Shown: positions 1 to 64,000 of the stretch, piece after piece
Position numbering within the stretch: the stretch's first letter is position 1
Layout of the letters: each line of letters opens with the position of its first letter
Origin: Microbacterium sp. nov. GSS16
GTDB lineage: Bacteria; Actinomycetota; Actinomycetes; Actinomycetales; Microbacteriaceae
Direction of reading: 5' to 3'
Assembly: GCF_028198145.1 (NCBI RefSeq)
Contig: NZ_CP116338.1
Coordinates: 930,001 to 994,000, forward strand
Length of the DNA stretch: 64,000 nt
Notes under the pieces: generated by a model
What the model was told of the DNA's origin: nothing
The model's database searches: none
What the model saw: only the letters and a program-made list of their open reading frames with translations
Program-made: the position numbers and the translations under genes

Positions 1-504
1 CTGGCGGGACTCACCTTCCCGGTGTTTCTGGCGGTCGTGCCCCTGTTCTTCGTGGTGCAGAACTTCGGCCTGCTCAACTCGCATCTCGGGCTTATCGTCA
101 CTTACACGGCGTACGCCCTGCCGTTCACGATCTTCTTCCTCGCGGCGTTCTTCGAACAGCTTCCCGAGGAGATCGCGGAGGCGGCCGCCATCGATGGTGC
201 GTCGCAATGGCGCACCTTCTTCTCGGTGATGCTGCCGATGGCGGCCCCGGGCATGTCGGCGATCGCCCTGCTGAACTTCGTGGGGCTGTGGAATCAGTAC
301 CTGCTTCCCCTCGTGCTCATCAGCGACCCCTCGAAGTCGGTGCTCACCCAGGGCATGCAGACCTTCGCGGTGCAGGCCGGCTTCAACGTCGACTTCGGCG
401 CTCTGTTCGCCGCCGCGGTGATGACGGTCGTGCCGGTGCTGATCGTGTACCTGCTGTTCCAGAAGAAGCTGCTCTCGTCGGTGTCGCAGGGGGCCCTGAA
501 GTGA
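1..504 (+). CDS. Sugar ABC transporter permease, MalG type (5' end missing)
   Basis: This is the C-terminal part of an inner-membrane subunit of a carbohydrate ABC importer; the frame is open at base 1, so the start lies outside the window. The EAA loop that docks on the ATPase is visible as EEIAEAAAIDGASQWRTFF, followed by hydrophobic segments and the C-terminal QKKLLSSVSQGALK typical of MalG-like permeases. The stop codon overlaps the GTG of the next gene (GTGA), so the two are translationally coupled. The adjacent sugar kinase suggests an amino-sugar or related substrate, but that is inference. Confidence 0.93.
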   Translation: MAGLTFPVFLAVVPLFFVVQNFGLLNSHLGLIVTYTAYALPFTIFFLAAFFEQLPEEIAEAAAIDGASQWRTFFSVMLPMAAPGMSAIALLNFVGLWNQYLLPLVLISDPSKSVLTQGMQTFAVQAGFNVDFGALFAAAVMTVVPVLIVYLLFQKKLLSSVSQGALK

Positions 505-1484
505 CTGCGGTCCTCGCCGTCGACGCAGGCGGCTCGCACACGCGAGCCGCCTGCGTCGACGCGACCGGAAGGGTGATCGGCTGGGGCACCGCGACCGGCG
601 GGAACGCGACCTCGTTGGGTGAGCAGGGCCTGGATGCGATCGAGCAGGCCTGCCGAACGGCCATCGAGCAGGCCGGCGCCGATGCAGCGACGCTCACCGC
701 GGTGCTGTGCGCCGCAGGCGAAGCGCCGACCTCGCGGCGCGCGTTGCTGGCCTCCCGGCTCGGGTTCGATGACGACACGTCGTGGCACATCGTCGGCGAC
801 GCACTCGGCGCCTACTTCTCCGGCTCGAGTGCCCCTGAGGGGATCGTTCTGGTGGCCGGCACCGGCGCCGTCGCCGCGCGGATCGAGCAGTCGCGTCTGG
901 TCGAGGTCGTCGACGGACTCGGCTGGCTGATCGGCGACAAAGGCGGCGGGTTCTGGATCGGCAGGGAGGTCGTCTCGTGCGCCGCAGAGGCTGCCGATGG
1001 GCGTGGTCCCGCCACCTCGCTGGTCGAGCACCTGCTGGCGCGGATGCCGCGCGAGCAGCGCCCCTGGTCGGGGGTGCGCACGTCCGAGATCGCCGCGATC
1101 CTGCGCGGTGTCTACGACCGCACCCCGACCGTGCTCGCCGACCTCGCTCCGCTCGCCTTCGCCGCCGCCGCTGAGGGTGATGCCGTCGCGTCGTCGATTC
1201 TCTCTGCCGCAGCCGGGCATCTGGCCCGCACGGTGATGACGGTGCGCAGCGGATACGAGCAGCTGCCGGTGGTGGTGGCAGGCAGCGTGCTCACCCGCGG
1301 TCTGCTCGGCGCCCCCGGTGCCTTCTCCTCCGAGCTGCACGAGGCGTTGCGTGGAGCGGATGTGCGCCATGCCACCGATGGTGTTGTCGGCGCGGCGGTG
1401 CTCGCGCTGCAGCGTGGCGGGATCGAGGTGTCGGATTCCGTGCGTGTGTTGCTGGCGGAAGAGGTGGCCCGTAGACGGCGATGA
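501..1484 (+). CDS. BadF/BadG-type sugar kinase (N-acetylglucosamine kinase-like)
   Basis: About 327 residues of the ASKHA ATPase fold used by N-acetylglucosamine kinases. The N-terminal phosphate-1 motif is AVDAGGSHTRA, the central adenosine/phosphate-2 region is LVAGTGAVA, and the glycine-rich GDKGGGFWIGRE stretch follows. The GTG start at 501 is chosen because it overlaps the upstream permease stop and places the phosphate-1 loop near residue 7; the open frame further upstream would extend deep into the permease gene. It probably phosphorylates the sugar imported by the ABC system whose permease precedes it. Exact substrate is not resolved from sequence. Confidence 0.88.
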   Translation: MTAVLAVDAGGSHTRAACVDATGRVIGWGTATGGNATSLGEQGLDAIEQACRTAIEQAGADAATLTAVLCAAGEAPTSRRALLASRLGFDDDTSWHIVGDALGAYFSGSSAPEGIVLVAGTGAVAARIEQSRLVEVVDGLGWLIGDKGGGFWIGREVVSCAAEAADGRGPATSLVEHLLARMPREQRPWSGVRTSEIAAILRGVYDRTPTVLADLAPLAFAAAAEGDAVASSILSAAAGHLARTVMTVRSGYEQLPVVVAGSVLTRGLLGAPGAFSSELHEALRGADVRHATDGVVGAAVLALQRGGIEVSDSVRVLLAEEVARRRR

Positions 1485-2191
1485 TGCACATCCAATGGTT
1501 CAGCCAGTCCACACTCACCGAGCTGACGCTGCTGCTGCTGGCCTTCGCGCTGTCGGCGCTGATCGGCTGGGAGCGGCATCGCAAGCTCAAGAGCGCCGGC
1601 ATGCGCACGCACACCCTTGTCGGGGTGGGATCAGCGGTGTTCACGCTGGTCTCGGCGTATGGCTTCGGCGGTGTCAGCGGTGCCGAGGGGGTCATGGACC
1701 CGTCACGGATCGCCGCGCAGATCGTCTCGGGGATCGGCTTTCTGGGGGCGGGGCTGATCTTCGTGCGCCAGAACGTCGTGTCGGGACTGACCACCGCCGC
1801 CTCGATCTGGGCCACCGCTGCCGTGGGCATGGCCTGCGGGGCCGGCTCACCGCTGCTGGCGATCATGGCCACAGCCCTGCAGCTCGTCGCGGTCACCTCG
1901 CTGGGACGCGGGCGCAGAAGGCGTCAGGGGCGAGGAAGACAGCACACGGTCGTCCTGCGATACCGGCCAGGTGAGGGGGCGCTGGCCCGTGCGCTGACGG
2001 TAGCCAGGAGTCAGGAGGCGAAGGCCGTCGTGATCGACTCGCGGGTGCTGGAGCGCGATGGACGCCCGCAGCGCTGGGAGGCAACCGTGTCGGTCGAGCC
2101 GAACGCCGCGCGGCTCGAGCAGCTGCTCGCCGACTTCTCTGATGTGCCCGGGATCAGACGCGTCCGGCTCGTTGATGAGGACGCTGCCTAG
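1481..2191 (+). CDS. MgtC/SapB family membrane protein
   Basis: About 236 residues with an MgtC/SapB-like N-terminal membrane domain. Visible family hallmarks are the first hydrophobic helix followed by IGWERHRK, then the GMRTHTLVGVGSA segment, GGVSGAEGV and the SGIGFLGAGLIF glycine-rich helix. The C-terminal roughly 90 residues form a soluble domain rich in charged residues. It starts at ATG 1481 (a second ATG follows directly), overlapping the kinase stop by 4 bp. MgtC proteins are linked to growth in low magnesium and to control of F-type ATP synthase in other bacteria; the role here is unknown. Its place behind a sugar operon is unusual. Confidence 0.88.
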   Translation: MMHIQWFSQSTLTELTLLLLAFALSALIGWERHRKLKSAGMRTHTLVGVGSAVFTLVSAYGFGGVSGAEGVMDPSRIAAQIVSGIGFLGAGLIFVRQNVVSGLTTAASIWATAAVGMACGAGSPLLAIMATALQLVAVTSLGRGRRRRQGRGRQHTVVLRYRPGEGALARALTVARSQEAKAVVIDSRVLERDGRPQRWEATVSVEPNAARLEQLLADFSDVPGIRRVRLVDEDAA

Positions 2192-2317
2192 ATCTGCGCC
2201 GGCGAGAGGGCATTCTGCGGGCCTCGACTCGTCTCCCCAATCGGGGGTCGTCCCGGGTTATTCACAGTCCGTGGGTTGCCGGCTGGGCGCATGCGGCGCG
2301 TCGCGCAGGCTAGGGTC

Positions 2318-2578
2318 ATGTTCACCACTATTCACCCGGCGGCTCCCTCCGGCGACGAGCTCGCGGAGCTTGTCACCGGGGTCCGCCTGCTCGATGACGC
2401 GCTCGACGCGCTCGCGCAGGTGCGGGCCGAGCTCGACCGCCTGATCGACGACTCCCACTGGGAGGCGGCGGCGGTGCGGATGCTGCGTGCCGCGCTGATC
2501 GGGCGGGCGGGCCGGCTCGTCGTCGCCTGCGCCGACATCGCCTCGTACCGAGACGAATGCCTGGCGGCGGTCGTATGA
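2318..2578 (+). CDS. Small helical protein paired with the downstream hydrolase
   Basis: An 86-residue acidic, almost entirely helical protein with one SHWEAAAVRMLRAAL segment in the middle. It has no signal peptide and no membrane segment. ATG 2318 is preferred over an in-frame ATG at 2276, which would add a basic, poorly conserved-looking extension. The stop overlaps the ATG of the hydrolase gene (ATGA), a strong sign of coupling. Size, helicity, the central tryptophan and pairing with a larger helical-N-terminus protein recall WXG100/ESX-type partners, but no canonical WXG is present. A TAGGGT hexamer at 2311 sits too close to this ATG to serve it. Confidence 0.75.
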   Translation: MFTTIHPAAPSGDELAELVTGVRLLDDALDALAQVRAELDRLIDDSHWEAAAVRMLRAALIGRAGRLVVACADIASYRDECLAAVV

Positions 2579-3873
2579 CCCTGGAAATCACCGGCGGCGG
2601 GGCGATAGCCGTGGACCCGAACGAGATGCGCGCGGTCGCCGACCGGATGGCGGCGACCGCCGCACGGCTGAGCGCCGCCGCCGATGACCTGCGCCGCGCG
2701 CATCACGCCGTCTCCTCGGCGTGGCGCGCAGGCAGCCGAGTCGGTGCGGGCGGTCTGTGGGCGACGGCGCAGCACGTGGCTGAAGACGCAGACGAGCTCG
2801 GCGACGACGCGCGCGGCACCACGATCATGGCGGATGCTTTCGAGCTGGCCGACCTGCGTTCCGAGCAGCAGCTGCTCGCGGTGGAGCATCCCCTCGAGGC
2901 GGAGCTGCTGCAAGGGCGGATCGACGAGCTGGTCGCGTCGTACCCTGCCGTCGACGGGATGGCGCTGCAGCTGACCGCAGCATGGGAGCGCTCGTCGGTG
3001 GACGGGATGCTGGATGCGCCCGTCGACCAGCTCGCGGCCATTCTCGGCGACAGCGCGTTCCACATGCCGCTGTGGCTGCTGGCCCCGCTGCTGCAGCGCA
3101 TCACGACGAGCGCGGGCACGATCCTGAACGGCACGCGGCTCAGCGGCGAGGCGCCGCCGGTCGTGGTGCGGCGGGCGTCGACGCACGCCGTCGAGCGCGC
3201 GGCCACTACTCTCGCTCAGCTCACGCAGCGCCTGCCCGACGGAAAGGCGCAGGTCGCGGTCGAGAAGCGCACCCACGCCGACGGCACCACGTCGTTCGTC
3301 GCGTACATCGACGGCACCCGCACCATCAGAAGCGGCTTCGAGGAGCCGTGGGACTCCGGCTCGAACTGGGACCTCTACATCGACCGCGAGCAGAGCGCCT
3401 CGTACGCGGCGACGATGGAGGCGCTGCGGCAGGCGGGCGCCGAGCCCGGGGCGCGCGTCGACCTCGTGGGGTACTCGCAGGGCGGTGCGATCGCTGCGGC
3501 GGTGGCGGTGAGCGGGGTGTACACCACGTCGCGGGTGATGACCGTGGGGAGCCCGACGGTTCCGGTGCTCGACGCGGACCAGACGCTCATCCGGGTCGTC
3601 CACCCCGACGATCCCGTCGGCGCCGGCCTCACCTCCGGTGGTCCTGCGGCCAGTATCGGCTCACCCGACAGCATGACCATCTCACGTGACGACGCGGCGA
3701 ACGGGAAGGCATCGACGTTCGGCGCGCACATGCGGGATGCGTACGACGAGACGCTCGCCCTCGCCGACGAGTCGGGAGACGCCCGCGTCGAGCGGATGCA
3801 CGACACGCTGCGTTCGGAGGCGGACGACATCGTCTCGGTCGAGCGGACCGAGTTCCACGCGACCAGGCCGTGA
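2575..3873 (+). CDS. Two-domain protein: helical N-terminus plus alpha/beta hydrolase
   Basis: About 432 residues. Residues 1-200 are predicted helical, with alanine-rich coiled stretches such as AATAARLSAAADDLRRA. The C-terminal half is a lipase/cutinase-like alpha/beta hydrolase: the nucleophile elbow is GYSQGG, a plausible acid is the Asp in HPDDPV, and a plausible base is the His in GAHMRDAYDE. No signal peptide is visible. The gene overlaps its upstream partner by 4 bp. The layout resembles PE-PPE or ESX-linked hydrolases, where an N-terminal helical hairpin serves as secretion handle; that parallel is inferred. The last 27 coding bases are repeated downstream of the stop. Confidence 0.8.
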   Translation: MTLEITGGGAIAVDPNEMRAVADRMAATAARLSAAADDLRRAHHAVSSAWRAGSRVGAGGLWATAQHVAEDADELGDDARGTTIMADAFELADLRSEQQLLAVEHPLEAELLQGRIDELVASYPAVDGMALQLTAAWERSSVDGMLDAPVDQLAAILGDSAFHMPLWLLAPLLQRITTSAGTILNGTRLSGEAPPVVVRRASTHAVERAATTLAQLTQRLPDGKAQVAVEKRTHADGTTSFVAYIDGTRTIRSGFEEPWDSGSNWDLYIDREQSASYAATMEALRQAGAEPGARVDLVGYSQGGAIAAAVAVSGVYTTSRVMTVGSPTVPVLDADQTLIRVVHPDDPVGAGLTSGGPAASIGSPDSMTISRDDAANGKASTFGAHMRDAYDETLALADESGDARVERMHDTLRSEADDIVSVERTEFHATRP

Positions 3874-3916
3874 CGGGGTCGGGAACGCACCGAGTTCCAT
3901 GCGACCAGACCGTGAC
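3847..3916 (+). repeat. 28-bp imperfect direct repeat across the hydrolase stop codon
   Basis: Bases 3847-3874, which include the end of the hydrolase gene and its TGA, recur at 3889-3916 with only two differences (26 of 28 identical). The period is 42 bp. The second copy is non-coding. It looks like a recent local tandem duplication of the gene end. Confidence 0.8.
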
Positions 3917-3949
3917 ACCTCGCGGCCGGGCCCGCGCCTCCGCTCCGCG

Positions 3950-4351
3950 TCAGCGGCGCTTCTTCTTCTCCTGCGGCCGCAGGATGGCGCCGAGGATCGC
4001 GTTGATCACCGAGATGAGGAACGCGGCCACGACCGCCCACCAGAACGACTCCACCGTCAGCCCCCAGCTGAACGCGCCGGTGATCCACGCGGTGATCCAC
4101 AGCAGCAGACCGTTGATGATGAACGAGATCAGCCCGAGCGTCAGGATGTACAGCGGGAACGCGACGATGCGGATCACCGTGCCGATGATCGAGTTGACCA
4201 GAGCGAACACCGCGCCGACGGCGAGCAGGGTCAGCGCGACCTGCAGGTCGCCCCCCGGGGCGAACGGCCGGATGCCCACACCGAGAACCGGGATCAGCGT
4301 GACGATCCAGATGGCGAAGGCGTTGATGACGACGCGGATGAGGAATCGCAT
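3950..4351 (-). CDS. Phage-holin-family (PF04020-like) four-helix membrane protein
   Basis: A 133-residue integral membrane protein with four hydrophobic segments: INAFAIWIVTLIPVLGV, LTLLAVGAVFALVNSIIGTV, FPLYILTLGLISFIINGLLL and a C-terminal WWAVVAAFLISVINAILGAI, ending in the basic tail RPQEKKKRR. This matches the mycobacterial-type four-TM holin-like family, which is widespread in actinobacterial chromosomes outside prophages. There are no phage genes nearby, so a lytic role is not supported. Convergent with the hydrolase gene and divergent from the aminotransferase gene. Confidence 0.85.
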   Translation of the reverse strand: MRFLIRVVINAFAIWIVTLIPVLGVGIRPFAPGGDLQVALTLLAVGAVFALVNSIIGTVIRIVAFPLYILTLGLISFIINGLLLWITAWITGAFSWGLTVESFWWAVVAAFLISVINAILGAILRPQEKKKRR

Positions 4352-4388
4352 GTGCTGATCCTGTCACGTCAGGGGCCGATGCCGCTCT

Positions 4389-4394
4389 TAGACT
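4389..4394 (+). promoter_or_regulatory. -10 hexamer of a leaderless promoter (hisC-like gene)
   Basis: TAGACT lies 6 nt before the GTG at 4401. With transcription starting about 7 nt after the -10 hexamer, the mRNA would begin at the start codon, so no ribosome binding site is expected and none is seen. Confidence 0.65.
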
Positions 4395-4400
4395 GATGCC

Positions 4401-5468
4401 GTGACCGAGCCGATGCTGCCCCGAATCCGTCCTGAGATCGCCGCCCTGCCGCCGTACCGCCAGGGCAAGCAGGCCGGCCCCGAGGCGTTCAAGCTCTCGA
4501 GCAATGAGAACCCCTTCGAGCCGCTCCCGTCGGTACTGGAGGCGCTGCAGGCGACCACGCCGGTCAACCGCTATCCCGACGCCTCCGCGGCGGCGCTGCG
4601 CGCCCGCCTCGGCGAGAGGTTCGGCGTCGAGTCCGACGCCGTGCACGTCGCCGCCGGGTCGGTCTCGATCCTGCACCAGCTGGTGCTCGGCACCTCGTCG
4701 GTCGGCGACGAGGTCGTCTACGCCTGGCGCTCGTTCGAGGCGTATCCCAGCCTTCCGCTGGTGGCCGGCGCGACGGGCGTGCAGGTGCCCCTCGCCTCGG
4801 GCGCCAGGCATGATCTCGACGCGATGGCGGATGCCGTAACCGACCGCACCCGCGTGGTGATCGTCTGCACGCCGAACAACCCGACCGGCCCGATCGTCAC
4901 GAGCGCCGAGTTCGCGGCATTCGTCGACCGCGTGCCGCGAGACGTGCTGATCATCCTCGACGAGGCGTACGCCGAGTTCGTCACCGCGCCCGACGCGGTC
5001 GACGGGCTCGCGGAGCGCCTCTTCGATCGGCATCCGAACGTCGTCGTGCTGCGCACCTTTTCCAAGGCCTACGGGCTCGCCGGTCTGCGCGTGGGCTATG
5101 CGATCGGGCATCCGCGGGTGCTCGACGCCGCCCGCACCACCGGCATCCCGCTGTCGGTGACCAGCGCGGCCGAGCGCGCGGCGATCGCCAGTCTCGACGC
5201 CGAGCCCGAGCTGCGCGAGCGCGTGTCGGTGATCGTCGAGCGGCGCACGCGCCTCGTCGGCGGCCTGCGCGCGCAGGGCTGGCAGGTGCCCGACTCGCAG
5301 GCGAACTTCGTCTGGCTGCCCGCCGGCCAGCGCACCGACGAGGTCGCCGCCGCATTCGACGCCGCCGACCTGATCGTGCGCCCTTTCCCGGGCGACGGGA
5401 TCCGGATCTCGGTCGGTGAAGAGGAGTCGATCGACCGCGTGCTGGCCGTCGCCAAGTCGCTGCTCTGA
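4401..5468 (+). CDS. hisC: Histidinol-phosphate/aromatic aminotransferase
   Basis: A 355-residue class I/II PLP aminotransferase. The N-terminus carries [11 protein letters not shown], typical of HisC; the PLP-phosphate and ring contacts are in CTPNNPTGP and LDEAYAEF; the Schiff-base lysine is K222 in [12 protein letters not shown]. HisC converts imidazole-acetol phosphate and glutamate to histidinol phosphate. Many actinobacteria have a separate HisC in the his operon and a paralogue (Pat) acting on aromatic amino acids; no other his gene is present here, so this copy could be the paralogue. It precedes the 2-oxo acid dehydrogenase operon by about 80 bp. Confidence 0.85.
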
Positions 5469-5539
5469 CACGAGAAGTCCAGGTGCCGGGCACTTACTAG
5501 GGGCCCCTAGGTATGCGTGACCTGGCATGCCGACGTGGG

Positions 5540-5545
5540 TAGCGT
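5540..5545 (+). promoter_or_regulatory. -10 hexamer of a leaderless promoter (E1 alpha gene)
   Basis: TAGCGT lies 6 nt before the GTG at 5552, the spacing also seen at other leaderless candidates in the window. No Shine-Dalgarno sequence precedes this GTG. Confidence 0.55.
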
Positions 5546-5551
5546 GGTCGG

Positions 5552-6679
5552 GTGACCCCGATCGAAGCACCCCTCGTTCGCGTCCTCGCCGACGACGGCA
5601 GCTACGCCCCCTCGGCTGCCGCCGAGCGCTATCTGCCGCTCATCGACGCGCTCACCGACGCCGAGCTCGAGCAGTTCTACCGAGACATGGTCGTCATCCG
5701 CGCGATCGACACGCAGGCGACCAACCTGCAGCGCCAGGGCCAGCTCGCCCTGTGGCCGCCGAGCCGCGGCCAGGAGGCAGCTCAAGTCGGATCCGCCCGC
5801 GCCGCGCGCGCGCAGGACACGCTGTTCCCCTCGTACCGCGAGCACGCGGTCACCCGCATCCGCGGCGTCGACCCCGTCGACATCCTCAAGGTCATGCGCG
5901 GCACCTCGCACGGGGGCTGGAACCCCACCGACGCCAAGAACGGCAACACTCGCATCTACACGCTGGTGCTCGGGTCGCAGACCCTGCACGCCGCCGGATA
6001 CGCGATGGGTCTCACGTTCGACGGCCGCACCGGCACGGGTGATGTCGAGCGCGACGAGGCCGTGGTCGTCTACTACGGCGACGGCGCCTCCAGTCAGGGC
6101 GACGTGCACGAGGCGATGGTGTTCGCCGCCAGCTACGACGCCCCGGTGCTGTTCTTCCTGCAGAACAACCACTGGGCCATCTCGGTGCCCGTCGAGACGC
6201 AGTCGAAGGTGCCGCTGGTCGGCCGTGGGCCGGGGTACGGCATCCCGTCGGTGCGAGTCGACGGCAACGACGTGCTCGCCAGCTACGCCGTCTCGCGCGC
6301 GCTGCTCGACGAGACCCGCAGCGGCCTCGGCCCGCGCGCGATCGAGGCGGTGACGTACCGCATGGGCGCGCACACGACCAGTGATGACCCCACGAAGTAC
6401 CGACACTCCGACGAGGAGCAGCGGTGGGCGCAACGCGACCCGATCGCACGCATGCGCGCTTTCCTCGAGGGGCGGGGCGCGCCGGCATCCCTCTTCGAGG
6501 AGACGGATGCCGAGGCGGCGGACGCCGCCGAAGACCTGCGCAGCCGCGCCGTCACCCTCACCTCACCGGAGCGATCACTGATCTTCGACCACGTGTACAG
6601 CGACCCGCACCCGCTGATGGCGGAGCAGAAGGCATGGCTGAACGACTACGAGGCCTCGTTCGAGGGAGGGGCGCACTGA
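5552..6679 (+). CDS. 2-oxo acid dehydrogenase E1 component, alpha subunit
   Basis: A 375-residue thiamine-diphosphate enzyme subunit. The TPP/Mg motif is YYGDGASSQGDVHE, closing with FLQNNHWAIS; the YREHAVTRIRG region fits E1 alpha. With the beta subunit and E2 it decarboxylates a 2-oxo acid and transfers the acyl group to the lipoyl arm. The substrate is either branched-chain 2-oxo acids or pyruvate: sequence reading cannot separate these, although the split alpha/beta form in actinobacteria with a separate AceE is more often the branched-chain type. First gene of a three-gene operon; its stop overlaps the next ATG by 1 bp. Confidence 0.9.
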   Translation: MTPIEAPLVRVLADDGSYAPSAAAERYLPLIDALTDAELEQFYRDMVVIRAIDTQATNLQRQGQLALWPPSRGQEAAQVGSARAARAQDTLFPSYREHAVTRIRGVDPVDILKVMRGTSHGGWNPTDAKNGNTRIYTLVLGSQTLHAAGYAMGLTFDGRTGTGDVERDEAVVVYYGDGASSQGDVHEAMVFAASYDAPVLFFLQNNHWAISVPVETQSKVPLVGRGPGYGIPSVRVDGNDVLASYAVSRALLDETRSGLGPRAIEAVTYRMGAHTTSDDPTKYRHSDEEQRWAQRDPIARMRAFLEGRGAPASLFEETDAEAADAAEDLRSRAVTLTSPERSLIFDHVYSDPHPLMAEQKAWLNDYEASFEGGAH

Positions 6680-7659
6680 TGACCATCGAATCGATGCCGA
6701 TGTCGAAGGCGCTGAACGCGGGTCTCCGAAAGGCGATGGAGGACGACCCGCGGGTGCTGCTGATGGGGGAGGACATCGGTCGCCTGGGCGGCGTCTTCCG
6801 CATCACCGAGCACCTGCAGCGCGACTTCGGCGATCGCCGCGTGCTCGACACCCCGCTGGCCGAATCGGGCATCGTCGGCACCGCGATCGGGCTGGCCATG
6901 GCCGGATTCCGCCCGGTGATCGAGATCCAGTTCGACGGTTTCGTGTTCCCCGCCTTCGACCAGATCACCTCGCAGCTCGCCAAGCTCACGAACCGGCACG
7001 AGGGCGCCCTGTCGATGCCCGTCGTCATCCGCATCCCGTACGGCGGGCACATCGGCGCCGTCGAGCACCACCAGGAGAGTCCCGAGGCGTACTTCGCGCA
7101 CACCCCCGGTCTGCGGGTGGTCTCGCCGTCGACCTCGAACGACGCGTACTGGATGATCCAGGAGGCGATCCGCTCGAACGACCCGGTGATCTTCCTCGAG
7201 CCGAAGAGCCGCTACTGGCAGAAGGGTGAGGTCGAGTTCGAGGCATCCGCCCTGCCCCTGCACGCCTCGCGCATCGTGCGCCGCGGCAGCGACGTGACCC
7301 TCGTCGGCCACGGCGCCATGGTCACCACGCTGCTGCAGGCGGCCGCGCTCGCCGAGGCCGAGGGCACCAGCTGCGAGGTCGTCGACGTGCGCTCGCTCTC
7401 ACCCGTCGACTACGGGCCGATCCTCGATTCGGTGCGCTCCACCGGGCGCATGGTCTACGCGCAGGAAGCCCCGGGGCACACGAGCGTCGGCGGCGAGATC
7501 GCCGCGACGGTCATGGAGCGCGCGTTCTACGCGCTTGAGGCCCCGGTGCTGCGGGTGTCGGGCTTCGACGCGCCGTTCCCGCCCGCCAAGCTCGAAGGCA
7601 CCTACCTGCCGGATGCCGACCGCATCCTCGACGCCGTCGACCGCTCGCTCGCCTACTGA
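6679..7659 (+). CDS. 2-oxo acid dehydrogenase E1 component, beta subunit
   Basis: About 326 residues of the transketolase-pyrimidine-binding fold. LLMGEDIGRLGGVFRIT and the segment DTPLAESGIVGTAIGLAM (with the conserved Glu that activates the TPP ring) are typical of E1 beta, and the C-terminal transketolase domain includes EAPGHTSVGGEIAA. ATG 6679 is chosen because it overlaps the alpha-subunit stop (TGATG) and gives the normal N-terminus; the open frame extends upstream only through the alpha gene. Forms an alpha2beta2 heterotetramer with the preceding product. Confidence 0.93.
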   Translation: MTIESMPMSKALNAGLRKAMEDDPRVLLMGEDIGRLGGVFRITEHLQRDFGDRRVLDTPLAESGIVGTAIGLAMAGFRPVIEIQFDGFVFPAFDQITSQLAKLTNRHEGALSMPVVIRIPYGGHIGAVEHHQESPEAYFAHTPGLRVVSPSTSNDAYWMIQEAIRSNDPVIFLEPKSRYWQKGEVEFEASALPLHASRIVRRGSDVTLVGHGAMVTTLLQAAALAEAEGTSCEVVDVRSLSPVDYGPILDSVRSTGRMVYAQEAPGHTSVGGEIAATVMERAFYALEAPVLRVSGFDAPFPPAKLEGTYLPDADRILDAVDRSLAY

Positions 7660-7680
7660 TCCCGACGGAGGACATCTCTC

Positions 7681-8994
7681 ATGACCACCGAAACCTTCAC
7701 TCTTCCCGACGTCGGCGAGGGTCTCACCGAGGCCGAGCTCGTGGCATGGAAGGTCGCGCCCGGCGACGCCGTCGCGATCAACGACGTCATCTGCGAGATC
7801 GAGACGGCGAAGTCGCTCGTCGAGCTTCCCTCTCCGCACGCCGGTGTCGTCGGCGAGCTGCTGGTCGCCGAGGGCGTGACGGTCGAGGTCGGGTCGCCGA
7901 TCATCACGTTCGTGTCGGAGGCCGAGGCGGCGGATGCCGGTATCGCGGCGAACCCGAAGGATCCCGCGGCTCCGCCGGCGACCGACGAGGGCGGCGGGTC
8001 GGTGCTCGTCGGCTACGGAACCGGGGGAGGGGCGACCTCGCGCCGCCGGAAGCCGGCCGAGCGTCCTGTGCGCTCGTCGGTCGGCGTGATCGCCAAGCCG
8101 CCGATCCGCAAGCTCGCCCGCGACCTGAACGTCGAGCTCACCGAGGTGACACCGACAGGCGCCGACGGCGAGGTCACCCGTGACGATGTCGTGAAGCACG
8201 CCGAGCAGGCGAGCGTGTTCCGCAACATCGAGACTCCCGCCTGGGGCGCCATCCGTGAGGAGAAGCTGCCCGTCAAGCCGCAGGTCGACGAAGGGCGCTC
8301 CGAATCGATCCCCGTCAAGGGCGTGCGCAAGGCGACGTCGTCGGCGATGGTGCAGAGCGCGTACTCCGCCCCGCACGTGACGGTGTGGAAGGAGATCGAC
8401 GCGACCCGAACCATGGATCTCGTCAAGCGGCTGAAGGCCTCGCCCGACTACGCCGACATCCGCGTCTCACCGCTGCTGATCATGGCCCGTGCCGTGATCT
8501 GGGCCGCACGCCGCACTCCGATGGTCAACGCCGCCTGGGTCGACACCGACTCCGGCGCCGAGATCGTCGTGCGCCACTACGTGAACCTGGGTATCGCGGC
8601 CGCGACTCCGCGCGGTCTGCTGGTGCCGAACATCAAGGACGCGCAGGATCTCAGCATGAAGGATCTCGCGCGCTCGCTGAACCGACTCACGCTCACGGCG
8701 CGCGAGGGCAAGACGAGCCCCGCCGACCAGCAAGGTGGCACCATCACGATCACCAACATCGGTGTCTTCGGCATGGACGCGGGCACCCCGATCATCAACC
8801 CCGGCGAGGCCGGCATCGTCGCCATGGGCACGATCGCCCAGAAGCCGTGGGTGGTCGACGGCGAGGTGCGCCCGCGCTGGGTCACGACGGTGTCGGGTTC
8901 GTTCGATCACCGGGTGATCGACGGCGACGGCATGAGCCGGTTCATCGCCGACGTCGCCTCGATCCTCGAGGAGCCAGCCCTGCTCGTCGACTGA
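7681..8994 (+). CDS. 2-oxo acid dehydrogenase E2 component (dihydrolipoyl acyltransferase)
   Basis: A 437-residue three-domain protein. Residues 1-76 are the lipoyl domain, with the modified lysine at K44 in [10 protein letters not shown]; only one lipoyl domain is present. Around residues 138-178 is the peripheral-subunit-binding domain ([18 protein letters not shown]). The catalytic acyltransferase domain ends with the active-site [11 protein letters not shown], His at about residue 410. An RBS (ggagg) lies upstream in the 21-bp gap after the E1 beta stop. No E3 (lipoamide dehydrogenase) gene follows, so E3 must be encoded elsewhere. Confidence 0.95.
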
Positions 8995-9070
8995 GTGCAC
9001 CGGCTATCCCATCACAAGAGGAATATCAACCCAGGCGGCGATCGGCGCATCGCTCTGGCAGTGTTTCGGC

Positions 9071-9406
9071 GTGAAACTCGTCTCCTACGCCGGCCAGCAG
9101 CTGATCACCACCAATGATGTCGCAGACGCGCTGGTGGAGCTCGCGGCTGCCATCGCGCGGGAGGGCGAGACGGAGGCGCTGCACATCCCCGTCGTGATCA
9201 ACGGCGCCAAAGACAGCGCCGACCTGCTCGTCGGTGTCGGCAACGATCTCCTCGTGGGCCCGCAGACGTCCGACGGAGCGGATCCGGACTTCTCGGTCGA
9301 GGCCGAGACGCTGCGCTCGCACCGTCTTTATCCTCGCCCCAGGGACGAGGCGGACGACGACGAGTTCGACGCCGGCCTGAACGCGAGCTTCGACCCCGAT
9401 CTCTGA
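9071..9406 (+). CDS. Hypothetical small acidic protein
   Basis: A 111-residue soluble protein starting at GTG 9071. It opens with MKLVSYAGQQLITTNDVADAL, contains a beta-strand-rich central part (HIPVVINGAK, DLLVGVGNDLLVG) and ends in a very acidic tail (DEADDDEFDAGL). No signal peptide, membrane helix or recognised motif was seen. It has no obvious coupling to either neighbour. The regular start and high G/C at codon third positions support a real gene. Family not recognised. Confidence 0.7.
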   Translation: MKLVSYAGQQLITTNDVADALVELAAAIAREGETEALHIPVVINGAKDSADLLVGVGNDLLVGPQTSDGADPDFSVEAETLRSHRLYPRPRDEADDDEFDAGLNASFDPDL

Positions 9407-9436
9407 CGCGGCGCACTCGAGCGCATCGTCGCGCGA

Positions 9437-10654
9437 TCACGCCGTTGCGAGTCTGCGCTCGGCCAGCAGCGGCACGGCGCGCTCGCGCGCCGCCCGCCGT
9501 GCCGTGGCCACCGCGCCGAGCGAGACCACCTCGGCACCGAGCGATGAGGCGAGCAGATCGGGCGCCGGGAGGTGCATCTGAGCGGGCAGCATCGCACGAG
9601 CCGCTGTGATCACCGGTTGGATGCTCTCGGCGATCGCGCCGCACACGATCACACGAGCGGGGTCGTACATGCTGCTGAGCACGCCCACGATCCGTGCGAG
9701 CCTCTCTCCGACCCGCGAGCAGACGAGCACCGCATCCCGATCGCCCTCGGCGGCGGCGACGAGCACGACGCGCGGATCGATGCGCACGGCATCCGACAGG
9801 CGTCCGATCAGCCCCCGCCGATCGATCTCGCCGTCCTCGACCGCCGAGCGCACCTCGTCCTGCACGGTGTGGCTCAGACCGACGGCCGAGCCCACGCCGA
9901 CGATGTGATCGAACACCACGCCCTCGCCGACGCCGCCGTGCGCGCCGTGCAGCAGGTGCCCGTCGACGACCACTCCGCCGCCGAAGCGCTCGCCGGCCAG
10001 CAGCGCGACGTAGTCGCGGCATCCGACCGCTGCGCCCAGAGACCCTTCGGCGACCGCAGCGAGCAGAGCATCGTTCTTGACCTCGACGACCGGCGCCCAG
10101 TCGGTGAGCGCCGTCGCGAGAGCCGGGTTGGTCCGCTCCCAGAACCCCTGGGGGTGCGGGGGAGAGGTGCCCTCACGGTCGACAGGGGCGGCGACGCCCA
10201 CGCAGATCGACAGCAGCGACTCGCGCGTGCGCCCGGCGTCGGCCAGGGACTGCTCGAGGTGCTGCAGGATCGTGGCGCGGCGCTCATCAGGCGTCTGCTC
10301 GGGATCGAGGTCGACGCGGCGATGCGCGAGGGAGGTGTCGAGCAGGTCGGCGATCGTGACAGCGAGGTGCGTGTCGCCGGCGTCGATGCCGGCGACCACG
10401 CCCAGATCGGGGCAGAGCGTGAAGCGTCGAGCGGGCCGGCCCGCCCGGTACGCGCCGGCCGCCCGCGCATTCGGCAGCTCGGTGAGGATCCCTGCGCCGA
10501 CCAGCGTCGCGAGCGCCTCGATGGCGGTGGATCGGGTGATGGCGGTGGATGCCATGGCATCCGTCGCCGTGAACTCTCCCGCGGTCCAGGCGTAGTCGAG
10601 CACCGCTCCGACGCTGGCTCTGCCGGTGCCGAGATCTGCGGAGATATCGCTCAC
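9437..10654 (-). CDS. ROK family transcriptional repressor
   Basis: A 405-residue ROK protein. Residues 1-75 form a winged-helix DNA-binding part (AITRSTAIEALATLVGAGIL), and the rest is the sugar-kinase-like ROK domain, beginning VVAGIDAGDTHLAVTIADL. The glycine-rich SLGAAVGCRDYVALLAGERFGGGVV follows. The usual ROK zinc-binding cysteines (CxCGxxGC) were not found; the expected position reads LLHGAHGGVGEGVV, so this is a zinc-less member. It is divergently transcribed from the sugar ABC operon with a clear palindrome between them, so it most likely represses that operon and is released by the sugar or its phosphate. Confidence 0.88.
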   Translation of the reverse strand: MSDISADLGTGRASVGAVLDYAWTAGEFTATDAMASTAITRSTAIEALATLVGAGILTELPNARAAGAYRAGRPARRFTLCPDLGVVAGIDAGDTHLAVTIADLLDTSLAHRRVDLDPEQTPDERRATILQHLEQSLADAGRTRESLLSICVGVAAPVDREGTSPPHPQGFWERTNPALATALTDWAPVVEVKNDALLAAVAEGSLGAAVGCRDYVALLAGERFGGGVVVDGHLLHGAHGGVGEGVVFDHIVGVGSAVGLSHTVQDEVRSAVEDGEIDRRGLIGRLSDAVRIDPRVVLVAAAEGDRDAVLVCSRVGERLARIVGVLSSMYDPARVIVCGAIAESIQPVITAARAMLPAQMHLPAPDLLASSLGAEVVSLGAVATARRAARERAVPLLAERRLATA

Positions 10655-10702
10655 AGCTCTTGACCTCTTCCCTTCCCTCTGAGAGAGTACCGGGCAAGCG
10701 AC

Positions 10703-10723
10703 TAAATCTAGTCACTAGATTTA
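10703..10723. promoter_or_regulatory. Probable ROK operator palindrome
   Basis: TAAATCTAG, a 3-bp spacer TCA, then CTAGATTTA: a perfect 9-bp inverted repeat, strikingly A/T-rich for this genome. It lies midway between the divergent ROK gene (start 10654) and the ABC substrate-binding protein gene (start 10755), about 32 bp before the latter. Position and symmetry fit a dimeric repressor site controlling both directions. Confidence 0.75.
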
Positions 10724-10754
10724 CTCTCCGGATATTCAGGTCGGAAGGACGACG

Positions 10755-12059
10755 GTGTCTGTCACATCTCCTCGCGCGGTGCGCATCGCGGCGAGCGCCG
10801 CGACGCTCGCGCTGCTCGGCTCGGCCCTGGTCGGCTGTTCGTCGGACGGCCGCGAGACCATCCGCTTCACCTTCAGCAAACGCGAGGCGATCGAGTTCAT
10901 GACCAAGCTCGTCGCCGACTACAACGCCTCGCAGGACGACGTGCGCGTCGAGATCGACACATCCGGCGTCGACGTCGTCTCGGCCAGCTTCGTGCGCGGC
11001 AACCCGCCCGACATCATGCTCGCCAACTACAACTACGAGGTCGCGCGCTTCGTGCAGCGCTGCGCGCTCAGCGATCTCAGCGGCACCGACGCCGCGAAGA
11101 GCGTGCGCGAGGATCTGCAGCCGCTCATGGAGCAGTACGGGTCATGCGAAGGGCGCACCAGCGCACTGCCCTATTCGGTGATGGCCGCGTCGGTCATCTA
11201 CAACAAGCAGATCTTCGCCGAGCAGGGCCTCGAGGTCCCGCGCACGTGGGACGAGCTGCTGCAGGTCGCCGATCAGCTGAAGCAGGCCGGGATCACCCCG
11301 TTCTACGGCACCTTCAAAGACGACTGGACGGTGGGTCAGGGCTGGTACGACTACTCGGTCGGAGGGTCGCTCGACGTGCTCGAGTTCTTCGACGCCCTCG
11401 CGAAGGAGGGCACCGAGGTGGGCCCCGAGTCGGAGGTCTCGTTCCAGAAGAATTTCGCCGAGCCGATGGACCGGATGCTGACGCTCGCGTCCGACTACAC
11501 CAACGACGACGCGGCCAGTCGCGGCTACGGCGACGGCAACCTCGCCTTCTCGAAGGGGGAGGCGGCCATGTACCTGCAGGGGCCGTGGGCGTTCAGCGAG
11601 ATCGCGAAGACCGCCCCCGACCTCGAGCTCGGCACCTTCCCGCTGCCGATGACCGACGACCCCGACGACCTCGCCGTGCGCGTCAACATGGACCTCGCGG
11701 CGATGATCCCCGAGGAGTCTCGCCACAAAGAGGCTGCCCGGGACTTCCTCGAGTACCTCTACCAGCCCGAGCACATCGAGGAGTACAACGCATCGCAGCT
11801 CGGCTTCACCCCGCTCGAAGACGCCGCCGCGCCGGATGATCCGCGCATCGAGGGGATGATCGAGTACTACGACGAGGGCCGCATCTACCAGGGCCCCTCG
11901 GTTCTCGTTCCCAAGACGATCCCCGTCTTCAACTACGCGCAGGCCATGGTGCTCGGGGCCGACCCCGACGACATCCTGCGCACGATGGACGCCGACTGGG
12001 CGCGCATCGCCTTCCGCGCCCCTGCGCCCACCAGCCAGACGAAGGAGTCGGCAGAATGA
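10755..12059 (+). CDS. Sugar ABC transporter substrate-binding lipoprotein
   Basis: A 434-residue extracellular solute-binding protein of the carbohydrate family. The lipoprotein signal ends in the lipobox LVGCSS with Cys28 as the lipidated residue. Typical folds are visible: ITPFYGTFKDDWTVGQGW, AMYLQGPWAF and the C-terminal hinge region. GTG 10755 follows an RBS (ggaagg at 10743). It delivers sugar to the two permeases encoded next, and the adjacent GH13 alpha-glucosidase suggests maltose, trehalose or another alpha-glucoside. The ATPase is not encoded here, so a shared MsiK-type ATPase elsewhere is likely. Confidence 0.93.
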   Translation: MSVTSPRAVRIAASAATLALLGSALVGCSSDGRETIRFTFSKREAIEFMTKLVADYNASQDDVRVEIDTSGVDVVSASFVRGNPPDIMLANYNYEVARFVQRCALSDLSGTDAAKSVREDLQPLMEQYGSCEGRTSALPYSVMAASVIYNKQIFAEQGLEVPRTWDELLQVADQLKQAGITPFYGTFKDDWTVGQGWYDYSVGGSLDVLEFFDALAKEGTEVGPESEVSFQKNFAEPMDRMLTLASDYTNDDAASRGYGDGNLAFSKGEAAMYLQGPWAFSEIAKTAPDLELGTFPLPMTDDPDDLAVRVNMDLAAMIPEESRHKEAARDFLEYLYQPEHIEEYNASQLGFTPLEDAAAPDDPRIEGMIEYYDEGRIYQGPSVLVPKTIPVFNYAQAMVLGADPDDILRTMDADWARIAFRAPAPTSQTKESAE

Positions 12060-12967
12060 GCACCACGTCCACGGTCATCACGCAGGGCGATCGCACACGC
12101 CGACGCAGCAGTCGTCGGGTCGAGCCGATCTACTACTTCTTCCTCGTCCCCACCCTCGTGCTGTTCACCCTGGCGATCACCGTCCCCGGCGTGATCGGCA
12201 TCTTCTTCAGCTTCACCGACTCGATCGGGCTCGGCGACTGGAGCTTCAACGGCCTGACGAACTACATCGCGATGTTCAGCGACCCGGCCATCCTGCAGAG
12301 CTACCTGTTCACGTTCGGGTTCTCGATCGCGACGGTGATCGTCGTCAACTTCGTCGCGTTCCTGCTCGCCGTGGGGCTCACCTCGCGCATCCGGTTCAAG
12401 ACGGGCCTGCGCACGATCTTCGTCATCCCGATGGTGATCTCGGGCATCATCATCGCCTACGTCTTCAACTTCCTCTTCTCGAACTCGATCCCCGCCGCCG
12501 GCGCGGCGACGGGCATCGGCTGGCTGCAGACCAGCCTGCTGGCCAACCCCGACCTCGCCTGGGTCGCCATCGTCATCGTCACGGCGTGGCAGGCGATCCC
12601 CGGCACGATGCTCATCTACATCGCGGGACTGCTCTCTGTGCCCGGCGACGTGTACGAGGCCGCGTCGATCGACGGTGCGACCAAGACGCAGCAGCTCATG
12701 CGCATCACCGTCCCTCTCGTGGCCGGCTACGTGGTGATCAATGTCATCCTCGGGTTCAAGGGCTTCCTGAACGCCTACGACATCATCGTCGGCCTCACCA
12801 ACGGCGGCCCGGGCACCGCCACCCGCAGCGTCGCGATGACGATCATCGCGGGCTTCAACGGCGGCGACTACGCCTACCAGATGGCGAACGCGACGATCTT
12901 CTTCATCGTCGCCGTGCTCATCTCCCTGCTCCAGCTCTCGCTGACGCGCGGAAGGAATGCGCTCTGA
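12056..12967 (+). CDS. Sugar ABC transporter permease, MalF type
   Basis: A 303-residue membrane protein with about six hydrophobic segments beginning IYYFFLVPTLVLFTLAITV. The EAA loop, YEAASIDGATKTQQLMRIT, contacts the ATPase. It overlaps the substrate-binding gene by 4 bp and the next permease by 1 bp, so the three form one tightly coupled operon. Pairs with the following MalG-type subunit to form the transmembrane channel. Confidence 0.93.
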   Translation: MSTTSTVITQGDRTRRRSSRRVEPIYYFFLVPTLVLFTLAITVPGVIGIFFSFTDSIGLGDWSFNGLTNYIAMFSDPAILQSYLFTFGFSIATVIVVNFVAFLLAVGLTSRIRFKTGLRTIFVIPMVISGIIIAYVFNFLFSNSIPAAGAATGIGWLQTSLLANPDLAWVAIVIVTAWQAIPGTMLIYIAGLLSVPGDVYEAASIDGATKTQQLMRITVPLVAGYVVINVILGFKGFLNAYDIIVGLTNGGPGTATRSVAMTIIAGFNGGDYAYQMANATIFFIVAVLISLLQLSLTRGRNAL

Positions 12968-13869
12968 TGACCACCCAGCCCGCTCTCACCTCGGCCACCC
13001 CGGGCGCACTGACCGAGCGCACACCGACCACGCCGTCGCGCACGGCGATGGAGCGCGTCAACTGGTCGGGCACCATCATCCTCATCCTGTGTGCGGTCAC
13101 CGTGCTGCTGCCTCTGTACGTCACCATCTCGATGGCGTTCAAGACCACCGGCCAGGCCGTCGACGGCAACGCGTTCTCGCTGCCGGCGCCGTTCAGCGTC
13201 GACGGCTTCGTGCAGGCCTGGACCCTGACGAAGTTCCCCGTCGGCGCGGCGATCTCGATGCTCGTCACGGCCGGAACGGTGATCGCGACGATCGTGCTCG
13301 CGGCCTTCGCGTCGTACGCGATCGTGCGCAACTGGGACCGGCGGTTCTTCCGGTACTCCTTCTTCTATCTGCTCGCGGCGATGTTCATCCCGTTCCCCGT
13401 CGTCGCGCTGCCGCAGATCCAGCTGACCGGCCGAGTCGGGCTCGACAACCCCATGGGCGTGATCATCCTCGCCACGATGTTCCAGCTCAGCTTCAGCGTG
13501 CTGCTGTTCACCGCGTTCCTGCGCTCGATCCCCATCGAGCTCGAAGAGAGCGCCCGCATCGACGGCGCGACGACATGGCAGACGTTCTGGAAGCTGATCT
13601 TCCCGCTGCTCGCGCCGATGAGCGCCACGGTCGGCATCTTCGCGTTCCTCTACGCGTGGAACGACTTCATGATGCCGTCGTTGATCATCTCCGATCCGAA
13701 CCTGCAGACCCTTCCCGTGCGGCAGAACCTGTTCCAGAACCAGTTCAGCAACAACTACAACGTCGCCTTCGCCTCGTACCTCATGGCCATGGCGCCCGCG
13801 ATCGTCGCCTACCTGTTCACGCAGCGCTGGGTGATGGAGGGCGTCACCCAGGGCGCCGTGAAGGGCTGA
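12967..13869 (+). CDS. Sugar ABC transporter permease, MalG type
   Basis: About 300 residues, with an N-terminal Thr/Pro-rich cytoplasmic tail and then hydrophobic segments from WSGTIILILCAVTVLLPLYV. The EAA loop is EESARIDGATTWQTFWKLIF, and the protein ends RWVMEGVTQGAVKG as usual for MalG homologues. ATG 12967 overlaps the previous stop (TGATG). A short tandem repeat array separates this gene from the alpha-glucosidase gene. Confidence 0.93.
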   Translation: MTTQPALTSATPGALTERTPTTPSRTAMERVNWSGTIILILCAVTVLLPLYVTISMAFKTTGQAVDGNAFSLPAPFSVDGFVQAWTLTKFPVGAAISMLVTAGTVIATIVLAAFASYAIVRNWDRRFFRYSFFYLLAAMFIPFPVVALPQIQLTGRVGLDNPMGVIILATMFQLSFSVLLFTAFLRSIPIELEESARIDGATTWQTFWKLIFPLLAPMSATVGIFAFLYAWNDFMMPSLIISDPNLQTLPVRQNLFQNQFSNNYNVAFASYLMAMAPAIVAYLFTQRWVMEGVTQGAVKG

Positions 13870-13876
13870 TGCTTCG

Positions 13877-13940
13877 GCAGGCTCAGCTACCCAGGGGAGC
13901 AGGCTCAGCAACCCAGGGGAGCAGGCTCCGCAACCCACCA
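13877..13940 (+). repeat. 22-bp tandem repeat between permease and alpha-glucosidase genes
   Basis: Two almost identical 22-bp units (13877-13898 and 13899-13920) and a third 20-bp degenerate unit (13921-13940), each built on GCAGGCTCAGC and ACCCAGGGGA. The first unit is preceded by CTTCG, giving CTTCGGCAGGCTCAG, which resembles a short dispersed sequence common in actinobacterial genomes. It sits between the permease stop and the RBS of the next gene. Confidence 0.8.
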
Positions 13941-13971
13941 GACCGACCCAAACCCCCAGTCAAGGAGATTC

Positions 13972-15645
13972 ATGACCGACCCGTCCGTCGCCGAGCAGAG
14001 CACCATCGACCCCACCACGTGGTGGCGGCAGGCCGCCGTCTACCAGATCTATCCGCGCAGCTTCGCCGACGGCAACGGTGACGGCATCGGCGACATCGCC
14101 GGCATCCTCTCCCGCGTCGACTACCTCGCCGAGCTGGGTATCGACGCGGTCTGGCTCAGCCCTTTCTACCCTTCCGCGCTCGCCGACGGCGGCTATGACG
14201 TGGCCGACTATCGCGACGTCGACCCCCGCATCGGCACGCTCGAGGAGTTCGACCGGATGGTTCAGGCGCTGCACGAGCGCGGCATCCACGTCATCGTCGA
14301 CATCGTCCCGAACCACTCGTCTAACCTGCACGAGTGGTTCCAGGAGGCGCTGGCCGCTGGGCGCGGGTCGGCCGCCCGGGAGCGGTACATCTTCCGCGAG
14401 GGCACCGGTCCCGACGGCAGCGAGCCGCCCACCGACTGGCTGTCGGTGTTCGGCGGCGGGGCCTGGGAGCGGGTGGAGGACGGGCAGTGGTACTTCCACC
14501 ACTTCGCCGTCGAGCAGCCCGACCTGAACTGGTCGCACCCCGAGGTGCGCGCCGACTTCCTGAAGACTCTGCGGTTCTGGTCGGACCGTGGTGTCGACGG
14601 CTTCCGCATCGACGTCGCCCACATGCTCACCAAGGACCTCACCGAGCCGCTGCCCAGCCGCGCCGAGCTCGAGGCCATCGACAGCACCACCGGTCAGCAC
14701 CCGATCACCGATCGCGACGACGTGCACGAGGTGTACGCCGAATGGCGCCAGGTGTTCAACGAGTACGACCCGCCGCGCACCGCCGTCGCCGAGGCATGGG
14801 TTCAGACGCCAGAGCGGCGCGCCCGGTACGCGTCGGCCGAGGGGCTCGGCCAGGCGTTCAACTTCGATCTGCTCGAGGCCGACTTCGACGCCGCGGAGTT
14901 CCGTCGCCTGATCACGGTCAACCTCGCGCAGGCCGATGCGACGGGATCGTCGACGACCTGGGTGCTCTCGAACCATGACGTCACCCGGCATGCCACACGC
15001 TACGGGCTGCCGCCGCTGGACGGCCGGCGGGTCAAGCAGGGCACGGAGTGGGTCGCCGCCGGCGGACCCGATGACCAGCTCGATCGCGCGCAGGGGCGCC
15101 GGCGCGCCGAGGCGGCCACGATGCTGCTGCTCGGCCTGCCCGGCAGTACCTATCTCTACCAAGGCGAGGAGCTCGGCCTGCACGAGGTCGCCGATATCTC
15201 GCCCGAGCAGCGTCAGGACCCGGCCTTCTTCCGCGGCGCGGAGTTCGACGGACTCGGCCGCGACGGATGCCGGGTTCCGCTGCCGTGGAGCGCCGAGGGG
15301 GCGTCGTTCGGCTTCGGCTCCGACGGCGCGCATCTGCCCCAGCCATCGTGGTTCGCCGAGTACGCGGTGGATGTCGAGGCGGCGGATCCGGCATCCACCC
15401 TCTCGCTCTATCGGAAGGCGCTGGGACTGCGCCGTCGCCTGCAGACGGAGGAGAGGCTCGAGTGGCGTGAGACCGGCCGGTCCGACGTGCTGCGCTTCGC
15501 TCGCCCGAACGGATGGCAGGTGGTGACGAACTTCGGCACCGAGCCGTTCGATCTCGGCGCGGATGCGGATGCCGTGCTGCTGAGCACCCAGCCGCTTCGC
15601 GACGGCGCCCTGCCGGCGGAGGCGACGGCCTGGCTGAGGGCTTGA
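13972..15645 (+). CDS. GH13 alpha-glucosidase (oligo-1,6/alpha-1,4-glucosidase type)
   Basis: A 557-residue cytoplasmic glycoside hydrolase. The N-terminus WWRQAAVYQIYPRSF is typical. Conserved regions: DIVPNHSS (I), GFRIDVAH with nucleophile D214 (II), AEAW with acid/base E274 (III), and SNHDVTRH with D336 (IV). It would hydrolyse alpha-glucosides such as maltose, isomaltose or trehalose imported by the preceding ABC system. RBS aaggag lies at 13962. Linkage specificity cannot be set from sequence alone. Confidence 0.93.
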   Translation: MTDPSVAEQSTIDPTTWWRQAAVYQIYPRSFADGNGDGIGDIAGILSRVDYLAELGIDAVWLSPFYPSALADGGYDVADYRDVDPRIGTLEEFDRMVQALHERGIHVIVDIVPNHSSNLHEWFQEALAAGRGSAARERYIFREGTGPDGSEPPTDWLSVFGGGAWERVEDGQWYFHHFAVEQPDLNWSHPEVRADFLKTLRFWSDRGVDGFRIDVAHMLTKDLTEPLPSRAELEAIDSTTGQHPITDRDDVHEVYAEWRQVFNEYDPPRTAVAEAWVQTPERRARYASAEGLGQAFNFDLLEADFDAAEFRRLITVNLAQADATGSSTTWVLSNHDVTRHATRYGLPPLDGRRVKQGTEWVAAGGPDDQLDRAQGRRRAEAATMLLLGLPGSTYLYQGEELGLHEVADISPEQRQDPAFFRGAEFDGLGRDGCRVPLPWSAEGASFGFGSDGAHLPQPSWFAEYAVDVEAADPASTLSLYRKALGLRRRLQTEERLEWRETGRSDVLRFARPNGWQVVTNFGTEPFDLGADADAVLLSTQPLRDGALPAEATAWLRA

Positions 15646-15662
15646 CGCTCGCACTCGTATGA

Positions 15663-15707
15663 GGTCGGAGACGTTCGCGAATCGTGAATTCGCGTACGTC
15701 TCCGACC
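15663..15707. repeat. Long inverted repeat after the alpha-glucosidase gene
   Basis: Arms 15663-15682 and 15688-15707 pair over 20 bp with one mismatch around a 5-nt loop (CGTGA). It starts 17 bp after the alpha-glucosidase stop and lacks a downstream T-run, so it could act as an imperfect terminator or be a palindromic repeat element. Confidence 0.75.
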
Positions 15708-15755
15708 GCAGGTCGGTCTCGCCCTGTCTCATGTGTGGGAACTTCGTCGCCAAGT

Positions 15756-15770
15756 TGAGAATGGTTCTCA
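15756..15770. promoter_or_regulatory. Zur box upstream of znuA
   Basis: TGAGAATGGTTCTCA is a perfect 6-3-6 inverted repeat located 20 bp before the znuA ATG. It closely resembles the Zur operator of actinobacteria (consensus near TGAAAATGATTTTCA). A short direct repeat ATTAGCA/ATTAGCA follows it immediately. With zinc bound, the Zur protein encoded downstream should block transcription of the uptake operon from here. Confidence 0.85.
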
Positions 15771-15790
15771 TTAGCAATTAGCATGGGCAC

Positions 15791-16747
15791 ATGCACTCCT
15801 CACGCTTCGTCCTCGCAGTCGCCCTGTCCGCCGCATCCGCCCTCGCCCTGACCGGATGCTCGGCGCCGGCGGAGACGAGCGATGACGGCGCGCTGCAGGT
15901 CGTCGCCTCGACCAACGTCTACGGTCAGCTCGCGGCCGAGCTCGGCGGAGACCGCGTCGAGGTGACCAGCCTGATCGACTCGGCCGCGAAGGATCCGCAC
16001 GGCTACGAGGCCACCGCCCGCGATCGCCTCGCCGTGCAGAAGGCCGACCTCGTCATCGCGAACGGCGGCGGCTACGACGCTTTCATGGACGAGCTGATCG
16101 ACGGATCGGATGCCGTCGTGATCACTGCGGCGGAGTTCTCGCACGACTACCCGGACGCCGTGGTCGACGACCACGGCGACGCCGACCACGCCGACGAGCA
16201 CGAGGGCCACTCGCACATCGAGGGCTTCAACGAGCACGTCTGGTTCGACGTGCACACGGTCTCGCACGTCGCCGAGCAGATCGCGGCCGATCTCGCCGAG
16301 CTCGACCCGGCGGGCAAGGCGGATTACTCGGCCGCCGCCGAGACGCTGGCCGGCGAACTCGAGGCGATCGAGGGTGAACTCGACGAGCTGCACGCGAAGC
16401 TCGAGGGCACGCCGGTATTCATCACCGAGCCGCTGCCCGGCGCGCTGGCCGCCGCGGCCGGTCTCGACGACGTCGCCCCCGAGGGGTTCGCCTCGGCGGT
16501 GGAAGAGGGCAACGAGGTCGCCCCCGCGATCCTGCTCGAGTCGCTGTCATTGGTCGAAGACGGCGGAGTGCGCGCGGTGCTCGCCAACGCGCAGACCGGC
16601 GGCACCGAGACGAGCCGCATCGAAGACGCCGCGCGCGGTGCGGGCATCCCCGTGATCACCTTCCATGAGCTGCTCAGCGCCGACCAGTCGTACGCTGAGT
16701 GGATGCGCTCTGCGATCTCCGACCTCGCCGCCGCACTCGACGGATGA
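15791..16747 (+). CDS. znuA: Zinc ABC transporter substrate-binding lipoprotein
   Basis: A 318-residue cluster A-I metal-binding protein. The signal ends LALTGCSA with Cys23 as lipid anchor. Metal ligands characteristic of the family are His70 (DPHGYE) and His149 (NEHVWFD); between them residues 128-142 form a His/Asp-rich loop (DHGDADHADEHEGHSH) that is a mark of zinc rather than manganese transporters. Captures Zn2+ outside the membrane for the ZnuCB importer. Preceded by a Zur box and overlapping the ATPase gene by 4 bp. Confidence 0.93.
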   Translation: MHSSRFVLAVALSAASALALTGCSAPAETSDDGALQVVASTNVYGQLAAELGGDRVEVTSLIDSAAKDPHGYEATARDRLAVQKADLVIANGGGYDAFMDELIDGSDAVVITAAEFSHDYPDAVVDDHGDADHADEHEGHSHIEGFNEHVWFDVHTVSHVAEQIAADLAELDPAGKADYSAAAETLAGELEAIEGELDELHAKLEGTPVFITEPLPGALAAAAGLDDVAPEGFASAVEEGNEVAPAILLESLSLVEDGGVRAVLANAQTGGTETSRIEDAARGAGIPVITFHELLSADQSYAEWMRSAISDLAAALDG

Positions 16748-17580
16748 GCGGCGCTCCATCCAGCGTGCTCGAGATCCGCGGTGCCGCGCTGCATCGCTCC
16801 CGCCGCGAGCTGTGGTCGGGACTCGATCTCGACGTCGCGCCGGGGGAGTTCCTCGCCGTGCTCGGGCCGTCCGGATCGGGCAAGACGACTCTGCTGCGCA
16901 GCATCCTGGGCCTGCAGCCGCTCTCAGCCGGCAGCATCCGGGTCGGCGGGCGGCCCGCTCGGCGCGGTAACCGCCGCATCGGCTACGTGCCGCAGCAGCG
17001 ACCGCTGCCGCCCGACACGAGCATGCGCGCGCGAGACCTCGTCGCGCTCGGCGTGAACGGCACCCGTTTCGGCCTGCCCATCCCGCGCCGCGGCGATCGC
17101 GCGCGCGTCGACGCGCTGCTCGAGGGAGTGGGCGCGGCGCACTACGCCGAGCGGCCGGTCGGACTGCTCTCGGGCGGCGAGCAGCAGCGACTGCGGGTCG
17201 GCCAGGCTCTCGCCGACGATCCCGCGCTGCTCCTGTGCGACGAGCCGCTGTCGGGTCTCGACCTGGCCAACCAGCGCGGCATCACCGACATCATCGATCG
17301 TCAGCGACGACAGGGCGCAGGAGTGCTGTTCGTCACCCACGACGTCAACCCGATCCTGGGGCTCGTCGACCGCATCCTCTACATCGCCGGCGGCAGGTTC
17401 GTGCTCGGCACTCCCGACGAGGTGCTGCAGAGCCGAGTGCTCACCGATCTGTACGGCACGGCGGTGTTCGTGCTGCGCGCCGGCGACCGGCTGGTGGTGG
17501 TCGGTGCGCCGGATGCCGAGGGCACGCACGCGCACGAGCACTCCGAAGACGGCGACGCGCACCGGGGAGCGCACGCATGA
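16744..17580 (+). CDS. znuC: Zinc ABC transporter ATP-binding protein
   Basis: About 278 residues. Walker A is GPSGSGKTTLL, the signature is LLSGGEQQRLRVGQ, Walker B is LLLCDEPLSGLD and the H-loop is FVTHDVN. ATG 16744 is chosen because it overlaps the ZnuA stop (ATGA). The C-terminus adds a His-rich tail (GTHAHEHSEDGDAHRGAHA), unusual for an ATPase subunit and possibly a zinc sensor or buffer. Overlaps the permease gene by 4 bp. Confidence 0.93.
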   Translation: MSGAPSSVLEIRGAALHRSRRELWSGLDLDVAPGEFLAVLGPSGSGKTTLLRSILGLQPLSAGSIRVGGRPARRGNRRIGYVPQQRPLPPDTSMRARDLVALGVNGTRFGLPIPRRGDRARVDALLEGVGAAHYAERPVGLLSGGEQQRLRVGQALADDPALLLCDEPLSGLDLANQRGITDIIDRQRRQGAGVLFVTHDVNPILGLVDRILYIAGGRFVLGTPDEVLQSRVLTDLYGTAVFVLRAGDRLVVVGAPDAEGTHAHEHSEDGDAHRGAHA

Positions 17581-18440
17581 GGCCGCTGCTCGAGTGGGGT
17601 GACGTCTTCTCGTTCCAGGACTACGGCGAGCTGCTCGTCCTGCTGTCGAACTCGCTGATCGCGGGCGCCGTGCTGGGCGTGGTCGGCGGCCTGATCGGCG
17701 TCTTCGTCATGCAGCGCGACCTCGCCTTCGCGGTGCACGGGGTGAGCGAGCTGTCGTTCGCCGGCGCCGCCGCCGCCCTGCTGTTCGGCGGCAGTGTCGT
17801 CATGGGGTCGTTGGGCGGGGCGCTGGTGGCCGCCGTCCTCATCGGCGTGCTCGGCGCGAGAGCTCGTGACCGCAATTCGATCGTGGGCGTGCTGATGCCG
17901 TTCGGGCTGGGCCTGGGCATCCTGTTCCTCTCGCTCGTGGAGGGACGCACCGCGAACCGCTTCGGTCTGCTCACCGGCCAGATCGTGTCGGTCTCGAACC
18001 CCGACCTCGGCTGGCTTATCGGCATCTCGGCGGTCGTTCTGATCGGACTGCTGCTGATGTGGAATCCGCTGCGCTTCGACTCGCTCGACGCCGAATCGGC
18101 CGCCGCTCGCGGCGTGCCCGTGCGCGCGGTCAGTCTCATCTTCATGGTGCTGCTCGGGCTGATCGTCGCGGTCAGCGTGCACATCATCGGCGCCCTGCTC
18201 GTGATGGCGCTGCTGGTCACCCCGGCGGCCGCGGCGATGCGCCTGTCGAGCGGACCCGTCGCGGTGCCGCTGCTCGCGGCGCTGTTCGGCTTCACGGCCG
18301 CAGTGGGGGGCATCCTGCTCGCGCTCGCCGGGACGCTTCCGGTCAGTCCCTACATCACCACGATCTCGTTCCTGATCTATGCCGGATGCTGGACCCTGCA
18401 GCGGGTGCGGTCGAGGGTGCGTCGCGGGGCGCGCGGATGA
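17577..18440 (+). CDS. znuB: Zinc ABC transporter permease
   Basis: About 287 residues, with eight or so hydrophobic helices typical of the ABC-3 metal permease family; the GVSELSFAGAAAALLFGG and VSVHIIGALLVMALLVTPAAAA segments are characteristic. ATG 17577 overlaps the ATPase stop. Completes the zinc importer; zur follows 80 bp downstream under its own apparent promoter. Confidence 0.93.
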   Translation: MRPLLEWGDVFSFQDYGELLVLLSNSLIAGAVLGVVGGLIGVFVMQRDLAFAVHGVSELSFAGAAAALLFGGSVVMGSLGGALVAAVLIGVLGARARDRNSIVGVLMPFGLGLGILFLSLVEGRTANRFGLLTGQIVSVSNPDLGWLIGISAVVLIGLLLMWNPLRFDSLDAESAAARGVPVRAVSLIFMVLLGLIVAVSVHIIGALLVMALLVTPAAAAMRLSSGPVAVPLLAALFGFTAAVGGILLALAGTLPVSPYITTISFLIYAGCWTLQRVRSRVRRGARG

Positions 18441-18508
18441 GCCCGGATGCCGGCAGGCAGACCCCGCCGGGTGCTGTGCGCGCTGACCGTCCGCACAGGC
18501 TCCCGGCC

Positions 18509-18514
18509 TAGACT
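18509..18514 (+). promoter_or_regulatory. -10 hexamer of a leaderless promoter (zur)
   Basis: TAGACT ends 6 nt before the zur ATG at 18521, matching the leaderless spacing seen elsewhere in the window. No Zur box is visible here, so zur may be expressed independently of the uptake operon. Confidence 0.6.
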
Positions 18515-18520
18515 CGAGGC

Positions 18521-18937
18521 ATGGCTCAGCGGAACACCTGGCAGCGCGAACGCGTGCGCGATGCGCTCGCCGACGCGCGCGGCTTCGTGAGCGCGCAGTC
18601 GCTGCACGCCGAGCTGCGCCTGGCGAACACCGGAATCGGTCTCGCCACGGTGTACCGCGCGCTGGCCGGCCTCGCCGCCTCGGGTGAGGCGGACTCGCTG
18701 CAGAGCCCCGAGGGTGAGGCGCTGTACCGGGCCTGCTCGACCGAGGGTCACCACCACCACCTCATCTGCCGATCGTGCGGTCTGACGGTCGAGATCGAGG
18801 CGAAGGATGTCGAGCAGTGGGCTCAGCGCACGGCATCCCTGCACGGGTTCCGCGACGCCGAGCACGTCGTCGACATCTTCGGTCTCTGCGCCGGCTGCGC
18901 CAACAGGCAGAACGCCGCTTCCGAGGCAGCGCAGTGA
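18521..18937 (+). CDS. zur: Fur-family zinc uptake regulator
   Basis: A 138-residue Fur-family repressor. The N-terminal winged helix includes TGIGLATVYRALAGL. The sensory metal site contains GHHHHLICRSCG, and structural zinc is held by two CxxC pairs (CRSC and CAGC). Its position directly behind znuABC and the Zur box at 15756 argue for zinc rather than iron sensing. The stop overlaps the GTG of the permease gene that follows. Confidence 0.92.
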   Translation: MAQRNTWQRERVRDALADARGFVSAQSLHAELRLANTGIGLATVYRALAGLAASGEADSLQSPEGEALYRACSTEGHHHHLICRSCGLTVEIEAKDVEQWAQRTASLHGFRDAEHVVDIFGLCAGCANRQNAASEAAQ

Positions 18938-19968
18938 CATCCACCGCCCCGCCGACGGTGCCGCACGCGCACCGGCAGCAGCCTTCCCGGGTGCCGACGG
19001 GCAGGGCCGTCGCGGTCGGCGCGGGTATCGTCGCCGTGCTGGTGCTCATCGACCTGTTCGCACCCGCGCTCTTCCCCGAGACGCTGCCCGCCCGTGCTCA
19101 GGACGGCCTGACCCTCGCGCTCAGCGTGCTGATCGAGGCGCTGCCCTGGGTGATCCTCGGCGTCGTGCTGTCGATCGTCGTGCAGGTCTGGCTGCCGTCA
19201 GACGCCGTGCAGCGCTGGCTGCCGCGCAACCCGTGGGCGCGGCGGGGCGTACTGTCGCTGCTGGGCATGTTCATCCCGGTCTGCGAGTGCGGCAACGTGC
19301 CCTTCGCCCGAGGGCTGATGATGCGCGGCCTCGCGCCGGCCGAGGCGATGACCTTCCTCATCGCCGCTCCCATCGTGAACCCCATCGTGATCCTCACCAC
19401 CCACGCCGCGTTCGGCTGGGACGGCGGGATCCTCGTCGCGCGTCTGCTCGGCGGCTTCGTCATCGCGAACCTCATCGGATGGATCTTCAGCCTGCGCCGC
19501 GATCAGCAGGCGCTGCTCACCGAGCGATTCGTCGACACCTGCGCGCACGTGGCGCACGAACCGGGCAGTCCCGCACGCCGCAGCCTCGTGCAGTTCCTCA
19601 TCGAGCTGCGTGCCGTGATGCCGGCTCTCGTCATCGGCTCCGCTCTCGCCGGGGCCGTGCAGGTGCTCGTGCCGCGAGACGTGCTGCTGGCGATCGGGTC
19701 GAATCCCGTGCTGTCGATCCTCGCCATGGTCGCGCTCGCGATGACCGTCGCGATCTGCTCGAACGTCGACGCCTTCTTCGCCCTGTCGTTCGCCTCGACC
19801 TTCTCGTCGGGTGCGATCATCGCGTTCCTCATCGTCGGACCGCTGGTCGATGTGAAGATGCTCGCGCTGCTGCGCACCACCTTCACCGCCCGCGTACTGA
19901 CCGCCGTCGTCGGCGTGGTCGTGCTGTCGGCCTGCGTGATCGGGATCGGGGTGAACGTCTTTGGCTGA
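18934..19968 (+). CDS. COG0701-type permease, putative metal transporter
   Basis: About 344 residues with 8-10 hydrophobic segments. It starts at GTG 18934, overlapping the zur stop by 4 bp. The family hallmark is a cysteine motif in a membrane-adjacent loop, here FIPVCECGNVPFARGL, repeated in degenerate form later as AICSNVDAFFALSFA. Members are paired with a TIGR03943/COG3689 protein, as here, and have been proposed as zinc or other metal transporters. Coupling to zur supports a role in zinc homeostasis; direction of transport is unknown. Confidence 0.85.
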   Translation: MTSTAPPTVPHAHRQQPSRVPTGRAVAVGAGIVAVLVLIDLFAPALFPETLPARAQDGLTLALSVLIEALPWVILGVVLSIVVQVWLPSDAVQRWLPRNPWARRGVLSLLGMFIPVCECGNVPFARGLMMRGLAPAEAMTFLIAAPIVNPIVILTTHAAFGWDGGILVARLLGGFVIANLIGWIFSLRRDQQALLTERFVDTCAHVAHEPGSPARRSLVQFLIELRAVMPALVIGSALAGAVQVLVPRDVLLAIGSNPVLSILAMVALAMTVAICSNVDAFFALSFASTFSSGAIIAFLIVGPLVDVKMLALLRTTFTARVLTAVVGVVVLSACVIGIGVNVFG

Positions 19969-20815
19969 GAGCGCGAACGCCCGACGCGACCTCTGGCGCG
20001 CCGTGGCGACCCGCTGGCTCGGGGTGGGCCTCGCCGTAGTCATCTCGGTGGTCACGCTGGTGCTGGCACTGACCGGTCGCCTCACCCTGTACATCAGCCC
20101 CGAAACGGTCTGGTTCGCTGCGGCGGCGGCCGTGGTCACGCTCGTCCTCGCCGTCTGGTCATGCACCCTCCCGCTCGGCGCGGAGGGCGAGCACGACCAC
20201 GCGCACACCGCGCCGGATGACCACGCGCACACCGCGCCGGATGCCGACGCGCACACTGCGCCGGATGCCGACGCGCACACTGCGCCGGATGCCCGGGGGG
20301 ATCGTCGACGCCGGATGCAGACCGTCGCCGCCGTGAGCGGCGGGGTGATCGGCTCTGCTGTCGTGCTCGCAGGGCTCGTGCTGCCGCCGGCATCGCTCTC
20401 GGCGCAGCTCGCGCTGTCGCGTGCCGGGGAGTCGCCCACGCTGTTCGCCGGCGCCGACGACGTCGCGCTCGGCGTCGCCGACACCACGAGCTTCGGGGTC
20501 GGCGACTGGTCGATCGCGTTCGCCAACTCCACCCGGCCCGAGAAGTACGACGGTGCGGCGGTCACCCTCACCGGATTCGTCACCCCCGCCGAGGACGGCG
20601 ACGTGAACCTCACCCGCATGGTGATCTCGCACTGCGTGATCGATGCGCAGCCGGCATCCGTCCCCGTGAGCGGCGGCGGGCTCGACGGCGATTACGAGAC
20701 CGGACAGTGGGTCGAGGTCACCGGCACCGTCCGCGCCGGAGCCGACGGCGAGCTGAGCATCGAGTCGGCGACGGTGAAGCGGATCGACGAGCCGAAGGAC
20801 CCGTATGAGTACTGA
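19961..20815 (+). CDS. TIGR03943/YcgQ-like membrane protein with His-rich repeats
   Basis: A 284-residue protein starting at TTG 19961, overlapping the permease by 8 bp. Two N-terminal membrane helices are followed by a His/Asp-rich cytoplasmic or loop segment of about four 8-residue repeats (DHAHTAPD, ADAHTAPD), another helix (SGGVIGSAVVLAGLVLPP) and a C-terminal soluble domain containing VTLTGFVTPAEDGDVNLTRM and the Cys in ISHCVIDAQP. It is the usual partner of the COG0701 permease. The repeats could bind zinc. It overlaps the next gene by 11 bp. Confidence 0.85.
   Translation: MAESANARRDLWRAVATRWLGVGLAVVISVVTLVLALTGRLTLYISPETVWFAAAAAVVTLVLAVWSCTLPLGAEGEHDHAHTAPDDHAHTAPDADAHTAPDADAHTAPDARGDRRRRMQTVAAVSGGVIGSAVVLAGLVLPPASLSAQLALSRAGESPTLFAGADDVALGVADTTSFGVGDWSIAFANSTRPEKYDGAAVTLTGFVTPAEDGDVNLTRMVISHCVIDAQPASVPVSGGGLDGDYETGQWVEVTGTVRAGADGELSIESATVKRIDEPKDPYEY
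20195..20293 (+). repeat. 24-bp in-frame tandem repeat encoding a His-rich segment
   Basis: About four copies of a 24-bp unit encode eight-residue blocks ending HAHTAPD or DAHTAPD. The first two copies carry DHAHTAPD and the last two ADAHTAPD. Because the unit is a whole number of codons, expansion or contraction keeps the frame. Confidence 0.85.
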
Positions 20816-22709
20816 CGGCCCGAAAGACGGCGGCACCGGCGAGCAGCCGCTCACCCGCGCGCAGCTGCGCGCTCTGCGCGCTGCGGAAACCCGCGACGAA
20901 CACGCGGCGTCGCCCGGGGCATCCGCCGCGGCGCCGGATCCCGCGGTGCTCCCCACGCCGCAGCCCGGCCACGCCCCCGACGCCGCCGCCCCCGACCCCA
21001 ACGCACCCGACGCCTCCCCACCCGCCGCCGCAGCCTCCTCCGCATCCGATCCCGGCGCACCCGCCGCCGACGCCCCACCCGCCGCCGACGCCCCACCCGC
21101 CGCCGCAGCCTCCTCCGCATCCGATGTCCCTCAGGCACCCGGCGCCCCTCCCACCGTTGACGAAACGGGGGCCGACACTCCAGATGTCGGACCGATTGCG
21201 GGGAACCGTCCGACATCTGGCGTGTCGGCCCCCGAAGTGCAACCGCAACGGCACCCGCACCCGCACCCGCACCCGCAACCGCACCCGCAACCGCACCCGG
21301 ACCCGCACCCGGAGCCGCAACCGCACCAGGGCCCCGCACGCCGCGACCGCCGGTTCACACTCACGCTGCTGTCCGTCCTCGGTGTCCTGACGCTGGTTGC
21401 CGGCGTGCTCGCGGTGGTCAGTCTCGTGCAGGGCCCGCGCCTCAGTCAGGTGCAGGTCGACCCGGCGCAGGCGATCGAGGCATCCGGCAGCCGGCTCATC
21501 CTCACCGCCAACCAGGGCCTCGACGAGATCGATCCCGCCCAGGTCACCGTCGAGCCCGTCGTACCGTTCACGGTCGATGCGGGCGGGCGCAGCGTCGGCA
21601 TCCGGTTCACCGTCCCGCTGCACGACGACACGACCTACCGGGTCTCCGTCGCCGGGGTCACCGCCGCCGGCGGGGGCACCGCAGCCGACCTCGAGACGAG
21701 CTTCCGCACGCCTGCCTCGAGCATCATGCTGCTGCAGCGCTCGACCGACGGCGTCGACAAGATCTTCCTCTCCGACCTGAGCGGTGAGAAGGCGGCGCCG
21801 GTCTTCGAGCATCCGCGCATCAGCGATTACCGCGCCACGACCGATGTGCTGGTCGTCGCCGTCGAGGAGGATGACGGGTCGCGGCTGCTCGTGATGAACC
21901 GCGACGGCTCCGACCAGCGCGAGCTCGAGCTGCCGGGCGAGGGGTACGTCTCATCGGTGCAGGTCTCCGACCGCGCCGGCCTGGTCGGCTACAGCTACTC
22001 CGACCGCGATCTCACCGAGACGACCGGTCGCGCCAGTGTGCTCGTGACCCAGTCGCTGAGCGGCGGGGACGAGCCGCGCATCGTGCGGATCGACGACAAG
22101 GAGGCGAACGTCGCCGAATGGCGCTTCGTGCCCGATTCGTCAGCGCTGCTGTTCATCGACTTCGACGGATCGCTGACCGTCGAGGACCCGACGGGTGACG
22201 CAGGCGCGCAGCCCATGGGCACTGCGGCGAGCATTCTCGGCGTGAACCGAGGCACCTACACGGCGCTCATCGAGCGCTCCGACGGCAGCTTCGTCGTGCT
22301 CGACCTCACCGACGGCACCGAGCAGCCGCTGCCCGCCTCCGATCCCTACTACGGCGACGCGGTGGGCATCGAGGCGTTCCCCGGCGGAACCCTGCGTCAC
22401 GTGGTGCAGCGCGACGAGCTCGGCATGCCGACCGGCCAGGCGGTCGTGCGGGTCGATGACCAGGGCGCCGCGACCATGATCGCCGAGGTGAGCGGCGAGG
22501 ACTCGATCCTGCAGACCTGCGTCTCGCCCAGCGGCCAGTACGCCGCCGTCACGATCGCCCCCGACCTCGCCACCAACGAGTACGACGACCTGCTGCTGCC
22601 GCTTCCTGTGACCCTGCACACCAGCCTGATCGATCTCGTCGGCGATCGCGAGCTGCCGACCCTGAGTGGCTTCGACATCTCCTGGTGCCGCACAGCCCCG
22701 CTGCCATGA
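20805..22709 (+). CDS. Membrane-anchored Ig-like/beta-propeller protein with Pro/Ala-rich N-terminus
   Basis: A 634-residue protein. Residues 1-180 are low complexity (Ala/Pro/Asp, including blocks of DAPPAA and a His-Pro run near 147-175) and likely cytoplasmic. One membrane helix follows (LLSVLGVLTLVAGVLAVVSL, about 187-206). The outside part has a Big_5-like Ig domain (about 212-305) and a bladed, propeller-like domain to the C-terminus. The gene overlaps the TIGR03943 gene by 11 bp and the glycosylase gene by 4 bp. Function unknown; a surface or wall role is inferred. A long inverted repeat lies within the N-terminal coding part. Confidence 0.78.
   Translation: MSTDGPKDGGTGEQPLTRAQLRALRAAETRDEHAASPGASAAAPDPAVLPTPQPGHAPDAAAPDPNAPDASPPAAAASSASDPGAPAADAPPAADAPPAAAASSASDVPQAPGAPPTVDETGADTPDVGPIAGNRPTSGVSAPEVQPQRHPHPHPHPQPHPQPHPDPHPEPQPHQGPARRDRRFTLTLLSVLGVLTLVAGVLAVVSLVQGPRLSQVQVDPAQAIEASGSRLILTANQGLDEIDPAQVTVEPVVPFTVDAGGRSVGIRFTVPLHDDTTYRVSVAGVTAAGGGTAADLETSFRTPASSIMLLQRSTDGVDKIFLSDLSGEKAAPVFEHPRISDYRATTDVLVVAVEEDDGSRLLVMNRDGSDQRELELPGEGYVSSVQVSDRAGLVGYSYSDRDLTETTGRASVLVTQSLSGGDEPRIVRIDDKEANVAEWRFVPDSSALLFIDFDGSLTVEDPTGDAGAQPMGTAASILGVNRGTYTALIERSDGSFVVLDLTDGTEQPLPASDPYYGDAVGIEAFPGGTLRHVVQRDELGMPTGQAVVRVDDQGAATMIAEVSGEDSILQTCVSPSGQYAAVTIAPDLATNEYDDLLLPLPVTLHTSLIDLVGDRELPTLSGFDISWCRTAPLP
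21166..21234. repeat. 27-bp near-perfect inverted repeat inside a coding region
   Basis: Arms 21166-21192 and 21208-21234 are complementary at 26 of 27 positions (mismatch T21179/C21221), with a 15-nt loop. The element lies in frame in the low-complexity N-terminal region of the preceding gene, at about codons 121-143, where it encodes TGADTPDVG and PTSGVSAPE on the two arms. Confidence 0.9.
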
Positions 22710-23377
22710 CGATCGACCGTCGAGATCTGCTCGGACTGCCGGTCGAGGTCGCTCCGCGCCTGCTCGGAGCCCAGCTGCGCACGGTCGTCGACGGCGTCGA
22801 GACAGCTCTGCGCATCACCGAGGTCGAGGCGTACCACGGACGCGGCACCGGAGACGTGCCCGACCCCGGCTCGCACGCGCGCATGGGGCCGACCGCACGC
22901 AACGCCACGATGTGGGGCCGGCCGGGGCACCTCTACGTGTACCTGAGCCACGGCATCCACTCGTGCATCAACGTCGTCTGCGGGCCGGAGGGAACGGCGG
23001 GAGGAGTGCTGCTTCGCGCAGGTGAGGTGGTCGACGGAGCGGATGCCGCGGCGCACCGTCGCGGGGTCTCGCCGCCGCTCTCGCGCATCGCGCTGCGCGA
23101 CCTCGCGCGCGGGCCGGGGCGGCTCGGGCAGGCGCTCGGCCTGCGGCACGCGCTGCACGACGGGATCGACTTCGTCACGAGCGAGGAGCAGAACGGAGCG
23201 ATCGCGCAGCTGAGCTGGGGTGAGCCGGTGGCGGATGTCTCGGCCGGGCCACGCGTGGGTGTCGCCGGTCTCGCCGGCACCATGGCGTTCCCCTGGCGGT
23301 TCTGGATCACCGGCGACCCGACCGTGTCGCCGTTCCGCTGGGGGCGCGGCGCTCGGGAAGCCGCCAAGCAGGGCTGA
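22706..23377 (+). CDS. DNA-3-methyladenine glycosylase (AAG/MPG family)
   Basis: About 223 residues of the Aag-type fold. Family motifs are ITEVEAYHGRGTGDVPDP, RNATMWGRPGHLYVYLSHG and GRLGQALGL. The enzyme flips out and excises alkylated bases such as 3-methyladenine in base-excision repair. ATG 22706 is preferred to a GTG at 22685 because it overlaps the previous stop (ATGA). It closes the co-directional gene run that begins with znuA. Confidence 0.92.
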   Translation: MTIDRRDLLGLPVEVAPRLLGAQLRTVVDGVETALRITEVEAYHGRGTGDVPDPGSHARMGPTARNATMWGRPGHLYVYLSHGIHSCINVVCGPEGTAGGVLLRAGEVVDGADAAAHRRGVSPPLSRIALRDLARGPGRLGQALGLRHALHDGIDFVTSEEQNGAIAQLSWGEPVADVSAGPRVGVAGLAGTMAFPWRFWITGDPTVSPFRWGRGAREAAKQG

Positions 23378-23440
23378 ACGCCGGGTCGTCACGCGAGCGC
23401 GGCGGTCACGGCTGACGTCTGCGCAGGATCGCGGGTCTGG

Positions 23441-24442
23441 TCAGGCGACGGTGCACCCGCACGACTCGCGCACCCGCAGCTCGGTGGTGAACTCGTGGTG
23501 GCGGCGCTGGTTTCCTGACTTGAGCAGGATGTTCACCGCCGCATGCGCCATCTCCTCCAGCGGCTGCACCGCGGTCGTGAGGCGCGGCCACACGAAGTCG
23601 GCGGCGACCGTGCCGTCGAACGACACGATGGCGATGTCGTGCGGCACTCGCACGCCGTGCTGGCCGAAGGCGGCGAGCATGCCGATCGCGATCTGGTCGG
23701 ATGCCGCGAGCACCGCCCGTGGCCGGTGAGGAGCCCTGATCAGCTGAATCGCCGCGTCGTAGCCGCCCTGGTGGGTGAACGGCACGTGCACGAGTGGCCC
23801 GAGCGGCAGGCCGGCGGCGCTCAGCGCATCGCGCCAGCCTCGTTCGCGCTCGTCGTATCGCGCAGCGCTTCCCACGAACGCGATGTCGCGGTAGCCGTGT
23901 CCGATGAGGTGCGCGGTCGCGGCGCGCGCGCCGACGGCGAAGTCGACGCCGACGCTGTGCAGGCCGTCCGTCTCGCCGAACTGGCCGATCACCACGGTGG
24001 GGATGCCGAGGGCTTCGACCAGCGACTGCTCGCGCGCGGTCAGCACGTCGGCGATGATCAGGCCACCGATCTGGCGTGAGACGAGATCGCGGATCTGCTC
24101 CGAGGTGGGCACCTGCTCGCGGTCGGAGTTCACGATCAGGAGCGATCGCCCGTTGTCGGCGCTGGCCTGATCGAGGGCATGGCAGAGCTCGGCGAAGAAC
24201 GGGCTGCGATTGTCGTGCACGAGCAGGCCGAACATATCAGCCGAACCCATCGACAGCGCTCGAGCGGCGGCATTGGGCCGATAGCCCAGCACCCGCACCG
24301 CATCGAGCACCCGTTCCCGGGTGAGGGGCGCCACGGCCTTCGGCCCATCGTTGAGCACGTAGCTGACGACGGCCGTGCTGACGCCGGCATAACGGGCGAC
24401 GTCGGCCCGGGTCACAGACCGCGGTCGGCGGTCAGCGTGCAT
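23441..24442 (-). CDS. LacI family transcriptional regulator
   Basis: A 333-residue repressor. The N-terminal helix-turn-helix is TRADVARYAGVSTAVVSYVL with the hinge LGYRPNAAARAL, followed by a periplasmic-binding-protein-like effector domain. It is the downstream gene of a two-gene operon with a Gfo/Idh/MocA dehydrogenase (11-bp overlap), so it probably autoregulates that operon in response to a sugar or polyol. It ends FTTELRVRESCGCTVA, as many actinobacterial LacI regulators do. Confidence 0.92.
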   Translation of the reverse strand: MHADRRPRSVTRADVARYAGVSTAVVSYVLNDGPKAVAPLTRERVLDAVRVLGYRPNAAARALSMGSADMFGLLVHDNRSPFFAELCHALDQASADNGRSLLIVNSDREQVPTSEQIRDLVSRQIGGLIIADVLTAREQSLVEALGIPTVVIGQFGETDGLHSVGVDFAVGARAATAHLIGHGYRDIAFVGSAARYDERERGWRDALSAAGLPLGPLVHVPFTHQGGYDAAIQLIRAPHRPRAVLAASDQIAIGMLAAFGQHGVRVPHDIAIVSFDGTVAADFVWPRLTTAVQPLEEMAHAAVNILLKSGNQRRHHEFTTELRVRESCGCTVA

Positions 24443-25640
24443 TCGGTTGTCCCATATCGGGAATCATAAGCCGCTCGCCGCCCCGACGTGCGGACTCGTG
24501 CGCCATCACGCCCGGAAGCGTGAAGCGCGCCGCCTGCCACGCGTTCACCGGCGGCAGCGTCTGATGGGTCACCGCGCGCACGAAGTCGTCGACGAGGAAG
24601 TGGTGGCTGCCCTCGTGACCGTTGGGCAGCTTCTGCAGCTCAGCGGGGATGCGGGCGCGCTCCTGCTCGTGGATGGCCGCGTACCCCGAGACGAAGGCCT
24701 CGCGCAGCGCCGGCGCGATGCCCGACAGCGCGGGGTCGTCGATGGATGCCGAGGCGTCGGTGTCGATGAGATGCGAGATGTCTTCGATGCCCTGGCGGGT
24801 CTGCCACACCGTCGTGCGGGCCAGCTGCTCGAACGACCCCTCGGTCCCGAACCAGCGGAAGCGCGATTCGCGCAGATGCGTGGGGTAGCCCACGCGGCGG
24901 AACTCGTTGATCCGCATCGAGCCGCCGCCTGCGACCTCGAACAGGGCGGTGGCGTTGGAGAAGTCGTTGTCGAACTGACTGACCTCGCGCTCGAAGACCC
25001 CGTCACCGCGCCGGTCGGTCACCCCGATCGCCGAGACCGCGACGGCGTGGGTGGGCCACGCGCCCAGCACGCCCCCGATCGAATGCGTCGGGTACAGCAG
25101 AGGCGGATAGCTCGCCGTGCTCTTCCAGCCCTCGCCGCCGGAGTACTGGTACGCCTCGTAGAAGCCCAGATCCATGTCGTGGATGTAGTCGCCCTCGCCG
25201 TAGAAGAGCTGCCCGAATTCGCCGGAGGCGAGCTTCTGCCTGGCGTAGACCGTGGCCGGGTTGTAGAAGCTCGTCTCGCCCATCATGTAGGTGAGGCCCG
25301 TCTCGCGGACGGCGTCGATGATCGCGCCGATCTCGTCGACGGTGATAGCCATGGGCACGGCCGAGTAGACGTGCTTGCCGGCGCGCAGCGCCGCGACGAC
25401 GAGCGGTCCGTGCATCCACCGCTGCGTGAAGATCGCGATCGAGTCGATCGCGGGCGACGCGATCATGTCCTCGAAGCTCTCGAAGGTGCCGGCGAGGCCG
25501 GCGGATGCCACCAGCTCGGTCGCACGGGCCGGCACGACGTCTGTGACGTGGACGGCCGAGATCCCGGGATGGTGGTGGAAGAGGGTGGCGAACTGACCTG
25601 CGAACTGGCCCGCGCCGACGAGCCCCATGCTGAACGCCAT
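24432..25640 (-). CDS. Gfo/Idh/MocA family oxidoreductase
   Basis: About 402 residues. The N-terminal Rossmann fold starts MGLVGAGQFAGQFATLF; the dinucleotide-binding part continues to a C-terminal substrate-binding beta-sheet domain. The usual EKP motif is replaced by the stretch HVYSAVPMAITVDE, so the catalytic lysine of typical members is not visible at that place. ATG 25640 is chosen, with a ggaag about 10 nt upstream; a TTG at 25667 would add nine residues. Likely an NAD(P)-dependent sugar or polyol dehydrogenase, regulated by the LacI protein encoded next. Confidence 0.87.
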   Translation of the reverse strand: MAFSMGLVGAGQFAGQFATLFHHHPGISAVHVTDVVPARATELVASAGLAGTFESFEDMIASPAIDSIAIFTQRWMHGPLVVAALRAGKHVYSAVPMAITVDEIGAIIDAVRETGLTYMMGETSFYNPATVYARQKLASGEFGQLFYGEGDYIHDMDLGFYEAYQYSGGEGWKSTASYPPLLYPTHSIGGVLGAWPTHAVAVSAIGVTDRRGDGVFEREVSQFDNDFSNATALFEVAGGGSMRINEFRRVGYPTHLRESRFRWFGTEGSFEQLARTTVWQTRQGIEDISHLIDTDASASIDDPALSGIAPALREAFVSGYAAIHEQERARIPAELQKLPNGHEGSHHFLVDDFVRAVTHQTLPPVNAWQAARFTLPGVMAHESARRGGERLMIPDMGQPNAR

Positions 25641-25685
25641 GTGCCGCAGTCTTCCATCCGTCGTCAACGGGTGTCAACAAAGGGA

Positions 25686-25729
25686 AGGGGCCTCGGAACC
25701 GTGCCCCTCAGAACGGTTCCGAGACCCCT
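25686..25729. repeat. 17-bp near-perfect inverted repeat in a divergent intergenic region
   Basis: Arms 25686-25702 and 25713-25729 pair at 16 of 17 positions (mismatch C25691/A25724) around a 10-nt loop. It lies between the divergent dehydrogenase and rpmB genes, where no terminator is expected, so it may be an operator or a palindromic repeat. The remainder of 25641-25834 shows no other gene or motif I could support. Confidence 0.7.
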
Positions 25730-25834
25730 CGGTTCCCCAGTGATCTACGCGGGTAGAGTAGCACGATATGGGAGTCTGCGCACTACTTCACTTCGGAGAT
25801 CGCGGCGCGGAACGGCTCGGCGCCTCGTCCGTGC

Positions 25835-25840
25835 TAGACT
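25835..25840 (+). promoter_or_regulatory. -10 hexamer of the rpmB operon promoter
   Basis: TAGACT, identical to the -10 hexamers of the hisC-like and zur promoters. Transcription would begin near 25847, giving a leader of about 155 nt. No good -35 was seen. Confidence 0.6.
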
Positions 25841-25844
25841 GACT

Positions 25845-25994
25845 CCTTGTCTGTGCACACTCCTGTGCGCAGTTCGTATCCCATTTCCCTCTTCTCGGTC
25901 TCGAGCCCTGTCATGGGGCCGGCGCCGTGCCTGCGGGTGGGATGCAGACAAGGGATCTTGGGTGAGGCCGTCCGGCCTCACGGTAATGAAGGAG
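25845..25994 (+). promoter_or_regulatory. Structured 5' leader of the rpmB-rpmG-rpsN mRNA
   Basis: The leader can form nested helices. The outer helix pairs CCTTGTCTG (25845-25853, at the predicted 5' end) with CAGACAAGG (25945-25953), a perfect 9 bp. Inside it are a small hairpin (GCACA 25855-25859 with TGTGC 25864-25868) and a second long-range helix (ATCCCA 25878-25883 with TGGGAT 25938-25943). Downstream a perfect 8-bp hairpin (25962-25969 with 25974-25981) ends 7 nt before the RBS AAGGAG (25989-25994). The layout suggests a ribosomal-protein leader in which L28, L33 or S14 binds to repress its own mRNA. Confidence 0.6.
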
Positions 25995-26001
25995 TCACAA
26001 C

Positions 26002-26238
26002 ATGGCAGCAGTGTGCCAGGTGACCGGTGCTGTTCCCGGCTTCGGTCACAACATCTCGCACTCGCACCGCCGGACGAAGCGTCGCTTCGACCCGAACGTG
26101 CAGAAGAAGACCTACTACGTGCCGTCGCTCGGTCGTAAGGTCACCCTGAACGTGTCCGCCAAGGGCATCAAGGTGATCGACGCTCGCGGTATCGAGAAGG
26201 TCGTCGCGGACCTCAAGGCGAAGGGTGTGAAGCTCTAA
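26002..26238 (+). CDS. rpmB: 50S ribosomal protein L28 (zinc-free type)
   Basis: A 78-residue L28. The N-terminus [20 protein letters not shown] and TKRRFDPN are diagnostic. Only one cysteine (Cys5) is present, so it lacks the CxxC pairs of zinc-binding L28. Strong RBS aaggag 8 nt upstream. First gene of a three-gene operon; its TAA shares one base with the rpmG ATG. Confidence 0.97.
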
Positions 26239-26408
26239 TGGCCAAGAAGGCTCAGGACATCCGTCCGATCATCAAGCTGCGCTCGACGGCGGGCACCGGT
26301 TACACCTACGTGACCAAGAAGAACCGCCGCAACACCCCGGACCGTCTCGTGCTGAAGAAGTACGACCCGGTCGTTCGCAAGCACGTCGAATTCCGCGAGG
26401 AGCGTTAA
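26238..26408 (+). CDS. rpmG: 50S ribosomal protein L33 (zinc-free type)
   Basis: A 56-residue L33 encoded from ATG 26238 to TAA 26406-26408. It reads [14 protein letters not shown] at the start and has [18 protein letters not shown] and [13 protein letters not shown]. It contains no cysteine, so it is the zinc-independent form. Start overlaps the rpmB stop by 1 bp. Confidence 0.96.
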
Positions 26409-26410
26409 TC

Positions 26411-26716
26411 ATGGCGAAGAAGAGCAAGATCGCTCGCAACGAGCAGCGCAAGGTCATCGTCGAGCGCTACGCCGAGCGTCGCGCCGAGCTGAAGAAGACC
26501 CTGGTCGACCCGAACGCCACCGACGAGGCCCGCGAGGCCGCACGCGTCGGCCTGCAGAAGCTGCCGCGCAACGCGTCGCCGATCCGCGTCCGCTCGCGCG
26601 ACGCCATCGACGGCCGCCCCCGTGGCGTGCTCACGAAGTTCGGCATCTCGCGTGTCCGCTTCCGTGACATGGCTCACCGCGGCGAGCTGCCCGGCATCAC
26701 CAAGTCGAGCTGGTAA
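26411..26716 (+). CDS. rpsN: 30S ribosomal protein S14 (long, zinc-free type)
   Basis: A 101-residue S14 of the long form. [20 protein letters not shown] opens the protein and the C-terminus has [19 protein letters not shown] followed by KSSW. It contains no cysteine, in contrast to the short zinc-binding S14 of about 61 residues usually found in the spc operon. Starts 2 bp after the rpmG stop. A terminator hairpin follows at 26747. Confidence 0.96.
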
Positions 26717-26721
26717 GCATC

Positions 26722-26740
26722 CCCTGAGCTCGTCGAAGGG
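26722..26740. repeat. Copy of a dispersed CCCTGAG...CGAAGGG sequence
   Basis: CCCTGAGCTCGTCGAAGGG follows the rpsN stop. From general knowledge this type of sequence (reverse complement CCCTTCGACGAGCTCAGGG) is a frequent dispersed element in Microbacteriaceae genomes. Related cores occur near 13871 and at the end of the window. Confidence 0.6.
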
Positions 26741-26746
26741 TTGTGA

Positions 26747-26774
26747 GGGGCGAGGATCTTCGGATCCTCGCCCC
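26747..26774 (+). terminator. Intrinsic terminator after rpsN
   Basis: A perfect 12-bp GC-rich stem (26747-26758 with 26763-26774) closed by a TTCG tetraloop and followed by TTT. This ends the rpmB-rpmG-rpsN operon. Confidence 0.9.
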
Positions 26775-26846
26775 TTTCGCATCCTCGCCCCGCGCGCATC
26801 ACGTGCATGTCGAGTCCTCCCGAGACGCCGCCGCAGGGCCGAATCT

Positions 26847-26873
26847 GTGACTGAAGTGACCAAAGTGACCGAA
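26847..26873 (+). repeat. Three 9-bp direct repeats upstream of hup
   Basis: GTGACTGAA, GTGACCAAA and GTGACCGAA follow each other without a gap, about 145 bp before the HU start. They may be a regulator binding array or part of the hup promoter region. The rest of the 302-bp rpsN-hup gap (26717-27018) holds the dispersed element, the terminator and the hup 5' region. Confidence 0.65.
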
Positions 26874-27018
26874 CTCGCCGGGAAATCGCGCCAAAACCCG
26901 CGAAATGACGCGGAATGCCGTGCGCTGGTTGGTACATTCGAGGCGGTCGAACGACCGACGGGGGTCTCTCCCTCGAAATCAACACGATGCGACGGACCTT
27001 CGTCGCTGGAGGAGTGAC

Positions 27019-27306
27019 ATGGCTGACAAGTCCATCACCAAGACCGAGCTCGTCGCGAGCATCGCTTCCGCCACCGGCGAGAGCCAGGCCACCGTCTCGC
27101 GCGTGCTCGACTCGCTGTTCACCACCGTCTCGGACGCCGTTGCCAAGGGCAGCAAGGTCTCGATCCCGGGCTGGATCGCGTTCGAGCAGGTCGACACCGC
27201 CGCTCGCACCGGCCGCAACCCGCAGACCGGCGCCGAGATCAAGATCCCGGCCGGCAAGCGCGTCAAGGTCACCGCTGGCTCCAAGCTGAAGGCAGCCGTC
27301 AAGTAA
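27019..27306 (+). CDS. hup: HU family DNA-binding protein
   Basis: A 95-residue histone-like protein, starting MADKSITKTELVASIA. The DNA-binding arm region includes the signature GWIAFEQVDTAARTGRNPQTG and the C-terminus KIPAGKRVKVTAGSKLKAAVK. It binds and bends DNA nonspecifically in nucleoid architecture. ATG 27019 has a good RBS (ggagg) upstream. It lacks the long Lys/Ala/Pro-rich tail of the mycobacterial-type HupB, so it is the short HU form. A terminator follows at 27324. Confidence 0.95.
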   Translation: MADKSITKTELVASIASATGESQATVSRVLDSLFTTVSDAVAKGSKVSIPGWIAFEQVDTAARTGRNPQTGAEIKIPAGKRVKVTAGSKLKAAVK

Positions 27307-27323
27307 GACCGCTCGCCGTACGT

Positions 27324-27351
27324 GAAGGCCGTCCCTCCGGGGGCGGCCTTC
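27324..27351 (+). terminator. Intrinsic terminator after hup
   Basis: GAAGGCCG (27324-27331) pairs with CGGCCTTC (27344-27351), with further pairing of TCCC to GGGG inside around a TCCG loop. It lies 17 bp after the hup stop. Confidence 0.85.
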
Positions 27352-27365
27352 CGTCGTATCGGCCG

Positions 27366-27371
27366 TAGGCT
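27366..27371 (+). promoter_or_regulatory. -10 hexamer of a leaderless promoter (CopD-CtaG gene)
   Basis: TAGGCT lies 6 nt before the GTG at 27378; no RBS is present. Confidence 0.55.
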
Positions 27372-27377
27372 GGAAGG

Positions 27378-29375
27378 GTGAACCCGTACCGTCTCGCTGG
27401 CCTGGCGATCATCGTCGTCAGCGGGGCCGCCGGCCTCATCGCCGCCCTGCTCGTCGGCGGCGGCGCGGTGCCTCCGAAGCTGCTCGATCCGGGGCCCATC
27501 GTCATGTGGGGCCTGCCGGCCGTGAAGCTCGTCGCCAACCTCGGCGCCGCAGCGATGCTGGGCTCACTCGTGCTCGCGCTGTTCGGCCTGCGCGCGGGCA
27601 CCCGTCCGTTCGAGCTCGCGATCGACACGGCATCCGTGGGAGCTGCCGTTTTCACGATCGGGTCGGGGGTCACCGCCTTCCTCACGTTCATGGCGGCATT
27701 CAACCCGAAGCTCACCGCCGATCGCGGCTTCGGCGAGCAGTTCGGCCGCTATCTGCTCGAGCTGCCCCTCGGGCAGGCCTGGCTGATCACCACGCTGATG
27801 GGCGCCGTGATCACCCTGCTGCTGTTCGGATGGCGCAGCTGGACCGGCACGATGCTCACGGCGGTGCTCGCCGCCGCATCGTTCCTGCCCATGGCCACGC
27901 AGGGTCACTCGGGTGACGTCGCCGGTCACACCGTCGCCGTGAACGCGATCCTGCTGCACACGATCGGCGCGGCGGTGTGGGTGGGCGGTCTGCTGCTGCT
28001 CGTGATCCTCCGGCAGGTCGACAGTGCCCCTCAGTCGAAGACGCCGAAGACGGATGCCCGGATCGACCTCCCCGTGCTCGTCGCGCGCTACTCGTCTCTC
28101 GCGCTCGCGGCGTTCGCTGTCGTGGCGTTCTCGGGCGTCGCGCGCACGGTCGTCGCGCTGGGGGAGTGGAGCGAGCTGCTCTCGCCGTACGGCCTGATCG
28201 TCATCGCCAAGGCGGTCGCCCTCGTCGGCCTCGGCCTGTTCGGCGCCTGGTACCGCCGCCGGCTCATCCCGAATCTCGCCGGCACGCGCCAGAAGCGCGC
28301 ATTCTGGTCGCTGATCCTCGGCGAGCTCGCGCTGATGGGCATCGCCTCAGGTGCCGCCGCCGCCCTCGCCCGCACGCCTCCGCCGCTCGGCGAGCAGGCC
28401 CCGGCGTTGCAGACGCCGGCGCAGCGGCTCACCCGGGAGCCGCTGCCGCCCGAGCTGACCCTCGATCGCTGGTTCACCTCGTTCGACCTCGACGTGCTGT
28501 GGATCGCCGCCGTCGGCTTCGGAGTCTTCCTCTACATCGTCGGGATCGTCCGGCTGCGCCGCCGGGGGGATGCCTGGCCGGTGCACCGCACGATCTTCTG
28601 GATGCTCGGCCTGTCGCTGCTGCTGTGGGTGACGAGCGGTCCGATCAACGCGTACCAGGACTACCTGTTCAGCGTGCACATGGCGGGGCACATGCTGCTC
28701 AGCATGGCGATCCCGGTGCTGCTCGTCGCTGGCGCCCCGATCACACTGGCGCTGCGCAGCATCCACAAGCGCGACGACGGCACCCGCGGCGGTCGGGAGT
28801 GGATCCTCTGGGCGGTGCATTCGCCGTACTCGCGGTTCATCACGCATCCCTTCGTCGCCGCCGGGATCTTCGCCGTGTCGCTGTGGGCGTTCTACTTCAC
28901 CGACCTCGTGCGCTGGGCGATGTACGACCACCTCGGTCACGAGTGGATGATCATCCACTTCCTCATCTCGGGCTACCTCTTCGCGATGACCCTGATCGGC
29001 GTGGATCCGATCCCGTACCGACTGCCGTACGCGGGCCGGCTCATCACCCTGATCGCGGTGATGGCGACGCACGCGTTCTTCGGCATGGCGATCATGATGC
29101 AGTCGGGACTGTTCGTCGCCGAGTGGTTCGGAGCGATGGGTCGCACCTGGGGGCCGACGCCGATGGAGGATCAGTACATCGGCGGTGGCATCGCGTGGTC
29201 GGTCGGTGAGATCCCCACGCTGATCCTGGCGGTGACGGTCGCGATCCAGTGGTCGAGATCTGATGTCAGGCTGCAGCGTCGCCGTGACCGGCACGCCGAC
29301 CGCACCGGGGACGCTGAGCTGGAGGAGTACAACGCGCGGCTCGCGCGCATGGCCGAGCGCGACAGCGTGCGCTGA
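27378..29375 (+). CDS. CopD-CtaG fusion: copper import / cytochrome c oxidase assembly protein
   Basis: A 665-residue polytopic protein. The N-terminal half (to about 330) is a CopD-like copper-resistance domain with His-containing helices (HTVAVNAILLHTIGAAVWVGG). The C-terminal half, from about residue 365, is a CtaG/Caa3-type domain with conserved SVHMAGHMLLSM and LGHEWMIIHF motifs that are likely copper ligands. Such fusions are common in actinobacteria and link copper uptake to cytochrome oxidase maturation. A CopC gene lies 4.7 kb downstream. Confidence 0.9.
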   Translation: MNPYRLAGLAIIVVSGAAGLIAALLVGGGAVPPKLLDPGPIVMWGLPAVKLVANLGAAAMLGSLVLALFGLRAGTRPFELAIDTASVGAAVFTIGSGVTAFLTFMAAFNPKLTADRGFGEQFGRYLLELPLGQAWLITTLMGAVITLLLFGWRSWTGTMLTAVLAAASFLPMATQGHSGDVAGHTVAVNAILLHTIGAAVWVGGLLLLVILRQVDSAPQSKTPKTDARIDLPVLVARYSSLALAAFAVVAFSGVARTVVALGEWSELLSPYGLIVIAKAVALVGLGLFGAWYRRRLIPNLAGTRQKRAFWSLILGELALMGIASGAAAALARTPPPLGEQAPALQTPAQRLTREPLPPELTLDRWFTSFDLDVLWIAAVGFGVFLYIVGIVRLRRRGDAWPVHRTIFWMLGLSLLLWVTSGPINAYQDYLFSVHMAGHMLLSMAIPVLLVAGAPITLALRSIHKRDDGTRGGREWILWAVHSPYSRFITHPFVAAGIFAVSLWAFYFTDLVRWAMYDHLGHEWMIIHFLISGYLFAMTLIGVDPIPYRLPYAGRLITLIAVMATHAFFGMAIMMQSGLFVAEWFGAMGRTWGPTPMEDQYIGGGIAWSVGEIPTLILAVTVAIQWSRSDVRLQRRRDRHADRTGDAELEEYNARLARMAERDSVR

Positions 29376-29379
29376 GCGA

Positions 29380-30480
29380 TCAGTCCTCGAGCGTCGGCTG
29401 ACCGCCGTTCGGCGACCCGACCCGGATCGACACCGATCCGTCGGGCAGCACCGTCGCGGTGCCGTTGACCTGGAAGGGAACATCCTGCGACACCTTGCGC
29501 ACGGTGCCGTCGAACAGCGACTGGATCCTCACCTCGATGTGCGCCATCGCGTCGGTGGGCGGCAGAGCCCAGGCGCCGCCGTCGGGCACGAGGCTGACCA
29601 CGGGCTGCGTGGTGATCGACCACTTCGGCACGGTGTCCGGCGCCAGCCGGTTGTGCAGCTGCAGACCGAACGGGCACCGGGTGGGCTGCAGCACCTCCTG
29701 CGTGGCGCATTCGGTGAGGAACTGCTCGACCTGCTGCTGCACCACCTCGACGAACTTCTCGGTCGGCTGAGCCTGGACGTCGATGGGCGTGCGGGCCAGC
29801 GCCTTGTCGGCGAGCACGCTCACACCCGGCGTCGACGAGATCGCCGTGTCGACGGTCACCGAGTACCTGCCCGGCGTGAACACGAGCAGGTGGAGCGGGT
29901 CGAGGGGAGCGGCCTCGGCGCCGTCCACCGAGACCTGCCGCCGGTCGATCGCGAAGCCGTTGACGGCGAAGACATCGGCTCCGCGCACGGTGAGCTCGAT
30001 CTCGGCCAGCGGGCTGGTGGTGAATCGCCAGTTCGGGGTGACGCCGACCCAGCCGTCCTGCGCGACGGTGAAAGCCGAGGTGCCGCTGACCCCGCCGGCA
30101 CGATAGTCGACGACGATCTCGTGCACGCCGTCCTTCGAGCCCTTCTCGGTGACCGTCACGTCGGTGAGCGGGGCGAGAGCCGCTCGGCGCAGCAGAGCCT
30201 CGGAGGCGGATGGGTCGATGCCGGCCTCCTGCAGCACAGCGAGGTCGAGCGAGACGCCGGGCACCCGCAGCGCCTCGACGGCGCGCCCGCTCGAGAGCAG
30301 ATCCATGTACCGCTGCACGAAGGCGGAGGGGCTGTAGAACGACTGGTACAGCGACATGCCGCCGGCAGCGATCGCGGCGAACAGCAGCACGCCGATGACG
30401 GCGAGCAGGGTGAGATCGGATCGCAGGCGGGAACGCGCGCGCGGGCGCGCTCGCCCCGGTGACACCCGCCCCTGCATCAT
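29380..30480 (-). CDS. Single-pass membrane protein with large extracytoplasmic domain, unknown function
   Basis: A 366-residue protein. A basic N-terminus (RARPRARSRLR) precedes one membrane helix (LTLLAVIGVLLFAAIAAGGM, about 23-42). The rest is predicted outside and beta-rich, with two cysteines (LTECAT and TRCPF) about 14 residues apart that could form a disulfide. No family was recognised. It is convergent with the CopD-CtaG gene, the stops being 4 bp apart, and divergent from the helicase gene. Confidence 0.8.
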   Translation of the reverse strand: MMQGRVSPGRARPRARSRLRSDLTLLAVIGVLLFAAIAAGGMSLYQSFYSPSAFVQRYMDLLSSGRAVEALRVPGVSLDLAVLQEAGIDPSASEALLRRAALAPLTDVTVTEKGSKDGVHEIVVDYRAGGVSGTSAFTVAQDGWVGVTPNWRFTTSPLAEIELTVRGADVFAVNGFAIDRRQVSVDGAEAAPLDPLHLLVFTPGRYSVTVDTAISSTPGVSVLADKALARTPIDVQAQPTEKFVEVVQQQVEQFLTECATQEVLQPTRCPFGLQLHNRLAPDTVPKWSITTQPVVSLVPDGGAWALPPTDAMAHIEVRIQSLFDGTVRKVSQDVPFQVNGTATVLPDGSVSIRVGSPNGGQPTLED

Positions 30481-30536
30481 GGCGCAAGTCTAGGCAGTCG
30501 GCCCTGGGACCATGCCGTACGAAGCCGTGGTGGACC

Positions 30537-30542
30537 TAACAT
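30537..30542 (+). promoter_or_regulatory. -10 hexamer of a leaderless promoter (helicase gene)
   Basis: TAACAT lies 7 nt before the GTG at 30550; no ribosome binding site is present. Confidence 0.5.
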
Positions 30543-30549
30543 AGGGGGC

Positions 30550-31968
30550 GTGTCCGTCGCCCTCTCCGAAGAACAGCACGCGCTGTTCCGACTCATCGAG
30601 GACACCGACGAGCACGTCTTCGTGACGGGCCGCGCGGGCACGGGCAAGTCGACGCTGCTGCAGCACTTCGCGTGGAACACCAAGAAGCAGATCGCGATCT
30701 GCGCGCCGACCGGAGTCGCGGCACTGAATGTCGAGGGGCAGACGATCCACTCGCTGTTCCGCCTGCCGATCGGACTCATCGCCGAGAGCGAGATCGAGCA
30801 GTCCGACGCGACCCGGCGCCTGCTCAATGCCATCGAGACACTCGTCATCGATGAGATCTCGATGGTCAATGCCGACCTGATGGATGCCATCGACCGGTCT
30901 CTGCGGCAGGCGCGCGGCAAGCGCGGAATCCCGTTCGGAGGAGTGCAGATCGTCATGTTCGGCGATCCCTACCAGCTCGCGCCGGTGCCGCCCCGCGGCG
31001 ACGAGCTGCGCTACATCCAGGATCACTACCGCTCGTTCTGGTTCTTCGATGCGAAGGTGTGGACCGGCGGACGGGACGACGGCGGCGGCATGCTCGACAT
31101 CGGCACCTATGGGGCGAAGCTGCACGTGCACGAGCTGGTGCACATCCACCGTCAGTCCGACGACGGCTTCAAGGCGATGCTGAACGCCGTGCGCTACGGA
31201 CGCGTCACCGCCGACATCGCCGGCGTGCTCAACGAGAAGGGCGCGCGAACCCCGCCCGAGCCCGAGCCGGGCGAAGTGCCCATTATCACGCTCGCGACGC
31301 GCAACGACATCGTGAACAGCATCAACCGGCGTCATCTCGCGGCGCTCCCCGGCCGCGAGCAGACCGCGCACGCCGAGGTCTCGGGCGACTTCGGGCGCGG
31401 CGAGGCGAACTATCCCGCTGACGCCGAGCTGAAGCTGAAGGTGGGCGCACAGGTGATGTTCCTGCGCAACGACGTCTCGATGCAGGGCGAGCCGCCACGG
31501 TGGGTGAACGGGTCGATCGGCACGGTGACGCGCATCCTCGGCGGCACCGTGCGGGTCGAGGTGGACGGCGACGAATTCGATGTCGAGCCGGCGGTGTGGG
31601 AGAGATTCCGCTACGCCTACAACCCGGGCACCAAGACCCTGACCCGCGAGGTCGCCGCGGAGTTCACGCAATTCCCGCTGCGTCTGGCCTGGGCAGTCAC
31701 CATCCACAAGTCCCAGGGCAAGACGTATGACCGCGCGGTCGTCGATCTCGGTTCGGGCGCCTTCGCGCCAGGGCAGACGTACGTCGCACTCTCCCGACTC
31801 ACCTCGCTCGAGGGGCTCTACCTCTCGCGGCCGCTGCGGCCGAGCGACATCCGCGTCGACGAGGACGTGCGCCGGTTCATGCGCGAATCGTGGGAGGCCC
31901 GTCAGGCCGAGAGAGCCGGAAGCGCCGAGACGAACCCGAAGACCGAAAAGGGCATCCGGATGCCGTGA
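30550..31968 (+). CDS. PIF1/RecD2-like superfamily 1 DNA helicase
   Basis: A 472-residue SF1B helicase. Walker A is VTGRAGTGKSTLLQHF, motif Ia is APTGVAALN, Walker B is LVIDEISMVNADLMDAID, motif III is VMFGDPYQLAPVPP, and the C-terminal motifs are AWAVTIHKSQGKTYD and TYVALSRL. PIF1-type helicases move 5'-3' and resolve G-quadruplexes and other barriers. No nuclease or extra domain is fused. Monocistronic, with its own leaderless-type promoter. Confidence 0.9.
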   Translation: MSVALSEEQHALFRLIEDTDEHVFVTGRAGTGKSTLLQHFAWNTKKQIAICAPTGVAALNVEGQTIHSLFRLPIGLIAESEIEQSDATRRLLNAIETLVIDEISMVNADLMDAIDRSLRQARGKRGIPFGGVQIVMFGDPYQLAPVPPRGDELRYIQDHYRSFWFFDAKVWTGGRDDGGGMLDIGTYGAKLHVHELVHIHRQSDDGFKAMLNAVRYGRVTADIAGVLNEKGARTPPEPEPGEVPIITLATRNDIVNSINRRHLAALPGREQTAHAEVSGDFGRGEANYPADAELKLKVGAQVMFLRNDVSMQGEPPRWVNGSIGTVTRILGGTVRVEVDGDEFDVEPAVWERFRYAYNPGTKTLTREVAAEFTQFPLRLAWAVTIHKSQGKTYDRAVVDLGSGAFAPGQTYVALSRLTSLEGLYLSRPLRPSDIRVDEDVRRFMRESWEARQAERAGSAETNPKTEKGIRMP

Positions 31969-32027
31969 CGGGCGGCCTTTCAGTCTCGTCGCCCTAGACT
32001 CGGAGAGTCCATCCCCGGGAGTGTCCT

Positions 32028-33314
32028 ATGCATCTTCGTTCGTCGCGCCGCGTGCGCGCTGCCGTGGGCGGCGCGCTCGCCCTGGCCCTCGCACTGACCG
32101 GCTGCACCGGGTCGGATTCCGAGTTCAGCTACACGCCCCCCGCGCAGGTCGACGCGACACTGCCCGAAGACATGACCGGACAGCTGCAGGCCGCCGTCGA
32201 GCAGGCGATCGCCGCGAGCGGTTCGTCTGGCGCGATCGTCGGAGTCTGGGTGCCGTGGAGCGGCCAGTGGGTCGCCGGCCTGGGCACGCAGGGCCCGGAG
32301 GGCGCCGAGGTGACCGCCGACATGTCGTTCCGAGTCGCCGACGTGACGCGGCTGATGACCTGCGACGTGCTCTACGGCATGGCCGACGACGGCGAGGTCG
32401 AGCTCGACGCCCCGGTGCCCAAGTACGTCTCGGGTGTCGCCGACCTCGCCGACATCACGCTGCTCGACCTCTGCAACGGCACCAGCGGCGTCGGATCGTC
32501 CGAAGCCGTGGTGAAGCCATACTGGCTGAACACCCCGGGTCGGGAATGGGCGCCCATGCAGTTGGCGAGCTTCGGGCTGGGCACCGGACGCACTCCGGCG
32601 CACACCGAGTACCGCGAGTCCGATGCCGGATACCTCATGCTGGGCATGGCTCTGGAGCGCATCTCCGGACGCAGCGCGGCAGAGCTGATCGCGAAGTACG
32701 TCACCACGCCCCTCGATCTGGCCTCCACCTCGCTTCCGTCGCGCGAGTCGGCCGAGCCCACCCCCTCGCCCGCGCTCAAGGGCACCTTCCTGCCCGCAGC
32801 CGAAGGCGGCGGCTACGACTGCGCCGCGCCCGTCGACATCACGAAGAGCTCGTCGAGCATCGGCTTCACCGACTCGGGCGTGGTGTCGACCATCACCGAT
32901 CTCGGACGCTACGCACAGGCCGAGGCACGTCAGGCGCTGCGGCCGAAGAACGCAGAACCGGCGCGCTTCGGCGCTCCCCTCCCGGTCAGCGCCGATGCGC
33001 CCACCTGGTACCAGGCGACGGGCGGCGGCTACCTCGTGGGGTCGATGGTCGGACAGCACGGCTGGGTGCCCGGCTACGCGACGGCGGCGTACTCCGACCC
33101 GGCCACGGGGTTCACCGTGGCGGTCACACTCAACGGCTCGTCCGCCGGCGGATCGATGGCGGGCTACCTCGCCTGGCAGCTCGCGGCGATCGCCTCGAAG
33201 GCCCCCGCGGCCGAGGGGCAGACCGCGCCGGAGTTCGGGCTGCCCTTCACGGCTGAGCAGTACGCGCAGAGCATCGCGGATGCTGCGATCTGCGCGCCGC
33301 CCGCCGCGGAGTGA
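32028..33314 (+). CDS. Beta-lactamase-fold lipoprotein, apparently catalytically dead
   Basis: A 428-residue lipoprotein (lipobox LALTGC, Cys26) of the serine beta-lactamase/D-Ala-D-Ala peptidase family. The first catalytic motif SxxK is replaced: the aligned segment reads FRVADVTRLM, with Asp105 for the nucleophile Ser and Arg108 for Lys. The second motif YxN aligns with E197-S198-D199 in YRESDAGYLMLG. The third region keeps a His-Gly (VGQHGWVPGY). So it should not acylate beta-lactams or peptides and may act as a binding protein at the wall. Promoter -10 TAGACT at 31995 and a GGGAG RBS precede the ATG. Confidence 0.82.
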   Translation: MHLRSSRRVRAAVGGALALALALTGCTGSDSEFSYTPPAQVDATLPEDMTGQLQAAVEQAIAASGSSGAIVGVWVPWSGQWVAGLGTQGPEGAEVTADMSFRVADVTRLMTCDVLYGMADDGEVELDAPVPKYVSGVADLADITLLDLCNGTSGVGSSEAVVKPYWLNTPGREWAPMQLASFGLGTGRTPAHTEYRESDAGYLMLGMALERISGRSAAELIAKYVTTPLDLASTSLPSRESAEPTPSPALKGTFLPAAEGGGYDCAAPVDITKSSSSIGFTDSGVVSTITDLGRYAQAEARQALRPKNAEPARFGAPLPVSADAPTWYQATGGGYLVGSMVGQHGWVPGYATAAYSDPATGFTVAVTLNGSSAGGSMAGYLAWQLAAIASKAPAAEGQTAPEFGLPFTAEQYAQSIADAAICAPPAAE

Positions 33315-33436
33315 GCCGCGCCACCGTCCGAGGCGACCTGCTCGCCAGCGCCGGTGAGGTGTGGGCAGGGCGGCAGCGCCGGCCCCGCGGCATCATCGAC
33401 GCCGAAATGCCATCCACTCCGTGAAAGGATCGACGG

Positions 33437-34024
33437 GTGCGCACGTCTGGTAGATCTCGGCTCCTCCGCGGCTTCGCGGGCGCATCGATCTCGACCTTCG
33501 TCGCCCTCGCCTCTCACGTCTGGGTCGACGGTCAGATGCCGGGGATGCTCGGCATCGGCGTACCGTGGCTGCTGTCGTTCATGGTGTGCACGCTGCTGAG
33601 CGGCATCCGGCTGTCGGCCATCCGGCTGACGTTCTCGGTGGTGGTGTCTCAGGCGCTGTTCCACGCTCTGTTCGTGCTCGGGGCGATCACACCGCGCGGG
33701 GGCATCGCGCCGCACGTGCACGGTCCGCTGATGCTCCCCGCCGGGAGCAGTGCGGTCGTTCCCGAAGACGCAGGCATGTGGCTCGCACACGGCATCGCCG
33801 CTCTGATCACCGTGGTCGCCCTGCACCGCGGTGAGCGCCTGCTCCAGGCGCTCGCGGCGGTTGCCTCCTCCGTCGCGCGGTGGCTGACGCGCATCGTCGC
33901 CGCCGCGCCGTTGCCTCCCGGCGCCCCGGCCCGGCCGCGCTGGGCAGTGCTCTCGGCGCCGCGTCGCTCCGAGCCGCGCCTGTCGACCCTTCGCCGTCGC
34001 GGCCCGCCTCTTCCCGTCATCTGA
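33437..34024 (+). CDS. Integral membrane protein upstream of copC
   Basis: A 195-residue protein from GTG 33437 with an AAAGGA-type RBS. It has four hydrophobic segments (ASISTFVALASHVWV, GIGVPWLLSFMVCTLL, LTFSVVVSQALFHALFVLGA, MWLAHGIAALITVVAL) with several His residues, then a basic Pro/Arg-rich tail. No family was recognised, but similar small proteins accompany CopC genes in related genomes, so a copper role is possible. copC follows 87 bp downstream on the same strand. Confidence 0.75.
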   Translation: MRTSGRSRLLRGFAGASISTFVALASHVWVDGQMPGMLGIGVPWLLSFMVCTLLSGIRLSAIRLTFSVVVSQALFHALFVLGAITPRGGIAPHVHGPLMLPAGSSAVVPEDAGMWLAHGIAALITVVALHRGERLLQALAAVASSVARWLTRIVAAAPLPPGAPARPRWAVLSAPRRSEPRLSTLRRRGPPLPVI

Positions 34025-34110
34025 TCCAGTGCGGCTCTCCAGGGCCGCGTGGGCGCGGTGCGCCCGTCCCGATGACTCGCCGCTTCGCGGCATCCAGAAA
34101 GAGGTTTCCC

Positions 34111-34689
34111 ATGTTCCGCATCCGCACCACCATCGCAGCCGTCGCCGTGGCGACGGTCGCCGCACTCGCCGTCGCCGCGCCGGCGTCGGCTCACGACACC
34201 ATCGTCTCGAGCACACCGGCAGCCGACTCGCAGCTGACCGCCGCGCCGGCCGAGGTCGTCCTCACCTTCTCGAACACCCTGCTGTCGCTCGACGAGAACA
34301 GCGGCACCGCCATGACCGTCATCGACGAATCCGGTGAGGACTGGGTCGCAGGGCCCCCCGTGGTCGCCGCCGACACCGTCACGGTTCCGCTGGCCGAGGG
34401 GATGCCGGGTGGCGCCTACACGGTGACCTGGCAGGTCGTCTCCAGCGACGGGCACCCGACGTCGGGGGAGTACGGGTTCTCGCTCACCCTCCCCGAGGCA
34501 TCCGCCGCCCCGAGCGCCACCCCGAGCGAGACGGCCGCGGCAGAGCCGACCGACCCGCCCTCCGACGCGGCGCAGCCGGCGCAGCAGTCCGATGACTCGA
34601 TGCCGTGGCCGCTGCTGATCGGACTCGGCGTGGTTCTGCTCGCCGCCATCGTCACGGCCATCGTGATCGCGGTGCGGCGCAAGCGCTGA
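34111..34689 (+). CDS. copC: CopC-domain copper-binding protein
   Basis: About 192 residues. The signal peptide ends APASAHD, so the mature protein would begin with His28, the N-terminal copper ligand of CopC proteins. The CopC domain continues to about residue 120, with PAADSQLTAAPAEVVLTFS and VVSSDGHPTSGEYGF containing a second His. A Pro/Ser/Thr linker and a C-terminal membrane helix (LLIGLGVVLLAAIVTAIVIA) anchor it. ATG 34111 is preferred over 34072 because it follows AGAAAGAGG and gives a standard signal peptide. Confidence 0.9.
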   Translation: MFRIRTTIAAVAVATVAALAVAAPASAHDTIVSSTPAADSQLTAAPAEVVLTFSNTLLSLDENSGTAMTVIDESGEDWVAGPPVVAADTVTVPLAEGMPGGAYTVTWQVVSSDGHPTSGEYGFSLTLPEASAAPSATPSETAAAEPTDPPSDAAQPAQQSDDSMPWPLLIGLGVVLLAAIVTAIVIAVRRKR

Positions 34690-34701
34690 CACCGACTGCC
34701 G

Positions 34702-34736
34702 GACCGGGCCCCGTCGTGCATCGGCGGGGCCCGGTC
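34702..34736 (+). terminator. Hairpin terminator after copC
   Basis: A perfect 12-bp GC stem (34702-34713 with 34725-34736), loop 11 nt, starting 13 bp after the copC stop. No U-tract follows, as is common for actinobacterial terminators. Confidence 0.75.
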
Positions 34737-34788
34737 GCGGTGATACGTTCGGCGACAGCGCCCGACCGGGGCATACAGGAGGCATGGC

Positions 34789-35805
34789 ATGGCGATCGTC
34801 GACAACGGCATCTACGTCGGCGGCACGCGCACGGCGAACCCCGACAGCATCGACGAGACGTTCGAGCTGATGCGCGAGCGCGGCGGGATGGGCTGGATCG
34901 GCCTCTACCGACCGGACGCCGACGAGCTGCAGGTCGTCGCCGCTGAATTCCGACTGCACGAGCTCGCGGTCGAAGACGCCCTCCGCGGCCACCAGCGGCC
35001 CAAGCTCGAGCACTACGAGGACCACCTCTTCGTCGTGCTCCGTCCCGCCAGATACCTCGACGCCGAGGAGGAGGTGGAGTTCGGCGAGGTGCACGTGTTC
35101 GTCGGACGCGACTTCGTCGTCACCGTCCGGCACGCCGAGGAGCCAGACCTGGGGCATGTGCGTCGGCGCCTGGAGAACGACCCCGAGCTGCTCGCGCATG
35201 GGCCTGAGGCGGTGCTGTACGCGATCCTCGACGAGGTCGTCGACAGGTACGCGCCGGTTCTCGTCGGGCTCGAGAACGACATCGACGAGATCGAGAATCA
35301 GCTGTTCGTCGATGACGTCGACGCCACGCAGCGCATCTACGAGCTCTCCCGGGAGGTGCTCGAGTTCCAGCGCGCGGCGCAGCCGCTGACAGACATCGTC
35401 GGCGCCCTGCTGCGCGAGGGCGAGAGGCGCGGAGCGGATGCCGAGCTGCAGCGTCGCCTCCGAGACGTGCACGACCACGCGATCAGGGTCGCCGACCGGG
35501 CGGCCACGTTCCGGGCGGTGCTCGAGAACGCGCTCACCGTCGAGTCGACGATCGTGGCGCGCAGGCAGAACGAGGAGATGCGGCGGATGACCGAGGAGAG
35601 CATCCGCCAGGGCGACCAGATGAAGCGGATCTCGGCCTGGGCGGCGATCCTGTTCGCGCCGACGCTGATCGGCTCGATCTACGGCATGAACTTCCGCGAC
35701 ATGCCCGAACTGGACTGGGCGTACGGCTACCCGCTGTCCATCGCGGCGATGGCGGCGCTCGGCGGCGCCCTCTATCTCGCCTTCAAGCGCAAGGGCTGGC
35801 TGTAG
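34789..35805 (+). CDS. corA: CorA-family magnesium/cobalt transporter
   Basis: A 338-residue CorA-like channel. The long N-terminal cytoplasmic domain (about 270 residues) is rich in acidic residues; the two C-terminal membrane helices carry the signature YGMNF at residues 298-302, followed by the loop RDMPELDWAYGYP. Functions as a homopentamer for divalent cation flux. Start ATG has an aggagg RBS upstream. Could also be a ZntB-like branch; the loop favours CorA. Confidence 0.92.
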   Translation: MAIVDNGIYVGGTRTANPDSIDETFELMRERGGMGWIGLYRPDADELQVVAAEFRLHELAVEDALRGHQRPKLEHYEDHLFVVLRPARYLDAEEEVEFGEVHVFVGRDFVVTVRHAEEPDLGHVRRRLENDPELLAHGPEAVLYAILDEVVDRYAPVLVGLENDIDEIENQLFVDDVDATQRIYELSREVLEFQRAAQPLTDIVGALLREGERRGADAELQRRLRDVHDHAIRVADRAATFRAVLENALTVESTIVARRQNEEMRRMTEESIRQGDQMKRISAWAAILFAPTLIGSIYGMNFRDMPELDWAYGYPLSIAAMAALGGALYLAFKRKGWL

Positions 35806-35857
35806 CGTCGTGTGACGTCGCGCGGCGACGGCTGCCCACGGTGTCGCGGGAGCACAG

Positions 35858-35863
35858 CAGAAT
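35858..35863 (+). promoter_or_regulatory. Possible -10 of a leaderless promoter (MalY-type gene)
   Basis: CAGAAT lies 6 nt before the ATG at 35870. Weaker match than the TANNNT examples, but the spacing is the same and no RBS is evident. Confidence 0.4.
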
Positions 35864-35869
35864 GGATGC

Positions 35870-37066
35870 ATGAGCCTCGCCGATCCCGCCGCCATGCACC
35901 CGTACGACGCGATCACCGAGGCCGATCTGCGGCAGGCGGGAAGCGTGAAGTGGACCCGCTTCCCCGACACCATCGGCACGTTCATCGCCGAGATGGACTT
36001 CGGCGTGGCCCCGGCGATCTCGGACGCCGTCGTCGATGCGCTGCAGGCCGGGTTCACCGGGTACCTGCCCGTGCCCACCGCCCGCGCTCTGCAGCAGGCG
36101 GTCGCCGACTGGTACGCCGACCGGTACGGCTGGGCGGTGCCGAGCGACGACGTGCGGCTGGTCGCCGACGTGATCGCGGCATACGAGTTCGCGATCACCA
36201 CGTACACCGAGCCGGGAGCCGCGGTCATCGTGCCGACGCCGGCGTACATGCCGTTCCTCGATGTGCCGCTGCGGCACGGACGCCGTGTGATCGAGGTGCC
36301 CAGCGTCGAGGTCGACAGGCGCTGGACGATAGATCTCGAGGCGGTCGCGTCCGCGTTCGCCGACGGTGGTGAGCTGCTCGTGCTCTGCAACCCGCACAAC
36401 CCGCTGGGGACGGTGGCGACCAGGGAAGAGCTGCTCGCGATCGCTCAGACGGTGGCGGATGCCGGCGGCCGGGTCTTCTCCGACGAGATCCACGCGCCGC
36501 TGGTGTACGAGCCTGCTCGGCACATCCCGTACGCGTCGGTGTCGGATGATGCCGCCGCGCACACGCTCACGGCGACTTCGGCGTCGAAGGCGTGGAACCT
36601 CGCCGGGTTCAAGTGCGCGCAGCTGATCCTGTCGAACGACGAGACCCGCCAGGCGTGGGATGCCGACGGCGGCTGGGCCGGTCACGGCACGGCGACGATC
36701 GGAGTGATCGCGCAGCTCGCCGCCTACACCGGCGGTGCGCAGTGGCTGGCCGAGATGACCGAGTACCTCGACGGCAGTCGCCGACTGCTCGCTGACCTGG
36801 TGGCCGAGCACCTTCCCGATGTGCGGGTCACGGTGCCCGAGGGCACGTACATCGCCCTGCTCGACTTCCGCGGCACCCGGCTCTCGGCCGAACTCGGCGC
36901 GGATGCCGACCTCGGCACGTGGTTCCGAGAGAACGCCGCGGTGTCGATGACAGATGGTGCGCTGTGCGGTCAGGCCGCGATCGGCTGCACGCGATTCGTG
37001 TTCGCCACCCCGCGCCCGATCATCCGCGAGGCCGTGCTGCGCATCGCCGAGGCGCTGAAGGCCTGA
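35870..37066 (+). CDS. MalY/PatB-type aminotransferase (C-S lyase)
   Basis: A 398-residue PLP enzyme. SVKWTRFPDTIGTFIAEMDF at the N-terminus is typical of the MalY/PatB cystathionine beta-lyase group; CNPHNPLGTV contacts the cofactor; the Schiff-base lysine is K240 in TSASKAWNLAGFKCAQ. Members cleave C-S bonds (cystathionine, djenkolate, cysteine conjugates); some moonlight as regulators of MalT. Monocistronic and convergent with the MarR gene. Confidence 0.9.
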   Translation: MSLADPAAMHPYDAITEADLRQAGSVKWTRFPDTIGTFIAEMDFGVAPAISDAVVDALQAGFTGYLPVPTARALQQAVADWYADRYGWAVPSDDVRLVADVIAAYEFAITTYTEPGAAVIVPTPAYMPFLDVPLRHGRRVIEVPSVEVDRRWTIDLEAVASAFADGGELLVLCNPHNPLGTVATREELLAIAQTVADAGGRVFSDEIHAPLVYEPARHIPYASVSDDAAAHTLTATSASKAWNLAGFKCAQLILSNDETRQAWDADGGWAGHGTATIGVIAQLAAYTGGAQWLAEMTEYLDGSRRLLADLVAEHLPDVRVTVPEGTYIALLDFRGTRLSAELGADADLGTWFRENAAVSMTDGALCGQAAIGCTRFVFATPRPIIREAVLRIAEALKA

Positions 37067-37081
37067 CGCGGCTTATCGCTC

Positions 37082-37549
37082 TCAGCCGCCGACGGTGCGG
37101 CTTGCCTGGTCGACTGCGCTGGTGAGTCGGCGAAGGAAGCGGACGACGGCTGCCTGCTCGTCTTCGGTGAGGTCGGCCGCGATCTCCTGAGTGGCCTGCT
37201 GGAAGGCGACCACTGGCGCACCGACAGTCTGCTCTGCGAACGGCGCCGCGGTGATCACGAGGCTTCGTCGATCTGAGGGGTGCCGCACGCGCTCGATGGC
37301 GCCCGCCCGTTCGAGACGGTCGAGCAGCGCGGTCATCGACGCGGATGTCACGCCGAGGTGCTTCGACAGCGCGGTGGGGGTGACGGTGTGATTGTTGCCC
37401 GCGGCGGTCAGGAGGAACTGGATGATGCGGATCTCGTTGTCGGACATCGACGACGCCTGGCGGGCACGCGCGTGCATCGCACTGTCGGCCTCTTGGTACT
37501 GCCGAAGGGCATCGATGATCTCTGTAGCGGCATCGATCTGAACGCTCAT
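37082..37549 (-). CDS. MarR family transcriptional regulator
   Basis: A 155-residue winged-helix protein. The DNA-binding core is VTPTALSKHLGVTSASMTALLDRL followed by the wing GAIERVRHPSDRRSLVI. ATG 37549 is chosen because it follows a good RBS (AGGAGGTGGCT on the minus strand). Divergent from a small-protein operon; the intergenic palindrome at 37600 is a likely operator, so autoregulation is expected. Ligand unknown. Confidence 0.9.
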   Translation of the reverse strand: MSVQIDAATEIIDALRQYQEADSAMHARARQASSMSDNEIRIIQFLLTAAGNNHTVTPTALSKHLGVTSASMTALLDRLERAGAIERVRHPSDRRSLVITAAPFAEQTVGAPVVAFQQATQEIAADLTEDEQAAVVRFLRRLTSAVDQASRTVGG

Positions 37550-37599
37550 AGCCACCTCCTGAACTCGAGTATAACAAACCATGAAGCGTGGCAGATATG

Positions 37600-37614
37600 T
37601 AGTTTGACAAACTA
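37600..37614. promoter_or_regulatory. Probable MarR operator
   Basis: TAGTTTGACAAACTA is a perfect 7-1-7 palindrome in an unusually A/T-rich stretch between the divergent MarR gene and the 37669 gene. It contains TTGACA (37604-37609), which could be the -35 of the rightward promoter with TAAGTT at 37628-37633, so a bound repressor would block RNA polymerase. Confidence 0.75.
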
Positions 37615-37668
37615 GTTTTGACCTGAGTAAGTTTTCCTACATCGGATCCCCCGACCTGAGGAGTTGAA

Positions 37669-38028
37669 ATGGGCACGCTGCACTACGGAGCCACCGGCGA
37701 AGCAATCGAGATGCCGGATCGCATCCTCGCTCACCTGAAGGTTCTCGTCTCGACCAAGCTGCGGCGCAACGAGAGCTTCTCGCTCTCGTGGGACCGCCTC
37801 ACCGACGGCAACGTCGAGCGGTCCAGCATCTGGCTGCACTGCTCCATCCCGCTGCAGTTCAAGATGGATGCCGAGGCCGCCAAGCAGCTGGATCGCAGCT
37901 ACCTGCAGCAGCTCGCCGACCAGGCGAACTCGTCCGCAGGCGTCGTCATCGATCTCTGCGACCAGGTCGCCGAGCGCGAGATCTCCGAGCTCGACGTCCG
38001 CACCCCTGCACTGGCGCGTGTGGCATGA
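37669..38028 (+). CDS. Small conserved protein of unknown function (DUF7882-like)
   Basis: A 119-residue soluble protein with good RBS (ggag). It opens MGTLHYGATGEAIEMPDRIL and has an LKVLVSTKLRRNESFSLSWD segment typical of a small family seen in Microbacteriaceae that is sometimes misannotated as DNA ligase. Assignment to that family is from memory. It overlaps the next gene (ATGA) and lies opposite the MarR gene, so it is likely controlled by it. Confidence 0.7.
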   Translation: MGTLHYGATGEAIEMPDRILAHLKVLVSTKLRRNESFSLSWDRLTDGNVERSSIWLHCSIPLQFKMDAEAAKQLDRSYLQQLADQANSSAGVVIDLCDQVAEREISELDVRTPALARVA

Positions 38029-38435
38029 CCATCGCAGATCACCCCGCCGGCCGCCTGTACAACCCGGCCGCCCCCGACGCTCCGCTCGCTTCCGCTCTAC
38101 CGCAGGCGCCGACCGCCACGATCGTGCCGCGCTCGGTGACGTGGAGCAAGGTCGACACCGGTTTCTACGTCGCCTCGAAGGCCGGCGAGTACGTCGGATC
38201 CGTCGACACGACGCCGGACGGGCACTTCGTCGCGTTCGACGCGACGAGCGCCCCGATCGGCCGCTACGCCGAGCTCTCCGCAGCGAAGACGGCAGTGCTG
38301 TCGTGGAAGCCCGAGAAGGCGCGCATGCGCGATCGTCGGGTCGGCCGCATCGTGCACCCCATCGCCGCATCGGCGGGCCTGGTGGCAGGCGTCACCGCCG
38401 CATTCGGCGCGCTGCTCACCGTCTTCCCGGCCTGA
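38025..38435 (+). CDS. Small protein with C-terminal membrane helix
   Basis: About 136 residues from ATG 38025, coupled to the preceding gene by a 4-bp overlap. The soluble part is beta-rich (VTWSKVDTGFYVASKAGEYVG, VAFDATSAPIGRYAEL); the C-terminus has one hydrophobic segment (PIAASAGLVAGVTAAFGALL). No known motif. Probably acts with the 37669 product at the membrane. Confidence 0.72.
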   Translation: MTIADHPAGRLYNPAAPDAPLASALPQAPTATIVPRSVTWSKVDTGFYVASKAGEYVGSVDTTPDGHFVAFDATSAPIGRYAELSAAKTAVLSWKPEKARMRDRRVGRIVHPIAASAGLVAGVTAAFGALLTVFPA

Positions 38436-38444
38436 TCGCCGCGG

Positions 38445-38786
38445 TCAGTGCGCGAGCACGACCGCGTCGGTCTTCCGCTGCAGGAACGTCCGCAGCTCGG
38501 TGAGCGCGGTGAGGTCTTCCGCGAGCTGGCGAAGCGCCACGTCGTCGAGATCGAGCGTCTCGTTGCGCTCCTCGAAGGTGACGATCCAGATCGGTGATCC
38601 CCGACGGATCTCGGGGTGCAGGAACGTGATCGTGCTGGCCGTGCGCAGCGTGACGACCACTATCCCGGAATCGGGGCCCGCCTCGAAGTTCTTGTCGAGC
38701 ACCGCGACGCCCAGCGAGTCAGCGCTGTGCGACTCGATGTACTCGTCGACCCAGCTCTCCACGGTGGTCCGGTCGCGATATGGCAT
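38445..38786 (-). CDS. Small conserved hypothetical protein
   Basis: A 113-residue soluble protein. ATG 38786 (MPYRDRTTVESWVDEYIE) is chosen; an upstream open extension looks non-coding. It contains beta strands (GVAVLDKNF, SGIVVVTLRTA, PIWIVTFEERNE) and ends in a helical ELRTFLQRKTDAVVLAH. Convergent with the two-gene pair, the stops 9 bp apart. No family recognised. Confidence 0.68.
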   Translation of the reverse strand: MPYRDRTTVESWVDEYIESHSADSLGVAVLDKNFEAGPDSGIVVVTLRTASTITFLHPEIRRGSPIWIVTFEERNETLDLDDVALRQLAEDLTALTELRTFLQRKTDAVVLAH

Positions 38787-38929
38787 TGAGGCACCTGCAT
38801 TCGTTCGATGAGCGCGGACGCGCTCCTTCTGAACCGTAGTCGACTGTGCTGAGGGAGGGGCCGAAGGCCCACCGGTGATACACAATACGCACCCTTGTTT
38901 CGCCGCATGTCACGCCCGGCGCGGTAGGA

Positions 38930-41314
<2,385 letters not shown>

Positions 41315-41334
41315 GATGAGCTCTTTCGTCTTGG

Positions 41335-42180
41335 TCAGCGGCGAAGGCCGAGGGTTTGCAGGATCACTGCGGACATCTCCTCGACGCTCTTCGTCGAGGA
41401 GTTGAGGAACGGGATGCCGTTGCGGGCGTACAGCTTCTCTGCCCGCCGCAGCTCGGTGGTGCACTGCGCGAGGCTCGAGTAGCGCGAGTCGGGTCGGCGC
41501 TCGTGCCGCACCTGGCTGAGCCGAAGTGGCGTGGTGGTGAGCCCGAAGCAGCGTGCGGAGTAGGGCGCGACGAGCGGCGGGAGGCCGTCGGTGGGGAAGT
41601 CGTCGTCGGTGAGCGGGTAGTTGGCGACGAGCAGGCCGTACTGCAGGGCGAGGTACATCGTCGTCGGCGTCTTGCCGCAGCGACTCGGGGCGACGATGAT
41701 CACGTCGGCGAGGTCGAGTGCGCGGCTGCTCTGTCCGTCGTCGTGCTCGATCGCGTACTCGACGGCGCGCATGCGGGCGAAGTACTCGGTCGCATCCCCC
41801 AGCGTGTGGAACTGGCCGAGCTGTTCGGACGGCAGGGTGCCCAGGGCCTCGGCGAGCTCGCTGAGATGGCCGCTGAGCAGGTCGATGTGCGTCGCGGGCA
41901 CGTCGGTGAGCACGGTGCGCACAGCGAGGTTCTTCGCCGTGGTGAACACGAGCGGCTCGAGACCGTTCGCGGCATCCTGCGCGATCTGGCCGGCGACGGT
42001 GGTCGCGGTGTCGACCGAGTCGACGAACGGCACCGTGTGCTTGACGAAGACCATGCCCGGGAAGTTGGCCAGCAGGGCGTTGCCCAGGGTCTCGGCGGTG
42101 ATGCCCGTGCTGTCGGAGACGAAGTACGCGGCGCGCACCGAACGCGTCGTCGCCTCAGTGGTGGTGACGGTCTCAACCAT
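41335..42180 (-). CDS. ppsR: PEP synthase regulatory protein (bifunctional ADP-dependent kinase/Pi phosphorylase)
   Basis: A 281-residue DUF299 family protein. The N-terminus [16 protein letters not shown] and the P-loop [16 protein letters not shown] are diagnostic, with [19 protein letters not shown] in the C-terminal part. This family inactivates PEP synthase (or pyruvate phosphate dikinase) by ADP-dependent Thr phosphorylation and reactivates it by Pi-dependent removal. It is immediately upstream of ppsA, 20 bp apart on the same strand, so enzyme and switch are made together. Confidence 0.93.
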
Positions 42181-42299
42181 GAGGCGACTCTATGTGGAGG
42201 AAGGAGGGAACCTTCGCCGATTCGGTGGGCAAAGAACCGAGGAAATTATCTCTCGCGCAAGACTGCTCTTCTGCCCTCGGATTCGACCGAGGGCGTGAC

Positions 42300-42305
42300 T
42301 AGAGT
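42300..42305 (+). promoter_or_regulatory. -10 hexamer of a leaderless promoter (42312 gene)
   Basis: TAGAGT lies 6 nt before the ATG at 42312; no RBS is visible. Confidence 0.5.
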
Positions 42306-42311
42306 TCGGAT

Positions 42312-42506
42312 ATGAGCGAGCAGAACGCAGAAGACCTGAGCGGCCTCGACGAGGCGCTCGTCGAGCGGCTGCACGACGGCACCGCCACCCGAGCCGACGA
42401 GATCGCCAAGCTCCAGCATCTGAGACGTCTCGCCATCGAGCGCGAAGACGCGGATCGCATCGAGGAGCTCGACATGCGGCTGAGCGTGCTGCGGGTCGGC
42501 GAATAG
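42312..42506 (+). CDS. Small charged protein, unknown function
   Basis: A 64-residue acidic, helical protein (DLSGLDEALVERLHDGTATRADE, then LQHLRRLAIEREDADRIEELD). It has no membrane segment and no motif I recognise. The leaderless-type promoter directly in front supports expression. Divergent from ppsR and convergent with murQ. Confidence 0.62.
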   Translation: MSEQNAEDLSGLDEALVERLHDGTATRADEIAKLQHLRRLAIEREDADRIEELDMRLSVLRVGE

Positions 42507-42524
42507 CGCGTCCCTGCCGCCCCC

Positions 42525-43460
42525 TCAGCCGAGAGCGGTGATGGCGTCTCGCAGGATGCCGTCGGTGCGCTGCAGTGCGTCGGCCGCAGCCGCGGCCGAA
42601 GCGCCGGTCGCGAGCATGAGCAGCGCCAGCTTCACGGAGCCGCCCGCCGCGTCGAGCGCGGTCATCGCCTCGTCGACCTCGACCCCGGCCAGGCGCGAGA
42701 CCGTGCTGATCGACCTGGCGCGCAGCTTCTCGTTGGTTGCGACCAGGTCGACCATGACGCCCCGGTACGTCTTGCCCAGCTTGATCATCGAGAGCGTGCT
42801 GAGCATGTTGACCACGAGCTTCTGCGCCGTGCCGGCCTTCAGGCGGGTGGAGCCCGAGACGAACTCCGGCCCGGTGACGACCTCGATCGCGATCTCCGCC
42901 GCGGAGCCGATCGCCGAGTCGGCGTTCGAGGCGATCGCCACGGTGAGTGCGCCCATGCCGCGTGCGAAGGTCAGGCCGCCGACGACGTAGGGGGTGCGAC
43001 CGGATGCCGAGATCCCGACGATCGTGTCGTCGGGGGAGAGGTTCAGGCCGCGCAGCGACGCCTCCGCGGCGTCTTCGTCGTCTTCCGCGTCCTCCACGGC
43101 AGACCGGATGGCCGTCTCGCCTCCCGCGATCAGGCCGACCACCATCGACGGATCGGTGCCGAAGGTCGGCGGGCACTCGCTGGCGTCGAGCACGCCGATG
43201 CGTCCTGCGGTGCCCGCGCCGATGTAGATGAGGCGCCCGCCCCGACGGAAGCGATCGACGATGCCGTCGACGGCGGCGGCGATCTCGGTCGCACGCGCGG
43301 CGACCGCCTCGGGAACCCCGCGATCCTCGGCGTTCATGCTGCGCACGAGCTCTTCGGTGCTGAGCACGTCGAGGTCGCCTCGTTCGGGCGCGGCTGCCTC
43401 GGTGGTGAGGCTCGAGAGCAGGCCGAGAAGCGCGGTGAGCGAGCTGTCGTCATTCGGCAC
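42525..43460 (-). CDS. murQ: N-acetylmuramic acid 6-phosphate etherase
   Basis: A 311-residue SIS-domain lyase. The motif GRLIYIGAGTAGRIGVLDASECPPTFG is the family signature (residues roughly 76-102), and SVEDAEDDEDAA and TVGISASGRTPYVVGG-type stretches follow (here DTIVGISASGRTPYV). It cleaves the lactyl ether of MurNAc-6-phosphate to give GlcNAc-6-phosphate in wall recycling. It overlaps the kinase gene upstream by 11 bp, which would supply the phosphorylated sugar. Confidence 0.94.
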   Translation of the reverse strand: MPNDDSSLTALLGLLSSLTTEAAAPERGDLDVLSTEELVRSMNAEDRGVPEAVAARATEIAAAVDGIVDRFRRGGRLIYIGAGTAGRIGVLDASECPPTFGTDPSMVVGLIAGGETAIRSAVEDAEDDEDAAEASLRGLNLSPDDTIVGISASGRTPYVVGGLTFARGMGALTVAIASNADSAIGSAAEIAIEVVTGPEFVSGSTRLKAGTAQKLVVNMLSTLSMIKLGKTYRGVMVDLVATNEKLRARSISTVSRLAGVEVDEAMTALDAAGGSVKLALLMLATGASAAAAADALQRTDGILRDAITALG

Positions 43461-44349
43461 GGTGCACGAACCTTTCGTGGGGGAGATCGTGGCGGGTCAT
43501 CAGAAGCCGAGCGCCGGTCAGAGCATCCCCCATCGGCGATGCGACGCGGCGACCGGCGTCCGAGAGGGAGTCGTCGAGTCTCGCGCGGAACCACGGATGC
43601 CCGGTCAGTCCGCCGTGCAGCGCCACCTCGCGAGCCGACGCGGAGGCGGCCACGGCCGATGCGGTGAGCAGCCGCAGGGCCTCGGCGGCGATCTCGAAGG
43701 CGACCGGGTCGCCCTGCTCAGCGCAGTCGAGGACAAGAGGGGCCAGGGTGCCCAGCGCTCGCGCGAGCGGCTGCTGGGCGAGCGTCCACGAGAGCGGATC
43801 GGGGGCAGGCGCGATGTGCGCGGCGACGGCCCGTTCCAGGGCTGTCGCGGGGCCGAGGCCGACCGCGGCGCGCTGCACCGCGCGGACGGCTTCGCGTCCG
43901 AGCCACGACCCGCTGCCGAGGTCGCCGATCTCGGGTCCCCACCCGTCCACCAGGCGGATGCCGTCGGTGTCGACGCCGAGCGCGACGGCGCCCGTTCCGG
44001 CGATCAGCAGCACGCCCGGAGCGCCGTCGAGCGCGCCGATGTGCGCCGTGACGACGTCGGATGCGACGGCGACCTGCCCTCCGGTCTCTGCGGCGAGCGT
44101 CACGGCCAGCTCGAGCGCGGCGGTCGGGGCCGTCCACGCGCCGGCCGCCCCGACTCCGAGGGCGTGCGGCATCGGTCCGGGGTCGAGCAGCGCGAGAATC
44201 GCCGCGGCGGTGCTCGCGACCCCGCCTGGCGCGGCGAGACCCGGCGCGCCGTCGCCCGTGCGGGTGACCTGGTGCGAATCGCCGCTGATCAGGAGGCGGC
44301 ATGTGGTCTTGCCCAGGTCGATCGCTGCGATCGCGTCCGCCGTGCTCAT
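43450..44349 (-). CDS. BadF-type amino-sugar kinase (GlcNAc/MurNAc kinase-like)
   Basis: A 299-residue ASKHA kinase. Phosphate-1 is AAIDLGKTTCRLLI; the phosphate-2 region is VLLIAGTGAVALG; GDLGSGSWLGREAV follows. It overlaps murQ by 11 bp, so the pair would phosphorylate and then cleave wall-derived amino sugars. A second BadF-type kinase is at 501-1484; the two differ much in sequence and are not a recent duplication. Confidence 0.88.
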   Translation of the reverse strand: MSTADAIAAIDLGKTTCRLLISGDSHQVTRTGDGAPGLAAPGGVASTAAAILALLDPGPMPHALGVGAAGAWTAPTAALELAVTLAAETGGQVAVASDVVTAHIGALDGAPGVLLIAGTGAVALGVDTDGIRLVDGWGPEIGDLGSGSWLGREAVRAVQRAAVGLGPATALERAVAAHIAPAPDPLSWTLAQQPLARALGTLAPLVLDCAEQGDPVAFEIAAEALRLLTASAVAASASAREVALHGGLTGHPWFRARLDDSLSDAGRRVASPMGDALTGARLLMTRHDLPHERFVHRAE

Positions 44350-44394
44350 CTTTCCCCTCGGCCCATGGCTCAGTCAGAAAGACTCTACAGATGG

Positions 44395-44465
44395 AGGGGC
44401 TGACGGGAATCGAACCCGCGCTGTCTGCTTGGGAAGCAGAAGTTCTGCCATTGAACTACAGCCCC
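44395..44465 (-). tRNA. tRNA-Gly (anticodon CCC)
   Basis: A 71-nt cloverleaf on the minus strand. The acceptor GGGGCTG pairs with CAGCCCC, discriminator T; the anticodon stem TCTGC/GCAGA holds the loop TTCCCAA with anticodon CCC; the T-arm GCGGG TTCGATT CCCGT is canonical. CCA is not encoded. It reads GGG codons. Confidence 0.97.
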
Positions 44466-44556
44466 GCACGCCTAGCGGCGCGTCTGCAATCATACGCGTT
44501 CCGGCCCGCCCACCCGAACATCGCAGGCCTCGGGGCCGGGAAAACGACCTCGCTCG

Positions 44557-45786
44557 TCATCCGCGGGCAGGCAGCATCAGCGAGAACGTCGTGGTCGACG
44601 CCCCGTCGAGCAGCAGGTGGCCACCGAGGCTCTCGGCGAGTTCGACCGAGAGGGCAAGGCCGATGCCCTCTCCCGCGGTGGCGCTGCGCCGATGCGGCCG
44701 CCGCTGGAAGATCGCGTTGCCGCGCGGACGCGTGCCCTCATCTGCGACCCGCACGGTGACGTACTCCGCTCGCCGCTCCGCGTCGATCGTGATGTCGCCG
44801 CGACCGTGCGTGAGGGCGTTGTGCAGCAGCACGTCGATGATCTGCGACGCGGCGGCAGGGGCGTCCCCCAGATCGCCTGTCATCGGCGCGACGTGGATCG
44901 TGCGTCCCAGGGAATGGGCCTGCCCCTGCCAGCGTGCTGCGGACTCGTGCAGCGACTCGGCGAGCGGCTCGAAGGTGGTCGCTCCTGGTGTGTCGCCCCG
45001 GGCGAGCGCGAGAAGCTGCGCGATGGCATCCGACAGGCGGTCAATCTCACGCACCGCGTGGTCGAGCTGATCGCGCACGACCGGCGGAGTCTCGGGCCAC
45101 AGCGACAGATCCTCGAGCTCGAGGCGCAGCGCGGTGATCGGGGTGCGCAGCTGATGCGAGGCGTTCGAGGCGAACTCGTGCTCGCGGCGCAGGCGATCCT
45201 CGAGCGTCTGCGCGCTTTCCCGCAGCGCCGTGTCGATCGCGCGTGCCTCAGGCACTCCGAGGTGCTGCTTCGGCGGCCGCAGATTGCCTCTGCCGATCTC
45301 GCGCACGGTGTCCAGCAGGCGGAGGAACGGTCGAGACAGCGAACGCGCCAGCTGTATCGCTGCAATGATCGCGATCAGCAGCAGGCCTGCGCCGATCGCG
45401 ATGACCGGTGTGACGGCTTTCGAGATGCGTTCGTTGACGATCTCGCCGGATCGGGTGAAGTCGACCGTGCCGCCGCTGCGGACGATCGAGGTGCCGGTGA
45501 TGTCATCCGCATCGACGTCGCTTCCGGCGACGACGGTGGTGCCGTCGGAAGCCGTGTACACCACTCGCTCGCCGTAGATGATCAGCCCGCCGAGCAGCTT
45601 CTCGTTCACAGTCCCGGAGCCGCCGCCTTGGTCGATCACGGTTCCCACCATGCTGGCCATCCGCTTCGCGTACTGCTGCTCGGAGGCGTGCACGAGATCG
45701 GCCACCATCAGCACACGCGGCACGCCGTACAACGCGATGATCGCGACGGCGAGGGAGAGGAAGGCGACGATGAGCCGTCTACGCAT
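44557..45786 (-). CDS. Sensor histidine kinase of the signal-peptidase island
   Basis: About 409 residues. The N-terminal membrane helix (LIVAFLSLAVAIIALYGV) and a second helix (VIAIGAGLLLIAIIAAIQLA, about 128-147) flank an extracellular sensor of roughly 100 residues. A HAMP-like segment leads to the dimerisation domain with the phospho-acceptor His211 in FASNASHQLRTPITAL. The ATPase N box is LLHNALTHG. ATG 45786 is preferred; it overlaps the response-regulator stop by 8 bp. It senses an external cue and phosphorylates the partner regulator. Confidence 0.92.
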   Translation of the reverse strand: MRRRLIVAFLSLAVAIIALYGVPRVLMVADLVHASEQQYAKRMASMVGTVIDQGGGSGTVNEKLLGGLIIYGERVVYTASDGTTVVAGSDVDADDITGTSIVRSGGTVDFTRSGEIVNERISKAVTPVIAIGAGLLLIAIIAAIQLARSLSRPFLRLLDTVREIGRGNLRPPKQHLGVPEARAIDTALRESAQTLEDRLRREHEFASNASHQLRTPITALRLELEDLSLWPETPPVVRDQLDHAVREIDRLSDAIAQLLALARGDTPGATTFEPLAESLHESAARWQGQAHSLGRTIHVAPMTGDLGDAPAAASQIIDVLLHNALTHGRGDITIDAERRAEYVTVRVADEGTRPRGNAIFQRRPHRRSATAGEGIGLALSVELAESLGGHLLLDGASTTTFSLMLPARG

Positions 45787-46549
45787 CGGGCGCGCCCTCG
45801 TCGAGGCGGAATCCGACCCCGCGCAAGGTGGTGATCCGCGCGTCGGCACCCGATTCCTCGAGCTTCTGGCGCAGTCGGGCGACGGTGACGTCGAGGGTCT
45901 TGGTGGACCCGAACCAGTTCGCGTCCCATACCTCGTCCATCAGTCGCTCGCGCGTCACCACGGCGCCGCGCTGCATGTCGAGTTGGGCCAGCAGGTCGAA
46001 CTCCTTCGTGCTCAGCGGCAGCTCGCGAGCCCCTGCGAGGGCGCGTCGCGAGGCGACGTCGACGACGAGTGCGGCTGGGGACACGGATGCCGAGGGCGTC
46101 CGCTCGCTGACGGGCTGCGACGCAGCCGCAGGACTGCGTCGCAGCAGAGCGCGCAGCCGGGCCAGCAGCTCGGCCAGAGCGAAGGGCTTGGCGATGTAGT
46201 CGTCCGCACCGACGTCGAGGCCGACGACGCGATCGAGCTCGCCGTCGCGCGCCGTGAGGATGACGATGCCGCCCGCGAAACCCTGCTCGCGCAGTCTGCG
46301 ACACACGTCGAGGCCGTCCATGTCGGGCAGGCCGAGGTCGAGCACGACCAGATCGATATCGTCGCCCGCTCGCGCAAGGGCCGACGCTCCGTCGGCGACG
46401 CGCTCGACGTCGTAGCCCTCGCGATCGAGAGTGCGCAGCAGCGGCACCGCAATGCCGTCGTCGTCTTCCACCACAAGGATGTGTCGTCCCACATGCTCGA
46501 GGCTATCAACGTCATCGAAGGGCCCTTCGGGGCGCTCGTACCGTGTCAT
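45779..46549 (-). CDS. OmpR-type response regulator
   Basis: A 256-residue regulator. The receiver domain has the acidic pair VVEDDD, the phosphorylated Asp71 in LDLGLPDMDG, and the conserved Lys in YIAKPF; the C-terminal winged helix includes LSTKEFDLLAQLDMQRGAVV and STKTLDVTVARLRQKL. The first 19 residues before the receiver look like an unusual extension. Its ATG overlaps the upstream repeat-protein stop (TGATG), tying it to the island. It likely binds the 11-bp direct repeats upstream of the two exported-protein genes. Confidence 0.92.
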   Translation of the reverse strand: MTRYERPEGPFDDVDSLEHVGRHILVVEDDDGIAVPLLRTLDREGYDVERVADGASALARAGDDIDLVVLDLGLPDMDGLDVCRRLREQGFAGGIVILTARDGELDRVVGLDVGADDYIAKPFALAELLARLRALLRRSPAAASQPVSERTPSASVSPAALVVDVASRRALAGARELPLSTKEFDLLAQLDMQRGAVVTRERLMDEVWDANWFGSTKTLDVTVARLRQKLEESGADARITTLRGVGFRLDEGAPDA

Positions 46550-48387
46550 CAGAAGTCCTTGTCGAGAGGGCCGCTCTCGGTGACCGGAGTCGTCGAGCAG
46601 CGCAGACCGACGAGGTCGGTCGCATTGGCGGAAGGCGTCCAGGTCATCGCAGCGGCCGTGGTGACCGTGCGCACCGAGCCCGACGTGGGGGCGCCGATGG
46701 TGACACGGACGACGGTGGCGGGCACGCCGTTGATGGTCTCGGTCGTGGCGATCATGGTGGCCGAGAACTGCGCCGTGCGCCACAAGCCGACGTGGTTGCC
46801 GCGCAGGTTGACGGAGCCGAGGTTGGTGTTCGGCACGTCGAGCAGGTCGTTGGACCCACTCGTGATGCCGCCGTCGCGCACCCGGGCGGTGACGGCGCGA
46901 GCCGAGCCGTCCCATCCGCTCGCGATGCTCTCCGGGCTGACGCGTCCGCTGTAGGTGAGCACCAGCACGTCGCCGGCGTCGATCACCCCGGCGTTGCCGC
47001 CGTTGACGGCCTGCACGTCGGCGCCGCGCAGCGGCGCATTGTCGACGCGTCGGGCAGCGAGCACGGTCGAGGTGGTCTGCTTGCCGTGGCTGTCGGTGAG
47101 GACGGCGCGCAGATCGTACGAGCCGTCCGCGACGGTCTTGGTGTCCCACGCGCAGACGTAGGGCGCCGCGGCGAGGGTGCACACGGGTGACCACTTGCCG
47201 CTGCCCGCCGGGGAGTACTGGATCGCGACCGACGAGACCCCGGCCGAGGAGTTCGCGGTGGCCGTCAGCTGCACGGCTCCGGTGAGGTACGCGCCCGAGT
47301 CGTCGAGCGAGATCGACGAGACCGTGTTGTCGACCAGGCGGCCGGCGACCGCGGCCGACGTGGTGCTGTTGCCGGCGAGGTCGGTCGCGATGGCACGGAA
47401 CGAGTATCGGCCATACGGCAGCGGCACGGTGTTGAAGCGGCACGACCACGGCTCGTCGGTGATGGTGCAGGCGGTCGTCCACGCGCCACCCGCACTCGGC
47501 TGGTGCTGGATGACGACGGATGCCACACCGGAGTGCGCATCGGCCGGCGAGGCGGCGAGGGTGACGGTGCCGGTGAGCACGCTGCCCGGGTCGGTCATGG
47601 TGACGGTGGGTGCGATGTTGTCGACGGTGACGGCGGCGGTCTCCGAGACCATGACCACGGCCGGACGGGCCGTGGGCCACGCCACGACGCGCACGTCGTA
47701 GTCGCCGCTGGCCAGTGACGCCGTCGCCCAGTTGACGGTGCAGGACGCGGAGCCTGCGATGCTCGCGCAGCCAGCGACGCTCTTCCAGCTGTTCGCGTCA
47801 GCGACCGAGTACTCGAATCGCAGACCATAGGTGGCGCGCGGGTCGGCATCGCCGAGCGTCGCGCTCAGCGGAATGGTGCCGCGCACCGCGTCGCCGAGGT
47901 CGGCGAGCGCCACGGTGAAGGCGTTCGCCACGGCGACCCGCACCGGCGCCGATGTGGAGGCGTAGCCCGCGTTGTCGGTGGCGGTGGCTCGCACGTCGTA
48001 TGCGCCGTCGACCACGGCGAAGGTGTCCCAGCTGCAGCGGTAGGGGGCAGATGCGGTGCTGCACAGCGTCGTCCAGCTCGAGGCGCCCGCGCTCTGCCAC
48101 TGGACCATGACGTTCGCGATGCCGGTCTCGGCGTCGGCGGCCGCGGCGGTGATGGCCGCGGATCCGCGCAGCGGTGCATCGGGGGCGACGATGCCGACCG
48201 TCGGCGGGGTCCAGTCGACGGCGGCGGAGGCCGTGCTCGTGGCGTTCGCGGACTGTGACATGAAGGCTGCGGAGGAGGTCTGCAGTCCGTTCAGGGCGAA
48301 GACGGCCGCAAGCAGGGCGCCCAGAGCGGCGAGTGCGCTGTTGCGCAGCGCCGTGCCGGTCATCGGGGTGCCCGTCCGTCTGGTCAT
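46549..48387 (-). CDS. Secreted repeat protein with Ig-like domains, SipW-type signal
   Basis: A 612-residue protein. The N-terminus has a signal of the alternate type (ALAALGALLAAVFALNGL followed by SSAAFMSQSAN). The mature part is built of about five Ig-like modules of roughly 90 residues, each with conserved WTTLCSTA..YRCSWDT-like and YDVRATATD segments and a pair of cysteines. No LPXTG motif is visible. The leaderless-type promoter favours M1 (48387) over M9 (48363). A candidate surface or matrix protein, co-regulated with the TasA-like gene. Confidence 0.85.
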   Translation of the reverse strand: MTRRTGTPMTGTALRNSALAALGALLAAVFALNGLQTSSAAFMSQSANATSTASAAVDWTPPTVGIVAPDAPLRGSAAITAAAADAETGIANVMVQWQSAGASSWTTLCSTASAPYRCSWDTFAVVDGAYDVRATATDNAGYASTSAPVRVAVANAFTVALADLGDAVRGTIPLSATLGDADPRATYGLRFEYSVADANSWKSVAGCASIAGSASCTVNWATASLASGDYDVRVVAWPTARPAVVMVSETAAVTVDNIAPTVTMTDPGSVLTGTVTLAASPADAHSGVASVVIQHQPSAGGAWTTACTITDEPWSCRFNTVPLPYGRYSFRAIATDLAGNSTTSAAVAGRLVDNTVSSISLDDSGAYLTGAVQLTATANSSAGVSSVAIQYSPAGSGKWSPVCTLAAAPYVCAWDTKTVADGSYDLRAVLTDSHGKQTTSTVLAARRVDNAPLRGADVQAVNGGNAGVIDAGDVLVLTYSGRVSPESIASGWDGSARAVTARVRDGGITSGSNDLLDVPNTNLGSVNLRGNHVGLWRTAQFSATMIATTETINGVPATVVRVTIGAPTSGSVRTVTTAAAMTWTPSANATDLVGLRCSTTPVTESGPLDKDF

Positions 48388-48393
48388 GCTTCG

Positions 48394-48427
48394 ACGTTAC
48401 GGAGCGGCCGGTTACAGCCCGGCAACA
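48394..48427 (-). promoter_or_regulatory. Activator-type promoter of the repeat-protein gene
   Basis: Two contiguous 11-bp units on the minus strand, TGTTGCCGGGC (48417-48427) and TGTAACCGGCC (48406-48416), lie 6 bp upstream of the -10 hexamer TAACGT (48394-48399). The -10 is 6 nt before the ATG at 48387. The repeats occupy the -35 region, as expected for an activator of the OmpR class. The same arrangement occurs at 49802-49846. Confidence 0.75.
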
Positions 48428-48485
48428 ACGGGGTCTCAGCCGGGACACGATCGGACCAGAAGAAGCGCTGCGCAGATACGGGGAC

Positions 48486-48512
48486 GGGGCCGCGGCAGGA
48501 AGCCGCGGCCCC
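48486..48512 (-). terminator. Strong hairpin between the signal peptidase and repeat-protein genes
   Basis: A perfect 11-bp GC stem (48486-48496 with 48502-48512) with a 5-nt loop, downstream of the signal peptidase stop on the minus strand. No T-run follows. It probably ends the tasA-like/peptidase transcript and separates it from the following promoter. Confidence 0.7.
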
Positions 48513-48537
48513 TTCGAGACCCGTGGAGAAGTGCGTG

Positions 48538-49068
48538 CTAGCCGCGTAGCGCGCGGACAAGGTCGCGCAGGAACATGAGACCGATCATCGCGGCGGGAAG
48601 GCCGATGGCCAGCATCCGCACCCCCGACATCGACAGCAGGATGAACACCCAGCCCACTGCCGGCACCCAGCCCTCGACGCGGGGCTGAACGGCGGATTCC
48701 AGGGTGAAGGTCCACGGGTCGGCACTGGCGTTCGCGTCGCCCTGGGTGCGCAGCACGCGCCGGCCGTCGGGGTCGGTCTCGTCGTCGATCGAGAGGATAC
48801 GGTGCGTGACCGGTTCGTTGATGCCGGCGTCCTTCGGCGGCACGTAGGTGATGATGTCGCCGACTTTCAGATCCGCGACGGGAACCTGCCGCTCGTACAC
48901 GACGGTGCCGCGCTCGAAGGCGCCGGACATCGAGCCGCCTGTGATGACGTAGCGGTCGAGGCCGAACAGCGACGGGACGAGCATGAGCCCCACCAGCGCT
49001 ATGGCGCAGGCGACGGCGACGCTGATCAGGGTGTTGCCGATCGCGCGGGTCGTCTTGATGGGGCTCAT
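48538..49068 (-). CDS. Signal peptidase I, SipW/ER type
   Basis: A 176-residue membrane peptidase. The nucleophile is Ser46 in TGGSMSGAF; the general base is His89 in PVTHRIL in place of the lysine of ordinary bacterial LepB, as in SipW and archaeal/eukaryotic signal peptidases. An N-terminal helix (ISVAVACAIALVGLMLV) and a C-terminal one (WVFILLSMSGVRMLAIGL) span the membrane. Encoded between the TasA-like and Ig-like exported proteins, which are its probable substrates. Confidence 0.92.
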   Translation of the reverse strand: MSPIKTTRAIGNTLISVAVACAIALVGLMLVPSLFGLDRYVITGGSMSGAFERGTVVYERQVPVADLKVGDIITYVPPKDAGINEPVTHRILSIDDETDPDGRRVLRTQGDANASADPWTFTLESAVQPRVEGWVPAVGWVFILLSMSGVRMLAIGLPAAMIGLMFLRDLVRALRG

Positions 49069-49081
49069 GCTCTTCTCCTCT

Positions 49082-49117
49082 GATCTCGGGTGATCAGTGC
49101 CGATCTCGGGTGATCAG
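49082..49117. repeat. Two 16-bp direct repeats upstream of the signal peptidase gene
   Basis: GATCTCGGGTGATCAG occurs at 49082-49097 and again at 49102-49117, spacing 20 bp, about 14 bp before the peptidase start. The arrangement could be a regulatory site or a local duplication. Confidence 0.75.
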
Positions 49118-49173
49118 CGGGGGTAGGACAGCCGGCGAATGGATGCCGGATGTCCCGGGTCAGGGGTGGGCGA

Positions 49174-49743
49174 TCACTGCGCGACGGACGTGGCGGCCGT
49201 CTGCTTCGAGTCCCAGGTGTAGACGGCGGAGGCGTTCTTGCCCTGCTCGGTGTTGTCGGCGGTCTGCGCGAGGGTGGTGCTGAACGTGTACTCGCGCGAC
49301 TCGCCCACGGCGAATTCGCCGAGGTCCAGAGCGCCGGCCTTGGTCAGCTCGCCGAAGGTGCCGGACCAGACCGGGGTGCCGCTGCCGGCGCGGGTGATGA
49401 CGAGCTTGAGGTTCTCGGCCTTGAGGAAGCCGTTGGTGGCGTTCTCGGTGAGGGTGAATGAGGCGGGCAGCGAGCCGGAGTTGGTGATGGTCACCTTGCC
49501 GTTGACCGTGTCGCCCGGCTTGAGGTTGGAGGCGTTGAAGATCGCCTTGCCCGACTTGGAGTTCTGCTGGGCGAGCGTGCCGCTGCTGAAGGCGTTGGCG
49601 GAGTTGACCGAGTTGGCGACGAAGTCCGCACCCGAGCCCACTGCCACGGTGGCGGCGACGAGCAGGCCGGCCAGCGGCAGGATGATCAGGCGCTTGCGGG
49701 ACTTCTTGGCGGTGGGGGCGGCGGTGGCGGTGATCTCGGTCAT
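49174..49743 (-). CDS. TasA-like exported protein with alternate (SipW-type) signal peptide
   Basis: A 189-residue protein. The signal region is long and polar at the front (ATAAPTAKKSRKRLIILPLAG), then the hydrophobic LLVAATVAVGSG, with cleavage near the ANSVNSANAFSSG region. The mature part is a beta-sandwich (KVTITNSGSLPASFTLTENATNG) matching the camelysin/TasA class. In Bacillus such proteins form biofilm fibres after SipW processing; the function here is by analogy. First gene of the peptidase island. Confidence 0.87.
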   Translation of the reverse strand: MTEITATAAPTAKKSRKRLIILPLAGLLVAATVAVGSGADFVANSVNSANAFSSGTLAQQNSKSGKAIFNASNLKPGDTVNGKVTITNSGSLPASFTLTENATNGFLKAENLKLVITRAGSGTPVWSGTFGELTKAGALDLGEFAVGESREYTFSTTLAQTADNTEQGKNASAVYTWDSKQTAATSVAQ

Positions 49744-49801
49744 GATGTTTCCGTTCTTGAGGGCCGAGGCGGCTCTGGACTGTGGGGAAGCTTGTGATTC
49801 G

Positions 49802-49846
49802 AAGCTACGGAGGCGCCGGTTACACGCGTGCCACAGAGCGGCAACA
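49802..49846 (-). promoter_or_regulatory. Activator-type promoter of the TasA-like gene
   Basis: Three contiguous 11-bp units on the minus strand, TGTTGCCGCTC (49836-49846), TGTGGCACGCG (49825-49835) and TGTAACCGGCG (49814-49824), lie 6 bp upstream of the -10 hexamer TAGCTT (49802-49807). Two of the units closely match the repeats at 48406-48427, and the spacing to the -10 is identical. The predicted 5' UTR is about 52 nt. Confidence 0.75.
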
Positions 49847-49886
49847 CCTCTGCCAGCGTTCGACCACAGAGTGCTTCGCGTCAGTG

Positions 49887-50408
49887 TCAGCGCAGCCGCG
49901 CGAGCTCGGTGATCGTGCGCGTGGCGGCATCCCAGCGGCGCAGCGCACGCGCGGTTCCGATGAGCTCCTCTCCGACGAGAGGGAGCGACCGTTCGAGATC
50001 CTGCAACCGCACGCGCCGGGCGAGGGTGACGTGCGGTGTCCACGCGCCGGGTGCGGTGTGCGGGGCCTCGTCACCCGGTCCGGCCGCCGAGTGGACGTCA
50101 TCATGCAGGGCGAGCAGCGCGGACGATGGGATCACGCTGCGCGCGAGCACGCGCCGGTCGCCGTCCCCGAACAGCACCGGCGCACCCAGGCGCACCTCGA
50201 ACGCCGCGCGAGTGGCGAGGGCATCGACGTCGAGGTGCTCCAGCGCACTGCGCACGAGCAGGGTCACGTGCGGCCTGTTGCTCGGCGCGGTATGCGCGGC
50301 CAGACTCGACAGGCCGGCGGCGGCCAGGGCATCCCACTCCGCGCGCACGGCGTTCTCGCTGATCTCGTCGAGCAGCAGCTCGATGGAGATCATCGGGTCG
50401 CGCGTCAT
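49887..50408 (-). CDS. thpR: 2H phosphoesterase / 2'-5' RNA ligase family protein
   Basis: About 173 residues with two HxT motifs, PHVTLL and PHVTLA, spaced as in the 2H phosphoesterase superfamily (LigT/ThpR). These enzymes hydrolyse or ligate 2',3'-cyclic phosphates of RNA or tRNA splicing products. ATG 50408 is the likely start; M6 is an alternative. Divergent from dcd; the leaderless dcd promoter lies in the gap. Confidence 0.82.
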
Positions 50409-50441
50409 GCGACGAGAATAGTGCGGCTCTCCTGGCACCGT

Positions 50442-50447
50442 TACGCT
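50442..50447 (+). promoter_or_regulatory. -10 hexamer of a leaderless promoter (dcd)
   Basis: TACGCT lies 6 nt before the GTG at 50454; no RBS is visible. Confidence 0.5.
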
Positions 50448-50453
50448 GAACAC

Positions 50454-51059
50454 GTGCTTCTCAGCGACCGCGACATCAAGGCAGAACTCGCAACGGGCCG
50501 CATCGGGCTGGCGCCGTACGACGAGCAGATGGTGCAGCCGTCGAGCGTCGACGTGCGCCTCGACCGGTACTTCCGGCTGTTCGACAACCACAAGTACCCG
50601 TTCATCGATCCCTCAGAGGATCAGCCCGAGCTGACCCGGCTGATCGAGGTCGCGCCAGACGAGCCGTTCATCCTGCACCCCGGCGAGTTCGCGCTCGGTG
50701 CGACCTTCGAGCAGGTGACCCTGCCCGACGATGTCGCGGCGCGGCTGGAGGGCAAGTCGTCGCTCGGACGCCTCGGGCTCATCACCCACTCGACGGCCGG
50801 GTTCATCGATCCTGGCTTCAGCGGGCACGTCACCCTCGAACTGGCGAACGTCGCGACCCTGCCGATCAAACTGTGGCCGGGGATGAAGATCGGCCAGTTC
50901 TGCTTCTTCCGCCTCACCTCGCCCACCGAGAACGCGTACGGCTCGGGTCCGTACGGCAATCGGTACCAGGGGCAGCGCGGGCCCACGGCATCCCGCTCGT
51001 TCCAGAATTTCCACCGCACAGACGTCGGCATCACCGACGCGGGAGCTCAGGGCGGGTGA
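50454..51059 (+). CDS. dcd: dCTP deaminase
   Basis: About 201 residues from GTG 50454. The DCD/DUT signature [23 protein letters not shown] (key Ser, Arg and Glu/Asp residues in the [11 protein letters not shown] stretch) and the C-terminal [11 protein letters not shown] loop are clear. The enzyme converts dCTP to dUTP, or to dUMP if the bifunctional form, for thymidylate supply. The bifunctional and monofunctional forms cannot be separated with certainty by eye. The next gene starts 1 bp after the stop. Confidence 0.95.
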
Positions 51060-51060
51060 C

Positions 51061-51444
51061 ATGAGCGACCCGACGAGGGATGCCGATGACGCAGCGCGCG
51101 CTGAGTCGGAGCTCGCTGTGCCGGAGCCTGCTGTGCCCGAGCCGACGATCCCCGATGCGGTGATCCCCGATGCGGCGCTCGCCGAGCCCGTCATCCCGCC
51201 CGCGCCTCCGGAAGAGGCGCCGACCCGAGCCGCTCGGCGCACGTCTGCCGCTGAAAAGCTTTCGGCAGCTCCGGCACCGGCATCCGATCGGCGTCTGACC
51301 GCACCGCCCCCAGACCCGACCGTCGTGCCGCCGCCGGCGGGAGCGACACCGAGCAGCTACCGGGGCTGGACGATCGCGATCTGCAGCTTCCTCGCGCTTC
51401 TCCTGAGCGGCGCCGTCGTCACGATAGGCGTGCTGCTGAGCTGA
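51061..51444 (+). CDS. Pro/Ala-rich protein with C-terminal membrane helix
   Basis: A 127-residue protein. The first 100 residues are low complexity, with repeated VPEPAVPEPTIPDAVIPD and a basic RAARRTSAAEKL segment; the C-terminus is one hydrophobic helix (TIAICSFLALLLSGAVVTIGVLL). Tail-anchored topology is likely. It sits 1 bp after dcd. No known family. Confidence 0.65.
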   Translation: MSDPTRDADDAARAESELAVPEPAVPEPTIPDAVIPDAALAEPVIPPAPPEEAPTRAARRTSAAEKLSAAPAPASDRRLTAPPPDPTVVPPPAGATPSSYRGWTIAICSFLALLLSGAVVTIGVLLS

Positions 51445-51524
51445 CCCGCGCCCCGGGATGAAAAATGCCGGTGAGCCGCAGCCGCGACCAGCGTTCTCCA
51501 TCCCGCGGCGGCGTGCGGGGTCAG

Positions 51525-51558
51525 CCGTGTACGCGAATCCGCGCTGAGGCGTACACGG
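51525..51558. repeat. 10-bp perfect inverted repeat in intergenic region
   Basis: CCGTGTACGC (51525-51534) and GCGTACACGG (51549-51558) flank 14 nt, in the 215-bp gap between the tail-anchored protein and the flavoprotein genes. Could be a regulator site or a weak hairpin terminator. Confidence 0.6.
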
Positions 51559-51659
51559 ATGACCTCGCATCCGGCGACGCGCCGGCTGTGACCGACCACA
51601 CCGGCAGGGGCTGTCAAGGCCGTCGCCTCGGCCGCTGCAGCCGCCTACGGTCGGCTTCC

Positions 51660-52874
51660 ATGAGCGCCGAGAACACATCCACAGTCGACAGTCACGAGCG
51701 CACGCATCGGGTCCTCGTGGTCGGAGGAGGCAACGGCGGGCTGTCGGTCGCCGGTCGCCTGCGCCGATCCGGAGTCACCGACATCGCCGTCGTCGAGCCA
51801 TCGCAGACCCACTACTACAAGCCGCTCTTCTCGCACATAGCGGGCGGCACCGCCCGGGCGAGCGAGGCGGTGCGTCCGCAGGCCGACGTCTTCCCCGACG
51901 GGGTGGAGTGGATCCCGGATGCCGTCAGCGCGGTCGACCCCGAGAATCGGCGGGCGCACCTGGCATCCGGCGACACCGTCCGGTACGACCAGCTGATCCT
52001 CGCCCCGGGCATCCGGAACGACTGGGATGCCGTCCCCGGCCTCGACGAGGCGATGAACTCGCCGCACGGCGCCTCGAACTACGACTTCGCGCTTGCGCAG
52101 AAGGCGTCCCGGCTGCTGCGCTCGGTGCGCTCGGGCACGGTCGTCTTCGTGCAGGCGCCAGGGCCCGCCTCCTGCGCGGGCGCAGCGCAGAAGCCCATGT
52201 ACCAGGCGTGCGCGTACTGGCGGGCGATGAACGTGCTGCACGACATCCATGTGGTGCTGCTCGTGCCGACGCCGACGATCTTCGGCATCCCCGAGATCGA
52301 CGCCGAGCTGCAGCGCAGCATCGACGAGTACGACATCGACGTGCGCACCGGCGCGCACCTGCGCGAGGTCGACGCCGACGGTCGAACGGTCGTGTTCGAT
52401 GCCGACGGTGCCGGCGGGCAGTCGCTGCACTACGACCTGCTCGTCGCCGAACCGCCGCAGAAGGCGCCGGAATGGATCCGCGCCAGCGGCCTCGCCGACG
52501 ACGCCGGCTTCGTGGCCGTCGATCCGCACACGCTGCGCTCCACCCGGCATCCCGAGATCTGGGCGCTCGGCGACGCGGCAGGCACGACGAACTCGAAGTC
52601 CGGCGGTGCGCTGCGCAAGCAGGCGAAGGTGGTGGCCGAGAACGTCGGCGCGGTGCTCGAGGGGCGCGAGGCGGCATCCGCCTACGACGGATACGGCGTC
52701 TGCCCCTTCACCGTCTCGCGCTCGACAGCCGTCTTCGCAGAGTTCGACGACCGGCTCCGCCTGATGCCGACGCTGTGGCGCAGCTCGTACCGGGAGAGTC
52801 GGATGAACTGGATCATCGACCGCCAGATCTTCCCGCAGGTCTACTGGCACATGATCCTGCAGGGCCGCGCCTGA
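51660..52874 (+). CDS. FAD-dependent NAD(P)/sulfide:quinone-type oxidoreductase
   Basis: About 404 residues. The FAD-binding Rossmann motif is VLVVGGGNGGLSVAGRL; further flavoprotein features are HYYKPLFSHIAGG and the C-terminal ALGDAAGTTNSKSGGALRKQ (GD motif). The overall pattern fits the sulfide:quinone oxidoreductase/NDH-2 group; catalytic cysteines of true SQR include one in QAPGPASCAGAAQKPMY, consistent with but not proof of sulfide oxidation. -10-like TACGGT lies 8 nt before ATG 51660. Confidence 0.85.
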   Translation: MSAENTSTVDSHERTHRVLVVGGGNGGLSVAGRLRRSGVTDIAVVEPSQTHYYKPLFSHIAGGTARASEAVRPQADVFPDGVEWIPDAVSAVDPENRRAHLASGDTVRYDQLILAPGIRNDWDAVPGLDEAMNSPHGASNYDFALAQKASRLLRSVRSGTVVFVQAPGPASCAGAAQKPMYQACAYWRAMNVLHDIHVVLLVPTPTIFGIPEIDAELQRSIDEYDIDVRTGAHLREVDADGRTVVFDADGAGGQSLHYDLLVAEPPQKAPEWIRASGLADDAGFVAVDPHTLRSTRHPEIWALGDAAGTTNSKSGGALRKQAKVVAENVGAVLEGREAASAYDGYGVCPFTVSRSTAVFAEFDDRLRLMPTLWRSSYRESRMNWIIDRQIFPQVYWHMILQGRA

Positions 52875-52880
52875 TGCGGC

Positions 52881-55259
52881 TCAGGTCTCGGCGCCCGCTC
52901 GCCGTGGCTCCCGCCCGCGCGGCTGCGAAGGGCGCGGGCCGGGGTCGGCGAGTGCAGGGATGCCGAGACGCCGAGCCACGCCCGCTTCCAGCGTGATCTC
53001 CTCGTCGAAGTGCCGGATGCCGAGCGCGGGGCCTCCCTCGAGTCGGTAGGTGACCGCGTCGTGCTGCACCTCGACCCGCAGGGTGTGGCCGCGCACGAGC
53101 ATCCCGAACGAGAAGGCGGTCATCGGTGCCGCCACCCGCGGCGCGAACTGCAGCGCCTCGGCGTCGTCGCGCATGCCGCCGAAGCCGCAGACCAGCGCAT
53201 TCCACACCCCGGCGTGCGCGGCCACGTGCAGGCCCTCGTCGACGTCCTCCTGCAGATCGTCGAGGTCGATCGTCGCGGCTTCGGCGAGGTAGTCCATCGC
53301 GAGGTCGAGCTGACCCACGCGAGCGGCGACGGTGGCCTGCACCGACGCCGACAGCGACGAGTCGCGCACGGTCAGCCCGTCGTAATACGCGAACGCGCGG
53401 GCCGTCTCGTCCGGCGTGAACGCGTCGGGTGCCGTCTGCAGCGCGAGCACGAGGTCGGCCTGCTTCACGACCTGTTTGCGGTACAGGCCGAAGTACGGGA
53501 AGTGCTTCTGCAGCGGGTAATGGTCGTCGGGGGTGCCCTCGAAGTCCCACCGCTCCTTCTCGTTGAACCCGGCGGACTGCTCCGGAATGCCCCGTGCGGC
53601 GTCGTACGGGAAGGCCATCGCGTCTGCGGTGGTCGTCCATCGCGCGATCTCCTCCGACGAGACGTCGAGAGCGGATGCCTGATCGCGGTGCCGCCTGCAG
53701 GCGTCCGCGGCGGCCCGCAGGTTGCGCTGCGCCATGAGGTTGGTGAAGAAGTTGTCGTCGACCATGGCCGAGTACTCGTCGGGTCCGGTCACGCCGTCGA
53801 TGTGGAACGCACCCTCGTCGTCCCAGCGCCCGAGGGTGCACCACAGTCTCGCGGTCTCGACGAAAATCTCCACGCCCTTCTCGCGCTCGAAGTCGACATC
53901 CCCGGTCGCCTGCACGTAGCGCACGACGGCCGCCGCGATGTCGGCGTTGATGTGGAACGCGACGGTGCCCGCCGGCCAGTACCCCGAGCACTCCCGGCCG
54001 TCGATCGTGCGCCACGGGAAGGCGGCGCCTTCGAGGTGCAGCTGCTCGGCCCGCTCGCGCGCATGGTCGAGCGTGGAGTGCCGCCACACCAGTGCGTCCC
54101 GCGCGGCGGACGGTGCGGTATAGGTGAGCACCGGTAGCACGAACGTCTCGGCATCCCAGAAGGTGTGGCCCTCGTATCCGACGCCGGTGAGCCCTTTGCC
54201 TGGGATCGATCGCACCTCGGCGCGTGCGGCGGACTGCAGCACCTGGAACAGCGAGAACCGAGCGCTCTGCTGCAGTCTCTCGTCACCGTCGACCGTGACA
54301 TCGGCTCGGGTCCAGAACTCGTCGAGATACCGACGCTGTTCGTCGACGAGCTCGTCCCAGCCGAGCTTCATGGCCGTCTCGACCGCCGCCTCGGCACGAT
54401 CCTGCAGCGCGACATCGTCGAGATCGGGTGACCACTCATGGCCCACGCACTTCACCAGGGCGACGCTCTCGCCCGGCTCGATCCGGGCGCGCACGGCGGT
54501 GCGCGCGAGGTCTGCCGTGACCTCGGTGTGCGGCTCGGGCGCGGTAGCCCGCGATGAGATGCTGACGCGATGGTCGGCCGCGACGGCCACCGCGATCCGG
54601 CTGCGCCTGGTGCGCTGCACGAGGGTGGCCCGACCGCCGCCGCCGTGGTGGGCCACCGGCTCGAAGGGGTCGCGCAGGGCATCCATCACCCTCGGGTCGG
54701 AGTGCACTTCGGGCAGCGGCTCGTCGGCGACGATCTCCGAGAGGAGCGTCACGTCGACGGCGGCGTCTTCGGCGGTCACCTCGTACCTCACCGCGGCGAT
54801 CGAGCGGTGGGCGAACGACACCATGCGCTGCGATGCGATGGTCACGGTGCGGCCGGCGGGCGACGTCCAGGTGGCCGTGCGGTGCAGGAGGCCGGTGCGC
54901 ACATCGAGCAGCTGCCGATGCTCGGCGAGCTCCCCGGTGCGGATGTCGAACGGCTCATCGTCGACGATCAGTCGGATGACCTTGCCATCGGGCACGTGCA
55001 TGACGGTCTGGCCGTGCTCGGGATATCCGTAGCCGTCTTCGGCGTAGGGCATCGGATGCTCTTCGAAGACGCCGTTGAGGTAGCTGCCCGCTGCCGCGCT
55101 GGGATCCCCCTCGTCGAGGGTGCCGCGCCATCCGATGTGTCCGTTCGACAGTGAGAAGACCGACTCGCGGTGCGACTGGCCTCGGTCCTCCCAGCCCGTG
55201 TTGCGCAGACATGACCAGCCGACGCCCCACGGATGCACGTCGAATCGGTGCGTGGTCAT
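52881..55259 (-). CDS. GH65 family glycoside phosphorylase/hydrolase
   Basis: About 792 residues in GH65 order: N-terminal beta-sandwich, linker, (alpha/alpha)6 catalytic barrel with FWDAETFVLPVL and the general acid Glu495 in DGVTGPDEY, and a small C-terminal domain. Members phosphorolyse maltose, trehalose, kojibiose or nigerose to glucose 1-phosphate. Which alpha-glucoside cannot be told. ATG 55259 is preferred (RBS AGGAGC); the upstream extension looks non-coding. The UMF1 transporter gene lies just upstream on the same strand. Confidence 0.92.
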   Translation of the reverse strand: MTTHRFDVHPWGVGWSCLRNTGWEDRGQSHRESVFSLSNGHIGWRGTLDEGDPSAAAGSYLNGVFEEHPMPYAEDGYGYPEHGQTVMHVPDGKVIRLIVDDEPFDIRTGELAEHRQLLDVRTGLLHRTATWTSPAGRTVTIASQRMVSFAHRSIAAVRYEVTAEDAAVDVTLLSEIVADEPLPEVHSDPRVMDALRDPFEPVAHHGGGGRATLVQRTRRSRIAVAVAADHRVSISSRATAPEPHTEVTADLARTAVRARIEPGESVALVKCVGHEWSPDLDDVALQDRAEAAVETAMKLGWDELVDEQRRYLDEFWTRADVTVDGDERLQQSARFSLFQVLQSAARAEVRSIPGKGLTGVGYEGHTFWDAETFVLPVLTYTAPSAARDALVWRHSTLDHARERAEQLHLEGAAFPWRTIDGRECSGYWPAGTVAFHINADIAAAVVRYVQATGDVDFEREKGVEIFVETARLWCTLGRWDDEGAFHIDGVTGPDEYSAMVDDNFFTNLMAQRNLRAAADACRRHRDQASALDVSSEEIARWTTTADAMAFPYDAARGIPEQSAGFNEKERWDFEGTPDDHYPLQKHFPYFGLYRKQVVKQADLVLALQTAPDAFTPDETARAFAYYDGLTVRDSSLSASVQATVAARVGQLDLAMDYLAEAATIDLDDLQEDVDEGLHVAAHAGVWNALVCGFGGMRDDAEALQFAPRVAAPMTAFSFGMLVRGHTLRVEVQHDAVTYRLEGGPALGIRHFDEEITLEAGVARRLGIPALADPGPRPSQPRGREPRRAGAET

Positions 55260-55420
55260 ATCGCTCCTGTCGGTGAGGGTCGGGATGACCATTCTGCGGA
55301 CGGATGCCTCGGCCCGTGCGACCCTTGCGTCGCAGGCCGGCATCCGGCTAGGCGCCGGAGCGCCCGGGATCAGGACCTGTCGGCGGGCGTCCGGTCATGC
55401 CCCGACGTCGGGGCGTCCGG

Positions 55421-56857
55421 TCAGGCCCCGACGTCCTTCGGGAACTGCACGCACAGCAGCAGCACCAGGCCGACCAGCAGCACCACGGCGATGCCGAGCA
55501 CGCCGTAGACGATCCCGCCGAACCAGGCGAGGAAGAGCGACCACGCCAGCGGCGACAGGAACGACGCCACCCGGCCGGTGGTCGCGTAGAGACCGAAGAT
55601 GGCGCCCTGCTGGCTCGGCGGGGTGAGGCGCGTGAGCAGGCTGCGGCTGGATGCCTGGGTCGGGCCGACGAAGGCGCACAGCAGCAGACCGCAGATCCAG
55701 AACACGATGGTGCCGTAGTCGCGCAGTGCGTAGACGACGAACGCCATCACGACCAGGCCGGAGAGGGCGAAGATGATGAGCCGTCGCGGACCGATGGCGT
55801 CGTCGATGCGCCCGGCGAGGAGTGTCGAGACGCCCGCGACGAGGTTCGCGGCGAGTCCGAACACGATCACCTCGAGGAACGAGAAGCCGAAGCCCTGTGC
55901 GGCGAGCACCGCGCCGAACGCGAACACCCCGGCGAGGCCGTCGCGGTAGACGGCCGCGGCGAGCATGAACCAGAACGTCGGGCGGTTGGTGCGGAACAGC
56001 TCGGCGATGCTGCGGCCCAGCACGACGTACGAGCGGAAGAAGCCCACCCTCTCGGCGGTGTCGTACGAAGGCGACTCGGGCACGTTGCGGAACATCGGGA
56101 TCGAGAAGACGATCGTCCACACGGCGCAGATGACGGCGACGAGCTTGAACGACAGCGCGTTGTCCTGCCCGACGAGGAAGAGCACTGGGATGCACACGAT
56201 CAGCGCGACGACGCCGCCGATGTAGCCGAGCCCCCAGCCGAGGCCGGACACGCGACCGACGTTCTTCGGCGTCGACACCTCCGAGAGCATCGCGTAATAG
56301 CTGACGTTGCCGATCTCGCTGACCACGGCGGCGATCGCGACGGCGAATGCGCCGAACCAGAAGAACTTCGGATCGGCTTCGACGAAGAAGAGCGAGAACT
56401 GGACGAGAGCGATCGCGATCGTCGCGCCGATGACCCACTTCTTCTTGCTGCCGCGCGCGTCGGCCTGCTGCCCGAGCACCGGCGCGAGCAGCAGGATCAG
56501 GATGCCCGCGGCGAAGTTGGCCCATCCCCACCACTCCGACAGGTCGGTGAGCCCGTGGCAGTACTCGGACGCCGCGTACTGCGAGCTGTTGCAGTTCATG
56601 TACGAGCCGTCGGCCAGCAGACCGGATTCGCGCACCGACGGCTCGAGGAACATCCGCGAGGTCAGGTACAGCGCGATCCAGACGAAGGTGAGGATGACCG
56701 TGTTGAACGGCTGCATCGCCCAGTCCCACATCGCCCACGAGACGACCTGCTTGCGGGTGGCCGGTGCGGTGGCGCTCTCGTGGTCCCGGCCGAACGCCGC
56801 TACGGCTCCCGTCCTGGCGGTCGGCGGGGGTACGGCGGCGGCATCACGACCGGTCAT
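55421..56857 (-). CDS. UMF1-family MFS transporter (Atg22-like)
   Basis: About 478 residues with twelve hydrophobic segments. The N-terminal signature VSWAMWDWAMQPFNTVILTF and the large first loop (SQYAASEYCHGLTDLSEWW) match the UMF1 family. ATG 56857 is chosen; upstream open frame is not convincing. Substrate unknown; position just upstream of the GH65 gene on the same strand hints at sugar or metabolite export/uptake linked to that enzyme. Confidence 0.88.
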   Translation of the reverse strand: MTGRDAAAVPPPTARTGAVAAFGRDHESATAPATRKQVVSWAMWDWAMQPFNTVILTFVWIALYLTSRMFLEPSVRESGLLADGSYMNCNSSQYAASEYCHGLTDLSEWWGWANFAAGILILLLAPVLGQQADARGSKKKWVIGATIAIALVQFSLFFVEADPKFFWFGAFAVAIAAVVSEIGNVSYYAMLSEVSTPKNVGRVSGLGWGLGYIGGVVALIVCIPVLFLVGQDNALSFKLVAVICAVWTIVFSIPMFRNVPESPSYDTAERVGFFRSYVVLGRSIAELFRTNRPTFWFMLAAAVYRDGLAGVFAFGAVLAAQGFGFSFLEVIVFGLAANLVAGVSTLLAGRIDDAIGPRRLIIFALSGLVVMAFVVYALRDYGTIVFWICGLLLCAFVGPTQASSRSLLTRLTPPSQQGAIFGLYATTGRVASFLSPLAWSLFLAWFGGIVYGVLGIAVVLLVGLVLLLCVQFPKDVGA

Positions 56858-57103
56858 GGCCGACACGCTACAGGATGCCGGTGTCGCGCCGACCTCGCGA
56901 CGCGACGCGGTGGAGGGCGGTCCGACGTCGGCGGATACCGGGCGCTGACGCGGCGGCCGGGTCAGCCGAATGATGTGGAGGGGCGTCGGTGCGGCGATGT
57001 GCCTCTCCCATCCGCTCACGCCGGAAAAGATGGGTTCGTTATGCGTGCGTGATCAGGTCGGTGGTTCTACCGGGCGATCACAGGTTCGAATGTCGGTGGC
57101 CAC

Positions 57104-58441
57104 GTGGATACTCGAGATATGAACGGAATTACGGCGGCGACGAAGGAGGACATGGCGAACCTCAGCGCCGTGGTGTCGTCGCTGCAGGCCGTCGAGAAGA
57201 CGCTGCAGGGCGTGCTGGCCGCAAGAGACGGACTGCTCGCCGTGGCGAATCGTCTGGCGATGTCGATCGCGGAGAAGGGCGCCGGCCTCGACGACTCCGA
57301 TCTCACGCTGCGCACCGTGGCCGCCGAACTCGCGACGGCGCTGCGCGTGAGCGACCGCACTGTGCAGCGGCGCATGGTCGCGGCGGAGGTGCTGGTCGAG
57401 CGGTTCCCGCAGGTGTGGCACGCGCAGGGCGCTGGGCTGATCACGGCAGGGCACGCGCGAGTGATCGTCGACGCCGGCTCGCACATCGACGGCGACGATG
57501 CGCGTGCCGCCTACGCCGCGCGCGTGCTGGACTTCGCGCAGGACGAGTCGCCGAACCGCGTGCGAGTGATCGCCGAGCGGATCGCCCAGCAGTTTCAGTC
57601 GCGCACGCTCGATGAGCGACACGAGGATGCGCGCGGGCGGCGTGACGTATGGGTCACGGACGGCCCGGATGCCATGTCCGAGCTGCATGTGTACGGTCCG
57701 TCGGTTCTGATCCACGGCGCGCATGACCGGTTGACTCAGATGGCGAAGGAGCTCGCTTCTCGCGATGCCGGCTCGGCCCCGATGCAGTCGGCTTCGGAGG
57801 CGTCGGCTTCGGAGGCGTCGGCTTCAGTCGCCTCGGCCGCGACCGACCCGCGCACGCTCGGGCAGCGACGCTTCGATCTCGCGGCGGATCTGCTGCTGAC
57901 CGGCGCTCCCGCCGGTCATGACACCGTCGGCGCACTGCTCGCATCGATCAAGGCGCAGGTCGCGGTCACCGTGCCCGTCACGACGCTCATGAGCGCGGAC
58001 GGACCCGCCGCAGAGCTCTCGGGCCGGGCTCCGATGGATCTCGCTTCCGCGAGGGCCCTGGCCGGAGCCGCCGCCGGCTGGGATCGGGTCCTCACGCACC
58101 CGGTGAACGGAGGAGTGCTGTCCGTCGACAGGTACCGGCCTCCGGAATCCCTGCGCCGCAGACTGCGGTCGCGCGATGAGCGGTGCCGCTTCCCCGGATG
58201 CGGGTTGCCGGCTCGCGACAGCGACCTCGATCACACCCTCGATGCCGCTTTCGGCGGCGAGACCAGCGAGGGGAATCTCGCCGCTCTATGCCGACGACAT
58301 CATGTCTTGAAGCATGAGACGCCGTGGCATGTCGTTCAGCTCGGCGACGGGCTTCTGGAATGGACGAGTCCCACCGGGCGCACCTATGTCGACCGGCCGC
58401 CCCCTCCGAACACCGTCACCTTCACCGAGCCTCCCTTCTGA
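57104..58441 (+). CDS. DUF222/HNH endonuclease domain protein
   Basis: A 445-residue protein. The N-terminal DUF222 region contains LRVSDRTVQRRM; the C-terminal HNH nuclease motif is CRFPGCGLPARDSDLDHTLD followed by NLAALCRRHHVLKHE. Such proteins are multi-copy in Microbacteriaceae and often linked to repeats. Start may be GTG 57104 or ATG 57119. A 15-bp in-frame repeat near 57787 (SEASASEASASVA) lies in the linker, and its 3' end runs into the 19-bp tandem array. Confidence 0.85.
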   Translation: MDTRDMNGITAATKEDMANLSAVVSSLQAVEKTLQGVLAARDGLLAVANRLAMSIAEKGAGLDDSDLTLRTVAAELATALRVSDRTVQRRMVAAEVLVERFPQVWHAQGAGLITAGHARVIVDAGSHIDGDDARAAYAARVLDFAQDESPNRVRVIAERIAQQFQSRTLDERHEDARGRRDVWVTDGPDAMSELHVYGPSVLIHGAHDRLTQMAKELASRDAGSAPMQSASEASASEASASVASAATDPRTLGQRRFDLAADLLLTGAPAGHDTVGALLASIKAQVAVTVPVTTLMSADGPAAELSGRAPMDLASARALAGAAAGWDRVLTHPVNGGVLSVDRYRPPESLRRRLRSRDERCRFPGCGLPARDSDLDHTLDAAFGGETSEGNLAALCRRHHVLKHETPWHVVQLGDGLLEWTSPTGRTYVDRPPPPNTVTFTEPPF

Positions 58442-58592
58442 GTGCGGTCGTGGCTGCTGAGTGCGGTCCTGGCTTCGGAGTGCGGTCCTGGCTTCGGAGT
58501 GCGGTGGTGGGCGGTCTGAGTGCGGTCGTTGCTGCTGAGAGTCGTGGGGTCTGAGGGTGGTGGCTGCCGAGCGTCTGAGTGCGGTGGGCTGC
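58439..58592 (+). repeat. Degenerate 19-bp tandem array at the 3' end of the HNH gene
   Basis: Units of about 19 bp beginning TGAGTGCGGT or GGAGTGCGGT start at 58439, 58458, 58477, 58496 and 58517, with a last copy at 58576. The first copy contains the HNH gene stop codon. The strand is markedly G/T-rich. No gene is visible in 58442-58704. Confidence 0.85.
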
Positions 58593-58704
58593 ATATCAGC
58601 CTTTCGGTTGATCTTTCGCCGTTCGCGCCCGCGATGGCGGGAATCTCGGGCATCCGCATAGCCGCGCTCACCTACCGTGGAAGCACACCCACCCGAGGAG
58701 AACC

Positions 58705-59166
58705 GTGTTCACCACCCCCGCCCGTCTGTTCCGCGTGCTCGCGATCGCCGAGGCGATCACCTGGACCCTGCTCATCAGCGCCCTCATCCTGCGCGCCGTC
58801 GGGCAGCCGGCGGTGCTCGTCACGATCGGCGGCGGCATCCACGGCTTCGTCTTCCTCGCCTACGGCGCCACCGCGGTGCTGCTAGCATTCAACCAGCGCT
58901 GGCACCCCGGCGTCGCCGCCACCGCGATCGCCAGCGCGATCGTGCCCTACGCCACCATCCCCGCCGAGATCTGGCTGCACCGCAGCGGGCGGCTCAAGGG
59001 GCAGTGGCGTCTCACTGAGACCGACGACCCGCGCGACCGCACCTGGTACGACCGCACCATGCGCTGGTTCCTGCACCGGCCCTGGGTGCTCGCCGTGCTC
59101 ATCGTGGTCGCCATCGTCGCCATCTTCAGCATCCTGCTGTTGATCGGACCTCCCGGGGGCCGCTGA
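58705..59166 (+). CDS. DUF3817 membrane protein
   Basis: A 153-residue integral membrane protein starting at GTG 58705 behind a GAGGAG RBS. It has four hydrophobic segments, with [21 protein letters not shown] at the front and [21 protein letters not shown] carrying the conserved glycine and histidine of DUF3817. It ends in a hydrophobic [20 protein letters not shown]. Function unknown; common in actinobacteria. Confidence 0.87.
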
Positions 59167-59291
59167 GCACTCAGCTCTCCTTGCACGTCGGCCGACGCAG
59201 GTCAAGAGGTGCACAAGACCCTAGCCAGCGCCGGTCTCGTGTGACAGGTTGGGCGCATGCTCGGACGCAATCCGATGGTGAGGGAGCCCGC

Positions 59292-61048
<1,757 letters not shown>

Positions 61049-61052
<4 letters not shown>

Positions 61053-62485
61053 ACCTGATCGATCATTCTCTTCTGGAGGGGTACCTGGTTCGCACGCGGT
61101 GGTTCGGCGGCAAGGGACGCCCGTTCCACGTCACGGCGGTGAGGCAGCTCGGCGAGCTGACGGATGCCGGGCGGGATCCCGCCGTGCGCGTGCTGCTCAT
61201 CACCGTCGAGTACGCCGACGACGAGGGCGGCACCGAGCTGTACCAGGTGCCGCTGTCGGCATACGACGAATTCGACGACCGGCACAGCCACGCCTACGTC
61301 GGCGCCATCGAGTTCGAGGGGCGCGAGCGCCACCTCTACGACGCGGTTCACGACCGCGATGCCATGGCGCTCTGGCTGCGCGGCTTCATCGCCGCCGAGC
61401 CGAGCGGGCGGGCGGACGTCGGGGGGCTGCGCTTCCGACGTGTGGCGGCCAGCCCGGCGCTCGACCCCGAGCTGCGCTCCTCGCCCCTCACCGGCGAGCA
61501 GTCGAACTCGTCGCTGCGCTTCGACGACACGGCGATCATGAAGCTGTTCCGCAAGGTGAACCCGGGACTGAACGCCGATATCGAGATCCATGACGTTCTC
61601 ACCAACGCGGGTTCGGAGCACATCGCCGAGCTCTACGGCTGGATCGAGCTCGATCTCGACGGCGAGGTCCTGCAGCTCGCGATGCTGCAGGAGCTGCTGG
61701 GCACGGCAGCCGACGGCTTCGAGCTTGCCACCGCGAGTGTGCGCACCGCGCTGGCCGACCCCGAGCTGACCGTGGCCGAGTCCGGGGGCGACTTCGGCGG
61801 TGAGGCCGCGCGACTGGGCGAGGCGCTCGCCGAGGTGCACGCCGCGCTGCGCGAACGGTTCCCGTTGGAGCGTCGCGGCCCCGATGCGACCGCTCAGCTG
61901 GCCCGTACGATGACCGAACGGCTCGAAAGAGCGCTGCCGATCGTGCCCGAGATCGAACCGTACGCCGACCGACTGCGCGCGCTGTACGACTCGGTCGCGC
62001 GGCTGGACGGGCTCGACGTGCAGCGTGTGCACGGCGATCTGCACCTCGGCCAGACGCTGCGCACGTCGCACGGCTGGCGGATCGTCGACTTCGAGGGCGA
62101 GCCGGGCCGGCCGTTCGCCGAGCGGGCGCTGCCCGACTCGCCCTGGCGCGACGTGGCGGGCATGCTGCGCTCGTTCAGCTACGCGCCCGGCGTCGTCGAG
62201 ATGTCTCTGGCGGGTCGCCCCACCGAAGACGAGGAGCAGGAGCTGCGTGGCGAACGCGCGAAGGAGTGGTCGGCGATTGCACGCGAGCACTTCCTGCACG
62301 GGTACGCGACGGCCTGCGATCCCGATGACGCGAAAGCGGCGACCGAACTGAGCCCACCGCTGCAGGCTCTGCTCGACGCCTACGAAGCCGACAAGGCGGT
62401 ATACGAGGCGATCTACGAGAAGCGCAACCGCCCGTCGTGGGTCAGGATCCCCCTCGACGCGCTGGAGCGCATCGCCGCGAGGTGA
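61049..62485 (+). CDS. mak: Maltokinase
   Basis: A 478-residue kinase from GTG 61049. The N-terminal cap domain starts [20 protein letters not shown]; the eukaryotic-like kinase core has the catalytic loop [14 protein letters not shown] and the metal-binding [12 protein letters not shown]. It phosphorylates maltose to maltose 1-phosphate, the substrate of GlgE. In other actinobacteria TreS and Mak form a complex or fusion; here they are separate but overlapping genes. No glgE or glgB is visible nearby. Confidence 0.95.
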
Positions 62486-62495
62486 CCCACGATGG

Positions 62496-63416
62496 TCAGT
62501 GCGCCGTGGCCACCCCGATCGCGTCGTGCGTGATCACCGCCGCGACGCGCGCTCCGGCCCCTGCCGCCACGATCAGCTGCTGAGGCCCGGGGGCGGCGAC
62601 ATCGCCCGCCGCGTACAGGCCCCGGATGCTGGTGCGACCCGACCTGTCGGTGAGCAGGTGCCCCTGCCCATCGCGCTCCGGCGTGATCCCGCCGAGGAAC
62701 GACAGGTCGGCCTCCCACTCCGGGCGCACGAACCCCCCGTCGATCACGTGCTCCTCGCGGTCGGCGGTGCGCACGGCTTCGATCCGGCCCCGGTCACCGA
62801 CCAGCTCGACGACGGGGGAGCGCACGACCGTCACGCCGGCGGCCACGAGCTCCGCCTCCTCGGCGGTGCCCACCGCGTCGGAGCCGTTCGTGAACACGGT
62901 CAGCCGAGCGGTCCAGTGCGCGATCAGCCTCGCCCGGTCGGCGAGGTCGTTCGATTCGCCGATGAGCGCCAGGCTGCGCCCGCGCAGCTCCCAGGCATCG
63001 CAGGCGGCGCAGCTGAAGAGGCTCATGCCGTAGAAGCCGCGCAGATTCGGCACGTCGGGCAGCGTCTCGCGCAGCCCGGTCGCGAGCAGCACCGAGCGAG
63101 CCGTCACCTGCTCTGCGGGCTCGCGCCGGCCGATGCCGGCCGCGAACCCGGCATCCGTCGCCGTCAGCGCGCCGACGCGCACCCGCGAGCGGATCTCGAC
63201 GTTCGGGTACGCCGCCAGCTCTTCGCGGGCGATGCGCCGCAGCTCGAACGGCGGTACTCCGTCACGCGTGAGGAAGCCGTGCGAGTTGAGCGTCGCCGCG
63301 TTGCGCGGCCGATCGGCGTCGACGACCAGCACGCGGGCCAGCGAGCGTCCGAGGTTCAGCGCGGCCGACAGCCCGGCCGGCCCGCCGCCGACGATCAGCA
63401 CGTCGTAGTCGGTCAT
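62496..63416 (-). CDS. Thioredoxin-reductase-like flavoprotein
   Basis: About 306 residues. FAD motif [19 protein letters not shown]; redox-active pair in SCAACDAWE, equivalent to CxxC of thioredoxin reductase; NAD(P)-binding region begins [18 protein letters not shown], which lacks the usual GxGxxA spacing. The C-terminal [24 protein letters not shown] is standard. It overlaps the ferredoxin gene by 4 bp, so it may exchange electrons with it. Substrate uncertain. Confidence 0.88.
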
Positions 63417-63748
63417 CCGTGCGCCCCTGAAGGGCTTTGTGGGGCGAGCGCGGCCACGACAGGGTGGTCGAAGTCGTAGACGCCGACCTTGGATGCGCCG
63501 CCCGGAGAGCCGATCTCGTCGAAGAACTCGACGTTGGCCTTGTAGTAGTCGGCCCATTCCTCGGGGAGGTCGTCTTCGTAGTAGATCGCCTCGACGGGGC
63601 AGACCGGTTCGCAGGCGCCGCAGTCCACACACTCGTCGGGGTGGATGTACAGCGAGCGCTCGCCCTCGTAGATGCAGTCGACCGGGCACTCGTCGATGCA
63701 GGCGCGATCCTTCACGTCCACGCAGGGCAGCGCGATCACATAGGTCAT
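63413..63748 (-). CDS. fdxA: Seven-iron ferredoxin
   Basis: A 111-residue ferredoxin. Residues 9-25 hold [17 protein letters not shown], supplying the [3Fe-4S] cluster and one ligand shared with the second; residues 40-50 are [11 protein letters not shown] for the [4Fe-4S] cluster. The extra C-terminal region [17 protein letters not shown] is typical of FdxA. It overlaps the ferredoxin-NADP reductase gene upstream and the flavoprotein gene downstream (ATGA each). Confidence 0.94.
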
Positions 63749-64000
63749 CGGGTCAGCACCCCCGGCTGCGAGATCTCGACCTGCTCTTCGCGGTCGACGA
63801 CCTTGACGCGTTCGCGCACGTGCTCGTGATTCTCGCCGAGCGCGCGCTCGTGCGCGTCCAGCGCCAGCCAGCCGTCCCAGGTCGTGTAGGCCGTCCCGCG
63901 CTCGTCGAGCAGGTCGAGCACATCGCCCTTCGACAGGCGCAGGGGCCGAGATCCCGCGGGGCTCAGGGACCCGGGTTCCGCGGGGCTCAGGGGCCCGGGT
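63745..64000 (-). CDS. Ferredoxin--NADP(+) reductase, C-terminal fragment
   Basis: The last 84 codons of a longer gene that runs off the window, ending at TGA 63745-63747 and overlapping the ferredoxin start (ATGA). The translated tail reads [20 protein letters not shown] and [19 protein letters not shown], the C-terminal region of FprA-type reductases. Near its front it contains the 24-bp in-frame repeat at 63954. It would pass electrons from NADPH to the ferredoxin encoded next. Confidence 0.82.
63954..64000. repeat. 24-bp in-frame direct repeat at the window end
   Basis: CCGCGGGGCTCAGGG starts at 63954 and again at 63978, period 24 bp; in the reductase frame it encodes PLSPAEPG and SLSPAGSR. 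The core GGCTCAGGG resembles the dispersed element at 26722. The second copy reaches the end of the window. Confidence 0.75.

Follow-up and report, generated by a model that had tools for sequence, protein, structure and literature searches.

Two promoters of a Microbacterium TasA–SipW island share an 11-bp repeat ladder that is probably read by the island's own response regulator

What controls a TasA–SipW module in an actinobacterium, and is the control encoded alongside it? The question is raised by a 64,000-nt stretch of DNA (here called the window; positions 930001–994000 of the 2.9-Mb single-contig genome of Microbacterium sp. nov. GSS16) that carries two exported-protein genes with similar promoters and a nearby two-component system. 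An earlier note on this DNA proposed a self-contained circuit serving both exported proteins, and comparison across 20 complete islands supports that proposal. It is likely, in our assessment, that the OmpR/PhoB-type response regulator (RR) of the island activates both promoters and hence its own operon. Comparison establishes the repeat arrays, their register and conservation, their restriction within the genome, their co-occurrence with the island, and the overlaps between genes; from these we infer binding, phosphorylation, an activating sign, and fiber function. The genes of the island, and a hairpin that lies between two of them, are as follows.

49174–49743, minus strand: tasA-like gene (189 aa), encoding an exported fiber-type protein
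48538–49068, minus strand: gene for a sipW-like signal peptidase (176 aa; TIGR02228, 58.4 bits against a cut-off of 51.85)
48483–48515, minus strand: G+C-rich hairpin (inverted repeat; −30.2 kcal/mol) in the interval between sipW and the Ig promoter
46549–48387, minus strand: gene for an Ig-like repeat protein (612 aa from 48387, start probably 48363; Big_7, Big_13, and Big_3_3 over cut-off)
45779–46549, minus strand: gene for the OmpR/PhoB-type RR (256 aa; PF00072, 87.6 bits; PF00486, 80.7 bits)
44557–45786, minus strand: gene for a sensor histidine kinase (HK; 409 aa; PF00512, HisKA; PF02518, HATPase_c)

The tasA-like protein scored 29.8 bits against the TasA/camelysin family profile (PF12389; cut-off 22.5) and matched TasA chains across positions 48–94 (E 7e-5); with the TasA equivalog NF046066 it reached 27 bits, below the cut-off of 450. 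Foldseek with the TasA model at first returned unrelated top rows, and a second look ranked TasA first. The profile matched by the sipW-like protein, TIGR02228, describes SipW-type (archaeal-type) signal peptidase I; the Bacillus SipW equivalog NF046067 gave 38.3 bits, below its cut-off of 190. An OmpR/PhoB-type regulator is indeed encoded downstream, as had been claimed, with receiver and Trans_reg_C domains and an adjoining partner kinase. We also noted two identical 16-bp copies of GATCTCGGGTGATCAG in the gap between tasA and sipW (window positions 49082–49097 and 49102–49117).

Upstream of the tasA-like gene (PtasA) and of the Ig-repeat gene (PIg), the promoters are built as follows.

49814–49868, minus strand: PtasA array of five head-to-tail 11-bp units
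49868–49858, minus strand: PtasA unit TGTGGTCGAAC
49857–49847, minus strand: PtasA unit GCTGGCAGAGG
49846–49836, minus strand: PtasA unit TGTTGCCGCTC
49835–49825, minus strand: PtasA unit TGTGGCACGCG
49824–49814, minus strand: PtasA unit TGTAACCGGCG
49802–49807, minus strand: −10 hexamer TAGCTT of PtasA
48406–48449, minus strand: PIg array of four head-to-tail 11-bp units
48449–48439, minus strand: PIg unit CGTGTCCCGGC
48438–48428, minus strand: PIg unit TGAGACCCCGT
48427–48417, minus strand: PIg unit TGTTGCCGGGC
48416–48406, minus strand: PIg unit TGTAACCGGCC
48394–48399, minus strand: −10 hexamer TAACGT of PIg

Read along the minus strand in this order, the PtasA units run into CCTCCG and TAGCTT and the PIg units into GCTCCG and TAACGT, so the 6-bp distance from repeats to −10 given in the earlier note is exact at both sites. 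Its repeats are real, with their extent understated: five units stand in phase at tasA and four at Ig. Its statement that sequence, order, and spacing agree holds for the spacing to the −10 and fails for the order and number of units; the two units it named are not contiguous at tasA, where the order TGTTGCCGCTC, TGTGGCACGCG, TGTAACCGGCG sets their starts 22 bp apart, and the tasA site carries three mismatches to its 20-mer pattern. At up to three mismatches, that pattern occurs twice in the window against 0.05 expected (0 of 100 shuffles reach two), making a chance origin of the pair unlikely. Genome-wide, the pattern is unspecific, since it has seven matches at three mismatches and its reversed control has two. 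One of the seven (L002; 477494–477513 of the same genome, minus strand) has GTGAC/GTTAC repeats upstream of a gene named by eye as M23-peptidase-like, and is perhaps an MtrA site.

The Ig ATG at 48387 begins 7 nt past the −10. The gene start that had been given there is doubtful, translation being more likely from 48363 as judged by eye from the relatives' leaders; leaderless translation from 48387 was likewise set aside by eye, most relatives having no ATG at that place. The −10 box has the form TAnnnT, its T, A, and final T being the same in all 29 promoters from relatives. By contrast, no −35 box is recognizable at 15–19 bp spacing, the best match to TTGACA having at least three mismatches in 33 of 33 promoters. 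The linked RR might instead bind the arrays as a repressor, covering the promoter until it is dephosphorylated or displaced, and the array does abut the −10, a position open to a repressor as well. We regard this as unlikely: the absence of a −35 box bears against repression, as does the array layout, since OmpR/PhoB activators usually have tandem half-sites that stop a short way above the −10. Weak −35 boxes are common in actinobacteria, however, so a missing one is no proof of activation.

If the arrays are operators, relatives with the same genes should keep them. Searching 366 genomes of the genus and 150 of the family with the TasA protein gave matches in 61 of the 366, at E<1e-50 in 16 (window's genome included), and one close relative outside the genus, in another genus of the family (G074, among the 150); distant TasA-like matches made up the other 45 of the 61 matching genus genomes and 25 of the 27 matching family genomes. 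We fetched 10.0–13.0 kb around the 15 genus relatives and G074. The gene order tasA-sipW-Ig-RR-HK was kept in 15 of these 16; the sixteenth (L087, on the short contig C5 of G444) has only tasA and, close by, a C-terminal piece of HK, through deletion or assembly error. The loss of repeats from relatives with the same genes, named in the earlier note as refuting, was not seen: both arrays are present at 16 of 16 complete islands in this family (f1) and at four of four in a second family (f18), thus in the same register in all 20 complete islands, the window's included.

Conservation itself follows the ladder. In ungapped alignments anchored on the −10 (17 PtasA, 16 PIg), it is periodic at 11 bp upstream of the −10 and stops above the array. 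Block permutation reached the observed 11-bp power in one of 5000 trials for PtasA (−61 to −7) and in 0 of 5000 for PIg (−50 to −7); the longer PIg span (−61 to −7) gave a weaker signal (p 0.02), consistent with four units instead of five. Control stretches (−125 to −71) gave p 0.78 and 0.84 at 11 bp, with some power at 7.5 bp in the PIg control (p 0.049 for any period), and dropping near-identical rows (13 PtasA and 12 PIg left) changed the periodicity little. PtasA and PIg of the same genome are 0.52 identical in register, 0.44–0.45 at ±11, and 0.36–0.38 at ±22, over a background near 0.27; repeated half-sites would be expected to give such likeness at shifts of 11 and 22 bp. In 13 of 17 PtasA sequences, the window's not among them, there is an additional TGTTGC/TGTAAC-like half-site at about −80/−81 from the −10, 19–20 bp above unit 5 and out of the 11-bp phase.

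We then asked how far the arrays are confined to the island, using a promoter model (R1) trained on 29 promoters, none of them from the window or from its near twin L073. The genome-wide scan proposed in the earlier note recovered the window's two promoters at 49.7 (PtasA) and 44.9 bits (PIg), followed by a match at 17.2 bits; among the 150 of 2491 prefiltered candidates that were scored, we found no other strong member in the window's genome. Across the 366 genus genomes (14 candidates scored per genome, under stricter filters), all 36 matches at E<1e-6 fell in the 16 genomes with a tasA ortholog (E<1e-50). Training sites account for 27 of the 36, and the other nine are four from the window's genome and G179 and five extra sites. 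No match above 21.5 bits appeared in the 350 island-less genomes at 14 scored candidates each; weak rows occurred in G190, G191, G378, and G478 (E 7e-4 to 1e-3). In the 150 family genomes, R1 found both G074 promoters (31.2 and 26 bits, both training sites) and, outside these and the window's genome, nothing above 20.1 bits, with weak rows in 11 genomes besides G000 and G074. Because the searches were prefiltered, weaker members can be missed.

The second family shows how the arrays change with distance. In an order-level sample of 396 genomes, four f18 genomes have close TasA relatives (E 2.1e-54 or better), and all four carry the complete island, with a gene for a hydrophobic 120–129-aa protein between Ig and RR. 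With −10 anchors picked by hand, the eight f18 promoters have units at the same −17−11n register and resemble themselves at 11 and 22 bp; likeness between PtasA and PIg is 0.58 in register and 0.49 at 11. R1 detects four of the eight, weakly (17.5–22.6 bits), the half-site being GTnGCC in f1 and GTGGAA-like in f18; the G074 promoters look intermediate by eye. The recognition helix of RR is nearly invariant in the 16 f1 orthologs, where two positions vary: it reads TLDVT[VIM]ARLRQKL in 15 of the 16, TLDVTIGRLRQKL in G074, and TLDAT[IV]GRLRQKL in f18. In PhoB, these positions contact bases. Helix and half-site appear to have changed together between the families, a pattern that is only suggestive because just one or two evolutionary events underlie it. 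Four of six more distant order-level TasA-like cassettes were fetched (G844, G723, G832, and G079, with G545 and G681 left aside), and none of the four had the Ig-RR-HK set.

Of the five extra R1 sites (two in G162 and one each in G359, G371, and G453), four lie upstream of an 88–89-aa ORF and the fifth upstream of an EAL-domain gene; in G371, the small ORF starts ∼150 nt below the site, after an intervening 45-aa reading frame. The small ORF belongs to a family of 88–92-aa proteins (L129, L131, L132, L133, L137, L138, L140, L141, L173, and L174) with ten clear copies (E<1e-15) in eight genomes and weak matches in 49 further genomes; the two proteins scanned had no Pfam match over cut-off. An array is present at four of four "a" copies in island genomes, at neither of the two "b" paralogs there, and at none of the four copies in island-less genomes, and in the small-ORF tree the four array-bearing copies group, with weak support. 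The pattern agrees with the proposed circuit but is confounded by paralogy. The fifth site (L130; G162 C1:1440854–1440914, minus strand) is a PIg-type array just upstream of the EAL-domain gene (c-di-GMP phosphodiesterase type), a possible link between the island regulator and c-di-GMP.

Which regulator reads the arrays? Co-occurrence alone does not answer this, since array, RR, and tasA are found in the same genomes. RR orthologs (75%–100% identity) occur in nine of 198 sampled genus genomes, all nine of them island genomes; a protein of 53% identity in G398 was taken as a paralog, that genome having no tasA match, and no R1 match in the 17 kb fetched. The window's genome has 11 matches to the OmpR-type winged-helix family, among them its MtrA (L177; 381 bits against a cut-off of 300). 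MtrA has a genome-wide reach and is the most plausible candidate for a global actinobacterial regulator that would run the arrays, with the linked two-component genes as passengers or targets. Published MtrA sites are direct repeats of 11-bp period, RTAACAATttnRTAACAAT in C. glutamicum (PMC3353115) and KTRACC-N5-GTKAC in S. coelicolor (PMC5650626). Moreover, PIg unit 1 contains TGTAACC, and nine of 33 promoters, including the window's PIg, lie within two mismatches of the S. coelicolor consensus. Against this, no promoter of the 33 matches that consensus even with one mismatch, and none has the C. glutamicum core RTAAC-N6-RTAAC; we set MtrA aside as the reader since the two published consensuses fail in all 33. 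GTAAC is only one of nine unit consensuses in f1, and f18 units are mostly GTGGAA-like. The lack of R1 matches above 21.5 bits in the 350 island-less genomes, which presumably keep MtrA, also counts against it. The island thus shares with the MtrAB regulon an OmpR-type regulator and an 11-bp repeat period and differs from it in half-site and in regulator: the linked RR is 40% identical to the genome's MtrA (43% to L176) and scores 171.1 bits as MtrA, below the cut-off of 300. Control by MtrA is accordingly improbable, and the linked RR is our preferred reader. That PtasA and PIg are merely the two copies of a duplicated promoter, alike by ancestry and under no common regulator, would fit their likeness within the window (41 nt at 76%) but is highly implausible given that the register persists in 20 islands of two families despite drift of the intervening letters, and that another five arrays lie before unrelated genes in four island genomes.

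The gene arrangement suggests how the linked RR could come under its own control. In the window, the RR ATG overlaps the Ig stop by one base and HK overlaps RR by eight. With script-chosen start codons, the Ig–RR overlap is one base in 13 of 16 f1 islands, the two genes being 0 or 1 base apart in two others and 384 nt apart in G074, and the RR–HK overlap is eight bases in all 16. In G074, a further gene that begins on the Ig stop occupies the gap. Five islands (L088 and L198–L201) have a gene for a hydrophobic 120–130-aa protein, by eye a membrane protein, that starts on the Ig stop codon; in the five islands with an Ig–RR gap we saw by eye no separate array upstream of RR, where another gene sits. 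Since Ig, RR, and HK overlap, PIg should also drive the regulator and the kinase. The hairpin at 48483–48515, between sipW and PIg, is a possible terminator of the tasA-sipW transcript and suggests separate transcripts; we give it little weight because the strongest stem nearby seems, in several relatives, to fall within coding sequence.

We therefore propose the following model. The 11-bp ladders would be tandem half-sites for the RR of the same island. Once phosphorylated by its partner kinase, RR would assemble head to tail along the four to five half-sites of both promoters, take over the −35 region, and recruit RNA polymerase to the conserved TAnnnT. PtasA would yield a tasA-sipW transcript and PIg an Ig-RR-HK transcript; as PIg would thereby drive RR, the regulator would raise its own level, forming a self-contained positive-feedback switch for an exported TasA-like fiber module. 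Such a circuit would be wider than the earlier note supposed, adding sipW, downstream of tasA, and, through the overlapping genes, the regulator and kinase.

None of the parts is new in kind, but together they have the look of a conserved and self-contained circuit. PHO boxes are OmpR/PhoB-type operators, and like them the island's arrays are head-to-tail ∼11-bp direct repeats at a promoter. The same holds for the MtrA and PhoR sites of C. glutamicum (PMC3353115). The regulator, too, has the receiver and winged-helix domains of OmpR/PhoB-type systems, and the autoregulation predicted here is shared with them. Unlike other such operators, those of the island consist of four to five units that adjoin one another in strict register at each of the two target promoters, and they use their own half-site, GTnGCC (GTGGAA in f18), with strong sites confined to the island in the window's genome. 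In Bacillus, the tapA-sipW-tasA operon is controlled by the SinR and Spo0A pathways. The island adds an exported Ig-repeat protein and a private two-component system to what it shares with the B. subtilis operon (PMC9674648 and PMC10151520), namely, a TasA homolog with a dedicated SipW-type signal peptidase. Among the matches listed from the TasA/SipW literature, no title or abstract opening concerned how such a module is controlled in actinobacteria.

More tentatively, the five genes may form a portable fiber island with a private regulator–operator language, in which half-site and helix changed together between families while the 11-bp ladder stayed fixed. With its long ladders and positive feedback, it might act as an all-or-none (bistable) switch controlling surface fibers, one that in some hosts may have captured outside genes, including the c-di-GMP phosphodiesterase (EAL) gene. 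The comparison names a likely dedicated regulator, operator, and set of strong targets for an actinobacterial TasA–SipW module. This prediction is sharp and could be tested cheaply, and the drift of the half-site between the two families would lend itself naturally to studying how response regulators and their operators change in step.
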